DNA from: Ophiosphaerella korrae
Lineage: Eukaryota; Ascomycota; Dothideomycetes; Pleosporales; Phaeosphaeriaceae
Assembly: GCA_028456385.1 (NCBI GenBank)
Contig: JALNQF010000044.1
Coordinates: forward strand, 222,777-286,776
Reading direction: 5' to 3'
Length of the DNA: 64,000 nt
The position numbers were made by a program, and so were the translations under genes. Shown here piece by piece: positions 1-64,000 of this stretch (the stretch's first letter is position 1; each line of letters begins with the position of its first letter). The notes beneath the pieces are model-generated. The model saw only the letters and a list, made by a program, of their open reading frames with translations. It was not told where the DNA came from and searched no databases.

Positions 1-159
1 ATCGGCGCTCGGACTTTGCGTTTGCTTGGCGGCCCAGAGCCAATGTCACTCATCACTCCACCAAACGCCAACTTCACTCTCTCCGCAATCAACCTTCACC
101 ACCGCCGCAGCCCGCACACCCACCCGAAATCTCCACTCTCCCCAAACAGTAAATTCGAT

Positions 160-518
160 ATGCCTATCAAGCCTATTACTGGCGTATGTGCAGCCATTGA
201 GTGTCGTGGGCAATGGGTGGAGCCAAGCTAATCGGACACACAGATGCTTCGGCGACAGGTCGTGCTCGACCTTTCTGTTGCCATGGGTGCGTCAATTACT
301 ATGCGCCCGGCCGGGGGGTCACTGCTAACAGTCGTCACAGGTCTTGGCGTTGCTGCCGGATACGGCTGGTGGTACGGTACGTACTATTCGCACACCTAGC
401 TACAGTATTATATCCCAGCTCACACGATCAAGGCTATCACGTACCCGCTGTCCGTCACCGCGATGCCTTCTACCAGAAGCTTGAAGACGAGCGTGCCGCA
501 ACTCTTGGCCAGAAATAA
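160..518 (+). CDS. COX9: Cytochrome c oxidase subunit VIIa (Cox9), four exons
   Basis: Predicted 62-residue inner-membrane subunit of respiratory complex IV. Exons by splice signals: 160-183, 244-286, 341-376, 433-518. The spliced product opens with MPIKPITG, followed by a basic LRRQVVLDL segment, a single membrane helix ending in GYGWWYGYH, and a charged tail with RHRDAFYQKLEDERA. This matches the layout of yeast Cox9 (start TIAPITG, then an RRxVxxD stretch, a WWW-GFH helix end and a KREKFYxEL tail). Introns are 60, 54 and 56 bp; the last uses an AAG acceptor, which is needed to keep the WWYGYHVPAV junction. The first exon holds only eight codons, so ab initio gene finders could easily miss the gene. 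Recognition is by sequence memory, not by a search. Confidence 0.88.
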
Positions 519-1433
519 ACAATATCAATGCGCAGCAAGATTTCCTTTGTGCCGGGAGAGTGGTCAGCATAGAATTGGTTTAAGCAGAGGATCAGATGTA
601 TCATAGTGGATGGGTCCTCGAGAGTCCATGAAATCAAGCCAGTCAAATTACAGAACTTGTTTTGATGTGACGTCCGAGGGGGAGGTTCCAAAGCCAATTT
701 ATGTTTCCTCATGAGCAATATTCCAGTGCTCCACTGGTACCGTTTATTGTATTTACTCGAACGTTGCCAATGAGAGCAACAGCAGTAAGCCTCAAGTGCG
801 CAAATTGCGCAGTCCTATATCCCACCTCATTCTACAACACCAAGATATCACATGCACATCAAAGGCGTACCATGCTAGGATGAACCGAGCTACTACACTG
901 CGCTAGGTAGTACCTGCACTTTGCGATACAGTCAATTTAACCATCCAGCCTTCTCACATTTCTTGTAGACGCGAATATTCCCTCAGCAGAACGAAACCAC
1001 ACTACAAGATAGCAAATCCTCAACACCAATCCAACCAACAGATCTCACCAAGTTCCAATTCACCTCATTCCCACGCCCAAATCCCCAACTGAATCCCAGA
1101 TCATCAACATCTTGCCTCTCACATACCTAATCTCAAGTCTTTCCTATACTCCATCACCTCAAAGCACAAAACCAAACATCTCAACATATCAAGCTCAGCT
1201 CTCCAAAAAGACTAACACGTTTTCAGTTCCAGATTTATCATCTGGTAGTGCAAAAAACAACACAGAAACATTTTGGAAAATATCCAAAAATGCACCGTGG
1301 TAGTGCAGCGGCCGACTACGTACCGTGGTTACCTCGTGGGTCTACCGCGGTATTTTGCGCACAGTGGGGTATGGCGCGAGTATGATACTCCGGTAGGGAT
1401 CGGGAAATAAATTGTGAAGCTGCAGCACAACAT

Positions 1434-1470
1434 GCAGGTTTAAAACTGTGCAGGTTTAAAACTGTGCAGG
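1434..1470. repeat. Tandem duplication of a 17-bp unit
   Basis: The unit gcaggtttaaaactgt(g) occurs twice back to back and is followed by a partial third start (gcagg). It lies in the gene-poor region; no function is apparent. Confidence 0.8.
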
Positions 1471-1850
1471 AGATAACGTGATTAAAGACGTATGCAAAGC
1501 TCGCATTAATCAACCAAGTTGATTGCGCTTACAGATGAAAGAAAGGGCAGTGAGACATAATATCAAGTCTAAGAGGGGGGGCGCGGAGGGGGAGTCGATC
1601 ATTAGCATAAGCGGGGCGTCGATAAAACAGGCTATACTAGGTTCTTGCTCAACAGATAGGTGTAGCATGATGTGAAGCGGCGAGGAACGACTGCGGGACA
1701 TGGGAAGCACCGACGTGCCTCGGAGGGCGGCGTCGAAGTACCAGGCCGCATGATTAGTGGGGCATAGCATGGTAATGGACGGCGAAACGTGCGGACGAAA
1801 GAAAGGGAGGTACGTCATAGAAACGCACAGCACGTCGAGGGTAGAGAGGC

Positions 1851-1897
<47 letters not shown>
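1851..1897. repeat. (GA)n microsatellite
   Basis: About 47 bases of nearly pure AG dinucleotides in intergenic DNA. It produces low-complexity Arg-Glu or Ser-Leu frames that should not be taken as proteins. Confidence 0.95.
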
Positions 1898-1901
<4 letters not shown>

Positions 1902-3876
1902 GGCGTGTCGGGTCCATGTACCGGTCGTGGACTAGGTGGGGAAAAAACAGGGCGGGATCATGGGGGTTGTGGCAGCAGGCTATCGTGGGAATGTGGTGTT
2001 TAATACAGACTGTTTTATCGTGCTAGGATGATGGCGTGAAATTAGCATAAAGGGAAGGCGTGTTTAGGATGTTTACAGGCCGGTAGCGGCCGGATAAGGA
2101 GGACGGGTCGAACTCGGGCGTGCTCGGGGAGATGGAAGTGAAGGGCGGAGGCCTCTGGAATAGTAGGTGATGTGTGTGTTGACCAATTGGTGTCACACGT
2201 TGCACCACCCGTTGGTTGCGCGAAGATATGCTCATGGGAAGGAATCTCGCGCAGGCTAGGTTGCGGTGATGCTAGAAGTAGATGGAGTAGGCCCGAATGA
2301 GGTCGAGCAAGCGTGGATGAGCAAAGGAACATGTGTGTGGTTGTCGGCTAATGTCTCATCAGGCAGATGCGAAACGGGAGTCGAGGTGGACGACGGTTGG
2401 CAATGGCAGGCGCGCAGTGCTGGCAACAATGGGCAGACATGCGCCCAGCAGCAAACATGCGAAGGGTGGATTGGAGGTTCAGCAAGAGGTTGTGGTAGAT
2501 ACGAGGCGCAGCGGCATGGCGGTGGCGAGCGGGAGACGTGTCCGTCGCCGGGTCCAATTGGCTTGGGGCATTGATCCCAGAAGGGATTTGCTGCAGGGGC
2601 GTAGGCGGGAACCTAGGGTGCCAAGCGGATCGGCGCATTACAGCTGGCAGCAAAAGGACGGCCACGAAGCGACAAGCAGGCGGGCGCGGGCCGGATGGGG
2701 GCAAGACGAGAGGGACAGTGGTGCAGGGTGCAGGAGGAAACAACAAGCACTGGGGAGCTGGTGGAGGCATAGTAGGCGACGATGGGTGGGCTGTCGAGGC
2801 GAGTGCAGCAGGCTCGGGCGGGTATTGCCATGTCTTAGCGCGGTTAGGCTAACGGCTGTCGAGGCGAGATTGGGTGGCGAAAGTGTCGTGAGCGATGGGC
2901 AGGGCAGGAGAAGGCGGGAGAGCAGTTTGCAGGACCGCGTAGCTCGGTTGGTGTTGACTCGTCTGGCTGACTGGTGAGCATGACAGCGGGCGGGAGGACT
3001 CTGTGGGCTCTGTGGGCTCGTGGTGGATTGGGCGAGGCACCGCGTTCCCAGCGAGATTGGTGTGACGCGCTAGGCCGGTTTGGTGTTTTGTGGAGTGGCT
3101 CCCTGGGAAAAGCGAGCCAGGCCGGTCAGCGATGCAGGGCGTCGACGTCTCTGATTGCTGGGCACGACTTGAAACTGGCCATCGTTGGGGTCAAGCGCTG
3201 GGTGCAGAGCTGGCACAGATGCGAGACGGGCAGCAGAGGGCTACAGCACGCAGGCCGTCGAGGAGGCTAGCCGCCAGTCGTCCAGTGCAGTGTGACCTGC
3301 GCGGTGGGAAGCGCGTGTGGCGGCCGCCCTGCTCGCAGCCAGTCTGCTGCCCTCTGCCCTCGCACCGCTGCCTGCTTTCTGCGCTCTGCTTTTGCGTCCT
3401 CAGCATTGACAACTGCTTGTTGCGCCTTCGCGGACTTTGCATGCAGCCGCCTCAGACCCATCCCTGCAGCCAAGGGTCGCGCTGCTGCTAGCCGTGCTAG
3501 CCCACGGACAACCCAGCCAGCCGATCATTGCAGAACAAACCGCAGCAATCAGCACCACGCCCACGCACACGCAACCCGCACCACACAACACACCTCACCA
3601 CACCACCCCAGGCCGCCTCACTCCCTCGCTCCCCTCTCCCTCTTCCTCTGCACTCTCCGGCCAGCCAGACCCGTCCGCAGCGGCCTCGCACGTCCTGACT
3701 CTGCTCCTGCCACTGCGTCGCGCCTGCATGAGTCGGCCGCTCCTCTGCTCTGTCGCGGCTTTGCACCGCTCCCTCGACTGTTTGCGAGCACGTCACATCA
3801 TCGCGCAGTCACCCGAGTCCCTCCGCCCCCCCACCACCACCACCACCGCCGCCGCCGCCTCGACCCGCCGCTCGCC

Positions 3877-6800
3877 ATGAACAACCCCAACTTCCCCCAG
3901 AACGCCATGGGCCCAGGTGCCCGTCCCCAGGCCGCCGGGCTGCAGCACTTCGTCCAGGTCTACCGCACCCAGATCCAGCAGGGCAAGATCCCCCACGGCT
4001 GGCAGCAGGCCGTCTCGCCCGAGGAGCGCGGCCAGCTCGCCCTCCAGTTCTTCACCCAGTACCGCCTGCTCAAGGCCGACACCTCAGAGATGGAGGCCAT
4101 GCGTGCCTCGGTCAACTTCGAGACCCAGACCTTCCTGGCTGCCTCGGGCAAGGACCAGTACCTCAACAACTACAAGCAGAAGCTCATGATGATGACCAAC
4201 GCCCGCCAGGCCCAGCTGCAGCGCATGCAGAACTCCCTCGGCCAGATGAACAACCCTATGAACCCCATGAACCCGGGCCAGCCCATGGGCATGATGCCGC
4301 AGCCGGGCCCTCAGGGCCCGCGCCAGCCCACGCCGCAGCAGCAGTTCAATCCTGCCTTTCCCAACCCCCAGCTTCAGCGGCCTATGCAAATCTCCCCCGT
4401 CCCCATGTCGCAGAATCCATCGTCCATGGGCCTCAACAACCCAAACGCGCTGAACCTCAACCAGGCCCAGAACCCCCAGCAGCAGAACATGCCCCTTGCC
4501 CAGCAGCCACAACCCCGTCCGGACGGCATGCTCATCAACCAATTCGCCAAGCGACTCATGGAGACGTGCAAGGAAGAAATCCGACAGAAGTTCCGCCAGG
4601 ATGTGCAGGCATGGCCCGAGGACAAGAAGCAGCAGATCATCGCCCAAGGCGTCGATCCGCTCTTCTTTCGCTTCCGACAACACGCTGAGATGCTCTACAA
4701 ACGAGGTGCTCTGAGCATGCAACAAGGCGCCAACAACCCGATGCAGCCGGGCGGCCAGAGCCGAATGCCCAACCAGATGGCCATCAACCAGCGACAGCCG
4801 GGCCAAGATTTCGACATGAGCTCCTTTGCGAGTCAACAGATGGAGGCTATGCGTGTCCAAGACCAAGGCGCAACCGTTGTCCCAGCCAGCAACAATATGA
4901 GTGGCACGCAGATGAACAGCTTCCCTAGTCAAAGCGCACAGCAGCCGCAGGGACAAAACGCTGCTGCCATAGCACAACGTCAGGCCGAGGCTGCCTTCCA
5001 AAACAGTATGCAGCGCCAGGCTCAGCATCAATCTGCTCAAGCACAAGCTCAGCAACAAATGGAGCAGCGACAGCGACAGGCCGCCGCAGCACGGAATCCA
5101 AACCCATTGCAAGGCATGGCTGGTGGACTGAACCTGCCTCCGTCTAGTCAAAGCTCTGGTACTATGACCACGTTGAATCGGCCAATCCACACAATTGGAC
5201 AACCAGGCCCTCCTACCCCACAACAACAGCCTCAAGCCCATGTACCAATCATGACCGGACGGCCAGGTCAGCCTCCTGGCGGCGATGTAAACACACTGGT
5301 AAGGGAAGCTCAACTAAGAGCCAATGCCGTCGTACCCCTGACTGAACACATTCGGATGAGTATGATACCTGCGGATCTCGACCCCCAGGTAAAAGCACAG
5401 CTGTTGAAGGTTCCTGAACAGCAATTTCGGGGAATCTTACAAAACTACATGCAAAGTGTACGGCGCAACAACGGTATGGCGCCAACGCTCATGGGCCAGG
5501 GAAATCAGAACCAACCGAATCAAGTTTTCCCACAACAACCACAACAACCACATCAGCAACTAGGCATGCCAAATCCGATGATGGGGGGCGCCAACATGGC
5601 AAGGCCGGGTCTCGGCATTGGACAGCAACCTCCCGGAGCCGCACAGCAACTTCCAATGGGCCAACGCCCTCCAAACCAGCCACCCCAATACCAGCGTTTG
5701 GCCCATGCACAACACCTGCTACGTCAGAACCCTGGAATCATACAGGCTACAGATTCTAAGCCTTACCCTCCCACTGTCCTCAATCCTGGAGTACGCGCGA
5801 GCATTCCCCCAGATGTCAAGACGTGGTCACAATTGAAGCAATGGGCGACCCAGAACCCAACTTTATTGCCAAACTGTGACTTGAATAAATTGCTGTTGCT
5901 TCAAGTCCTTCACTTCCAGGACATTATACGGCTACAGAATGGTATGAACGGAGGAGGCCAAGGCATACCACAGAATGGCAATATGCCGGGTCTCGCTCTG
6001 TCAGCGCCAATGGCGACACCGAATCAAGGGGCTGTCCAGAATCCACAACAGCAACCGAACATGCCGAACATGAATCCGATTCAAGTCACGCCACAAGAAT
6101 TACAGTTCTATCGAGCAAAGTTGCAGCACAATGGACAGAATGCTTCAGACGACCAATTACGTCAATATATTTTGGCTCAAAAGAAGGCAAGACATCAGCA
6201 GCAACAAGCGCAAGCCCAACAAGCTCAACAGACGCAACAAGCTCAACAAGCTCAACAAGCTCAACAAGCTCAACAAGCTCAACAAGCTCAACAAGCTCAA
6301 CAAGCCCAACAGGCACAGCAGGCACAGCAGGCACAGCAGGCACAGCAGCAGCAGGCACAACGGCAGCAGCAAGCCCATGCACAAGCACAGCAGCAGCAGC
6401 AGCAGCAACAACAAGCACAAGCACAAGCACAAGCACAAGCACAAGCGCAAGCTCAGCAACTCGCCACACAGAAGACACTTGCGCAGAATCAGCAGCGTGC
6501 CAACCAACAGCAGCAGACCTCTATACCTGGCCAGCAACAAGCACCTAACCGCCCACCTACTGCTCAGTCACAAGCCGGATCACAGCCCAAGGCATTGAAT
6601 AGGACACCTCAACCCAACCAACAAAATATTACGAACAAGGGAACGAAGAGACCGAATGAAGATACAATTGAGACTGCCGCTGATGCATCTACAGCCCCGC
6701 AAGCCTCTGGTGCCGCTTCGAACAAGACTGGACCAGGGGCCAATCTCACAGCTGAGCAGATGTCGAAGATGACCCCTTCACAGCAAGCCCAGATCAAGAC

Positions 6801-7277
6801 GCAATTGCTCAGAGCTCAAGACCCTTCTAATGCGGCCGGCAACAAGATGCAACAACGAAGCATGAGCAACGATGAAATCAGAGCTAGAATGAATGACCCG
6901 GCCCGGATGAAAGCGTTCAATCAGATAATTGATGAGGTAGAACGCAGCCTGCCGCCTAAACCGCCTGTTGCACTGCCACCCCAACATCGAGGGCCGCTAC
7001 AGCAGTCATTGAAGGATCAGTTGGAAAAGCTGAAGAAGCTAGAGCAAGCGCTACGTCTTTTCCATGTCACCTGTGAAAGCACCGAATCCGAAAACTTCGT
7101 ACGACAAGTGGCCAAGTCACGCGCTCTTGTCTTTAGACAGATCGACCAAAAGGATGGCACTCTGCGTGACCAGGTCAGCCTGAGTGTTGATGAATTTAAG
7201 AGCCATATGCGCTCGATGCTTGGCTTCTATCAGAAGGTCATGGCAATGATGGCTGCGCAGCAAAATCAAAGCGCTGC

Positions 7278-7319
<42 letters not shown>

Positions 7320-7330
7320 ACAGCAGCAGC

Positions 7331-7361
<31 letters not shown>

Positions 7362-7388
7362 GTTACAGTTACAGCTACAGCTACAGCT

Positions 7389-7436
<48 letters not shown>

Positions 7437-8745
7437 GCAACAGCCAGGCTCTAGTGCACCGCTAGCTGAGCTCAATGCCGCAAACTTAAAGATTGTTGAA
7501 CAAATATCTCGGCACAAGGTTCCCACGGCGCCAACGACTGACAGGCCACCTTTTCCCATCGGTGAGCAGGCAGTCAATGGCCACGGTCACGGCCATCCAA
7601 TCTATCCTGAAGGGGTAAAGACCGTCACCAACCTTGTACTTCCAGACAAGAAGCGTACGAAGCTTGATCCTGCCAGCCAATCCTCAACACCGGGTGCAAA
7701 GGCATCTCCCCGTATTGGTGTAGCCAAGGGCCATTCTCCGGAGCTTACACGACAGCAGCCACCGGAGAAGCAGCAGCCACAACGGCCGGCGTTCCGATGC
7801 AAAGCCCCAGACTGCGAGTACTCTGTATCAGGGTTCAACACACAAGGCGAGCTGGATTCACACATTGCTCAGTTACATGTAAAGATTGAGAATGCGCTAC
7901 AATTTGCGCTGGACTCGATGGCAGACTACTTGGATGTAGATCAAAAGACGGGCGAGGCCAAGGTGGATCCAAATACTGCAAAACGGCCGGCAAAGGTAGC
8001 ACCTGCTGCACCCCGTACTGCTCAAGCCGTCAAGTCGGAGAATACGCCCAATGTCCCACCCAATGCAGGGACCCCTGCTGGAGCCCAAGCAGCTGCTACT
8101 CCAATGACACGCGTACCAACACAGAATGGCATGAAGAGCTCCCCGGTCACGAACTTTCTGAAGACGCCGCAAGCGATGGCCAAGGTAGCAACACCCAGCT
8201 CCGGCGCCCAGGCCAAAGCAACGCCCACAAGCATGCCGCGGCCCGTTCCAAAAGAGCAACCCGCAGCCACCGAGCCGGAGAAGGACGAAGAACAGCAGCC
8301 ACTAATGCCCCTCTCTCTCCTCGACTACTCCTATGAAGACACCTTCGCCGCCCTCGACGCAACCGGCCCCTTCACCGTCCTCGACCTCAAAGACGAAGAC
8401 ACTACATGGGCATTGCGCTCCCGGCCTGCCTCACCCATCACCACCCCCGATTCTTCTGCCAAAGACACGCCCTCGACCCGCACCTCGGACATCTCAGAAA
8501 ACGACAATCTACACATCAACCTCGACATGGACATGCCGGACGCTTGGACCATGGGCTTCTACGGTAACGCGCTGCCCATGGACTTGCAGATCTCGGAGGA
8601 TTTGCAGCATCTGGGCGTCGTCTTACCGCCTATGGATAGCGATGAGTTGATGCTTTTTCCCGAGTTTGGGGATGCCGTCATGGATTTGGACATGTTGGGG
8701 CAGACGATGGATTCTATGAGCGCTATGGATATTGAGGTTTTGTGA
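3877..8745 (+). CDS. MED15: Mediator tail subunit 15-like coactivator, Gln-rich
   Basis: A single 1622-codon exon. Residues about 22-70 form a KIX-like helical region (FVQVYRTQIQ, IPHGWQQAV, ERGQLALQFF). Further predicted helical blocks lie near residues 208-280 and 470-530, and around 640-690 (KTWSQLKQWATQNP). QQA repeats cover about 770-865. The block at about 1000-1125 (from MKAFNQIIDEVERSLPP to HMRSMLGFYQKVMAMM) resembles the fungal Med15 core domain. A mixed Gln tract spans about 1135-1188. One C2H2-like finger lies near 1306-1334 (CKAPDCEY...HIAQLH), and the C-terminus is acidic and hydrophobic, like an activation domain. Known Med15/Gal11 proteins link activators to RNA polymerase II Mediator in the nucleus. 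ATG 3877 is the first in-frame ATG after a long open leader. The finger and acidic tail are not standard Med15 parts as I know them, so a related Gln-rich coactivator is the alternative. Confidence 0.68.
6199..6465 (+). repeat. Gln-Gln-Ala coding repeat in MED15
   Basis: A 9-bp unit, mainly caacaagct, then variants with cagcaggca and caagca, encodes a long run of Gln-Gln-Ala and Gln-Ala. Exact tandem copies at about 6230-6305 suggest recent slippage, so length is probably polymorphic between strains. Confidence 0.93.
7279..7443 (+). repeat. Mixed CAG/CAA polyglutamine tract in MED15
   Basis: About 55 codons, nearly all Gln, made of interspersed CAG and CAA codons with a short Leu-Gln interruption near 7363-7392. 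The CAA/CAG mixing would slow pure slippage. On the reverse strand it creates spurious Leu, Cys and Val runs. Confidence 0.95.
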
Positions 8746-9866
8746 ATTTTTTTTTGATTTTTGATTTTTTTTTTTTTGACGATGATGATGAGGCGTTTGA
8801 TATGCGCCTATCTATTTTACCTATTTCGGTGTTATTTTTAGGGGGGCTTTTTTATAAAAACACCTTTGTGCACGGTAATCGCTTTGGCGTTTTTTTTTGG
8901 GGGGGGTGGGGGAAGGGCAAAATAGCGGGCATGCTAGCGCTTGGGATGGGATACCCTTTTATTGTTTGGTCTTGCATGGGAAGGGGGGAAGGGGGATAGA
9001 AAACTAGATCTATTCATGCTTTTTATCGTTCGCTTTCACGTTCCTCGTCCTCCCCCGCCGTTTATCCCTTCCTCATCGTGCATCGTTTTGCTCATTGATT
9101 GCGCGTACGCCCCCCCCCCCCCCCCTGCATGGTGTTTTTAGTTCATATGACGTCGATTGATTTGCATTTTATTTCCTTTTTTTCCTTCAGAGCCGCGATT
9201 CGCTTTGCGGGGTTTTGTTGGGAGCGCGCGTTCCGTGGGTGCTGCGTGCTCTAGGACAACCGCACTTGCGCGGTGGCATAATGGCGTAGAAACAACAGCA
9301 CGTCTACGTAGATAATGAGGCGAGCATGTGTGTGTGTGCGAGGAAGAAGTTCGAAGTTGGGTTGGGGTGGTTGCTGTATGAGGCCAAGGGCTTGTAACCA
9401 ACTCGGATAGACATTTTCGCACGGCTGAACAGAGTACCTGGCTGCGTGCAATTCTACTTCTTCACCGCGTACCTCCGATGCGCATGCCCTGCATCCCTCC
9501 CGCCCCTCTCTCGTCACCGCACATTCCGCTGCTTACTTGCCCTGCACCTGCGCCTGCACATGCCCGCTCAGCCGCGCTATTCTCGGCGCTTAGTCAGCTC
9601 GGGGGCATGCATATGCGCAAGCTCTGTGTGGCAGTGTACATATGCAAGCGATCCGTGGTTGTGCGCGCAGTCCAGATCAAGGTCGCAAAAGCGGTGAGGG
9701 GGGCGTCTAGACTGCACGGAGGGGGGGAGGGGGGAAAGAGTGGGTCTGGAGAAAAGAAGGAAGCGTACCGCTGCAAACGGGCGGAGCGGAGGGCATTCCG
9801 AGATAACTTGTGCGTTTGAGGGCTGGGGTTTCAGGAGTCGAGATTGGGGACGTTGTGCGCGCGGCG
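8746..9866. other. Convergent 3' flanks, homopolymer-rich
   Basis: Region between the MED15 stop and the stop of the reverse-strand membrane protein. It has T-runs right after the MED15 stop (8747-8778), G-runs near 8895 and a C-run of about 16 bases near 9109-9125. No supported gene seen. Confidence 0.55.
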
Positions 9867-10337
9867 TCACGTGCGTTTCGATTTGGGTTGGGGGAAGCCG
9901 ATGCGCAGCAACATGGCTGCGCGCGCAATGGCGAGGAAATATACATACGGCACGTTGCCCCAGTGGATGGCGGTCCACATGGAGGGTTGGTAGTAGATGC
10001 GGGTGCCAAGCGGGGCGACGGAGGAGAGGTGGCCCAAGTCGGCGATGAGGAAGGCGGCAATGAAGGGTTGCCAGATGGCGGGGTGGGGGAAGGCGGCGCG
10101 CAGCACGAGAGCTTCGAGCAGGGCTAGGGCGAGATACAGATTTGCTAGCTGCGTCAGGACAATGGACGTTGAGACGGGAACCGAGGGGCCTGGCGCGGTG
10201 GGTGCGTGGGTCAGAGCCAGGTAGGTGGGCTGCAGGAAAAAAGCAGTGATGGCGCCTGTTAGGATAGATGCAGGCTCGACCCAAAGGAAGAGGAGGCGGT
10301 AGAAGGATGGTATGTGGACGATTGTCGTTGGTGCCAT
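9867..10337 (-). CDS. Small four-helix membrane protein, DUF7704-like
   Basis: Predicted 156 residues, starting at MAPTTIVHIPSFYRLLFLWVEP. Four hydrophobic segments are visible: an FYRLLFLWVEPASILTGA helix, an LTQLANLYLALALLEALVL helix, a segment around IWQPFIAAFLIADLGHL, and a last one around VPYVYFLAIARAAMLL. The FYRLxFLxxEP start and the final helix after WTAIHWGN match a small fungal family of unknown function that I recall being annotated as DUF7704. The frame extends upstream into Pro/Ser-rich sequence with no similarity to that family, so the internal ATG at 10337 was chosen. No intron is needed. Confidence 0.7.
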   Translation of the reverse strand: MAPTTIVHIPSFYRLLFLWVEPASILTGAITAFFLQPTYLALTHAPTAPGPSVPVSTSIVLTQLANLYLALALLEALVLRAAFPHPAIWQPFIAAFLIADLGHLSSVAPLGTRIYYQPSMWTAIHWGNVPYVYFLAIARAAMLLRIGFPQPKSKRT

Positions 10338-11069
10338 TGCGAGGGCATGTGGTGCGCGGCCGGGGCGGTATAGGTTGTGAGTGGTGCAGGATGGTGACTC
10401 TGAGGAGTGACGCTGAGAGAGTGACTCTGAGGGGAGGGGAGGGGGGGTGGGCGGTGAAGGTGTAGCGGGGGGGAGAGGCAGTTTGCAACAGGTTAGGCAG
10501 GCTGCGCAGGTCAACAGGTCAAGCAAGCAGCACTCCAGCAATATCTAATAGGCAGACTCTACACCCACATGGAATGTTCGGCGAGAGCGGACTCGGCGCG
10601 GGCAGGCGAGGGGCGCCGGGGTGTTTTTGGCGTGGTGCGTGGCGGCACACTAAAGCACCAAAGATGGCGACGCCGCTATGCAGCCCATGCAACGCGCCCC
10701 CTGCGCTCGCCCGGGCCCTTGTCCTGGTCGTCTTAATAAGGCTTGGGCGACAAGCCAGATTCTGTCACAGCCATCCCGTTTTGTGCCAGTCACTCCCTAC
10801 CCAAAAGTTGTTCCTTCACACCTCGACGACTCTGCCGCCTCCTCCACCACCACCACCACCACCACCACTTCCACCACCACTTCCACCACCACTGCCACCG
10901 CCCGCCGCTCCTCACGCACTCGCGCCTCGCTGTGCTGTCCCCACACGGCCTTTGCTGCTGCTGTGCACGTTCGTTTTCGCGTTGCCTGCATAACCCTCAC
11001 GCTCCTTGATACTTGGTTTCGCTCCCTGTTTCGGTTTCGGCCCTACGACGGTTCTCGACAACGCCCCCA
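10338..11069. other. Divergent promoter region with CCA repeats
   Basis: Shared upstream DNA of the reverse-strand DUF7704-like gene and the forward F-box/WD40 gene. It contains a (CCA)n stretch at about 10838-10890 and C/T-rich stretches typical of fungal leaders. No gene is supported. Confidence 0.5.
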
Positions 11070-13282
11070 ATGCATCGTAGATCCTCGATCCTGTCGTATC
11101 GACCCAAGACCTCCTCTGCCGCCGACGACGAGAGCAGCTGCAGCCGCATCGCTCTGCCGCGAGAACATACCATGAAGCGGACCGCTTCGCAGACCTTCAC
11201 CCACACCCACGAGATGACCATGCGGGAGGCGTCGGCGCTGGACGCCGTCAACGAAGCCTCCTTTGGCGTGTCCTCGCACCACTCACACTCCAGCTCGCTT
11301 TCCCGCGCCTTGAACACCGTCACGGGCTCCTTCACCCGCCAGAAGGCGCGCCGCCGCCTCTCTGCGGCCACCCCGTCGGCGCCGCGCCGGAGAGGCTCCA
11401 TCCAAAGCTTCGCCGAGCCCTCGGCCGCCAGCAACTCCGCCGCCATGACGAGCATCGAACAGCAACGCCAGTGTCTGCACCACCAGGACTCGGGCATGCC
11501 CAATGCACCCATGTATCCCCCGTTGTCCAAGGCCTTTTCGCTCAAGCGCTTCGGCAGCATGCGGCGGCGACCCGCTCCTGCGTTTGGTGCCGCGGGAGAG
11601 GCGGCGGCGCCGCCCGCCCTCTTTTCTGCTCCCCAGCCCTTCTGTGCCTCTGGGCACTCGCTACCGGGAATACCGGGGGCAGCCGCGAGGCAGGCCGCGG
11701 CAGCTGCCAACCAGGACCGCCAGAACCAATTGCGACGCGAGCAGGAACACCAGCACCAGGAAACGCATCGCTTCCTCAATGGCCTCAACAACACCATCAC
11801 CCGTGACCACGACCTCAAGGACAATGAGAGCGGTGTTGATATGACGTGTGCCTCGGACATTGTTCGCCCCGACAGCGTGATCGAGAAGAAGATGAGTATG
11901 TCTTCTTGCGTATTTGCTCCCGCGGCGTGAGAGGTGCATGCATGCTAACTGTGCTAGTCGATCCCTTTGAGCGCCTCCCTGCCGAGCTCGCCACGTCTGT
12001 GCTGTCCAACCTCGACGCTGCATCCCTTGCCAGTGCCGAGCGCGTGTCACGTGGCTGGAGGAAACTTGCCTCATCGCCCCATGTCTGGCGAAACGTCTTC
12101 CTGCGCAAGCACGAGCCCGAGGTCCATGTCTCGCCCGCGCCCATACAGATGGGCGGCTCAGGCATTGGCCCAAAGTTTAATGGACAGCCCGCGCCAGGCC
12201 AGCCGTGGAAGAAGATGTACGGTGCTAGAGCCGAGATCAACAGGAGGTGGAAGGCTGGCAATCCTGCAGCCATCTACCTCAATGGACACACCGATAGTGT
12301 GTACTGCTGCCAGTTCGACGAGACCAAGGCTATTACCGGGTCGCGTGACCGAACCATTCGTGTCTGGGATCTCAAGACATACAAGTGCCTCAAGGTGTAT
12401 GGTGGACCTAACCACCGTCCTGTTGCCAATACACCCCCGCCCATGGAAGAGCGCCCGGAGCGTGTGATCAGCAATCCCTCCATGAATGGAACATGGAGTG
12501 GTAACCAAATTTACTGTGTGCCTTCAGACTACCACGACGCCTCCATTCTGTGCCTGCAATACGACAATGAAATCATGGTGACTGGTTCGTCAGATTACAC
12601 CTGCATCGTTTGGGACATTACTGGCGATGAATTTGTCCCAATGCACCGTCTACGTGGCCACGAAGCCGGTGTGCTCGATGTATGTTTAGACGACAAATAC
12701 ATCATCTCCTGCTCCAAGGACGCCATGATCAAAGTCTGGGACCGCAAGTCCGGTACCTGCATCCGCACGCTCAAGGGCCACCGCGGTCCCGTCAACGCCG
12801 TGCAGCTGCGAGGCAACTTCCTCGTCTCCGCTAGCGGCGATGGCGTGGCCAAGCTTTGGAACCTAGAAACCGGCGTCTCCATCAAAGATTTCCCCTCGGA
12901 GGACCGCGGCCTCGCCGCCGTCGAGTTCTCGGACGACGCCAAGTACGTCCTCGCCGGCGGCAACGACCATGTAGTCTACAAGTTTGATGCATCCACTGGC
13001 AACCTCGTGCACTCCCGCGTCAAGCACGATGGCCTCGTGCGCTCCCTTTTCCTCGACGCCTTCAACGGCCGCATCATCTCCGGCTCGTATGACCAAAGCA
13101 TCCAAGTCTCCGACTACGACTCTGGCACCCCTTTTGCTACCTACAAAAACTGGACCACGAGCTGGATTCTCTCGGCGAAAAGCGACTATCGTCGCGTCGT
13201 GGCCACGAGCCAGGATGGCCGCACGCTTATCCTCGATTTTGGCTATGCGGTGCCGGGCGCCGAGGCCCTCGTCGGCATCTGA
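11070..13282 (+). CDS. F-box/WD40 protein, predicted SCF substrate adaptor
   Basis: Two exons, 11070-11895 and 11958-13282, joined across a 62-bp intron (donor GTATGT, branch GCTAACT, acceptor TAG); product about 716 residues. The first 275 residues are low-complexity and Ser/Gln-rich. An F-box begins just after the junction (DPFERLPAELATSVLSNLD...ERVSRGWRKLA). About seven WD40 units follow, from GHTDSVYCCQFDE, each ending near VWD or LWN. This is the layout of Fbw7/Cdc4-type receptors, in which the F-box binds Skp1 and the propeller binds phosphorylated targets for ubiquitination. The specific orthologue cannot be fixed from sequence alone. The start was placed at ATG 11070 because the frame upstream has no ATG. 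Confidence 0.87.
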
Positions 13283-13679
13283 GCCCCTTTCTTTTATGTA
13301 TTGTCGCGATGTGCATTCTTTTTACTCCGTTTTCTTCTCTTTGTTTTTAAATCCTTATGCATAGCGGTTTAGCATCATCCGGCGTTTCATTGCCGACTTT
13401 TTCCCTGCGTTCGTTTAATCAGAGAGTCTTTAGTGTGCTATAGATCCTAGCTGTGTTTCGATTTGCGCGCGTGAGACATTATAGAGTTGGGAGGGGAAGG
13501 AAAGGGGGAGGGGGAGGGGGGGGGATCGCATGGGTAGTGCTAGTGTCTAGTTTTTAGGTAATTGGGGAAGGGCAAAAACGTTGGATAGGGAGATGTTTTG
13601 TTCAAGCTCTTGTTGTCTTGTCTTGTGATGTTTGCGCTTCCCATCTGTCATATATGATATATATATATATATATGTATA
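13283..13679. other. Convergent 3' flanks with AT microsatellite
   Basis: Short region between two convergent stops. It holds a G-rich patch near 13500-13525 and an (AT)n microsatellite at about 13650-13678 that abuts the APM3 stop codon. Confidence 0.6.
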
Positions 13680-15242
13680 TCAGCACCGCGCCTCCACCCC
13701 CCGCCGGCTCACACACAAGTACTTCACCCCCTTGTACGGCGTCACTGCGCTCCCCATCCCACTCGACCGCTTCGCGTCCACGGCCAAACTCTCCACCCGC
13801 ACCCCACTCGCCAACCACCCTTTGACCCCAAAACTGACGCTCGCGCCCCCCGGCATGAGCCCACGGTTTGCCTTGTGCGCAGCCCCGTCCACATCCTTGG
13901 ATTCCCCCGCCGCACCAAACGCCGCGCTCTCGGTGTCGACGTCGCGCTCGCGCCCAACCAGTGTGCCCCGCAGCGTCGCGGCAGCGCCCGCGGTGCCCCG
14001 GTCCTGCGCGAGGAGCGCCGCGACGTCGCGCGCGTTGAGCCGCCATTCGATGGCGTGCTCGGCCGGGTCGAAGGATGCGTCGCCGGATTTGACGCGCAGG
14101 TCGGCCACGCTGGACACGGCGTGGGGGAGCGGAATGTAGACTGTGAGCTCGTCTATTGCCGGAGAGGCCTGTGGGCGCGCACCGGGTTTTGCACCAGGCG
14201 GGTTGGATTTGCCTGCGAAGCGCGGGTTGAGCAGGAGTGTGGCTACAAAGTCTGCTCCGAGGGGGCCCTGGCTGGGGAGGATGGATATGGTGGCTGGGAT
14301 GGCGAGCTTGGGCGCGGGAGATGTGGGTGTGAAGGAGGAGAGGGCCGAGGGCCCGAGTAGGTCGACTTCATAAGCGGCGAGCACGAAGCGGCCGTCGGGC
14401 GGGACGAAGGAGAGTTCGCCGGGCCGGTCTTTCCAGCGGCTGAGGCGCACGCAGGGGTGGAAGACGGGGAGGGCCAGCACGTTGTGGATGCCGCCAGGGC
14501 ACGCGAGGTGGAGGAGGAGGTCGGGGACGCCCGAGACTTTTGCGGTGAAGGCAATGGTGCCGTTGGCGGTGGCGGAGAGTGCACGGCCGGACGGCGAGAG
14601 CACGACGTGCAGCGTTTCGACAATGTCGACGTACATCTCGTTAGAGGTGTGACGGACGTTGGCGCGCCGCCAGGGCACGGCGGAGGTCGGTTGTGCAGAG
14701 TTTGTGGGGCCTAGACGCGGGCTGGGACGTGAGGCCAGAGAAAAAGGCGTGGTGGACGGCGTGAGGGAGCTGGGTGTAGAGCTAGGCAGACCCACGCCTC
14801 CTAGCAAGCTCTTCATGAAATTCGGCGCGTCGACGACATCTCGCAGCGCATTTGGTTCCGTGCAGGCTATGATTCCTCCGTCGACCATCTCGCTGAGCAA
14901 TTGGGCCACGACATCGTAGTTGGCTTCTATCCGGCTTGCCAGCAGCGGCGAGCCCAGAAAGTCTTCCAGCACATCGGCCACGCGGTGCAGAAACTCGAGG
15001 ACCTGCAGCGGCTCGGTATCAGACGAGCAGGGGCACAGGAAGAGCAGCTGGTCCTGGACGATAGAGTAGAGTAAGGTGGCCGGATTGGTGTTGGGGAGGT
15101 AGATCAAGGAGGGTCGTGGGGCGGCATGTGACAGATATAACGGGAGGAGCGTGCTGCTGGCGGGCGGGCGACCAATGTATGTGTGTTCGAGCAGAGGTGT
15201 GCTGTTTTCGTCGAAAATGTAGAGCGCCTCTATGGTGCTCAT
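13680..15242 (-). CDS. APM3: AP-3 adaptor complex mu subunit
   Basis: Single exon, 520 residues. The N-terminus MSTIEALYIFDENSTPLLEH is a longin-type mu start. It is followed by QDQLLFLCPCSSDTEPLQVLEFLHRVADVLEDFLG and DVVAQLLSEMVDGGI, which are characteristic of adaptor medium chains. The C-terminal mu-homology domain starts near NEMYVDIVETLHVVLSPSG. AP-3 sorts cargo from the Golgi/endosome to the vacuole, and the mu chain reads tyrosine-based signals. Fungal inserts (Ser/Thr/Pro-rich linker, Ala-rich segment near the end) make it longer than the roughly 420-residue animal protein. The gene shares a 156-bp upstream region with the DMAC1-like gene on the other strand. Confidence 0.88.
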   Translation of the reverse strand: MSTIEALYIFDENSTPLLEHTYIGRPPASSTLLPLYLSHAAPRPSLIYLPNTNPATLLYSIVQDQLLFLCPCSSDTEPLQVLEFLHRVADVLEDFLGSPLLASRIEANYDVVAQLLSEMVDGGIIACTEPNALRDVVDAPNFMKSLLGGVGLPSSTPSSLTPSTTPFSLASRPSPRLGPTNSAQPTSAVPWRRANVRHTSNEMYVDIVETLHVVLSPSGRALSATANGTIAFTAKVSGVPDLLLHLACPGGIHNVLALPVFHPCVRLSRWKDRPGELSFVPPDGRFVLAAYEVDLLGPSALSSFTPTSPAPKLAIPATISILPSQGPLGADFVATLLLNPRFAGKSNPPGAKPGARPQASPAIDELTVYIPLPHAVSSVADLRVKSGDASFDPAEHAIEWRLNARDVAALLAQDRGTAGAAATLRGTLVGRERDVDTESAAFGAAGESKDVDGAAHKANRGLMPGGASVSFGVKGWLASGVRVESLAVDAKRSSGMGSAVTPYKGVKYLCVSRRGVEARC

Positions 15243-15398
15243 CGTGGCGCAAATGCTACCGGGGAGCCATGTGTTGGGCGATGGAGTGACGTTGGAGTCT
15301 AGTGGGGTCTGTTGTGGCGGGGGGGGGGGGGCGTGCTTGGACGCGACGCAACGAGATATCTGATCTATCCTCACGACACAACACGACCTCGATTCGTT
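15243..15398. promoter_or_regulatory. Compact bidirectional promoter, APM3 / DMAC1-like
   Basis: Only 156 bp separate the two divergent ATG codons, so both promoters must lie here or overlap the coding starts. It contains a run of G (about 15319-15330). No TATA-like element was identified with confidence. Confidence 0.6.
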
Positions 15399-15740
15399 AT
15401 GGCACAAGACATCACAGCACCCACATTCAAGGAGGCGCTCAAGCAGGATAGAGCACAGTTTGACGATTGCACGCCGTGTCGCGTAATCGGTAAGCTCAAG
15501 ACGCGCCGCCTGGTCTCTTCTGCCAGAGGCATTGAGCATGGCTCTGACCATCTCTCAGGAAGCGCAACCTTTGTCGGCCTCGGAGTATTTACCTATGTCT
15601 CTGGCCAATCACAGCTCACGGCCAATCAAGCAAAAATACGCGCAAGCAAAAGCATCTTCGGCATGGGCAGCAGACGAGCAGCCATCACCGGCACCGCGTC
15701 AGTCATGGTTGGATTAGGAGTGTATAGGTGGTTTGCATGA
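15399..15740 (+). CDS. DMAC1/TMEM261-like small mitochondrial membrane protein
   Basis: Exons 15399-15489 and 15559-15740 around a 69-bp intron (donor GTAAGC, acceptor CAG); product 90 residues. A CxxC motif (DDCTPCRVIG) is followed by two hydrophobic segments (SATFVGLGVFTYVSG and ITGTASVMVGLGVYRWF). This is the pattern of the DUF4536 family, including human DMAC1, a complex I distal-arm assembly factor. The CxxC-R-V start directly before the first helix is the strongest similarity. The role in fungi is inferred. Confidence 0.75.
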   Translation: MAQDITAPTFKEALKQDRAQFDDCTPCRVIGKLKTRRLVSSARGIEHGSDHLSGSATFVGLGVFTYVSGQSQLTANQAKIRASKSIFGMGSRRAAITGTASVMVGLGVYRWFA

Positions 15741-15974
15741 GATCAGCCTGGGCGTGTACATTGGTAGTATTACATCCGGCGCACAAATGCTAACATGCTA
15801 TCTTGGCTGGTACCCTAACGCCACAGAATGCTTCTAAAGAACCCGCTCCGCCCTATGCATAAGAAAATAGCCTGCTGGGTGCTGTTGGGTATGATGCAAA
15901 ATAATCGTAATCTCGTCCGGTGCCGTCTGCCAGCTGTTCAACAAGTATTAGCCCATCTACTGCTTGCTCCAAGC

Positions 15975-16742
15975 TCATGTCATTCTTCCGCGCTTCGGAC
16001 CCCCTGATGATCCATCCCGTCGGTCGTTGGGGCCGTCAATGTTGAAAAAGTCCTGCATCAGTTTCCGTTTCTGGCCTGCGCCGTTGCCCAGCTGAAATAG
16101 ATTCTGGGCAGCAGACCGCTGGAGGTTTCGTGACGAGGATCGGTTGGATAGCCGCCGGGGGTTTGGGAAGGCCCGGCGAGCAGCAGCAGCAAAGTCGCTG
16201 ACGGTGGCCTCGTTGGTCATGTTGGCAGTGGATGGGTATGACTGGGGCGCGGAGAACTGGAATACATTGTTTAGCGGCGCCACGTCTGCATCGGCAGTCG
16301 TTGCTTCCATCTGAACCGGTGGTGGGGCCGAGTCAGACCGAAGAGCTGTCTCGGTAATTGATCCGGACGTGTCAGTCTCATGAGGGACCAGATGGTGTTC
16401 CATGACGGGTGATGAGCTCCGGGCGCGCTTGTCGTCGAGTTCCTCCTCGTCGCTGTCGCTCCCGGATTGTTTGTTCGGCAGGGCGCCTTCTGACCGTTCC
16501 ATCGCCCACTGCCGTATCCATCGTCCTTCACCATCCCCCATCCCAATATTTTCTTTGCCCATAAAGCCGAGCAAGTCCTCCAGGGCCTCCTGGTAGCCAT
16601 TGCTGCGAGCCCCCTCGAGATCGGCCAGGCAAGACTTGTACAGGTTGGTGACGTTCAGGGCGGCCGTCCGGAAAGACTGGTGCACATCAGGTTGCCGTCT
16701 TGTCCGGGGCAGCGATGTGTTGAGGCTACGCATCGAATCCAT
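15975..16742 (-). CDS. Conserved fungal protein, possibly HAPSTR1/TAPR1-like
   Basis: Single exon, 255 residues. The N-terminal part is helical (FRTAALNVTNLYKSCLADL, then NGYQEALEDLLGFM). It is followed by an acidic segment (SDSDEEELDDKRARSS) and a basic tail with KRKLMQDFFNIDG and PKRGR, which look like nuclear localisation signals. The pattern 'aromatic-x-x-A-A-x-x-V-T-x-L-Y-K-x-S/C, then GYQEALEDLL' reminds me of fungal relatives of the C16orf72 (HAPSTR1/TAPR1) stress-response family, but I hold this loosely. No catalytic residues are visible. Confidence 0.6.
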   Translation of the reverse strand: MDSMRSLNTSLPRTRRQPDVHQSFRTAALNVTNLYKSCLADLEGARSNGYQEALEDLLGFMGKENIGMGDGEGRWIRQWAMERSEGALPNKQSGSDSDEEELDDKRARSSSPVMEHHLVPHETDTSGSITETALRSDSAPPPVQMEATTADADVAPLNNVFQFSAPQSYPSTANMTNEATVSDFAAAARRAFPNPRRLSNRSSSRNLQRSAAQNLFQLGNGAGQKRKLMQDFFNIDGPNDRRDGSSGGPKRGRMT

Positions 16743-17178
16743 ATCGGGCGTGGTTAGGCTGGCGTTTATCCTGAAGGTGGCGTTGTGATGTTGGATCGTA
16801 CGCCAAGAAAGGCCGAGTGCTCTACGGGTCTACAAGTAGAGATGAAAGCGGGCGCGCAGATTCACTAAAGGAGCGTGGCACGTGGCAGTCGCGGTGGTGG
16901 TCGTGGTGAGGTGAAGAGTTGGGTGGTGGGGTTGACACTTGGTTGAAGGCAAGAAAGCCTTCATTGGGAGACGGCAGCCAACGCACGGACGTCTCTCTTG
17001 TCCCCTGCTCGTGCTCACTGCGCTGACCAACACCAACACCACCGCAGACATCACGCAGCCACCATGACAGCATATAAACACAATTAGGCGCCTGGCTTCT
17101 GTCAAGCCGCTAGTAATTCTGTTGCTCTCTCTAAAATGGAACAACTTGAAACACCAGCCATATATTCTGTCTCTATTC
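16743..17178. promoter_or_regulatory. Divergent intergenic region
   Basis: 436 bp between two divergent start codons, presumably holding both promoters. A CACCAACACCAACACCACC-type C/A-rich stretch sits near 17028-17045. No further element identified. Confidence 0.5.
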
Positions 17179-18381
17179 ATGGCTGCTCCTATAGAGTGCC
17201 TCCCTGTAGAAGTCTGTGATATAATTACGTCAGACTTCGATTTCTGGTCTTACCAGCAGCTGCGTTTGTCATCGCGACGATTGTACTCACTCAGCTTATC
17301 GACTTTTACTAAACGGTACTTCTCAAAGCTGACAACAACCCTGGGCTCGCCTTCTCTGGACCGCCTCATCGAAATCTCCAACCATGGCTACGTATCTCAT
17401 ATCGTCACGCTTCTTGATATTGCCCTTCTCAGTCGCCGCGACTACAAGATTTTGGCAAATATCGCAAGAGTTGGTATATTCCCACCACCCAAACGCTTCC
17501 CGGAAGTGTCTGGCGTCCACCAATCAGACATCCAAGGAGAATCAACACTGTACAATGACATCATCGTCCGCAAAAATTTCCAGTGCATTGTCGACCGGCT
17601 CACCCGCGCCCTAAAAGCCTTTCCCAACCTCAAATCCATCCGCTTCCGCACCCAACGCAACGAACCCATCGGCTGGCGCACATCCCAGATCCCAGATGGC
17701 GACTTCCTCTTCCGCACAAAATGCTTCCAAGCCCTCATAACCTCCCTCCACAAAAGTGCAATCCAGCTCTCTGAATTCTCCACCGCAAAGCCCAAAGGCA
17801 AAACCTCGCTGCGGAAGGCCATACACCTCCCCATCTCATCCTTCCTCGAGCCCCACCTATTCACCCACGCCTTCGCAACCCTTGCTTCCCTCACCCTCAC
17901 CCTCGACTCTGCGTCCAGCCCACAGCCTCACCCTCCAACATGGCTCGCCGCCCTCCCCAACCTCACACATCTCGCCCTCGCCCTCTCCCATGACCACGCC
18001 CTTGCCCACGTCCCGTCCTCATCCACCACCCCCTCAGCCAACACCTTCCGCGCCCTCACCTCCACACACTTGCCGCGCCTGTCTTCCATGCACATCCTGC
18101 ACGCCGCGCTGCACGAGCGGGATCTAGTCGCTTTTATCACCGCCCACGCGGCCTCGCTTGAGCGCGTTGTGTTTCGGCATGTGCGGTTAGTCATGGGTAG
18201 TTGGGATGGGGTTGGCGAGGCATTGAAGGGGGTGGAGAGGTTAGGCTATGTGTGTTTTGTTGGGGAGCGGTGGGGGAAGAGGGTTTTGGTAGGGGTGGGG
18301 GGGATGGGGGAGGCGCTGGATGGGATTATGGGGTTGGAGGAGGGCGGGGAAGGGAGTAGGTTGATGTTTAGTGGAGTTTGA
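17179..18381 (+). CDS. F-box domain protein
   Basis: Single exon, 400 residues. The N-terminus MAAPIECLPVEVCDIITSDF followed by FWSYQQLRLSSRRLYSLSL is a fungal F-box. The rest has leucine-rich stretches (FATLASLTLTLDS, LAALPNLTHLALALSHDH) spaced like degenerate leucine-rich repeats. Typical members join SCF ubiquitin ligases; the substrate is unknown. The frame is open upstream to an ATG at 17122, but the F-box starts properly at the internal ATG 17179. The last third is unusually G-rich. Confidence 0.8.
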   Translation: MAAPIECLPVEVCDIITSDFDFWSYQQLRLSSRRLYSLSLSTFTKRYFSKLTTTLGSPSLDRLIEISNHGYVSHIVTLLDIALLSRRDYKILANIARVGIFPPPKRFPEVSGVHQSDIQGESTLYNDIIVRKNFQCIVDRLTRALKAFPNLKSIRFRTQRNEPIGWRTSQIPDGDFLFRTKCFQALITSLHKSAIQLSEFSTAKPKGKTSLRKAIHLPISSFLEPHLFTHAFATLASLTLTLDSASSPQPHPPTWLAALPNLTHLALALSHDHALAHVPSSSTTPSANTFRALTSTHLPRLSSMHILHAALHERDLVAFITAHAASLERVVFRHVRLVMGSWDGVGEALKGVERLGYVCFVGERWGKRVLVGVGGMGEALDGIMGLEEGGEGSRLMFSGV

Positions 18382-19435
18382 GACGCTGGATTTTGGTGAG
18401 CGCGCGGCGCCGCGTTCGAGGTGTGTGGTATCAGTGAGAGATTGGTATAGCATAGCGTTTGGTAATGGACATGGAAAAGTATTTGTGATGATGATAATCT
18501 TATTCTGGGGAGCATGTTGGCCCTTCAAAATGCAATACTTAGGGTACTTGGGTAAATCATTGCCTTCTGCTATGCATTTTCAGAGGATGCTTTTGGGCAA
18601 TTGATTGCTTTGCGTTGCTCGCGTGCTCGCAGAGATACTGGAACTAAATAATTATAAATACCACTGATATTTCAGAGTAGGTGAAATCGTTATGCGGGAA
18701 GTGTTGAATTAGTAACTTATGAATAATTAGATGGCCTTCCTTTATAGTATAAACTCCCAAGACCCACTCTACTTACATATTAGTAGTACTAGTTAACTGA
18801 GTTTACACCGTGTTTGTGCATAGCAATGGGTGTATCTCGATCGAGATTACCTTATTCCTTTCTAATATCATAGGTAATTGTAGATTTAGCAACTTTTAAA
18901 TAGAAAGGGAAGGCCATATATGTAAAATATACCCAGACAAAAGCATGTTGCACAGCATGTGCATGCTGAAATCCAATTCTATTCCTCCCATTTCTACCCC
19001 GCACCACCTGCATGAAATCAGCCTCTCCCACTTCACCCTTATCTATAATCTCGTAAAGACATAGCCGATGTATTTTTTCTAATTTTTTTGCTGGTGGTGG
19101 TGAGCCAAAGTTGCAGGTAGTTTACGGCTTCAGAAAGACAGCGAACAATCAGATCTTGGAAGCCATGATAAGATAGAAATAGTTAGACACCCAGGCACCG
19201 GTGAATATCGAGGTACCTTTAGGCTTATATACAAATGAGGCTATGTAACTGCAGCCCAATAACATGAATACACGTCGCAACATTCCGACAAGGCGTTCTC
19301 AGCCTTGCCAGATAACTCGATTGACCTTCTCAGGCCTCTTGTTACTCTCAAACTTTGCCTTTGTCAATTCTTTTTCTTTCTCTATTCCCCTACTAGGAGC
19401 TTGTATCATCACTAGCTCTTAATTGAAGAATCGCT
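18382..19435. other. AT-rich intergenic region
   Basis: About 1 kb with many TA-rich words and T/A runs. No gene recognised. The final 100 bases, C/T-rich, are a likely leader of the next gene. Confidence 0.55.
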
Positions 19436-22400
19436 ATGGGAGACCCTGGTACGGCTGTAGGGGTTATCTCCCTCGCCTTCCAGGTCTGCCAAGGCTTGGT
19501 AAAATACTATGGCCGTTTCAAAGCCTTTGACGACACGATTGAGAAAACACTACATCGTGTTGAATGTTTGCAAGGAACGATAGCTGCTCTAGAAGGCCCA
19601 GTGCGAAAGCTCGAAGTCGATAACAACCTCATTTCTCACGAAGTACGACTTGCAATAACGTCGTGTTCAGAAAATCTGGAAAAGCTTCAGATTTTGGCTG
19701 AAAAGCGCAGCAAAATCGAAATCTTTAGCGAAGTTAACATGCGGGTTCAAAATTTCAGGAACAAAGCTTTTTTCCCGTTTCGCAAAAGCACTTTGGATGA
19801 CCTGGGAAGCCATTTGGATGCACTTCAGGCGAATCTTGACACAATTATTCAGGCGCTACAGCTGTAGGTCGTCCCAATTTGCTATTGCACATGTCCTCAC
19901 TATGATAGCGATACTATGATACAATCTCGAGAGCATGCCGACGACAGAGCCATATCAATCATACGGCGGACGGAGTCCATCAGCCGTAGGCAGATATACC
20001 AGACTGAGTTGGCTGAGTCGCATATAGAACAAACGTCAGAAAATTCCATGCAAATGCAGATTGGATTCGATAATTTATCCTCCCAGATTCAAGCACTTCA
20101 AGTACTTCAAGAACAGGTTGCTGAAAGATTACTCCTACTGGTAAAATGCTTGAATTACTGCTACGGAGTTTGGAAGAATTAATGCGCGCATAGAACCCAC
20201 TTGTCCAAGCATTTCAAGCAGGGAGATTGCCACCGCCGAGCGTTATGGATGATGGCATCAAATCACACTCAGCTGTGATCGCACTTCAGCGCAAAATTCG
20301 TCGCCTTACTCGGTAAAAACCCGCTGATACTTAATCAGGCCATTCTATTTACTAAAAATATCAGAAAATGCCCATGTAGACCCCTTTCAGACGCGCCATC
20401 AGTCTTTAAGTACTCCTCCTGCTTCAGATGCCGTTTTTACTGGTATCAAAGCTGTGATCACGAACAATCTTGCCGGTTCTACAAAATCTCTCAAAGCCTA
20501 AATACTGTCGGAGCAAGCTATAATTTCATGTCCAAATTCATGGTGACTTCTATTGAGGCGAGCATAAGTTGCCGACAAGGGGCAGGTGGATTCTCAATAT
20601 CATCAGCACTGAAATTTGGACAAACTCTGTTGGAAACCCATCCAGCAGTAGAGCTCTTACAGGATCCTTTCTTTGATTGGTATGAATACGAGAAAAGCCA
20701 CATATGCCCAGCTGAAGCACATATTAATGTCTTGGAGTTTGTAAAGCGTCGGTTTGACGAAATGTTCAGAAGCGGGATGACGAGCCCGTTAGACAGAACA
20801 GAATATGACCATAGTTTTCTTTTCGTAAGTCATTTCACAATTCTCGCGTCCTTCTAGCTAAGCATCATAAGCTGGCATGCAGATTCGTTTGTCATCCAAA
20901 TGTCTTTGAAAACCACAGCACGGAGAGCATTCTTGACTTTTTACGATTCTTTATTGATGCAGGTGTTCCAACGAACAAAGAGCCATCAAGATTGTAAACA
21001 TCCAATTGGACTTGAATATTTATACTTTAGCTGATGTGTACCACAGTTATTCGCCACTGGATTTGATGCTTCTTCATGAGCGGCAAACGAATGTTGAAGG
21101 AAAAGAGTATTTGTGTTCATATCTTGCAAAACAAGGGTCGCAATGGGATTTATGTCGACTGTACGCTTATGCAATCGGTCATGATTTTACAACTATTGAA
21201 TGGATTGAAAAGACGTTCTCTGTGGGCCCGGTCCGTGAAGGTGCTGTTCCCTCGCTTTTTTTTTTTTGGCTTCAAAATATTAACGAGAGCAGCGCATCGC
21301 GAAAGTCTGTTTTCGAACGCCATGCTTAATAGGAGCCTACCAGGAGTGCTCGATGTAATATCAGGGCAAGATCATTTACCATCTGGATTCCCCAAATATG
21401 GATTATCTCTTTTTGCGGATTGGCCCGAGGCACTTCAGATTGTGCTAAACAAATCCTCTAGTGACCTTTTCGGAACATTCTCCACTCGAAGAGCTCTATT
21501 AACGGCATTTACAAGGCGTAATCACGAATCAGTAAATATCCTCTTAGCTTTTGGTGTCAAGATTGATTGGGAGCTGTGGGAGCGAGCTGTTCAAAATTGT
21601 AATGAGGATGTAATTGAGGATCTTATTGACCGGATTGCCAATGTATCGTTCAGACATTGCTTGGGAAACAATATACAGCTGGAAAACATGTTCAAAGTAG
21701 GGGGTCTTTCCCTCAGAGCTGCAAAATATTTGTACGACTCAGGAATTCAGGACATAGATCATCAGCCAACTCTGCACGATGCTCGTAACAAGGATCTCAA
21801 ACGGGGTACTCCGCTGTGGATACATGGTAAATGTATCCCAATAGTTTCGCGTCACATCCAAGTCAGAGCCCTAGATCAAATACGTTTACTGCATTGGCTC
21901 GTTGACAAAGGCGCCAGAGCAGACTACCTGCACGCAGAAATTAGAACGACTCCGGCCCATCTCATCGGTGCAATCCTCAACGCATACTCTTATGAACTGC
22001 ATAGCGAAAAGAATTGGGCGATATTACGACAATCAAGCCTTTCAGGATTCTTCGCTAATATGTTCGCCATGGATTATGTCGATCAATGCAACTGTGCATG
22101 TTCACGGAGAGGTTGCTATCCCATCAGCTCGGCAGTCAAATATAACGCATGGGCGCAACATATTTATACGTTAAAGCATTATTATCGGTGGCCTGGTGAC
22201 TCTTGCCTGACCCTTGAGATGGTGTACGACGACCGGTGGTTAGTGTTAAGAAAGAATTTCCAGCTCCTGGAGCATACAGTAAACCAAGATCCTACACTTG
22301 CATTAGCTGTCTTGCGAGTTCTTACTTTTGAAGAACTTGACATCAGACACACATGCCATGATGCCAGGCTTGTCCGACAGTTGTATAATTGGTTAAATCC

Positions 22401-22632
22401 GGAGTGGATATCCGAGGAAGAAATTGACGAACTTCATGAGGAGGATAGAGACCGTATTGATCTGCTGGAAATTTTGATGGCTGAGTTTGAGGAGAAATGG
22501 AATGAGCACGAAGGGACCCTTGAGGCCTTCGTTGATGGATACTGGACTGAGCGTATGGATAAGGTTGAAATGCAGAGTATCAGTGAAGAAGGGATTAAGG
22601 AGATTCGACGGATAGGAGTGGTACTTTACTAG
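19436..22632 (+). CDS. HeLo/SesA-like N-terminal protein with Cys-rich motif, ankyrin-type body
   Basis: Seven exons chosen from splice signals and frame: 19436-19863, 19909-20140, 20194-20312, 20365-20824, 20872-20993, 21047-21240, 21293-22632; 964 residues with no internal stop. The first about 200 residues (DPGTAVGVISLAFQVCQGLV..., then heptad-like helices) match the fungal 'Helo-like/STAND N-terminal' domains that precede ankyrin, NACHT or kinase modules. A Cys/Arg segment follows (RKCPCRPL...CFRCRFYW). The body has helical repeats with ankyrin-like phrases (ILDFLRFFIDAGVPTNKEPS, VNILLAFGVKIDWELW). Near 22087-22119 lies C-x-C-x-C-S-x-x-G-C, which I recall in many fungal proteins of this type. 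A role in defence or allorecognition is inferred. Introns 4 and 6 have weak sites (AAG acceptor; GTGCTG donor). Confidence 0.75.
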
Positions 22633-23011
22633 GCGATTCTGGGGCTGTTGAAATGGCTGGCATTCTGTATTTTACCATCTGAATATCACCCTTTCACATG
22701 CTCCAATATTTTGTATGTTCAAGCTTCCTTCTCAAATACTTAGGCGTATACTTGTGAGACACATCGTGCGTGGGCATAAAATGGGTGATTTGAGCTGTCG
22801 ACTTACTTTACCTGAATGTGACCAAAATTTTCGGGAGCATTCTGAGAAAAGCACTCTATAAAGCACTATGTACAATTCCAATAAGATTCATAGACAAATT
22901 GATTGTCAAGAACAATTCGATGTTCTCTAAGACGTCAACTCAGGGTATCTTAGCACTAACTACCCCTCCAACCTAAAATCACACTCCAATCCACACAACA
23001 CCGGTGCGACA
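22633..23011. other. Intergenic region upstream of EFM4
   Basis: 379 bp, AT-leaning on the left and C/A-rich in the last 50 bases before the EFM4 ATG. Nothing recognised beyond flanking untranslated sequence. Confidence 0.5.
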
Positions 23012-23743
23012 ATGTCTGTACCAACACACCTTGACCCGTCCGACCTCGGTCAACGATCCTACTGGGACAAAGCATACACCACCGAGCGCGAAAATTTCGC
23101 CAGCAACGCCGCGGACGAAGGTACGATATGGTTCAGCGACGCGGGCGCAGAAGAGCGCATGCTCGCCTTCCTCGAGAATCTCAGCGATGAAGGCACATTA
23201 GCGAAAGAAGACGACGGAGAAAGCGGCACAGCGGCGCGGTTTCTGGACCTTGGGACGGGCAATGGGCATTTGCTATTTACTCTGCGCGAGGATGAGTGGC
23301 GTGGCGCGATGGTGGGGGTTGACTATTCGGCGCAGAGTGTGCAGCTTGCGCAGACCATACGCGATTCAAAAAACGACAAGTATGGGGATATTGCGTTTCA
23401 TGAATGGGATATTATATCTCAGGAGCCGGATACTCAATGGCTAGGTGATGGCTTTGACGTTGTGCTGGACAAGGGCACTTTCGACGCCATTTGTTTGTCG
23501 CAAGATACGGATGCACAGGGGCGCAGAATATGCGAGGGTTATCGGGAGAGGGTTGAGCCTTTGGTTAAGCAAGGAGGCCATTTCCTCATCACGAGCTGCA
23601 ATTGGACTGAAGAAGAGCTGCGGGCGTGGTTCGAGGGTGGGCATTTCAGCTTTGCGGCCAAGGTCAAATACCCGAGCTTCACATTTGGCGGCAAGACGGG
23701 GTCGAGTGTTGTCACGTTATGCTTTCAAAAGGGTGCGCCTTGA
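23012..23743 (+). CDS. EFM4: eEF1A lysine methyltransferase Efm4-like (METTL10)
   Basis: Single exon, 243 residues. The family signatures are visible: SYWDKAYTTERENF near the start, an SAM-binding motif I FLDLGTGNGHLLF, motif II-like VGVDYSAQSVQLAQ, and DVVLDKGTFDAICLS. The last is typical of METTL10/Efm4. Known members methylate a lysine of translation elongation factor eEF1A in the cytosol. Length and motif order fit. The gene is convergent with another putative methyltransferase whose stop lies 5 bases beyond the EFM4 stop. Confidence 0.87.
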   Translation: MSVPTHLDPSDLGQRSYWDKAYTTERENFASNAADEGTIWFSDAGAEERMLAFLENLSDEGTLAKEDDGESGTAARFLDLGTGNGHLLFTLREDEWRGAMVGVDYSAQSVQLAQTIRDSKNDKYGDIAFHEWDIISQEPDTQWLGDGFDVVLDKGTFDAICLSQDTDAQGRRICEGYRERVEPLVKQGGHFLITSCNWTEEELRAWFEGGHFSFAAKVKYPSFTFGGKTGSSVVTLCFQKGAP

Positions 23744-23748
23744 ACATC

Positions 23749-24753
23749 TTATTTGCGCTTAATGCGAGAGACAACCTGCCACTTCTTCCGCTCTCCGATA
23801 TTTTCGCGCCCGCCGTCACGCTCCTTCGCCCAAGGACGCCGCTGCCCGTCTGCATTCATCTCATATATTTCCTCGGTCTCAAGGCCCACTTGCGGGAGAA
23901 CCTCCTCGAAGAAAGGCACAACCTTAGCGCGGCCTGTGTGAAAACCGGCGATGCACAGTACTCGAGCATCAGGGTCATGGGCGAGGAAGTGCAGCATCGA
24001 TCTTGCAAGGTTCTCGTGTTCTGCCAGCATCCAGAGACAGTCTGCAGCAAGAACGCGTGTGTAGCGATGTGCGTGTGCCATTTCAAAGGCTGTTGTGGTT
24101 GAACCCCAGGTGTGGCCTTCCACTCTCACTCTCGGTCGAACAGTTTTGGGAACGTTCTTCGTCACGTTCATCTTGATCGTGTCGAGGATAGGCGGGGCAG
24201 GATAATCGGTTATTGCAACCTTGATTATTAACATGGAACAGAAAGACTTAAGTTTAGCGTACCTCGCTGGCTCCTGCCAGTGCACAAATGATTCCACCCA
24301 GTCCCACACCTGTCCGTGCCATCAGCCATATCCTATGACTTGCGACGTTCAGCCGAACGCACCTGCACCCAGCTCCAGCACCGTCTCATTTTGAACGTTC
24401 CATTGCTTCTCCTCTTCGCTAGCGACCCGCCACTTTGCATTATGCCAAATATCATGTCTATTTGCTTGATTTATGGGTCGCCCTCCAATCAATTCGCCCA
24501 TCAATATTCCTGAATTCCACAGGTAGTGTGCGAATTTCCGCCTCTGCTCCTCACTATTCACATCCGCTGTTCTGAATTCCAGGTCTCCATATATCGTGTT
24601 TTTATACACGATGACCGTGCCGGAATCGTCACCGTGTTGGTTCTGTAGATCGTCGGGGAAAAGACTGCCGAGTGTGTCGCTGAAAAGGTCTTCCGGTGAT
24701 GGAACGTGATTGGTCGGGTACCGCAGAGTTATGAGGGAAGAAATAATCATCAC
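23749..24753 (-). CDS. NNT1/EFM7-like SAM methyltransferase
   Basis: Three exons on the reverse strand: 24753-24363, 24309-24263, 24219-23749; 302 residues. Introns are 53 and 43 bp. The order of motifs is VYKNTIYGDLEFRTAD, YLWNSGILMGELI, VLELGAGAGVGLGGIICALAG (split by the first intron), AITDYPAP and GHTWG. This is the methyltransferase-16 fold of the Nnt1/Efm7 group, which includes enzymes acting on eEF1A and others annotated as nicotinamide N-methyltransferase. The middle 47-nt exon completes the SAM loop. Substrate is not determinable from sequence. Confidence 0.8.
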
Positions 24754-25126
24754 GTGCAGTTTTCTAGCCTAGACACGAACTGATGGTGTGGTAACAGGAC
24801 ATGGACCATTTGGGCAATCCCTTGCTTCCACGGATGAAAAGAACGTGCATATTGAGTTTGTGGCTGGGGGATCGAATGTGGATAGCGCAACGAGTGTGAC
24901 AGGGGTTGGATGCAGAAGCATGGGTGCCATATGTCGTGACTCGTGAGATCATCGACTACCGAGGCTTTACGGACGCCACCAGTCATCCTACACCTACCAC
25001 TGATCTTACACAAACTTGACCAACAAACACCTCGTGGCTGCCGTTTGCTAAGAGAGCCGCACCTCCCGGTAACTTGAGATTCGTAAGCTTTTGGAACATG
25101 TTACTCACGAGAACCTCTTAGTCTTC
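24754..25126. promoter_or_regulatory. Divergent intergenic region
   Basis: 373 bp between the starts of the reverse-strand methyltransferase and the forward DUF4149 gene; presumably both promoters. No specific element recognised. Confidence 0.5.
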
Positions 25127-25735
25127 ATGATGACTTCCCTATCGTCCTTCAAGTCGCCTGCAACATATCACCTTCTCAGGTACTTTTCCACTTCAACTGC
25201 TTAGCCACTTGTTTGCTTACCATGTAGCTATGGGACCCTTATCGGATCTACCTTATTCCAATCTTTCATCGGCGGCGTAGTAGCCTTCCGCGCCCTTCCG
25301 CGCCCCCAGTTTGCTGCTCTGCAAAAGAATATCTTCCCAATATACTTCACCCTGCAAACAGTGACACCGCTCATCATGTGGATCACGTACCCGCGTTCTT
25401 TGATCTCAGCTTTGACATCTACCACCAATTCTCTCGCTGCTCCGGAAGCATCTAGCGACAAGTTGAACGCTTATCTCATCTCCACAATGGTCGCGACCGC
25501 GCTACTGAACCTTGCCTATGTCGGCCCCCAGACTACGAAAATCATGGGACTGCGAAAACACCAGGAGACTCGAGATGGAAAGAAAAGTTACGATACCGGT
25601 CCCCAGAGTGAAGAGATGAAGAAGTTGAATCGTAAATTTGGTACCCTCCATGGAATTAGTACACTGGTTAACTTGAGCGGATTCGCTGTAATGATATGGT
25701 ATGGCGCTGTTCTGAGCGAAGGATTGAAGATATAA
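25127..25735 (+). CDS. DUF4149 / TMEM205-like membrane protein
   Basis: Exons 25127-25179 and 25228-25735 with a 48-bp intron (GTACTT...TAG); 186 residues. Four hydrophobic segments are visible: SYGTLIGSTLFQSFIGG, LQTVTPLIMWITYP, LISTMVATALLNLAYVGP and LVNLSGFAVMIWYG. The motifs GxxVAFRALPRPQFAALQKNIFP and GPQTTKIMGLRKHQE are typical of the DUF4149/TMEM205 family. TMEM205 proteins are poorly understood; membrane location is the only safe inference. Confidence 0.82.
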
Positions 25736-25998
25736 GGACACTGTTTGGCAACAGACTTATGAATCATCAAGAATACGTGTATGCTACGAGCGAGATGACA
25801 GTGTGAGAAGCCACGTCACATGCATCTGACTGCGTTTAGCGTTTGAAAAGTATATGAAATGTTATGACTGTGTTCTTCAAGTGCATACAAACGATGGCTG
25901 CAAACAAGCTTCGCAATCAACAATAGTATGTTTGCGCTGAAGTCTACCTTAAGACTTGCTTTCCTTTCCTTCTTATCACCACTATATAACACCGCACA

Positions 25999-26570
25999 AT
26001 GTTGCCATACGGGTTCTATCAAGCTCCTGATCTTCCAATGGAAGGTGAACATTTGGGTACCAAAAAACACAATCAAGATGATATACTCCCAACCGAGGTT
26101 CAGTACCGCCAACTTGTCTCACGAGCGGTAACACAGCGTCTGCATTCACCATCGCTGGATGAATTCCCATCAACAACAGGGGATATTATCACGCAATGGG
26201 AACTGGGTGAGCGAGCATATGCAAGAGAGAAAGCTAAAGCTCATGCCGAAGAGTTGGGTGTAGCATGGGGTATTGGTACCTCCTCAATTTTGACCAAGAT
26301 GACACTAACTATCCCTTAGATCGCTTTGTGGACGACATCAGAAATGCAGAACAAGAGGTCCATGTCCTCACGCCTACAAGATATCAATCCTACCAAACGA
26401 CGAACGCACAAACTTCGACCGCAAATGCGCGTCTCGTGAACAAGAAACGAACCCCGGCAATTCCAAACCAGGAATTCAAGGATGATAAACAGGCGCATAT
26501 TACCGCATTGATGAAGTATAGGCGTCCTTTCCGGCAAGAAAAGACTTCTGCGCCGGTACCCGAAACCTGA
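25999..26570 (+). CDS. Hypothetical hydrophilic protein
   Basis: Exons 25999-26275 and 26320-26570 around a 44-bp intron (GTACCT ... CACTAAC ... TTAG, an excellent branch site); 175 residues. ATG 25999 sits in a good CACAATG context. The product is charged and Thr/Gln-rich, with no membrane segment or recognised domain (VQYRQLVSRAVTQRL, DRFVDDIRNAEQEVHVL). The consistent frame across the intron is the main support. Possibly lineage-specific. Confidence 0.55.
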
Positions 26571-26876
26571 TAAAGGATCATTGCACCGATGGCACATTGT
26601 GCTCCCATAGGTTTCCGGGGCGATCGAAATTCACTGGTAACCTTGTGGGCCAACTATGGCCATGCCATTCTGTGTTTTCATCATGGCGTTAAGAACAGTT
26701 TAGCATACATACAGTGACCTACCTCCTCCACCACCCTTGACCACACAACATATTTTTCCTTCTTACACTGTACTCCAAAACATCCAATCCCAAACTTATA
26801 TACCAACCCCTCAACGTCACCAAGGAAATACAATCATAAAGAAGATGGTTCACAACAAGAAGCGCACGCGCTCGGC

Positions 26877-27182
26877 ATGCACACGTTTGTCAAGCACTTT
26901 GAGATTGACTGTGTGGATAAGCTGACGAAACATGTAATGAGTCCAGCGGAGATCAAGTTTGTTGTTGAGAATACGCGTGATTCAGACGATGGCATTCTTG
27001 CTGCGGTGGCGAATCATGTGGCTAAGCTCTATCAAGACAAACTGATTCATCAACAAAAGGAGGCTAAGTATGCGGAGGTGCTCAGTGACGCGAAGTGTGA
27101 TCGTCTTCAGGCTGCGGTTCAAAATGGTGCTGCTAGGGTCGCAATGGCGCAGGCTCTGTTTCTTGGCGTTTCCGAAGTATAG
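26877..27182 (+). CDS. Small hypothetical protein, low confidence
   Basis: 101-codon frame with a helical, acidic-basic composition (FEIDCVDKLTKHVMSPAEIKFV; AAVQNGAARVAMAQALFLG). No family recognised. Another ATG at 26845 in a better context (agatgg) opens a frame with basic residues (VHNKKRTRS) that runs 26 codons past it in a different frame. So either that is an upstream frame or the gene is frameshifted near 26875. Confidence 0.35.
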   Translation: MHTFVKHFEIDCVDKLTKHVMSPAEIKFVVENTRDSDDGILAAVANHVAKLYQDKLIHQQKEAKYAEVLSDAKCDRLQAAVQNGAARVAMAQALFLGVSEV

Positions 27183-28336
27183 AAGCAATTCAGTTTTGAT
27201 ACTTAGTTGGGGTTTATGGAGATGTGATTGGAACGCTACTCGGAATTGCGGTATCTAGTACTATTTTTTTGTTGTATTGAAAATTCAGAAATATAATATA
27301 AATAAAACTTGAATTCTTGGCTTCTGTTTAAGAAAGCTGGGCTTGTTTGAAAGGAAGTAGCACACCCATCTCTGCGTATTTAAAAAGCTTGAATATCAGA
27401 GAATAAATCAACTCATTTCATGTCAATCCGCCCGTGAAGAGATGCTCCATGAGACGAGACAATGAACAGGTACCTTGCCTATAAGCGACTCTACCTACAG
27501 CAACATCATCAAGCATCTAATGCTTAAAAACTACCAGCAACATGCATGCTGGGATCTTCTGCGCTTGGATTTTTTCTCGCAATTTCCTAGACGCTAATTA
27601 GTGGTCACAGCGCGCTATCTCAGGCGGTGTTACTGGATGCGGTGAGGTGCGGGCACCACTAGGGATCGTGGAGCTCATCAGGACTTGGCTTGTGCTGCTG
27701 ATCTTAGATAGGATGATTGTGAGAAATGTGATCGTGTGATCGTTTAGGGTGCGTGGATGGAGTCTCGCGGGGTAACTGGCCAAATGCTGACTGATTAGTT
27801 AGTGGATAACTACGTGGCTATGCACGGTATTCTGGGCTTACACTGTATTTATTACGTCGAGAGTTATAAAGATTCCGGCAGAAAAGGTCAAGGAAGCCAC
27901 GTTCCGCTGGAATCGCAGATCCTTGGTACCCGACTCGTCGAACTCAAGTGGCACGTAGTAAAAGCGGACTGCGTCGAAGTCCCGCTAGCCATAACTGAGT
28001 GGAAGAGCTGTATTGATTTTTGAGGTTTATAGTTAGTCCATCCTAGATAAATCCACTGGTCCGAGCTAAAGTAAATGGTGCGACTGTTAAATCAAACACT
28101 GAGATCACCCCCGCCTCCGCGGAACCAATACTAGTGGACACTCTTCAAAAGAAGTTAAAAAAACAAAAAAGGCGGCATCCGAACAAGTATCCTGGGAACC
28201 ACTACGCAAATTCTAACCCTCCAGATTGATATTCGATTCTTTTCCTAAGGACCAGCTGTTCAGGAGGATGTGGCGGATATTCAATTCTAGAGTTGTCTAA
28301 GCGTGCTTTACTTAACGCCACAGGCTGTAGGGATAC
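27183..28336. other. Gene-poor region
   Basis: About 1.15 kb of AT-leaning sequence between the small hypothetical and the HET gene. A 73-codon open frame at 27802-28023 has no recognisable features. No repeat recognised. Confidence 0.5.
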
Positions 28337-29908
28337 TCACAGATCTTGCTCAGGTAACTCTAGATCCCTTCTAGATAGCCCTAGGCTTTGGGAGAGCACG
28401 TCGTTAATCTGCGGTCCAGTTTGGACGGCGAAGTACACCTGGCGTGCTGACAGCGAGTAATCAGGTATGATGGCAGTGTCTGAGCTTGCCATGCCGACTA
28501 AGGCAAATACCTTATCCCGGATATCCGTGCACTTCCATTTGTGGAATACTTTGATGAGTGTTTGTAGACTCGGTGTTGGAGTCTGTGGATGTCGCCAATG
28601 TGCGCGCTGCCAAACCATGACTGCTGCAGGGCTATGGAACACATTATTAGCATATTTGTGGTACATAATCCAATGCTTATCTTCAAGGGTCTTCAAGGTT
28701 TTATAAAGGTTCTCAAGGACGTCCCACTCAAAGCTCTTCACCCCACACCAGACAGTAATCTTCTCGGCATGAACGATTTCTTGGATAATCCACATTCGTT
28801 CCCAGTATGTCCGCTCACATAGATAGCAAAGAGCTCTTCCCTCCTCTTTGTTCCAAATATCATGGAATCCAGGGCCTCTAGGCCTGAGCTCTCGGGTTCC
28901 CTTCTTTGTGATATAGTCCATTGCGAGACCACTGTTATCAGCCTCACGACCAAGCCAGATGTAGACCTTACTAGCCTTGGCGTAGATCTGCTTCATCAAT
29001 TTAACCTGGTGGTTGCGCTCGTGAACATTTGGCTGATTGATACAGATGGCATCGATCCAAAATAATTTGGGCCCAGAGATTGCTGAGCTCTGCTGGCGAA
29101 GAAACTCCCACAGGTTCTTTCGGACATCGATTGTACCACCGCCACCAATTTTGATTTGCTGAATGCCTGTCGCGTCTCCCCATTCGTACGAGAGAGCGAT
29201 GTATGCTGGGCATGCTGTCAGCTCAACGTAGCGGAAGGAACCTTGGATGTTGGTTGCTTCTGTTCCAGGGTCTAACTCAAATAGGCGAATTTGTTGGCTC
29301 GAAAAGTCTAATTCCAGATAGGGTAGTCTGGAAATTGCTGTTTTCGCGCTGGAATTAATGATACACTGCTCTGGTGTGGGATTTGAGGTAGTTAAGGCAA
29401 GCTGGGCAACCCGGGCCGCCAAGCTTTCCCCTTCAGGAGGCCGTTGTGGAATTCTCATATCGCTCAAAACCAAGCGATCGAGTGTCTGCAATCTTTGCCT
29501 TTCCTTATTCCTAGTTTCTTCGAACTTTGCGGCAAGAGTGCGAGATGTCACCAGAAGCTCTTCGGTATGAGGCTGAGGATGACCTGCTCGCAGATGACAA
29601 CTTGATATACTACAAGGTCTCCAAGTTTGATGAGGTGGGACATGGCCCTCGGATAGGAAACAGTCTGGGGCCTTGCAAGGTCGCGATGGTGATGGCAAGT
29701 CAATGATTTGAGGCACCTCAGCTGCTCTCTGACGCATCTTTGCAATTATTTTCTCGCAACGCTTGCAGTTTTTTTGCACCGAGACAGTTTGCATGACCAG
29801 TTTCATACCACACGTCTCGCCCATCCTGAGCTCCCGGTAGCAATGCTGTCGAAAGTGTCCCCATTTCCAGTCACCACAGGCAAAGCGATATTGATCAAAG
29901 AAGCACAT
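28337..29908 (-). CDS. HET-domain (heterokaryon incompatibility) protein
   Basis: 523 residues as one exon. The N-terminus MCFFDQYRFACGDWKWGHFR with RMGETCGMKLV and CKRCEKI is a Cys-containing module common in fungal proteins. The HET domain lies in the second half: YIALSYEWGDATG, LFWIDAICINQPNVHERNHQVKLMKQIYAKASKVYIWLG, and RTYWERMWIIQEIV. HET domains occur in genes that trigger cell death on non-self fusion; the exact role here is unknown. The C-terminus is probably incomplete as listed. The stop overlaps a perfect GTGAGT donor, and splicing to a TAG about 45 bp on would add only two residues before another stop. The product is shorter than many HET proteins, so truncation is possible. Confidence 0.83.
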   Translation of the reverse strand: MCFFDQYRFACGDWKWGHFRQHCYRELRMGETCGMKLVMQTVSVQKNCKRCEKIIAKMRQRAAEVPQIIDLPSPSRPCKAPDCFLSEGHVPPHQTWRPCSISSCHLRAGHPQPHTEELLVTSRTLAAKFEETRNKERQRLQTLDRLVLSDMRIPQRPPEGESLAARVAQLALTTSNPTPEQCIINSSAKTAISRLPYLELDFSSQQIRLFELDPGTEATNIQGSFRYVELTACPAYIALSYEWGDATGIQQIKIGGGGTIDVRKNLWEFLRQQSSAISGPKLFWIDAICINQPNVHERNHQVKLMKQIYAKASKVYIWLGREADNSGLAMDYITKKGTRELRPRGPGFHDIWNKEEGRALCYLCERTYWERMWIIQEIVHAEKITVWCGVKSFEWDVLENLYKTLKTLEDKHWIMYHKYANNVFHSPAAVMVWQRAHWRHPQTPTPSLQTLIKVFHKWKCTDIRDKVFALVGMASSDTAIIPDYSLSARQVYFAVQTGPQINDVLSQSLGLSRRDLELPEQDL

Positions 29909-30804
29909 TTTCTTTTTACACAGTCCCTTGCTCTTACTAGCTTGTAATAATTAGGTGATTAGCCACCGCGGATATAGCTTCTTTCAAGTGTTCTGCCTTT
30001 AAAGGGAAGCTACCAGGATGGCTTTTATGTCAAACGTAAATTCCGTTGAATTCGCCAAGAGATGCTATAAAGAGTTTATTTAGCAATTGGTCTGCGAAAG
30101 TTCTGGGGTAAGTTTTATAAGCGCTGAAATACATGGATCTATGAGCGAACTGTATTAGAAAAAGCTTTACGACGTACAACACGTGTAATTGTCTCTCGTG
30201 GAGCGAATTTGTTACACAAAGGTAAATAGTCAGTCGACGTAGCCTTGAGGGTCGGGAGAGGGAAGCCGAAGGGTTTACGTAATTTCGAGGTGAGGCTCAA
30301 TTTTTGCCTTACTCTCAGCCTTCCTGTTGACACAAGCATATAATCCTTTGACTACTACGATCCCATGATGAGGAAGGAAGCGCCAGCCTTAGATTTCATG
30401 TCTCGATTTCTAAATCCTTAGGTTAGATCCAATGAAGACACATGTAGTCGCACCTCAATATCTTCTTTCTTGCAGGCTACAGCATTCAACAGAATTCTGG
30501 GTGGGAAGGGAAGTGATTATGCGGGCGTGGGCGCCCTACCCAATGCCACCGCCAAATCGTCTTGTTGTAAGCTCATGCACGCCGCGACTCGCTTAAAATT
30601 CTCTTGTCTAGCTAGGGTTGGTTTTAGTCTACACATCTGTCCGGAGAAGGGCTCGGAGATGCAATTTTTCCAATAGGATATAGTAGTAAAGGCTCGGAGT
30701 ATATTTCTGTTAGGATACAGCTCTACTCCACTGCGGCAAACAACCAGAAAGGTGCGAATAATCAACAACTTTGATTACTGGAGTAGAACAGTATATATTG
30801 TCCA

Positions 30805-30848
30805 AGGGCCCTCCGGGGCCCTCAGCCTTTGGCTTGCGCGCTCGCGCA
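30805..30848. repeat. Two short GC palindromes
   Basis: agggccc / gggccct inverted around tccg (30805-30822), then tgcgcg / cgcgca inverted around ct (30835-30848). They stand in AT-rich DNA 35 bp left of the foldback element. They may be the edge of an older repeat; function unknown. Confidence 0.75.
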
Positions 30849-30882
30849 GCTCTGGCTGGCCTGTAGCCTGACATTTTCCTTG

Positions 30883-31296
30883 ACGTGTTCTATCACCACC
30901 CGGGCCAAATCACTGGATGGGCCACTCCAAAAACCACCAAAAATCGCAAAAACTGTACCTTAGTATCTCAACAACGGCTCAATAATAAATTCTGGAATTT
31001 TATAATAAGCCTTTTATATTTGCTTAGAAGTACCTTCAGAATTACTAGAGTAATAAATCAGGCTGTTATTAAGTTACTGCGTTTTAACCCCCAATTTACT
31101 ACACCTCCAGGACTATACAATAAATTTACATTCTAAGTCAAATAGGAGCCTTAAAACAATAATAAAAAGGTAGAAATTAAATTTTAGAATTTATTATTTG
31201 GCCGTTGTTGAGATACTAAGATACAGTTTTTGCGATTTTTGGTGGTTTTTGGAGTGGCCCATCCAGTGATTTGGCCCGGGTGGTGATAGAACACGT
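30883..31296. mobile_element. MITE-like foldback element, about 414 bp
   Basis: The left arm from 30883 (acgtgttctatcaccacccg...) recurs as its reverse complement ending at 31296. The arms match for about 115 bp, with only a few differences (for example gtacc versus gtatc, and small changes near ataataaattct). The centre of about 180 bp is very AT-rich and non-coding. Long terminal inverted repeats without a transposase are typical of non-autonomous DNA transposons or foldback elements. A clear target-site duplication was not found; the match extends weakly outward as ttgacgtg / ttaacgtg. Some arm differences are C/T transitions, as expected if repeat-induced mutation has acted. Confidence 0.85.
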
Positions 31297-32319
31297 TAAA
31301 CTAAGTTATCTATAAACGTGCTTATTTTTCTAGAGAGAGCTACGGAGGCGCTAACTGACAGCTCTATTGAAACCGTTGATAGCGTAAGGATTGCGACATT
31401 CAAGTTGCAGCAAAATAAGCTTAACATTAGAAAATGTTTTAAGTGGAGGTATATCGGCATGTCTCCTAGGAAAGAAATGCCAATGTTTACAGAGTAAATC
31501 TGTCTCGTGTCACCGGGCGTCTTCCGACGAAGGGATGGATATTAACTCTAAGTAACTGTAACTCTATATACATTGTAAATTCGCCTTCTGCTGAAGGTCA
31601 ACTACCGCATCTCAGCCTTGCCACACCACACAGGGCAATCAGCCGCAAATGGCCTGAAGGGAGCCTTTCTCAGCGGAATCATTCTCGCACTGTCTTGCTT
31701 CCAATACTATTCTTTACTATAGCTGAGCTTTTTATTTTCCTGTATGCGCGCTAACCTCGATACCTAGGACTAGCGCTCTCAACAGAGGAGCGAGTTGCCA
31801 CGCTCGTCACTTCGCTTAGGTTACCGCCGATTGAGCCTCCGACGGGAGACCTTATCTATTCCTATCACACAATCCCGTCAATATTCCCCGTAAAGCAATG
31901 CGTCTTCTGCTACGAAGCAACACTGATAATTTAGTGTATTTCTGAGATTCGGTCCTTCCCTGTTGCTTATTTGGGTGATGAGGCAATTGTAAACTTTTGT
32001 ACCACATGCGACACGTCACCATAAGGCGAGGAGTTCTATTCTTACCGTATCATTCGTTAATTCTAGCAAAGATAGATATTGATCATCCTGTGGAACGTTG
32101 GACGATGATTTGGCATGTTACATGTCGGGGCTGAACGAATCAAAATGTGAGATATTGTGGTACCGCGTAAATGAGCGCAACGTAGGAAAACAATATTAAA
32201 AGGATAGTGCAAAGGTCCTGAGTCCAACAACAGCACAACCTGATCCATCAGGACCTTACTTTCACATTATACGTGCCTGCATTCTCACACAGAAAATTAT
32301 ATAGAGCTTCGCACAAAGT

Positions 32320-32771
32320 ATGGCGGTAAGTTAGATATAACTCTTATTGCTGCGGTGTCAACAAACTCATGAACGAATATCTAGGGTGCGGTAGCTGGGA
32401 CATTTGAACCCTTGGCTTCGAGCCCTCTACCACAGTGCTACGTCTGCAATGGCCCTAGTCGGCGATTCCGTACATGCTGGGGCAATCCCAATGGAAATGC
32501 GGGTCGTCCGTACTTGAAATGCCGTTGCTGTCATAAGTTCTTAGGATTCACGGATAGTCGGGGGCTTGACCCACGCAATCCATTGTGTTTGTGTGGAATG
32601 CCAAGTAGGAGGCAAATCTCTGGGAGAGGAAAGAGGGTTCCAAGGGGATTACATTTCGTCTGTGGTCAAAGTAGCTGTGGTTATTATGCTCTATGCGTCA
32701 ACACTGAAAATAACCAGCTCAGAGTTGACGAGGGTTTGATTGACTCATTCGCCCGGCTGAAATTCATCTGA
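32320..32771 (+). CDS. GRF-type zinc-ribbon-like protein with 6-bp first exon
   Basis: Exon 1 is ATGGCG (32320-32325), followed by a perfect GTAAGT donor. A 59-bp intron ends in TATCTAG, and exon 2 is 32385-32771; 130 residues. Conserved cysteines: C-Y-V-C-N-G-P at the start, then KCRCCHKFL, LCLCGMP and FVCGQSSCGYYALC. The phrases PSRRFRTCWGNPNGNAGRPYLKCRCC and LCLCGMPSRRQISGRGKR match a fungal GRF-like zinc-ribbon family. GRF-type zinc ribbons in other proteins bind nucleic acid; the role of this stand-alone protein is unknown. Without the microexon the frame has no ATG before the first cysteines. Confidence 0.7.
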
Positions 32772-33925
32772 ACAGTACGTGCCAATACCTAGCTTGCGTC
32801 GCAGGGACGGACTTGGAGTCATGAATGTAGCCTCTTGCTCCACACGCTCTTTATCGTCCGTAGATGAGCCAAATTTATCATTATGCCCTACCGCGCACCG
32901 TAGGGTAGCTAATATGCTGATAGCGTGCTACTACTATCATTCTGAGTTTTGAAATTAACCATCGTTGGCAGTTCTGTAGTAAAGTAAAGTTACTGATATA
33001 GTTGTAATGTAATTCAATATTCAGTAACGTTCAGGTATTAGAACCGAAGAAATAGTCAGGAGAGAGCATGAATAGGGGTAGGACGACCAGCGTCCGCATC
33101 CGCGCCAGCACTAGGAGCACGGGTACGAGCACAAGTAGCTCGGCCAGAGTAGCTCTGTAGCTGGTCAAATTCTTACCCCTCCTATAATAGTCTGCAAGAA
33201 CTCAGCGCAGATACTCGTAGCTTACAACGATATCTACCCGGGTATCCTTTCATCTCGGTAAATGCCAGGCTTTAATGCCCCACTACGAACCTTTATTACA
33301 CCACTGGGCTTTCGATTTCCACCTACCATATTCCCAACGAACGCGTACAAGAAAGGCCATATTATATTTGAAGAGGTCGTTCTATCTCACTGGTGAAATC
33401 AAATCTTGCGTAAAATCGAAAGTAGATCTCTGCAAGATTGCCGACTGATCATATTCCGATGCCCAACCACCAGGAAAAGACTTGGCTCATGTATCCAATA
33501 TCTTCGTCTGCGTCATTTATGCAACCTGCAGGTTGAAAACGACATGCAGTAGGACAATTATGCAGGCAATGTTGAGCATGTACTTTGTGTAATGTCGTTT
33601 TCAAAGGTTGCAACAGGCATCTTACGGGGCCGATCTCCCACTCTGCAGCTTCCGCCCGGTTAAACACCACGTTAGGTCCCTTACGCAACCACATCTAGCA
33701 ATGGATCCGCCCCTCAACCAATCATCAGATATTCCGCGGCGTCACGCAGTGATGATGTCCATTTGTTGATCCCAGTATTTCTCCACTTTCCCCTCATCCC
33801 AAGGCCAGCCGGGTTGCAATATCGAGAATTTAGCATGCAGGCGAAGTATCGTTTGGTACTGGGAACATATAATGAATGTACCTTGGCCCAGTTGCAAGTT
33901 GTTGGTAGGCAGGAATTTTTGAGAC
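32772..33925. other. Intergenic region with a small inverted repeat
   Basis: No supported gene. An imperfect inverted repeat links 33521-33543 (gcaacct...ttgaaaacgacat) and 33591-33612 (atgtcgttttcaa...ggttgc), with a loop of about 50 bp. The rest is probably the promoter of the alpha-galactosidase gene. Confidence 0.55.
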
Positions 33926-36261
33926 ATGGCATTGATGAAGAGAGCTTGCGTGCTGGCGTTGTTAGCCATTGGGGTCGCTGGACAGAATGGTGTGTTCAAT
34001 GATACCTAGACACCCAGCATTCCAATTGGGCTAATAGCTAACTATTGCAGCCGTTACCGCAACAGGTACTAATTTCTCATTGAATGCGGAGGGCATGTCG
34101 TATCTGTTACATGTCGATAAAAAATCAGGAGAGCTAGTATCAGACCATTTTGGAGGGCCAGCAGATGACTTTACGCCACCGGCAAACCCTTTCTTCGCAG
34201 GATGGAACGCCGAACTTGCCAACCTTCGCCGGGAGTTCCCTGATATAGGACGTAGCGACTTTAGATCGCCTGCAATACACATTGAGCATGCAGATGGTGA
34301 TACGGTGTCCGCTTTCCGTTACAAGTCTCATAATATTACATCGGGAAAACCATTATTACCAGGATTGCCAGCAACATTTGGAGGCGCTGGCAATGTCACG
34401 ACCCTGATTGTTCAGCTCTACGACAATGTTTCGGATATCACAGCTGCGCTATCGTACTCTGTGTTCCCGCAATATAATGCGATTGCAAGGAGCTTTCAGA
34501 TCACAAATCATGGCTCAGCCAATAGCTCAGGCGATATCGTCATCGAAAGAGCAGCAAGTTTCAGCACTGACTTTCCGAATGGAGAATTTGAGATGATAGA
34601 GCCGCATGGGGATTGGTCACATGAGTTCCAGACTGTGAGGAGAAAGATTGATTACGGCACAACCTCGTGAGTCGTGCAAAACAATCAGCACTAGTGATGC
34701 TAATCTTTGTAGATTCGGCAGTAGGGCGGGTTATACCTCCCACGTACACAACCCATTCTTCGCGCTGGTAAATCCATCTACTACTGAGAGCCAGGGAGAC
34801 GCATGGGGCTTCAGCCTAGTATGGACAGGAAGTTTTGAGGCAACAGCCGAAAAGTATTCGAATGGTTATACTCGCGTATTGCTTGGCCTAAACCCAATAC
34901 ATACCAGCATAAAGGTAAAACCAGGAGAAACATTCCAATCCCCAGAAGCAGTTGCCATCTATTCTTCGAACGGGGTTGGTGGCCTATCACGCTCCTTCCA
35001 CGACCTATACCGCAACCATCTCTCGCGTTCCAAGTTTACCAAAGAGACACGTCCAATCTTGCTCAATTCTTGGGAAGGGCTGGGTTTCAACATCAACGAG
35101 ACATCACTCGTCAATCTAGCAGGCGAGGCCGAAGAGCTAGGAGTTCAGCTGTTCGTCAACGATGACGGCTGGTTTGGAGTCGAGTATCCGCGTAACAACG
35201 ACTCCCTCGGCCTTGGTGATTGGTCACCAAACCCAGCATTATTCCCCAATGGCCTCAAACATTACGTGGACAAAGTGAACAACCTCACGGCCCTCAACGC
35301 CTCAACGCCCATGCAATTCGGCATCTGGGTCGAGCCAGAGATGGTCAATCCACGCTCAAAACTATACACCGAGCACCCAGACTGGGTTCTCCACGCGGGC
35401 AAACACAAGCGAACCGAAACACGCACCCAACTCGTCCTAAACGTCGGCCTCCCCGAAGTGCAAGACTTCATCATCACCTCGATATCCCGCGTCCTCGACT
35501 CGGCCAACATCCAATACGTAAAATGGGACAACAACCGCGCCATGCACGAACTGCCCCACCCTTCCGCCGACTACAAGTACATCCTCGGCCTCTACACCGT
35601 GCTCAACAACCTCACCACCCGCTACCCCAACGTCCTCTGGGAAGGCTGCGCCTCGGGCGGCGGCCGCTTCGACCCAGGTCTCCTGTACTACTGGCCGCAA
35701 CACTGGACATCGGACAACACCGACGCGGCAGACCGCCTCACGATCCAAATGGGCACATCCCTCGTGTACCCGCCGTCCGCCATGGGCTGCCACATCTCGG
35801 CGGTGCCCAACGCGCTGACGTCACGCAACATCAGCATGGAGTACCGCGGGCACGTAGCCATGATGTGCGGCTCCTTCGGGCTGGAGCTGAATCCCGCGGA
35901 GCTCGAGCCCAAGGATGCGGGCGCCATCCCCGCGCTCATGGCGGCGGCCAGGCGCGTCAATCCGCTTGTGATTTCGGGCGCGTTTTACCGCCTGGCGCAC
36001 CCCGCGCAGGGGAACTGGCCGGCGGTCCAGTTTGTGAGTAGCGACAAGGGCGAGGTCGCGCTGTTTGCGTTTCAGCAGTTTGCTGCGGTCAAGCCGGCGG
36101 CAGCGCCGTTGAAGCTGGCCGGGTTGGAGCCTAGGGCGAGGTATAGTAATTCGCTGGATAATGCGACGTATAGTGGGGCGACGTATATGAATGGCGGGTT
36201 GAATATTAACTGGAGGAGGGCGGATTATCAGAGTAAGCTTATATGGCTGAAGAAGCAATGA
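33926..36261 (+). CDS. Secreted GH36 alpha-galactosidase
   Basis: Exons 33926-33989, 34051-34666, 34713-36261; 742 residues. A signal peptide is present (MALMKRACVLALLAIGVAGQ). The first intron has a textbook GCTAACT branch, the second a GTGAGT donor. GH36 features include LLNSWEGLGFNINE, FVNDDGWFG, NVGLPEVQDFI, the nucleophile Asp in YVKWDNNR, the CASGGGRFD loop and the acid/base Asp in WTSDNTDAADR. These match large fungal AglC-type enzymes, which release alpha-1,6-galactose from raffinose-family sugars and galactomannan outside the cell. Many N-glycosylation sites (NxS/T) fit secretion. The second half of the last exon is much more GC-rich than its start. Confidence 0.93.
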
Positions 36262-36613
36262 TGGTGTTTGAGGGGTTGGATCTTGGTGGTTAAATCCAAG
36301 GCTTCGTGGGCCGTAGAAGATACTTTTTGTTCCATCCGGGAATTACTAATTTTTATTGGTAGTTTTTTTTTTGTAGTCGTGGTGGAGGATGTATGTGGCA
36401 TTAGTAGCTTAATACTTAGATGAAGATGTTCAGTGGTGAAATACTGCTGCAGATTTGAGTGTGAGACGTGAACGAAGTAAGCCGCTGTAGACATGTAATG
36501 AGGGAGATAAAAGGAGGAGAGTGTGGTGTTACATTCTATCAAACATTGCTGCGTCATATAAGCGCTTTTGCACTCACCAAACGATCAAAATTCGTTCCGA
36601 GAATGCTCTGTGA
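36262..36613. other. Convergent 3' flanks
   Basis: 352 bp between two convergent stops. It contains a T-run near 36362-36372; no gene seen. Confidence 0.55.
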
Positions 36614-37597
36614 TCAAACACCAGGCATACCAAGTAAAGCTCTGACCTGTGGTACTCCCCTTGGCATGAAATACACCGCCCACAGCCCCGTGAACGCAAC
36701 AGCCAAACCAGTAAATTTCTCGAACCAGGTGTGGAAGTAGGCAGCCGTCATGAGTAGCATCCACCACATCAGGCCTGTGACCCCAAGCGCAAATTTGACG
36801 CCCCTGGCCGTTGCCTCACCCCCAACCTGGACTCGTCCTTTCTCTACCGCCACACTTGCGATTTTCCCATCAGGTAGGGTGATAAGCCGCCCATCGCGCA
36901 GACCCTCGACGCGGGTGAGTGCAGGAAGACACTCAATCCAGAGCAACGCCGAGCCCATGATGAGCAAAAACACGTGTCCTGAGATGTCGTGACCGCCCTT
37001 CCACGTTCCGCCCACGGCCTTGCACGTAGCTGCCGTGATGAACTCCCTCGTGTCGCTCATGCCCTCCCGCGCCTCGGCATCTCTCAGCCTCTCGCACTGC
37101 CCGCCCGTGAAGCGGAACATGGTGTCAATCAACGGTGGCCCAAAGAACCACTGCGTGACAAACACCCACCACGTTGTAACCGCCACATAGCGCGTCACCG
37201 CCTGAACCTTGCGCCTCGTCAGCCCCGCTCCAAAGCCCGGGTGAAAGACGAGAAATATGGCGAAGGCAAGCGTTGTCCAGAACCAGCCTACTTTGACAAA
37301 GTAGACGTTGAAGATGTTCTTTTTTTGCGCAAAGTAGCTGGGCGCGGACTCGGGGAGGTGGGATTGCGAGACGGCGGAGTAGGGCGCGCTACGGGTTGAC
37401 GGGGATAATATGCTGAATATGCTGCCGAGGAGGAGCGTGAGTGGGTAGATGGAGATGAGCAGCGCTTCGAGACGAGTGGGGAGGAAGGGCGACCGTCGTG
37501 TCGAGGAAAGTGGGGGGCGGATGGTGCCTCCGGGGATGCCGCTAGCTAGAGGCACGGAGGCAGTACCGGGAGGCTCTGGTTTACGTCGCGCCGACAT
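36614..37597 (-). CDS. FIT family (Scs3/FITM2-like) ER protein
   Basis: Single exon, 327 residues from ATG 37597 (MSARRKPEPPGTASV). Hydrophobic segments alternate with family motifs: YFAQKKNIFNVYFVKVGWFWTT, TWWVFVTQWFFGPPLIDTMF, WKGGHDISGHVFLLIMGS and MMWWMLLMTAAYFHTWFEK-type sequence. The two conserved histidines of FIT proteins are visible in GGHDISGH and AYFHTWFEK. FIT proteins act in the endoplasmic reticulum in lipid-droplet formation and have acyl-CoA diphosphatase activity. The frame is open upstream, but that part lacks family similarity. Confidence 0.9.
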   Translation of the reverse strand: MSARRKPEPPGTASVPLASGIPGGTIRPPLSSTRRSPFLPTRLEALLISIYPLTLLLGSIFSILSPSTRSAPYSAVSQSHLPESAPSYFAQKKNIFNVYFVKVGWFWTTLAFAIFLVFHPGFGAGLTRRKVQAVTRYVAVTTWWVFVTQWFFGPPLIDTMFRFTGGQCERLRDAEAREGMSDTREFITAATCKAVGGTWKGGHDISGHVFLLIMGSALLWIECLPALTRVEGLRDGRLITLPDGKIASVAVEKGRVQVGGEATARGVKFALGVTGLMWWMLLMTAAYFHTWFEKFTGLAVAFTGLWAVYFMPRGVPQVRALLGMPGV

Positions 37598-38827
37598 TAT
37601 GGGCTTGGTATAGGGTGTTGTAGCTCGGATGCCGGTATTGAGGTGATGTGTTCGTGGCTCTGCGAGGCGAACGATGCGCTGGCTAAAGAGGGTCAGGACG
37701 ATGAAGGGCAAACGTGGGTTCCCTATAAAACTACCATGCGTGTCTTGCAGGCGTGAGGACGAGAACAGGCCGACTTCCAAGGTGGGTGGCTTCGCGAAAC
37801 AATCAACAATGACGTTGCGCAAAAGCGTCCAGAGCCACGTGTGGCTGGTGGCGTCGAGGTAGCCCATTTGGGAGCATCAGCCACCGTGTTGAAATGGCCC
37901 AAGAAGACGACTTACATGTCTACGCACTAGCCTGTCTTTGGCAAAAGGCGATAAAACAAAAGGATTGGCCGCAAGCGGGATGACACTTCTGGCACCAATT
38001 AGCTAAATCCTTTCGCTTCTTCCAGAGGATAGAGGCCCAGTTGACCGAGTAGATAGTAGATAGGTGCAGGGTGTGTATTTTCTCATGACTCAAATTGCAC
38101 CAGCTCTGATACAGCGCCATCATTGAATACTTGATGTACTGCCGTAAATCTATAACTGCTTATTCTTTTGCGCAAATTCAATAACGATCGCAGGCTCCCC
38201 CCCCCTAGCCCATTCTTTCCTAGAGCTGCCCATCCAGACCATCTACGTTGGGTATATAACCTCAAGCTGGCCATAGTACGATCTAGTAAAACGCCAAAAC
38301 AAACAACCCAAATTCGTCAAGACCTTGGCAAAAACAAAAACTACATGGCAACCATCCATGGCTTCCAAAACTCCATCATGCTGGTGCCTGTCAGCAGCTT
38401 TGATTTCGCGCCCGACGCAAATGTGCAAATGCCCGAATAGGCCTCAAACCAGTCATCCCAAAGTATTCGTCGCCCTCGTATCCAGCCGTTCTTACACGCA
38501 TAAAATTACCCGAGCCAACCGCCATATCATAAAGTATGGACATCGTATAATCGTCGAGAAACATTTCCACCGTCGCATATATCCACGGCCGTAATCAATA
38601 CCCTAGCATAAGCTCCGAGGTGGCTAGGGATATCGAAATGAAAGTGAGCGCCGCGTAAGTGTGGCTTTAGTGGTCTAGATGCGGCACAAGCCACGTCATC
38701 GCGCGGAGACTCGATCCTAATTGGACATTAAAGTTCGTCTCATGATCTTCGCCACCAATTGCAGCCACAGTTGTAAATCCCGCGTGCAACATCACTGTCG
38801 TGGTCGGTGGTCGGTGAGTATGGAGTC
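37598..38827. other. Intergenic region
   Basis: About 1.2 kb between the start of the FIT gene and the stop of the Zn2Cys6 regulator, both on the reverse strand. It should hold the FIT promoter and the 3' flank of the regulator. No gene supported. Confidence 0.5.
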
Positions 38828-41800
38828 TCATCTCCAGCCGCTTAGGCCCTGTCCTTGTGGCTCGAATTGAGATCGCCCACCGAATGGTGCGTGGCCGTTG
38901 TTTAGACTCAGGTTGGAATCCAGAAAGGTATTCGCCCATTCATCTTGGTCAAGGAGATCTTCATATTGGAGGTTGTTGCTGGGCAGGTGTACGTTGGGGT
39001 TCCCGTTGTGGGACTGGAAGCCCCGCTGTGTTTGTGCGCCTTGCATAAGATACATCGGCATCTGGCCAAACAACTGCACATCGCTGTCAGCGCGCCTCGG
39101 TTGCCCATTGGTGAAGTTTGGAGGCGGAAATGGCGCAGAATGGGATTTCATGTCGATACCAGACATATGCTGGGGTATTCCGCCAACGGTGGGGGATGCA
39201 GTATTCCGCTCGAACGTCTGGGCATGTCTGCTTTCGAAGGCGGTCATGGGTTGATTGGGATATGCTAATGGATCTGTAGATGGAAACATAATGGTCGAGA
39301 TCTCTGGGACATTTAGACTAGAAGCATCTGCAAAATTGCTGAGCGGTGTGATAGGGAACAGTGGTCTCTGCTGTGGAGTTTGTGTCGGCCCAAGCCCGAA
39401 ACCTGGAAGACTCGCAGTTGATGAAGTAGGAGTGAGACCTGGAACTGCATCAAAGAAGTCAGGGTTAGATGGTGACGGTGAGTTAAACGAGGGATCTATA
39501 CCCAAGCTTGCGAAGTGAGATTGGGAGATCGGCAATGAGTTGGAGAATGCGGTGCGCTTGATGTCTGGAATGGACTCGGGGAAGGTGCTCGCGCGGTGTG
39601 GTGATGACATGAAATCGTCTTGTTTGAGTCGTGATACAAGTTGCGGCGAACTATCTTGCCGGCGCTTCTTTGATTCGATGATCTCGCCTCCGTGCTTGAT
39701 AGACTCTGGTAATCTCTCAAATATGCTCTGTACATTGTTATTGATGTTCCTTCCGGTCGGTTCTGACAAGTAGGTACTCACTTTGAGCGCAGTGCTGCAC
39801 CTATCGGCTGCCATGCTCCGTCTAGAGAAGTGCGACATTACTTCCTTGCCTTCCACAGCGTCTCGGAGGAGCTCGAAACTTGTGGGGTTCGTGGGATTTT
39901 CTAATACGAAATATAGAATTGAAACGATAGCAAAGAAGGTGGTATACATGGAGAACCAATATGCTCCGGCCAACATGCCCTTCTTTCGCATTTCAACAGA
40001 AATATGTATGATGTTTCGGGAAACACTAACGCACGCTGACGCGCATGCATATGCCCTTTGGTCGATTGGCCTTTCATTATTTCCTTGCGAAACATAGTGT
40101 AAAAATGGTCGGTAAAGTAATAATTGGGCGTGTCCGAAGGCCATGCGGAGCATCTGTTGTACTCTACAAGCTTGTTAGAGATGATTTCTCACAATTCGTG
40201 ACCTTCACTTACCTTATCATCAGGGGTGATGCCTCTCCACCAGGTTTGAGTGCGCTGGGCAATTCATCGAGCCACTGTGCTAGATCTTGCTCAAGTTCTC
40301 GTATCTTGGAATACCCCACAGTATATTTAACCGCATTCTTTCCACCAGACTGTGTTCCTTTGATGGGATAAACGTACTTGCAGATCTTGCTCAGAACTTG
40401 CACGATCCGCGTATGGGCGTTGAAAGCGACCATGAAAGATATGCTCCCTTCTGGCATGGGCAGAATTCCGGCCTCTGTGATATAGTCATCATCCACCTCA
40501 GCTGGCCAGTCTTGATCGATATCCTCATCCTCCAGAAAGCGCGGCAGTCCGAGCATCGCGCCCACATATGAATCCATTCTCCGTATTACCCAAAATATGC
40601 GCTTTCGAGTCTCGGTTTCGATTGTGTTGAAATTTGTGTCGAAGGAACGATGAAGTCCCATTCGCAGGGCCGATCGTAGGGCAACTCCGATATAAGCGTA
40701 GCAGGCGCTTAATTTGGCAGACGATTGCAGAAACTGGATCATAAAGATGATAGTCTGTAGTGAAGTCAAGTCCCTGCAATCGGTCACGTCGATCAATTGG
40801 CGTGCAGCCTTAAAATATTTATATCTGTGTGGAATTAGTACTCAGGGACATGCTCTAAATTATGTTGCCTTACCCTTCATCTATCGAAGTCTCGTAGCTT
40901 GCTTTATCGAGGTCATCTTCATTTCTCGAGAAGAGTTTGCCGAGGGCGAGCACAGAGAACAGTAACGGAAGGAAATTATTCTCAGCATTTCCATGCTCCT
41001 CATAGGGTAACTCGTACATGCGATCAAATTGCTTATAGAAGGTTGGCAAGTGTACCACACGGAGCATTGCACTAGCTTCGACAATGGCAGCGTCGCACAG
41101 GTTCTGCGCTTCATTCTTGCTCGGTAAATCCGCTGCGGTTGGTGATGCACTGGAAGAGTCGGCGAATGACTGCGTTGAGTTTGGAGATGGAGGGCCTTGA
41201 GACACAGACCGATGCTTCAAGGATGGTGAAGAGTCTGCTGGTAGTTGAAACATTTCGCCAAATTGCCGGAGGCCACTCATGAAGCTTACGCCCGATGAGT
41301 GACCATGATAGTCCCAATTGCCTTCCTCGTCAAGATCCAAGTGACCAGTAGCTTTGACCATTGCTTCCAAGTGAGAGTCATTCAGGTCATCAGCAGGTAA
41401 TTCTCCTTGGTTGTGCCCCATGCGTGGGTCAGTCGGCATGGGCTGTTGGCGTGAAGCAGCAATAGGGAGTTGTGGGAGTAGACCACTCTGGAGGTGAGCG
41501 TCAATGCTAGGGTCATTCAGATCTACTGTCGGGAAAACAACGTGCAGTAAGGCTTTGGCACGCTTCAGCTGGCTCTCCAAAGATTCGATATACTGAGGTG
41601 TAGCATTCCGTCTACGGTTTGATGGTTGGTCGTACGTGCTAATCACAGTCAGTGGATATGCGCGCGGATCGCTAGTTAGGACTCTTCACCATTCTAACAG
41701 AAATTAGTACGGCACACAATTAGGGCTTTACGCGGACTGGTAGGAATCGTACCATAGCTGTAGACGGTACAATGTGTGCAAGGTTGTTTTCCGTCGCATT

Positions 41801-42017
41801 TTATTTTTTTTCTCCTACATTCATCGCAGGCGCGTGTTACACGCCGCCTCTTCTGAAGTGGCTGTGGCTTCGGGGCTTGGCCGTCGACATGATCATTGGT
41901 TTGAGAGTTGTCGTCACCAGATTCGGGGCTATCCTCGTGTTGTGATGGTTCATACTGACCAGACTGATCGGAGCCTGTTGGAAGGCCGTCAACTATGGTA
42001 AGGGCGGGAGAGGCCAT
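38828..42017 (-). CDS. Zn2Cys6 transcription factor with 4-nt microexon
   Basis: Six exons on the reverse strand: 42017-41753, 41693-41690, 41638-40874, 40824-40213, 40163-39782, 39727-38828; 975 residues, frame closed exactly. The binuclear cluster reads CDECRRKKIKCDGKQPCTHC and its sixth Cys is created only if the 4-base exon AATG is used (giving Y-E-C-T-Y-D-Q-P-S). A linker and coiled region follow (YIESLESQLKRAKALL). The fungal regulatory domain then shows LRMGLHRSFD, KRIFWVIRRMDSYVGAMLGLP and VQQMLRMAFGHAQLLLYRPFLHY. The C-terminus is Pro/Ser/Asn-rich, like an activation region. DNA target unknown. The RRRVTRACDECRRKKIKCDG start belongs to a well-populated fungal subgroup, but I cannot name the orthologue. 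Confidence 0.87.
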
Positions 42018-44484
42018 GGCGACAGTTGGGGAGCATGACTGTGGCTGGGGGATGCTGCGCCTAAGAGTAAATGGGTAGGATAGTTGGACAGGGTCAGTCA
42101 GCGGCGGAGCGGTGGGTCAAGGAATAGAGCGTCTTAGCGTTGTTCCATGGCATCGTCCCGCCCTTGAACTTGAGCTCGGAAGCAAGTAGCGTTATTTCCG
42201 CCGAGACGCCTGTTTGCTCTGCTCTCCATTCACCAGCCACGGGCATAAAAGACGTTGGCGATACGTATATCAATCGCAAGCCCGTGGTGAGCCATTGCGA
42301 GCACATACCTAACGGGCTGTTGCTAAAGGCTAAAGAAATGCCTCAAATTCGGTCCTTCCCTATCACATCGCAGTTTTTATTAACATCACTAAATTCGTCT
42401 AGCACAAGACAATGGGAGCTGCACCTCCACAGCCGCCAAGTAACGGAGCACAGCCATTCGCCCTACGTACAGTGTGTGGCGTCATTGTAATGTTGGCATT
42501 ATAAACGCCCATTGGATGAGACGCGAGAAGGGACCCAGTTTGGCGCCACCCACGCCACTCCAAGACCAGTGAGAAGAGCCTTAGGTTCTTGGGTCTTACC
42601 GGTGCGAAGCGGAGTATTGGGCATGCTGCCGCTCCACTCAAGGCGTGCCTTTACTGGCCTGATCTCCAATCCCATTGCAGCTTCTTTGGGTCTTTTGCTT
42701 CCTCGTGCGCTCTAAAGCCGCTTTTTGGGGTAGCGATCAACCTCCAGGTTCGCGAGGTCAGCAACAATACCGTCATGGGTCGGGGGGCTGGAGATTTCCT
42801 CAAATGCGGGCTGATTCAATCGGGGTGTGTGGGCTGCGAGCCCCGAACTCATCTGCACCAGCCTCTCGCATGCGAAACTCTTGCTGTAGCGCCGGATAAA
42901 ATCGCTACGAGTGTGACAGCGTGGCTTGATTCTTGGGGCTGGTGGGTCTTGTCCTCTTGCGGTTGGCTAGCCTCAGTGGAACTTGAGTGAGCGCTGCCAT
43001 GCCTTGGTGCTTCAAGAAGCCAAGCCTGCAGGTAACGTGCAATGACTACAGAATGCCCAGGTCATGATAAGCTGGGTCTTGACGGTGACGCTCGTTTTAT
43101 TGCTACCAATAAGATATGTGGTGGACCCGCTTGGCCGTAAAAGTTTCTTCGTAAATTCATGTGCTACAATTAGTCAATCAAAGTATTGGCTGCAAGGAGG
43201 TATGCAGGTCACTTGTTCGGAGCCTTCCTGGCTTCTGGCTCCATTTCGTTGGTACGGTCAATAAGCCATAGCATCTATGATCCGTCGCGTTTGTTACTTT
43301 GGCTGATGGAGCTTGTCGCACGCTTCCGCGGTCGCTCCACATACGTGGGTTGCAAGATGCTTAGCTTCAATGTAACTTAGCCACAAGGGCTAGCGAGCTA
43401 TAGAAAAGATGCATGCAAATGGCTTTTCGCTTAGAGTTTGCATCTCATACACCGCCGGCATCGTCGAATCAAGCAAGTGGTCGGGCTCTTTGTCCCATTC
43501 TTCTTGTGCGAGTCAGCTGCATCACCAGGTTGCTGCCATGCGGGCCAAATGTTTAGCCGCTTATTAGCCACACTGCCAAGGACCATGCAGTTTTGTAATC
43601 AAAGGCCTACTGAAAAGTGGCGTCAGCTCTCCCCTCCTTGACTACTCGAGTGTTGCAGGCAAGTTTGTCATGTGCCACAGGTTCACAGCAATCATCGCCG
43701 ATTTGCATTCCGGAGACACTTGAAAAGGGAATTCCTAGCTGGCGATGCGTATCATAATTACGTGTGGCGCATGACCTCGCCTAAAGTAGTCCTTATGTAA
43801 CAGACTGCACGGCCAAATGTGGGATGGTCCTGTCTCAAGGCTGGATGACAAGACTGTATGAGTAGGTACGCCGGCTGATACCTTGCTATCTTTGGATGAA
43901 CTGCTGCTTTTGGCACTGGCCGTAAGTGCCTCTGGAATTCCATCTCGGCTTACAATATCTGGCGAACAGGAGGATTCGATCTGCTTCAACTCTTTGTGAT
44001 CGAGCCCAGGAGCAGACAATGCACCAGTCAACGTATGAGTGGACAAGAAGTATGTATAGCGGTCTGAAGCTGCCTACCGACCCGTCGAGAGAATGAAGAG
44101 TAGAGTCAGTTTATGAAGCTAAGAGAGACTCCCGCAGAGTTGCGAATGTTCAACAAAGTTTTACCGAAGGCGGTTTCAATTGAGTGGTGCTGTAGCGATT
44201 TGGGGGGTCTATGACGCCAAGCATGCTATCACCATATCCAATTCTAGGAAGCCATCCAGCATGAATATTGGTACCTCTCGTTGGCTGTGACCAGGCCTGA
44301 GCCTCTTCAGGGCGATTGTGATGGTTTGGTCTGCACATCGTGGGAACCGTGTTGGTGGAGGTGCGCTAGTGCCAGGAATGGACTAGGCGAGAAATAGCCG
44401 ACACACCTCGATTTTGGCTCTTTTCGCGATACAGACACCACGACCACGACAACTAACCTCAGCATAACACCCGGATTCGACAAC
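42018..44484. other. Long intergenic region
   Basis: 2.47 kb between two divergent genes (Zn2Cys6 regulator and RPL16). No gene could be supported. Short open frames at 42140-42490 and 42512-42990 have no domains. A possible spliced reverse-strand frame at 43735-44338 is discussed under rejected items. Long upstream regions are common for fungal regulators. Confidence 0.5.
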
Positions 44485-45543
44485 ATGTCCACCTTCGAGC
44501 CGGTCATCGTACGTAATCCCGATTGCACGACATCTGTCTCCCCGACGCTGGCAACCGCCACCACGACTGCCAAAGTCGGCTTTTGACACATGAGCAATAT
44601 CGCATTGGAACCTCTAGCTGACTTGAGATGCAGGTCATTGACGGCAAGGGGCACCTCCTCGGTCGCCTTGCCAGCACCGTCGCCAAGCAGCTGCTCAACG
44701 GACAGAAGATTGTCGTTGTGCGCTGCGAGGCCTTGAACATTTCTGGAGAGTTCTTCCGCGCAAAGTGTACGTCTACCCATCCGTCTGCGAGCGAACAGCG
44801 AGGGAAAGGGTAGGCACGTCGAAGCATATTGGAGGCTGCAACAGCACAAGCATAATCTTTGCAATGTGGCTCGGCGTGCCCTGTCCGGAAGAAGATGCTC
44901 TAGCGGTGTGTCAAATGGTTAAGATGATGGACTAACAAGGGCGTTCACAGTGAAGTACTCGGCTTTCATGCGCAAGCAAACCCGTTTCAACCCCACTCGC
45001 GGAGGTACGTCTACTCATCACTTCCATGGCCTTCATAGAACTGCTACGATTTCTACATGATGGTGCTCCCGAGCATTGCTAACCTGCACCAGGACCGTTC
45101 CATTTCCGTGCCCCATCCAAGATGTTCTGGCGAACCGTCCGCGGCATGATCCCCCACAAGACTGCACGCGGTGCTGCTGCCATGGAGCGCCTAAAGACCT
45201 TCGAGGGTGTTCCCCCTCCATATGACAAGAAGAAACGCGTTGTTGTTCCCCAGGCCCTGAGGGTACTGAGGTTGAAGCCTGGACGCAAGTACTGCACCGT
45301 CGGTCGTCTCGGACACGAGTTTGGCTGGAAGTACCAGGACGTCGTTGCTCGGTATGTAGACCAAACTCGTACGAGGTTGCAGCTCACGCTAACATGCATG
45401 ACAGTCTCGAGGAACGCAGGAAAGTCAAGGGTGCTGCATACTACGAGCGCAAGAAGGCCGCTAGGCGGCAGTTGGCCGAGGCCAAGAAGTCGGCCAACGT
45501 GGATAGCAAGACCCAGGAGCAGCTCACGACGCTCGGCTACTAG
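44485..45543 (+). CDS. RPL16: 60S ribosomal protein L16 (uL13), five exons
   Basis: Exons 44485-44508, 44634-44766, 44951-45004, 45093-45351, 45405-45543; 202 residues, the usual length. Landmarks: [71 protein letters not shown] and [26 protein letters not shown]. All introns have GT...AG ends (125, 184, 88 and 53 bp), and a TTGCTAAC branch precedes exon 4. The early, long introns are typical of fungal ribosomal protein genes. The protein belongs to the large ribosomal subunit near the tunnel exit. Confidence 0.97.
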
Positions 45544-46249
45544 ACGTCGGCAGTTAATGAACAGTGTCGGTGTCGGTAGCGTGGTTCGGCGTGAAATGCA
45601 TTGGGCTCATGGGATCTTTTCTACCTCTACTATACTTCAACCATTCCAAAGGGTGTCCGGGCTAAAAGAGCACATCTCAATATCAGAGTGCTCATGTGTT
45701 CATGGGTCTCTTCGTGGTCGGTCTGCTGTGTCTTCAGGTACTCTTCCGGCTAGAAGAAATATGAAATGAAAATCCCAACGCTGCACGAAAGCATTGTGAT
45801 GGCGTTTTGCTTCATCAATATATCTGGTTTCTTAATCACAGTGCATGACTACCTTTGGTCATCGTGGCGTGCATTCGAGCTCCGCCATGACCTTTACCTT
45901 TTCGGAAAAAAGGACCTTGCTGGTGAGATTGACCAATGGACCTCGGCTATGACGTCTGTACCCCGGATTCCAAACAATCGTCGACATATTTTCATCTAAT
46001 GTCAAGTATATGAGAACTGGAGGACCCTTGTGTTTGAAATAGTTTAACAGTACGAGCCAAGTCTGTTACACTCCGAACTCATTGAGGCTATTTGACCTGG
46101 GGTTTGTTCAACGCGCCCAGCTCAACACGATCCTAAGACGCGCCTGTGATAGCTTTATTCCAAGCCCGGAACGCTTCCGCCCGTACTCCTCCAAGCTTGC
46201 GCTCCCCCTGAACATCACCCTCGTCTTTCTCCACGTCCAAAAGCTCGAC
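45544..46249. other. Intergenic region
   Basis: 706 bp between RPL16 and the acyl-CoA synthetase. A 77-codon frame (45766-45999) has no domain and is not supported. The frame of the synthetase is open upstream to 46082 but has no ATG there. Confidence 0.5.
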
Positions 46250-48079
46250 ATGATCGGTGCAAAGGAACGCCTGAAACAGCTCGCATCGCACTTCACCACC
46301 GCCAACCCCATCCCCGACCCTCCACCCGCCCACCCTAGCGACAGCCATGATTACCACCACCGACATAACTTCCATACCCTTAGCCCAACGTTTTTCCTCT
46401 GGCGCGCGGCCCAAATAGAACCCAAAGCAACTGCAATCTACCATAAGACTGTAAATAACAAGATTCTGCGACGCTCATATGAAGAGACGGCGGATCGCGC
46501 ACGAGGGCTCGCTTACTATCTGCGTAAACATGGATACAAAAGAGTGGGCATATTGGCGACTAATACACCAGCGTTCCTCGAAAGCATATATGGCATTGCA
46601 GCTGCAGGAAGTGTGAATGTTGCGATAAATTACCGGCTGAAGCAGGACGACATCAGCTACATCTTTCAGCATGCCGATGTTGACATGATTATCGCAGATT
46701 TTGAGTTCGTGGGATTGTTGGATGATTACAAGAAGCATAAGCCTAACACCCCGATATTGGTCGATAATGACACAGATGCAACAGAAGGCGAGCTGTCTGG
46801 ACCATTCGACGAGGCCGTGTTGGAGGGGCTGAAGTACGACATTGAGAAAGGCAACAAAGGTTGGGCTGACTTGGAGGCGCAAGCTGGTAACGAAGAAGAT
46901 GTAATTGCACTTGCATACACGTCTGGGACTACTGCACGCCCAAAGGGTGTAGAGTATACGCATCGTGGCTGCTGGCTCGCCGCCATGGGTAATGTAGTTG
47001 AATCCGGTTTGAACTACCACGTTGGTCGTGCCAAGTACCTCTGGACTCTTCCTATGTTCCACGCGATGGGGTGGATGTTCCCCTGGTCTGTGACTGCCGT
47101 TCGAGGCACACACTACTGTCTCCGAAAGATTGACTATCCGGAAATATGGAGACTGCTGAAGGAGGAGGGTATAACGCACTTCAATGCCGCTCCAACGGTC
47201 AATACACTACTTTGTGCAGCGGATGAAGCAGAAAAACTCCCACAGCCAGTCAGGGTCACGGTTGCAGCGAGTCCGCCAAGTGCATGGCTCTTTGAACAAA
47301 TGACGAATCTAAATTTACATCCTGTCCATACGTATGGAATGACAGAGACGTATGGTCCCATCACAAAAGGTTATCACATGCCTGAATGGGACACTATGCC
47401 TGAGAAAGACAAGTACGCGAAGATGGCACGGCAAGGGCATGGCTTTGTTACAAGTCTTCCGGCACGTGTGATCAAGACCGAGCAAGAGGAAGGAGTACTG
47501 ATAGACGTCGAGAGAGAAGGCAAAGAGATTGGAGAGATCGTGTTCGAAGGAAACATATGTGCAAAGGGTTATTATAAGGATGCCGAAGCAACGAGAAAAC
47601 TATGGGCCGGGGGAGTTTTGCATAGTGGAGATCTGGCAGTTTGGCATGCTGATGGTGCAATCCAGATATTGGATCGTGCAAAGGATATCATTATTTCAGG
47701 TAAGCCGCTAATTCCTTTGAACTGACGCTTTCCAAATGCAGCTTGCTGACGCTTAAAAAAAGGAGGCGAGAACATATCCTCTGTTGCTCTTGAAGCAATG
47801 CTCAGCACACACCCTTCTATCCTTGAGGTTGGGGTGTGTGCCGTGGCTGATTCACACTGGGGCGAACGGCCCAAAGCTTTCGTGACTACCAAGGATGGTA
47901 CAAATAGTGAAACTCTCGGCCAGGAGGTTATCCAATGGGCGAAGGAAAATAGTAACATCAGTCGCTTTATGGTACCTAGGGAGGTCGAAGTTGTAAAGGA
48001 GTTACCAAAGACAAGCACGGGCAAGATCAAGAAGAATGTGCTAAGGGAGTGGGCGCGTGGCAATCGAGATGCCAAGTGA
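46250..48079 (+). CDS. Acyl-CoA synthetase (AMP-binding superfamily)
   Basis: Exons 46250-47699 and 47763-48079 (63-bp intron ending in an A-rich AAG); 588 residues. ANL-family motifs in order: P-loop AYTSGTTARPKGVEYTH, LPMFHAMGWMFPW, HTYGMTETYGP, the core motif [32 protein letters not shown] (split by the intron) and the catalytic Lys region LPKTSTGKIKKNVLRE. It resembles the fungal and plant group of short/medium-chain acyl-activating enzymes. Substrate is unknown. No peroxisomal SKL-like end is present (ends NRDAK). Confidence 0.9.
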
Positions 48080-49279
48080 GAAATGAGCCGATGAATATCG
48101 AGCATCTTGATTCTTTTGACCTGTATGAAGTACTCATTGTTCGAAGTGTGTAGGAACATTCTAATGTCAAAGAAGCAATGTGTCCTTGGTTACATGGCGT
48201 ACGATGTTGCAACCTTGGCTACGCGTTCTAGACCTCAACATCGTTCAACATCAAATGCATTCACATCACTAGCAGGCTACACTCAAAACTATCCCAAAGT
48301 CAATGTCCACGCTACAGAAAACAGGGTGAAGCAATATGCGGCTGTGAGAAGCATCCGTTCCCTAATGTCACAGTCCCCTGTGGTACGCAAATCAACCCTC
48401 TTCTCCAACACTAGAATACGTGCACGTCCATGGGATATCTTTGGATAACAGCTCATGGGGGGAAAATCGTGCCTACATCCCTCGGAGCTGCGGTAGGTAC
48501 AGTTTCAAACGGTTCGCCTAAGGAACTAAGCAGGTATTATCTATGACAAGGTACTTTTGAGTTTCCAGGTTTGTCGTTTCCAGCAATGTCATGATTCGCC
48601 TCTGCAACAACGTTCGTGCTAACGGCTAGATTTTTTCCGTGCAGGCAATAACGCCATTTTTAACATTCCGCACGGAGCATTTGTCACGGGTTGTTTTGCA
48701 CCTTGGCAAACGCACGACCGTTGCGCAGGTTCCGTGGTCCAATTCCAAGATTTTTGTCATTACTGGTCAGTTTGTTCCACGAAAAAAAAAAAAAAATTTC
48801 CTGCGAAAGGTCAACTGATGTATGCTCTGTACTATCTCTAATTGCCTCGTGGACCACTTTTGGTGCTCTTGTTGGTATTCTTGTCGTTTAGTTTTGGGAC
48901 GTGTTGAAACGCGGAGGGCCATGCAACCACTTCGCGACAGATTAAGCAACACCATGTTTGAGAACAGCCATCCTTGGCACAAAACGCCGTCCGACACATC
49001 TACAGTTGGACTCGTTGTTGCACAATGCTTCGCTCGTCATCGTAGGCTTGTTACTGGCTAGCGACAAGCATCTCTCAGAAAAGCAAAGCCTTCATACCAA
49101 GCCTCATAGCTTGGTATTCTTGGCTATGATAGGGTATATCATCACTGTCGCGTTTCTCACTAACAGACACAATTCAACCTTTGTGATCAATTCAAAGACA
49201 TTCATTACATTCTAATTGCTGCCGGACAGCCTTATAATTACCTAATCACTTTTTTTTTTCAGTTCACTTTTATTTCAAA
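48080..49279. other. Intergenic region
   Basis: 1.2 kb with an A-run at 48782-48795 and a T-run at 49250-49259, directly upstream of the next gene. No gene seen. Confidence 0.5.
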
Positions 49280-50764
49280 ATGAAAGTCTCAAACAGTGTT
49301 GCACTTGCCTTTTTGGCACTCTCCAATGTAGAGGCTATCGCAGTTCCTTCTCGGGCTACATGGTCGGTAAGTTTACCCTACATTACAATCAAACTCGAAA
49401 GAATTCTTTGCCTCATTGTTTGACAATAATTATATTCTTCTCAGCTGACACTTAATTAGAAAGCTCTTAATACTCGATCCTATCGTCTTCATCACGTGAG
49501 GCGGCAGATTGAGGTTGGCCAACAGCAAAAAGAGGGTCAGCAGCAAGAGCAGAAGGCAGGAGAACAACAGAAACAACAAGGTGGCGGCCTTACCATCGGA
49601 GGATTGACTCTTGGTGGAGCTGGCGGGGGCATAGGTGGTGCCGGACTACAGCTTGGTGGAAATCAGCAGGGTAAGGGAGAACAACAGCAAGCTGGTGAAG
49701 CAAAGGCCGGCGAGGCCAAGGCTGGCGAGGCCAAGGCCGGTGAGGCCAAAGCTGGCGAGGCCAAGGCCGGTGAGGCCAAAGCTGGTGAAGCAAAGGCTGG
49801 TGAGCAGCAACAACAAGCAGCTGCAGAAAAGCAGAAGGAGCAACAAGCAGCCGCTGAGAAACAGAAAGAGCAACAACAAAAGGCAGGCGAGGCGAAAGCC
49901 GGCGAAGCAAAGGGAAACGCCACTGAAGCAGCAGGAGGAAAAGCAGCCGGACAGAAAGGAAATGCTACTGAAGCCGCTGGAGCTGTAAATGCTCAAACAC
50001 TTCTAGCAGAAGCACAGAAGCTCATTGCTGAGGCACAGAAGCTCCAGGAGGCTGCAAAGACACTGGAAGCACAAAAGCCAGCAGCGGAGGCAGGAAAACC
50101 AGCAGCGGAGGCAGGGAAGCCAGCGGCGGAGGCAGGAAAACCAGCAGCGGAGGCAGGAAAACCAGCAGCGGAGGCAGGGAAGCCAGCGGCGGAGGCAGGA
50201 AAACCAGCAGCGGAGGCAGGAAAACCAGCAGCGGAGGCAGGAAAACCAGCAGCGGAGGCAGGAAAGCCTGCGGCGGAAGCTGGGAAGCCGAACGCAGAGA
50301 AGCCCGCCGCTGAAGGTCAGAAGCCTGCTGCTGAAGCTGGAAAGCCCGCAGCTGGAGCAAAGGGACCCGCTGCTGAAGCACAAAAGCCTGCAGCTGAGAC
50401 TGAGAAGCCCGCAGCCGAGAAGCCCGCAGCCGAAGCTGCAACACCTGCCGCTGGTGCAGGAACTGAGAACCAGCCAGGTCGTGCAGAGGGTGAAGCCGCA
50501 AAGGAGGAAGCTTTGAAGGAAGCGCAGCAACAAGGAAAGGGCGAAGCGGCCAAACAAGAGAAAACGAATGGCGTAAAAGCTACTGAAGAGTCTGAGCGCT
50601 TCTCTAACGAGAGCGGAGTCACTCTCAACGAAGCCGGTGGTGCAGCGAATCTGGGTGGCAACCTGGGTATCACCCAAGGTACAGATGGCAGCAAGTCTGT
50701 TGGCGGTGAGAACGGTATCAATATCGCGGCTAATGGTCAGGCTACAGCGGCCGGGAACGAGTAA
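49280..50764 (+). CDS. Secreted Ala/Lys/Glu/Pro repeat protein
   Basis: Exons 49280-49366 and 49460-50764; 463 residues. Signal peptide MKVSNSVALAFLALSNVEAIA, then a dibasic site (HHVRR/QIEVG) that could be cut by a Kex2-type protease. Next come Gln-rich sequence, a Gly-rich hydrophobic patch (GGLTIGGLTLGGAGGGIGG), KAGEA repeats, a Gln/Ala helix region, about eleven KPAAEAG repeats and a Gly/Asn-rich tail. No cysteines are seen in the mature part. The earlier acceptor at 49444 would give an immediate stop, so the TAG at 49459 was chosen. The function is unknown; a cell-wall or extracellular matrix role is plausible. The codon pattern of the repeats is nearly uniform, indicating recent expansion. 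Confidence 0.85.
49690..49803 (+). repeat. 15-bp coding repeat (Lys-Ala-Gly-Glu-Ala)
   Basis: About seven tandem copies of a 15-base unit like aaggccggcgaggcc, with third-position variation. Encodes (KAGEA)n in the secreted repeat protein. Confidence 0.93.
50080..50290 (+). repeat. 21-bp coding repeat (Lys-Pro-Ala-Ala-Glu-Ala-Gly)
   Basis: About ten tandem copies of a 21-base unit (aaaccagcagcggaggcagg with few variants such as aagccagcggcggaggcagg). A higher-order pattern of unit pairs is visible. The near identity implies recent amplification and likely length polymorphism. Confidence 0.95.
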
Positions 50765-51427
50765 ATCTTCCTAGCGCAAGGTTTTTTCTTTCGCCACCCC
50801 TCAAAATTCATGTATTTTTTTCTTTGAAGTCAGCTCAGATGCAGTCCTTTCCCCCCGGTTTTTCTTGTAAATGCTGTCCATATAGCGCCCAAAAGGAGGC
50901 CTTGATATGCTCCCACCTTCATTTCGCATGCAATCAAGCTTTTCAATTATTGCATAATTAGATATAGAGTCTTGCATCTCCCAATGATTACTGCGATTAC
51001 AAGCACAATGAAGTAGAGTAAATATCATCAAACGAAAATTGAATGGATATATGAGTACAAAGTTTTTCAATGAGATTCAAGACATTGATAAGATCCGACG
51101 TCCTGAAGCTCACCACGTTTCATCACACAAGTCGTTTGTGTCCTTCGTTCTTTTAACGGTCTTGACTTAATGTTTTCGACCCTATCCAAACATGTTCGAC
51201 ATATCAATTCCACACAATAATGCCAGTGATTCGTCACGATTGGATGACCAATCTTCGCAAAGTGTTCCTACTAAAGCTACGCGATTAGCCTGAAGATTGC
51301 TCACCTCTGAATCGCCAAACTATGAGTTCTTTGGAATGCACTCGCGGCTGACGTTTGCAAAGGCAGCTATTGCTTTGTCTCTCTTTACTCATTTTACTTT
51401 TTTTTTTCTATTTGTACTAAACTCTGC
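50765..51427. other. Convergent 3' flanks
   Basis: 663 bp of AT-leaning sequence between two convergent stops; no gene supported. Contains a T-run near 51399-51408. Confidence 0.5.
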
Positions 51428-52006
51428 TTACTCTCCAAAATGGCTCTCCACATGATATTCAACGGCCCTCTCATCTCCTTCAAACTCTCCGCATACAGGA
51501 CACGTGACCGTTTTACTCGTACCGCCCACTCTCTCTCGTTTACTCTTCTCAAACTCCTTATCCGCCTCTTCGAGCGCGGAGAATAGACCACTATTACCAC
51601 CATTACGTTTCGTTCCCGCATTCTCATCGTACAAATACTCGTCTTCGTCTCTGATATCTTTTTCTATCCGTCCGCCCTGTCCGTTTCTCCCTAACCCTAC
51701 TGTTGGCCCTCCAACAAGCCTCTCCCCGCTCTCGCCTTCACTCTCTGAAATAAGCTTTTGTACACGCCCTACACGCCCATCTCGCAGGCGCACTTTTACG
51801 CCACGCGGATGCGAGCCGCGCGTTAACACGTCGGCGATTATGCCGTGGACTTGGTGACCTGACTGTTGGTCTTGTTTCAATATGATAGAGACGGAGGTTC
51901 CTGGATGGAGGCAAGTGTGGGGTGGGACGGATGGATGATTTGAACCGCCGGGGCGAGGCGAACTAGAATGGGAGTTTGGTTGGCGATTGCGACGATTGGA
52001 ATTCAT
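51428..52006 (-). CDS. YwbE-domain protein with C-terminal UBZ-like zinc finger
   Basis: Single exon, 192 residues. The segment HPGTSVSIILKQDQQSGHQVHGIIADVLTRGSHPRGVKVRLRDGRVGRV matches the YwbE/DUF2196 domain also found in bacteria. The acidic middle part is variable. The end CPVCGEFEGDERAVEYHVESHFGE has the C-x2-C...H-x3-H spacing of a Rad18/UBZ4-type finger that binds ubiquitin. The combination is typical of fungal members. Function is unknown; a link to ubiquitin is inferred from the finger only. Confidence 0.8.
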   Translation of the reverse strand: MNSNRRNRQPNSHSSSPRPGGSNHPSVPPHTCLHPGTSVSIILKQDQQSGHQVHGIIADVLTRGSHPRGVKVRLRDGRVGRVQKLISESEGESGERLVGGPTVGLGRNGQGGRIEKDIRDEDEYLYDENAGTKRNGGNSGLFSALEEADKEFEKSKRERVGGTSKTVTCPVCGEFEGDERAVEYHVESHFGE

Positions 52007-52501
52007 GGTTTGTTCTAGATATTGGATGAATGTTATCCCACCTAGATGGTTTGCTGTAGATTTTGAAGGTTCACAGCTAAATAGCTGTCGTAAATTGATT
52101 TGCTTTATATAGTTTGATGACCGCCAAGGTTATGTTTTTTGTGGAATGGTAGGCTGTCGATTGAGTTTGTTCATATTTTAGTGGGGTTATGAGCCGAATT
52201 CAAGCCCCACTCTTTGTAATGTTCTTTGTCACCAATCACAGCCTGCCAGAGCATCGTTGACAGTATTATACCTATTCGAAAATGGGATTCGTATTAAATA
52301 GTTCTGTATCATCCATAATCAAATGAAAGTCGACTATGCCAATATTTGGTTGACTTGGTTGACTTAGCTTCCTATATTTAGATTCCAATGATACCTAGAT
52401 TTTTGCAGCATGTGGATACCTGGAGGCACATATCAAAACCAAGCCCCTTCACCTTGCGATAAAAAGTTATGTGTTTCGGTCCGAAAGTTCAGGAAAGGTA
52501 T
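52007..52501. other. Intergenic region
   Basis: 495 bp, AT-rich, between the YwbE-type gene and the broken regulator. A short direct duplication (ttggttgacttggttgactt) lies near 52348-52367. No gene seen. Confidence 0.55.
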
Positions 52502-54240
52502 TCACCATTTGACAAACCCTTCTGTCCACTTCAGCCCTCTATCAGACCCTCCAGTCCTCTGTACACACTGTATTTGAAGCACTCGATCGGGTGGGCGGTG
52601 GCTTTTCGCTGTTATGATTGCTCTAGCTGACTCTGGGGCGGTCTGATTCACCATTCCCGCTTCTTCCAGTTCCATGATGAATCGGCCTATTGCCACTATC
52701 AGCAGAGGATCCCACCAGCACTCCACATGCCAAGATTCTAAGAGGGCGATAGTTCTACGACGAGGTAGGGGATCTCTGCATCGCAGCAGCACGATGAGCA
52801 AGGGCGCGATAAGACCAAGATCTAAAAGAAAAAGACCAATCTAGTAGTTAGGATCTGCAGTACTTGAACGCCTAATCTTGGCAACGCCTTCTGCGTATCG
52901 TACTATGTCTTTGAAATCTTCATGGAACTGGTCGTACAATATTTCCCGTGTGAAAGCTACTCCCGCGACGGTGATCTTTGCAACCAGTGCTTGTATTTGA
53001 AGCATGGTGGCAATTACGTATTCTCGAAGAGTACAACTACCAGCTGTGCGCCGGATCTTCGAAAAATAGGGCTGGAAGGCTTGGAGCCAATGGTTTATTT
53101 CTCCTGACACTTGCCGTTGTCCACTTCGGACCACCTCGTCGACCTTGAATGAAGTGGTTTGAATGGTGTCGCCAACCGTAATTAGGATACTCCCAGGTAG
53201 CTGGGCCTCTAACTTCCGAACCAACTTCTCCGGTTCAGTCCGGCGCCACGTACTAGCCATGAAATGAAAACTTCTCTGTAGGGTCAGAGTTCAATAGTTC
53301 TTGGCTACAGCAAGGCTGTCAAACCCAGATGGAATGGCTGCCAGCATCGATGAATCTTCATCCATTAACTCTTGATGTAGTTGGACGCTGCGATTATCAC
53401 TAACAGCAGATATCTGGATATCGAGATTTTTAAAAGCCTCCACGATCTCGTCTTCAACATTATTGTTGGTTGAAGACAGGACAACGTCTGTTCAACTTTT
53501 TCCACGATCTTTATGTTGCTTAGTCCATGTTTGGCATGGGAGAGTGCCTGGTATCGGTTCCCGGTGTGACTTTCCAAGCAAATGATAAGTAGGCATGCGA
53601 TCAGCACATGTCGTGGTCCATGGTTAGCATTAATTTTAACGCTTTTCCATAACCCAGATAGGAAAGCTCGGGATGCAATTTTGCCATGGATTGTGAAGGA
53701 TTTACGGACTTGCCGGGATCTCTTCCCGAGGCTGACCAAGTATCCAAGGACTTATGAAGGGCACCGATGGCGACAACAGCGTGGCATATGAAAGTTCCAT
53801 GATGACTCCCTTGAAGTACAAGTCGATTCCAGAGCGCCCAGTCCCATGCGCTCTGAAAACCAACTGTTGTCTCTTGGTGGAAGTAGCGCAGATAACCATT
53901 TTCAACCTCGGTTTCACCAGGAAGAATTGCAGAAGGCTATGTTGTTGATAGATGTGTAGCAAGTTTGTAGTTCGGCTGTTTTGGTAGGATAATGGCCGGG
54001 GTAGAGGACTTTTATTGTGCGTGGTGGATGATGTTGATGCGTCCTTCGATGGTGGCGTCTTGGTGTCTTGTTTCCAACATCGGAGACAAATTGGGCGTCA
54101 CTCATCGCATTTTACACGCCAGCGCCTAAGAAAAGGTAGTTAAATTCGATTGTTGGCTTTACATTTCAGCACCATTCTTACTTGCATGTTCAGCAGCCAG
54201 CGCGGGACCGGCCGTTGGACGCGCGCTGTTGTCCTGGCTG
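52502..54240 (-). pseudogene. Broken Zn2Cys6 transcription factor
   Basis: Reading the reverse strand, the remains of a full fungal regulator are visible: a zinc cluster split by an intron (GC-stop-TC, then KRWRVKCDE-stop-RPICLRC), a middle region (TTVGFQSAWDWALWNRLVLQGSHHG; LIACLLIICLESHTGN; LHQELMDEDSSMLAAIPSGFDSLA) and a typical C-terminus (LLIVLLRCRDPLPRRRTIALLESW; RVLQIQCVQ). At least four in-frame stops interrupt it, at 54190-54192, 54098-54100, 53291-53293 and 52841-52843. Frame changes occur near 53610-53630 and 53470-53490. The third stop sits where relatives have Trp. The upstream end is uncertain. No splice pattern removes all these lesions, so loss of function is the simplest reading. 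Confidence 0.82.
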
Positions 54241-54558
54241 CTTCTCCATCGGCGCGTCTCCACTATGGTGACGTTATCTATGGTTGCGAAATGGCAAGAA
54301 ATAGGCCCCCCGCTCGTGAAGAGCAACCACCAGATTCTCGTACCACACAACCTCGTGAAGAACACCCAATCACAGCCTTGCAGTCATGTGCGATCTATCT
54401 CCAACCAAGAGTCTGGGTAGATAGCAGTAACAGTCACCCCATGTGATAATAGCACGGATCCCTCGGCGCCCTAGTAATGCTCGCATGGGCAAATACATAA
54501 ATATACCAGGGCGTTGCATTCTGAGAATATCTCAGAGAACCAGAGCACCACGGGAATC

Positions 54559-56269
54559 ATGGAACTATCGATTTTTCTCTCCCTTTTCTGCGCCTGGCTA
54601 ATTTTCTCTCTTTACGTCATATATCACCAGTTACCCTTGAGCCCAGCCTCTCGTTTTCCCGGCCCTAAACTCGCCGCGGCGACATTCTGGTGTGAGTTCT
54701 ACTATGACATCATCCTTGGCGGAAAGTATATTTGGAAGATAAAAGAACTACACGAGCAGTACGGTCCGATTGTTCGCATTAATCCTGAAGAACTTCATGT
54801 CTTAGACCCAGAATTCTGGGATGTTATGTACACGGCTAGTACGACCAACAACCGCCGTGAGAAATGGAGCTAGCAAACATGGGGAACAGGACTTCCGGCC
54901 TCGATATTCGGAACAGCGGAGCACGCCCTGCATCGCCATCGTAGAGCAGCTTTGAATAATTTCTTCTCTATGCAAAACGTTCGAAAACTGTTACCAGTTG
55001 TTCAAGAGCGTGTCGAGGCGTTGGTTCAAAGGCTCCAAGTCTTAGGACAAGAAGGAGAGACTGTAGCCCTGGAATATGCCTTTTCAGCTTTCACAAATGG
55101 TATGGGTTCTTTGGCAGATTTTTCTGAGGAGTTGAAGCTGATCGAATACACTCAGATGTTGTTATGCAGAACTGCTTTAGTCGTATGGACAAGTAGGTCC
55201 AATGAAAATTTATTGAACTTTCATAGCCATGTAAGCTAATTTATTCTCAGTCATATCGAAGTTCCCAACTTCGATCCAACCTTTCACAAAGTCTCATTTG
55301 CGTCTGGAAAGGTGATCGCTCTGATGAGGCACATGGGCTGGCTCCTTTCCTTGATGCGCGCACTGCCTGAATCCATTGCGGTGAAAATGGGTCAAGAAGT
55401 ATCTTCATCTGTTCGCTTAAAAAGGGTGCGTTAATCTTCAAACTCTGATAGCCCAGAGCTGGCGGTAACTGAAGCCTCAAATATAGGATCGAATGAACCA
55501 GATTGACGCCATTCGTAGGATGAAAAATCCTGACAAGCAAGATGTGAACTCCAAGAATATTTTTCACTCTCTTCTCCAGAGTTATCTACTTGAGAAAGAA
55601 AAAGAGACGGGGCGACTCGCGGAAAAAGCAGTTTTGCTTGTTGGTGCTGGAACGCACACCACTTCCTGGTGTCTCACGGTTATTGCGTTCCACCTACTTC
55701 ACAATCCAAGTTTGCTACGAAAACTAAAGCAAGAGCTTAAGTCTGTTAAAGACATTTCAGATTACTCCGAGTTGGAAAAACTTCCCTACCTGACAGGTGT
55801 TTTAAAAGAAGGTTTGCGCTTGGGATACGGCTTAAGTGTGCGAAGTGCACGTATCGCACCGGACACTTCATTGAAATGTGGTGACCAAATAATTCCAGCT
55901 GGCATACCTGTCAGTATGACTGTGCCCTTGACGCATCACGTTGAAGCCTTGTTCGAGAACTCGCATGCTTTCGACCCTGATCGTTGGATAGGAGAAGGTA
56001 GCAGCCGTCTAGACAAGTACCTCGTCTCTTTCTCAAAAGGATTCAAGGGTTGTTTGGGTATCAACCTTACGTGGGCTGAGCTATATCTGTGCACCGCAGG
56101 TATATTTAGCAAGTTTGGGTCTCGCGACGTCAGGGCCGCAAGCGATTTGGGTTTTTTGGAGCTTTATGAAACGAATGAAGGCGATGTGAGAATCGAGAGC
56201 GATATGTTTCTCCCCTTAGCAAAGGAAGGATCCAAGGGAGTCAGAGCTAAAGTACACGTATCCACTTGA
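54559..56269 (+). pseudogene. Cytochrome P450 with one in-frame stop
   Basis: Exons 54559-55099, 55156-55192, 55251-55425, 55487-56269 join in one frame of 512 codons including the stop. An N-terminal membrane anchor (MELSIFLSLFCAWLIFSLYV) is followed by RFPGPKLAAAT and YGPIVRINPEELHVLDPEFWDVMY. Later come an I-helix (VGAGTHTTSW), a K-helix ExxR (EGLRLGYG), FDPDRW and the heme loop FSKGFKGCLG with Cys ligand; Lys replaces the usual Arg. A TAG at 54871-54873 interrupts it within the conserved block just before QTWGTGLP, with the frame continuing unchanged. It is the only lesion, so recent inactivation, a sequence error or readthrough are all possible. It would be a microsomal monooxygenase; its neighbour on the other strand is a broken regulator. 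Confidence 0.75.
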
Positions 56270-57927
56270 TGGGGCTGCTGCTGAGGCCGGAGAAGTAAAA
56301 CATTCTCACAAGTAATATAGTCAGTGATTAGCTTCTTTAAAAAGGTTAGCATTTTGAGACCACTTTAATACACCTGGATGGCAATGGATGAGCTACAGCC
56401 ACAATTTCAATTCATGTAATAATATAGTGAGCGCCTTAGGTAGATACTTTGATGAGACTCCTGTCCCATAACGATTTTCTCGGAAGACTCAAATTTACGC
56501 ATTATCACCTACTGCTGTTGGGAGTTAATATCTAACTATATTTAATATTTTCTTAGTCTATATTTGCAGAGTTCTCGGTGATATTTGTCAACTTTAACCT
56601 CTCTCCTCCACCCATCACATGAGATGTGGGCACTGAGAAGTATCTGGGACCCTCAACATAGATCGATAGACACGTCCCTGTTCGGATGGCATCTCTAGCG
56701 TGCGTATATTCATCATCTGTAAAATGGCTGCCACCTCTTCAACATTCTCTGCAGTCATCTAGCGGAGGAAAACATTTTGGGGTCAGGTGCTGAGCTGTGC
56801 CTTTTGTGTTGAGTAAGGTGGCTATGGTAGGTGGTACCCTCGTGTGTAGGGTTAGCGGCTTTGAGAAAACGGATGAGCGGACTTTGCTAGTGTTGAGAAG
56901 AGGCCCATGGGGAAGGAACAAGCAACAAATTAGAGGATGAGAATCGGATAAAAGGATTGCACAGAATTCACTTACTTTATTTATTTATTATTATATGACG
57001 ATTTGTAAAAGCTTCAAAACCTAGAAGATGAAGCGGTGAGAAAGAGCCCGTCAGGCACGAGATAGGAGAGGTGTTTTGCTGTGATGGTGGTTGAAACCTA
57101 GCAGGGGCTTCCTGTCTGGTCCCTGATTAGCGTGTATTGCGCCTCCCAAAACCGCTGAGTGCGACCCAACCACCTAGTGATTCAGCCACTTACTCAATTA
57201 AGGTAACAAATATGATATGGGATTTCATCTAGTCAGTAAAGACTGAGCAGGATATCATTGCATCAGTCAATTGCATATCAACGAGCAAGCTGGACACGGC
57301 GCTTGCACCTTGGTGTTAGTCGCAGCAATGCCACTCGAGTCTTCGAGACATGTCAAGAATATGCAGATGCCACTCTAGCTAGGTATAGAGGTAACGCTTT
57401 GTAGGTCCTGCATTCATTTGCGCCGCGTTACTAGCACCTGTGGTTGTTCTTGGTGTTATGCATATCATGCTGTGCGCTGCACGGGCCAAGAACACGGATC
57501 ATGTCTTAGGTACTCAAAAGGGATAGCTGCCCGTTAGAGAAGCGGACTGACACGGAGTATTTTATCAAGCAGTCAAATATTCATAGAATAAGGCATCTTG
57601 GCAACGGTTTCTAGATACCATTTGAGCCGATAGGCTCTTTACGTTTTTTATCCCCGCTGTTCGGGCCGCTTGGCAGATTCGAAGCGACCTCGGGACAGAC
57701 TGACAGTTGCGATCGGTAGGTTTTGTGCTTCACACAGCAAGGATACAACTCAGTGATGGCATGATGCGCAACATCCGGGGTTTAGGAATGAACTGATATT
57801 CTAGAAGTATTCCTCTTAGTACAGATATATGGATCCCTTTTATCTTCAGTAGAGGAGCATCCTTTTCATCCATTTCACTTCACTTTCCTTTCTTACCAAC
57901 AGCTCAGGAAGTCAAACAAAAATCAAG
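56270..57927. other. Gene-poor AT-rich region
   Basis: 1.66 kb with no supported gene. It includes a tttatttatttattatta stretch near 56975-56993. The last 80 bases are C/T-rich and probably the leader of the small secreted protein. Confidence 0.55.
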
Positions 57928-58161
57928 ATGGGATCCAATTTCCTCATTACAGCATTTGCCCTGGTGACATGCACTGTTGCTTCCCCAACACCACAACGCA
58001 ACCGCGGAGGCGCAAACCCACCACCTGGTACCCCAGCAGATCCAGGAATCAAAGCTCCCAAGGGAACTAACTGCACAATAACATCGACTGCTGGCGTCCT
58101 TGGTTGCGACACCGGCGATGGCGGCACAATCAACATCGTTAACGGAAAGATCAGTCGCTGA
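57928..58161 (+). CDS. Small secreted protein, 77 residues
   Basis: Single exon with ATG in a good context (caagatgg). Signal peptide GSNFLITAFALVTCTVASP, then a short mature part with a Gly/Pro/Asn-rich stretch (NRGGANPPPGTPADPG) and two cysteines (NCTIT... and GCDTGDGG). The end is TINIVNGKISR. No family recognised. Size and secretion fit fungal effector-like or surface proteins, but two cysteines and low complexity give no specific hint. Confidence 0.6.
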   Translation: MGSNFLITAFALVTCTVASPTPQRNRGGANPPPGTPADPGIKAPKGTNCTITSTAGVLGCDTGDGGTINIVNGKISR

Positions 58162-58443
58162 GCTGTATGCAATGGTCTTAGAAGATAAGAGAGGGATCGG
58201 GCAAATAGGAGCCGTATTTTTTTCTAGTGCTTAATAGCCTCCATATAGAGCTCGAGCTGAGAATCTACCCAATGGTCACTTCCTCAAATATCTGCTTCAA
58301 AATTCAGTTTTGGCTCTGGAAGAAACGCAGTGGTTACGCGATTTGCTAACATTAGGTATGCCTGTCTACTATTGAAAACAAGGAAAGGTCCTTGCCAAAA
58401 TGTGAGAACGTGGGTGCAACCTTCTATCCTTACTCATCTAACA

Positions 58444-59130
58444 TTAAAGCAGAGCAACCTTACATCCATTTGCACTCTTGCATGTCAGCTTCAGCTTCCT
58501 TTTCCACTCCCGATTGTCTCTACTCTCAATTGCCTGAAATGCGCGAGCCATTCTGAAAAGCACATAGGAAGCCTCAATCATTGCCTTTTGCTGTCCTAGG
58601 CAAGCTCGATTTCCTGCCCCAAAGCCATAAAACTCCCACTGAGACGGTTGAATGCTATTCCATCTGTCTGGTCTAAAAGCTTCAACGTCATCTCCAAATA
58701 CAAAAGTATTTCGATGTACAGAGTAATACCCCATAATGACCTCTGTCCCTCTCGGGACAAAGATTGGAGATTGTTGGTCAGAGCCGCCGCCTATAGGGAG
58801 TTTGGTGTCTCGAAGGGCCATACGACCCAGAAGGGGGAATATAGGGCACAAACGGAGGGCTAAATGTAATATTAGCAATCAGGCTACATCCAAAGGATGG
58901 GTTTAACTCACTCTAGAAGGATGTTCTTGATGAGCCTAGAATTTGTAAATTTGTCCACCTGAAGAAAATCGTTCCCTTCTCCGATAGCTTCAGCATGAAG
59001 GCGTTGCCAGTAACTGGGATGGCGCGCTAAAAGGAACAAGCTGTTTGTAAGGAGTTCTGAGGTTGTATCTTGAGCTGCCATCATGCCTTGTATGTCCACA
59101 AAAACACCGAATCGCGTCAGAGTTGGTGGG
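58444..59130 (-). pseudogene. Truncated cytochrome P450 (C-terminal third)
   Basis: Reverse-strand remains of a P450: I-helix (MAAQDTTSELLTNSLFLLARHPSYW), then K-helix to heme region (LRLCPIFPLLGRMALRD, YYSVHRNTFVFGDDVEAFRPDRW, FGAGNRACLGQQKAMIEASYVLFRMARAF). It resembles the CYP52-like alkane/fatty acid hydroxylase group. The N-terminal about 300 residues are absent, with unrelated sequence beginning near 59130. The intron between ILLE and ALRLCP (about 58867-58910) no longer restores the frame. It appears to lack two bases at the donor. Stop at 58444. Confidence 0.8.
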
Positions 59131-59166
59131 TGATTTTTGCTTATCCCTTTTCATACACGACTCCTG

Positions 59167-59370
59167 CATAACTTACACCCCATTTCAGACGATAAAATAC
59201 TCTCTGTGGTAGTGTCTCCGGACGACGACATTCAAAAAGGGAAGGAAAAGACCCAAGAGCTAGAAACTATTCCAGTGGATCAGCAACGTTCAACATTTCT
59301 CGAAAACCCTACACTGAGTAATACCCCGCTCAGCACTATTGGAGAAAATAGTGTCTTACATCTCGCCTAG
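59167..59370 (+). pseudogene. Ubiquitin-like domain fragment
   Basis: The frame reads DDKILSVVVSPDDDIQKGKE, then TIPVDQQRSTF and a final GENSVLHLA. It follows the ubiquitin fold from strand 2 to the last strand, with the hallmark IPxDQQR and STLHL-like end. The first strand is missing (a CAG acceptor-like site precedes it) and a stop replaces the usual LRLRGG tail. It lies directly beside the cut end of the P450 fragment, so a truncated gene piece is most likely. A small spliced gene cannot be excluded. Confidence 0.5.
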
Positions 59371-59519
59371 GACGACCAGGCAGAGATGCCTGTAGAAGTT
59401 AAGCTGGCCTGCTGGTTCCTACGCTGAGGACACGATCCTGTATACGTGATTAAGTTAGGCAAAAAGCCAATTTGCACAGTTATAACTACTAAGTACATTT
59501 GGCGAATTTTTGCTAACCG

Positions 59520-59803
59520 GACACAATATTAACTGATGAAATTGTGTCTTCGGGAGAAACCCAAGCTCCACAGCTCAATGATAAAGCGTCGTGGATTGGG
59601 AACGTTGCGTCGGAGAATGGGATGGTCTTCAACACCGACTTGGTGGACCGGCAACTTCAGCAATCAATAGAGAGAGGCTATATGAAGATAATAACACCAA
59701 GGGAAATGGTATGGTTTTCGATGGCAGTTCCAATGCGGAAGCACTTGCGGTTCTTATCCGTGCGAAGTCCGACGCCAAGCAGGCACGGCCGAACGCTGGC
59801 TAG
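59520..59803 (+). pseudogene. Frameshifted tail of a SesA/HeLo-like effector
   Basis: Translation in one frame gives LNDKASWIGNVASENGMVFN plus TDLVDRQ. About 40 bases on, a second frame gives ERLYEDNNTKGNGMVFDGSS and then AEALAVLIRA. Both pieces align without gaps to the C-terminal tail of the intact protein encoded at 60192-61027 (LGDKVSWIENEAF...MFNTDLAKRQ; then ERLYKGTKAHGRSMVLQGNA...ILRA). A frame change between about 59660 and 59690 separates them. No N-terminal domain is visible upstream. It is thus a decayed, opposite-strand paralogue of the tail. Confidence 0.7.
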
Positions 59804-60191
59804 ACATGTTGTGGAAGAAGGCGCGAAACGGCTTAGTGTAATGTATCCTAAGACTATGGCCATTGTATTTTATCCATACTTAATGCTTGCCCTCCTCGTA
59901 ATAAAAGGCTGTATCTCATATCCGAACGGCCCTACCATGATTTATTCATATAGGTCTATTAGGAGTCTTGACATTCATTGAGGCTGTTTGCGGGCACGGT
60001 GCAAGCTTGTTCAGGTGCTGAGTGAGTGGCATGTTAGGCTGCACACGTATGCATTTTATGAACGAGATCGCAGCATCGTTGATTGATACACAGTCACAAG
60101 ATGGATGAGGCTCACCCTATCGGCCAGTACAGGGAGACTACACCGAAGGTATGCCACATCTGTTTCAAATAACAACCGGACTGACATTGTC

Positions 60192-61027
60192 CTATCTTCT
60201 ACGTGCGCGAAGAATAGCAGCAACTTCGTCTGCACTAGCATTACCCTGGAGGACCATACTCCTCCCATGAGCCTTAGTTCCCTTGTATAGCCTTTCTACA
60301 GGTGCATGGGCTTGCCGTTTGGCGAGATCTGTGTTGAACATATCCGCATCGTCGAAAGCCTCATTCTCAATCCACGACACTTTGTCTCCAAGATTTAATG
60401 CCTGGACATCCTCGCTCGTAAGGGGAACTATGCCTTCGCCTTGTGCAATTAGCATGAGTGGACATGATTGTGCAATTATACAGTACTGGTTTCATCTAAG
60501 CTCCTTGCCTCAAGCTGAGCAGCAATCGAAAGCCTGTGCCCAAGGATCCTTTGCACGTTCTGATCAACTCGCTGAATAGCCGCTAAAGCCGCTGTGAACC
60601 CGGCGCGCATAGTGCCGCTTAGTCCAACATGCGCCATAACGATTCGTGCAGTTAGGTCTGCTCTTGCACGATCTAATTGAGTCATGGTGTTGTCAAGACC
60701 CTTATTTTCTTTGTCCCCGTTTATGAGCGCATGAGTGTACTGCTTAGCTTTGCTCTTTTCTTGGTGGGTAGCTAGGTCATCTAACTGGCGCTGCAACTCT
60801 TTGCCTAAGCTTACAATTTTCTGGCTCTGCTCCTTGATTGCAATAGTATGTAGCTCTGGTTCATCGCGGACAAGCTGCAGCGTATTAAGTATATTATCAA
60901 GCTGGTCTTTGTACCCGTCTAGGCGAGCCGATGCTCCATGCACTCTTGCTCTTAAGTCCTGTATCTTTTGGATGATGGTGATCGCTTGACCGAGCAGCTG
61001 AGAGACAGCAGCTGTGCTGCCGATCAC
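60192..61027 (-). CDS. SesA/HeLo-like effector with C-terminal HRAM-type amyloid motif (predicted)
   Basis: Exons 61027-60487 and 60439-60192 (47-bp intron, branch GCTAAT, AAG acceptor); about 262 residues. The N-terminal 180 residues are helical (GSTAAVSQLLGQAITIIQKI; LDGYKDQLDNILNTLQLV; RADLTARIVMAHVGLSGTMRAGF). They resemble the N-terminal domains of fungal STAND proteins and their stand-alone partners. The tail at residues 233-250 (nt 60231-60284) reads KGTKAHGRSMVLQGNASA, with the G-x-S-x4-G-N pattern of HET-s-related amyloid motifs. The gene is divergent from a NACHT-WD40 receptor whose N-terminus carries a similar motif. By analogy with HET-S/NWD2, the product would be a membrane-acting death effector triggered by templated folding. 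That is inference; the HeLo assignment is tentative. Confidence 0.72.
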
Positions 61028-61313
61028 TTCCTAGTGTACCCTGTAAGATCCTTACCTGGCAGCTGTTGGTGACTCTATAAACGTACCATTATCGCAAAGC
61101 ACACGAAGGCCGGGGTCCGCTTGGCGAAGTCAAGTGTCTGCTGTTCAGCTGAGGCTTGGCACAGTTTGGGCCTCGCCGCAGCGCTAACATCTCACTCCTG
61201 CAATATGAGCTCCTTAGTCTTCTTGCCTTGGGTTCGTCGCACTGGCTCTGACTGACGGTCGCTTGCTCACTCGAACCCTGCGGGCAAGACCTGGTAGGAT
61301 TTCCCGCTAGTGC
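61028..61313. promoter_or_regulatory. Bidirectional promoter between effector and NLR
   Basis: 286 bp separate the two ATG codons. A CTATAAA-like word lies at about 61074-61080. The short shared region would allow coordinated expression of receptor and effector; no factor sites are identified. Confidence 0.55.
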
Positions 61314-64000
61314 ATGGCACAGCTCAAACTAACGTCTAGCCGTAGCAGCGCACTGATGCATTCCTCGGCTGGCCACACGACAACGTATGCAGATATCAGA
61401 ACTGACGGCAATTCGATCAACTTCCTCGGTAACATTGATGGCGGTGTCCACATTCCCGGCGGGTCTGGCATTCCGAGCCCCCACCAATGCATGCGCGACC
61501 TTAGAGTTACTGACCCGCGCGAAGACCGGGCGAGGATCGAAGGCGACAAGGACAAGCTGCTCAGAGACTGCTATGCATGGGTCCTGAACGACACCAGCTT
61601 CCAGCGGTGGAGGGCACGGGATGACGCACGGCTGCTGTGGATTCGGGGCGACCCGGGCAAAGGCAAGACAATGATGACGATGGGTCTTATCGCTGAGCTA
61701 TCTAAAGGACATAAGGCTAGGCCGTCGTCATCAACGATGTCGAGGGTCTTAGCCACGCTCCGGCCCAGCTCCAGGCCAGAGCTGCTAGCTTACTTCTTCT
61801 GCCAGAGCACCCGACCGGAGCTCAACAACGCAGTGTCGGTCCTTCGTGGGCTCGTATATCTGCTTATCGCTCAAAGAGAGCAGTTCATGCGGCATGTGCT
61901 GAAGCGGTACGAGGCTGTGGGTGGTAAGCTTTTCGAAGGCCCCAATGCCATCTACGCGCTGAGAGAGATACTGTCGGATATACTCAACGACCCAGCCCTA
62001 CCAACAACATACCTTCTAGTTGATGCTCTTGACGAGTGCACAACTGGATTGTTTGACCTCCTGCGTGTTATCACTGACAATGATGTTGGGCGGCGGTCAA
62101 GGGTCAAGTGGCTGGTGACGAGCCGCAACGTACCAGAGATTGAGCGGTTTCTACAGCCAGACTCTACTGGGGTCAAGGTCAGCCTTGAGGTCAGCGCAGA
62201 CCACGTAGCAAAGGCGGTGGCGGCGTTTATCAACTTTAAGGTGCAACGGCTAGCGGTGGCACAGAAGTATAACAATAAGATTAGAGCAGAGGTGGTGCAG
62301 CAGCTCCGCGATAAGGCTGAAGGCACGTTTCTGTGGGTGTCGCTCGTGTGCAAAGAGCTGGAATGTGTACCGCTCTACCGTACGCGGGAAGTGCTGCAAG
62401 CAATGCCAGCTGAACTTGACCCGCTGTATGACCGGATGATGGCACAGATCTCAGCGCAGGACGTTAAGACTGCAAAGCACTGTAAAGATATTCTCCGATC
62501 AGTTACTATCGCCTTCCGGCCGTTGTATCTCAGAGAGCTTGTTGTAGTTGCTGGCCTCCCGAGAGATCAGTTTGACAGTGCCCAGGCAGTCGCGGACCTC
62601 GTCAGCCATTGCGGGTCCTTTCTCACCGTCCGCCAGGACACGATATCGTTCATTCACCTGTCCGCTAAAGACTACTTTACATTAGGAAAGGGCCAGCAGG
62701 TGTTTGACTGTGCAGTAGCAGAAGAGCAAGGGCAAGTGACCTACCGCCTGCTTAATGCAATGCGCAGTATACTGCGCAGAGATATGTCTAGTATAGCGGA
62801 GCAAGATGAAGATAGCGTTCTTCACCAAATCGCGTATGCATGCGAGTACTGGGTCGATCATTTGTGCAGCTCGAGCCTCACGTCTCTAGCGAATGACGAT
62901 CATGTGTTGCAGGATAAAGGCATTATCGATCTATTTCTGCGGGAGAAGTTTCTGTATTGGCTAGAAGCTCTTAGTCTGTGTAAGAGTGTACCAAAGGGGG
63001 TAGCTTCAGTAGAGAAACTCTGGTCGCTCCTTCAAGTATGTTTTATACAAATACCCGTATTTGCAATGATTTTTTTTTGTCTAATATAAGCTAGAAAAGA
63101 GGAGAAGTAAGTGCATTTGCTGAGCTTATCAAGGATGCGCATCGATTTGTAATGTACCACAAGGGAGGCATTGAATATAACGCTCTCCAGGTATATACAT
63201 CTGCGCTGTTGTTTAGTCCAAGGAAGAGCGTAATTAGAAGACTTTTCCAGCACGAAGAGCCAGATTGGATCCATATTGTACCGGCCATAGGCGATAGCTG
63301 GAGCGCATGCCTACAGACGCTCGAGGGCCATAGCAGTACGGTCAACTCAGTAGCCTTCTCGCATGACTCGACTCGGCTCGCGTCTGGATCGTGGGACAAC
63401 ACCATCAAGGTATGGGATACAAGCAGTGGCGCATGCCTGCAGACGCTTGAGGGCCATAGTAATATGGTCAACTCAGTAGCCTTCTCGCATGACTCGACTC
63501 GGCTCGCGTCTGGATCGAATGACAACACCATCAAGGTATGGGATACAAGCAGTGGCGCATGCCTGCAGACGCTTGAGGGCCATAGTAATATGGTCAACTC
63601 AGTAGCCTTCTCGCATGACTCGACTCGGCTCGCGTCTGGATCGAATGACAACACCATCAAGGTATGGGATACAAGCAGTGGCGCATGCCTGCAGACGCTT
63701 GAGGGCCATAGTAATATGGTCAACTCAGTAGCCTTCTCGCATGACTCGACTCGGCTCGCGTCTGGATCGTGGGACAAGACCATCAAGGTATGGGATACAA
63801 GCAGCGGCGCATGCCTGCAGACGCTTGAGGGCCATAGTAATATGGTCAACTCAGTAGCCTTCTCGCATGACTCGACTCGGCTCGCGTCTGGATCGTGGGA
63901 CAAGACCATCAAGGTATGGGATACAAGCAGCGGCGCATGCCTGCAGACGCTTGAGGGCCATAGTAATATGGTCAACTCAGTAGCCTTCTCGCATGACTCG
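61314..64000 (+). CDS. NACHT-WD40 receptor (NLR), cut by window end
   Basis: Exon 1 61314-63035, 59-bp intron, exon 2 63095 to the window end (open). Residues 26-44 (nt 61389-61445) read ADIRTDGNSINFLGNIDGG, matching the G-x-S-x4-G-N-x2-G-G pattern of HET-s/NWD2 amyloid motifs. A NACHT domain follows: Walker A GDPGKGKT (about residue 112), Walker B YLLVDALDEC (about 233-242) and KWLVTSRNVPEIERFL. A winged-helix-like region (ILRSVTIAFRPLYLRELVVVAGL) leads to the linker FVMYHKGGIEYNALQVYTSALLFSP typical of HET-E/HNWD receptors. Near-identical WD40 repeats then start near 63301. Such proteins sense non-self ligands and activate a partner that kills the cell. ATG 61314 places the motif right at the N-terminus, as in NWD2. 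Confidence 0.9.
63301..64000 (+). repeat. 126-bp tandem WD40-coding repeats
   Basis: Five full units plus a sixth cut by the window end, with ggccat landmarks at 63326, 63452, 63578, 63704, 63830 and 63956. Units are almost identical at the DNA level; differences cluster in few codons. In one block units read SWDNT, SNDNT, SNDNT, SWDKT, SWDKT, and unit 1 has HSSTV where the others have HSNMV. This is the pattern of HNWD-type receptor repeats that undergo concerted evolution with selected variable sites. Confidence 0.95.

Follow-up and report, generated by a model that had tools for sequence, protein, structure and literature searches.

A divergent NLR/effector gene pair of Ophiosphaerella korrae with a candidate HET-s-related motif

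The locus and the receptor gene

The window, that is, the whole stretch of 64,000 nucleotides that was analysed, forms the right end of a contig (C379) in a genome of 63 Mb and 974 contigs, and the contig ends at window position 64000 (contig position 286776). Its introns, SesA domains and NACHT-WD40 genes point to a filamentous fungus. Near this end, a receptor gene on the forward strand and an effector gene on the reverse strand are adjacent and divergent, with an intergenic stretch of 266 bases (61090..61355) between both predicted start codons.

The receptor gene (61356..64000, forward strand) is incomplete at its 3' end, being cut by the contig end at 64000. Its first exon (61356-63035) is an open frame. 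The methionine at 61356 matches that of the paralogues C223 and C767 in the alignment, and an in-frame ATG at 61314 is an alternative start. A predicted intron of 59 bases (63036-63094), with splice sites judged by eye, separates this exon from the WD40 exon (63095-64000), which stays open into the contig end. Pfam profiles match NPHP3_N in exon 1 above its cut-off (E 1.2e-29), NACHT in the same exon at 26.5 bits against a cut-off of 26.7 (E 6.6e-6), and WD40 above cut-off in six stretches. The WD40 array (63303..64000, forward strand) is built from 126-bp repeats with 97% matches, of which 5.5 copies are present up to the contig end. The predicted product has the layout of a NACHT-WD40 NLR, namely a NACHT NTPase followed by WD40 repeats. 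Both the adjacent divergent order and the receptor with NACHT and WD40, as claimed in an earlier note on this DNA, were confirmed by the frames and the Pfam matches. The receptor/effector pair is real, and it is probably functional.

The receptor-side motif, referred to as R0, is the segment YADIRTDGNSINFLGN (61386..61433, forward strand), which was aligned with five paralogues. From 61386 onward, the receptor N-terminus contains YADIRTDGNSINFLGNIDGG.

The effector gene and its tail

The effector gene (60192..61089, reverse strand) is predicted to encode 264 amino acids in predicted exons with open frames. A putative first exon would supply the start and consist of the ATG only (61087-61089); it is followed by a predicted intron (61031-61086), an exon for a SesA-like, HeLo-related domain (60487..61030), a second intron of 47 bases (60440-60486) and a tail exon with an open frame (60192-60439). 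The position and phase of the second intron are the same in the paralogues C88 and C458, whose SesA-like exons are 56% and 65% identical to the window copy, respectively.

The SesA-like character of the N-terminal domain, also put forward earlier, holds in part: the window effector matches PF17107 with an E-value of 1.8e-4, but its 22.1 bits lie under the cut-off of 26.3 bits. The C458 effector reaches 19.1 bits against the same cut-off, and the C88 effector is not listed. Sequence searches against solved structures, for which the two effector exons and the two alignments served as queries, produced no match with an E-value under 0.13, and NCBIfam gave no relevant match. The single-sequence AlphaFold2 model of the effector is helical, with a mean pLDDT of 48.7, which is too poor for fold inference.

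The effector-side motif, R2, is the segment YKGTKAHGRSMVLQGN (60240..60287, reverse strand), which was examined by shuffling, profile and consensus comparisons; the tail from 60287 downward contains YKGTKAHGRSMVLQGNAS. A possible first repeat, R1, is WIENEAFDDADMFNTD (60327..60374, reverse strand), whose status as a repeat is weak. R1 carries T or S where the consensus has glycine, the window copy having T, so that two effector repeats each with a conserved arch glycine were not found. That the effector has a clear internal repeat was considered and rejected for want of statistical support, as the similarity of R1 and R2 gave p-values of 0.045-0.66 in nine comparisons.

A degraded remnant of a second effector tail adjoins the window effector near 59.6 kb (59547..59684, forward strand), inverted relative to the effector. 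Compared with residues 25-70 of the 99-residue tail frame, it shows an identity of 46% (E 3.2e-5).

The paralogous family and its conservation

The R0 segment is present in six receptors (C379, C223, C767, C217, C88 and C458), and effector tails are present at five loci (C379, C458, C88, C217 and C340) in addition to the window remnant. Because the genome searches score best candidates only, both counts are lower bounds. The first 106 residues of the window receptor gave 45 receptor matches, 39 of which start at residue 38 or later, that is, beyond most of R0. The divergent arrangement recurs at four loci (C379, C88, C458 and C217), with only a tail found at C217; at these four of the six receptor loci, a divergent effector or tail thus lies alongside an NLR with a single motif copy at its N-terminus. 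Genome searches with the effector and the tail gave no effector match alongside the C223 and C767 receptors, which would fit several receptors using one effector pool.

The PF17107 search gave eight other SesA matches in the genome. By eye, each is followed within its own stretch by a nucleotide-binding frame, and five of the eight coincide with NACHT matches. The text of PMC3321046 describes such an 'all-in-one' architecture as an alternative for systems of this kind. The stand-alone SesA-like effectors seen in the genome are those of the present paralogous family; others may be missed, and the census is incomplete, because the PF17107 search left the C458 and C88 effectors unlisted.

Among the three effector tails with open frames, dN/dS is 0.09-0.12. 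For the SesA-like exon it is 0.08 and 0.18 in the two of three pairs that were computable, with an effector dS of 1.7 or more, and for the receptor it is 0.19-0.20. These values indicate purifying selection; the effector tail is very probably translated and constrained, in agreement, by codon evidence alone, with the earlier assumption that the motif is translated. On the question of conservation relative to the flanks, also raised in the earlier note, the effector tail as a whole shows roughly the same degree of conservation as the SesA-like exon (pN 0.18-0.24 versus 0.20-0.29). The receptor N-terminus evolves faster than the remainder, with a dN/dS of 0.27-0.38 in the first 60 columns versus 0.17-0.19 for the rest.

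Receptor first exons are open at C379, C223 and C767, and effector exons at C379, C88 and C458. The receptor matches at C88, C458 and C217 contain stops. Repeat-induced point mutation (RIP) was considered as the origin of the C458 stops and set aside, the dinucleotide indices being not clearly RIP-like. In the alignment of the six R0 segments, that of the window diverges most, sharing 31-47% identity with the others. These stops, the divergence of the window R0 and the degraded tail copy next to the window effector are what would be expected if the locus were degenerating within a family on its way out, the remains of a disused signalling pair. However, the window receptor is open up to the contig end save for one predicted intron, the effector exons are open and dN/dS is low, so that decay is the least probable of the explanations weighed here.

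Similarity of the receptor segment and the effector tail

The pattern G-x-S-x4-G-N, which the earlier note had reported as common to the receptor N-terminus and the tail of its partner, is confirmed in the letters of both segments (61386-61433 and 60240-60287). In its literal form it occurs in four of the six receptors, but it does not extend to the other effectors: only one of the three tails tested carries it, the last N being replaced by K in the C88 tail and by H in the C458 tail.

Whether the shared motif exceeds chance depends on the level at which it is assessed. Shuffling of the receptor N-terminus gave p = 0.29 for the window pair alone, whereas the paralogues lend the claim support. 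In receptor-by-tail comparisons, with 1500 shuffles each, 16 of 24 gave p < 0.05, including three of the four own pairs; these p-values are uncorrected and the sequences are related to each other. For the C88 own pair, the alignment falls on the first repeat and not on the second. Profile-profile comparison placed R0 and the tail in the expected register (P 0.0059; hhalign probability 6%). A further comparison covered all 144,832 cells, that is, ungapped 16-residue pairs between the receptors C379, C223 and C767 and the effectors C379, C458 and C88. R0 against R2 is rank 1 of these cells in the family, and it remains first without the window receptor. For the window pair alone, the aligned cell ties for second.

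A chance similarity of two biased segments, in neighbouring genes without a functional tie, would account for the p of 0.29 in the window pair, for the literal pattern in a single tail of three and for the low hhalign probability. It is difficult to reconcile with the first rank in the family, the profile P and the four paralogous divergent pairs, and it is regarded as highly unlikely. Taken together, the family rank, the profile P and the paralogue shuffles indicate, at the level of sequence, that the R0 and tail segments are related or kept alike, at sites where such systems bear motifs.

Fit to HET-s/HRAM and other amyloid motifs

The profiles PF11558, PF17106 and PF17046 gave no match in the window exons and receptor, the C88 and C458 tails, or the C223 and C767 N-termini. 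A genome search with PF11558 gave zero matches anywhere, and this is hence no proof of absence. The paper that defined HRAM motifs states in its text that a PF11558 match was obtained for just 38 of its 155 double-motif proteins (PMC4518210), so the missing match here is weak evidence.

The published HET-s consensus, as given in the text of PMC3321046, has G at positions 10 and 17 and N at position 18, and NWD2 has alanine at 12. A scan of eight HRAM positions taken from the text of PMC4518210 beat shuffles in none of nine sequences. A second scan used 11 positions from the text of PMC3321046, widened by HRAM variants. Here, the top-scoring segment of every one of the six receptors is the R0 register, with 7-8 of 11 positions (8 of 11 for the window R0). 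In each of the four tails examined, the R2 register has the highest score or shares it, with 6-8 of 11. Against shuffles of single sequences, p fell below 0.05 in one of ten, the window receptor (0.024). When all segments of the whole proteins are ranked on the HET-s consensus, the R0 register comes among the first four of 582 and the R2 register among the first two of 246; in a scrambled-pattern control, 0.05% of 20,000 patterns equal both ranks. The allowed residues of the consensus were chosen after the sequences had been seen, and no known HRAM served as positive control, so that the fit counts as support and not as proof.

The sequences depart from the consensus at position 1 in all ten cases, at position 13 in nine of the ten, at position 14 in all six receptors, and at position 6 in five of the six, where N is found. 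The majority form of the motif in the family is [YW]-x-G-N-x-A-x-[GD]-x-[SA]-x4-[GT], from which the window R0 and R2 deviate at the first G-N. The relation to HET-s proposed in the earlier note fails the profile check for want of a PF11558 match, but finds moderate agreement with the published positional consensus. Canonical HET-s/HRAM1 membership is unsupported in view of the missing PF11558 match, and membership in the HRAM class is unproven.

Other motif classes were considered and rejected. The published sigma, PP, PUASM and GDQN patterns occur in none of nine sequences (six receptors and three tails). For sigma identity, PF17106 likewise gives no support, its lone match in the genome having an E-value of 1.2 (C146).

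The missing HRAM profile match also speaks for a different account of the segments, in which R0 is a docking peptide for a tail that forms an adaptor domain, either folded or helical, and the two make ordinary contact instead of amyloid templating. Conservation spans the whole 80-residue tail and is not confined to the motif (the other copies share 53-63% identity with the one in the window), and the tail is charged, its conserved terminal stretch appearing amphipathic by eye; both features favour such an adaptor. The shared segment, however, is rich in Gly, Asn and Ser, and it occupies the N-terminus of the receptor and the C-terminus of the effector, the sites known from described amyloid pairs; its fit to the HET-s consensus exceeds that of scrambled patterns. 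Ordinary docking is consequently considered unlikely.

Proposed mechanism and implications

The best explanation, to which a probability of about two in three is assigned, is that the two genes form an NLR/effector system like NWD2/HET-S, with a divergent HET-s-related motif. Judged by its sequence, the pair looks like a divergent relative of a known signalling system, consisting of an immune-type receptor and a small helical, possibly cell-killing protein. In such a system, the WD40 array would sense a non-self cue, and the NACHT domain, as its family suggests, would oligomerise the receptor. The clustered R0 segments could then form a HET-s-like beta-arch and an amyloid-like stack, as the consensus fit suggests. 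This stack would template the related R2 in the effector tail, a step suggested by the shared segment and its placement. The SesA-like domain, belonging to a HeLo-related family, would thereby be freed, and the cell would die from the membrane damage that it causes. For the window pair, amyloid formation, templating and killing are inferred by analogy.

A more tentative proposal, which is possible but rather doubtful, is that the family represents a further discrete fungal amyloid motif subfamily, [YW]-x-G-N-x-A-x-G-x-S-x4-G, that goes with stand-alone SesA-like effectors, and in which several receptors (C379, C223, C767) are wired to a small shared effector pool (C379, C88, C458). If this were true, a further SesA-linked motif class would exist in one genome as a small family of paralogues, some of its receptors paired and others unpaired. 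Such a naturally occurring set would make it possible to ask what side chains fix seeding specificity, and whether several receptors can use one effector.

Comparison with known systems

Systems built on this plan of two genes are well documented in the texts of PMC3321046, PMC9815663, PMC7889193, PMC4518210 and PMC5485727. The described classes of fungal amyloid motifs are few, comprising HRAM, sigma, PP, PUASM and a provisional SesA-linked GDQN class (text of PMC12261475). A motif of the present form was not found in the running text of the literature consulted, including that of PMC12258605 and PMC12881547.

The sigma system HET-eN/SESA/SESB of Nectria haematococca likewise combines a sesA-type effector with an NLR, but the window family has no GxGxQF or GGTQN units. 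A report of 2025 describes GDQN, another motif, in a SesA/NLR pair (text of PMC12261475). That pair is similar in that an effector with a SesA domain and a non-HRAM motif lies beside a probable NLR, whereas its NxxxGxQYxxxGxGDQN pattern is absent from the window family. Within the same genome, proteins with a HeLo-like domain (PF17111) have a tail layout that is comparable by eye. The window tail compared with the tail of the PF17111 protein at C912 gave p 0.007, the best alignment overlapping the first repeat; among the comparisons of tails with PF17111 tails, two of nine fell below 0.05, with an hhalign P of 0.13. That the effector tail might belong to a wider HeLo-like tail family is a lead only.

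As with HRAM motifs, there is one copy in the receptor and up to two in the effector (text of PMC4518210), and the HRAM screen described there took in sesA proteins. Unlike HRAM motifs, the segments depart at some positions from the consensus, in a comparison made with its published positional form. Unlike NWD2/HET-S of Podospora anserina (HRAM1), the window pair has no PF11558 match, its effector is SesA-like and does not carry a HeLo domain, and its motif lacks the consensus N at position 1, the positive charge at position 13 and the glycine of the first repeat. Like NWD2/HET-S, as described in the text of PMC3321046, it consists of divergent neighbours, a NACHT-WD40 receptor and a small effector, with a motif at the receptor N-terminus and the effector C-terminus that fits the elementary consensus in part.

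Judged from the NACHT matches scored in the O. korrae genome (88, with stop codons in some), its NLR repertoire is large. At positions 63303-64000 of the window, near-identical WD40 repeats continue up to the contig end, and it is probably at these repeats that the assembly breaks.

Adjoining the effector gene in inverted orientation, a remnant of a second effector tail lies at 59547-59684 (+). Frames at 54478-56269 (+) and 58444-59150 (-) resemble fragments of cytochrome P450. A short frame at 57928-58161 (+), the start of which appears signal-peptide-like by eye, could encode a small secreted protein.

Elsewhere in the genome, matches to PF17111, the HeLo-like domain profile, are adjoined by NACHT matches on the opposite strand at C55:24301-25900 (L075) and C912:117400-118200 (L077), making both loci candidate divergent pairs. 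Positions 139-209 of the same profile match repeated blocks on contigs C490, C912, and C79 (L070-L074), followed by tails with some likeness to the effector tail.
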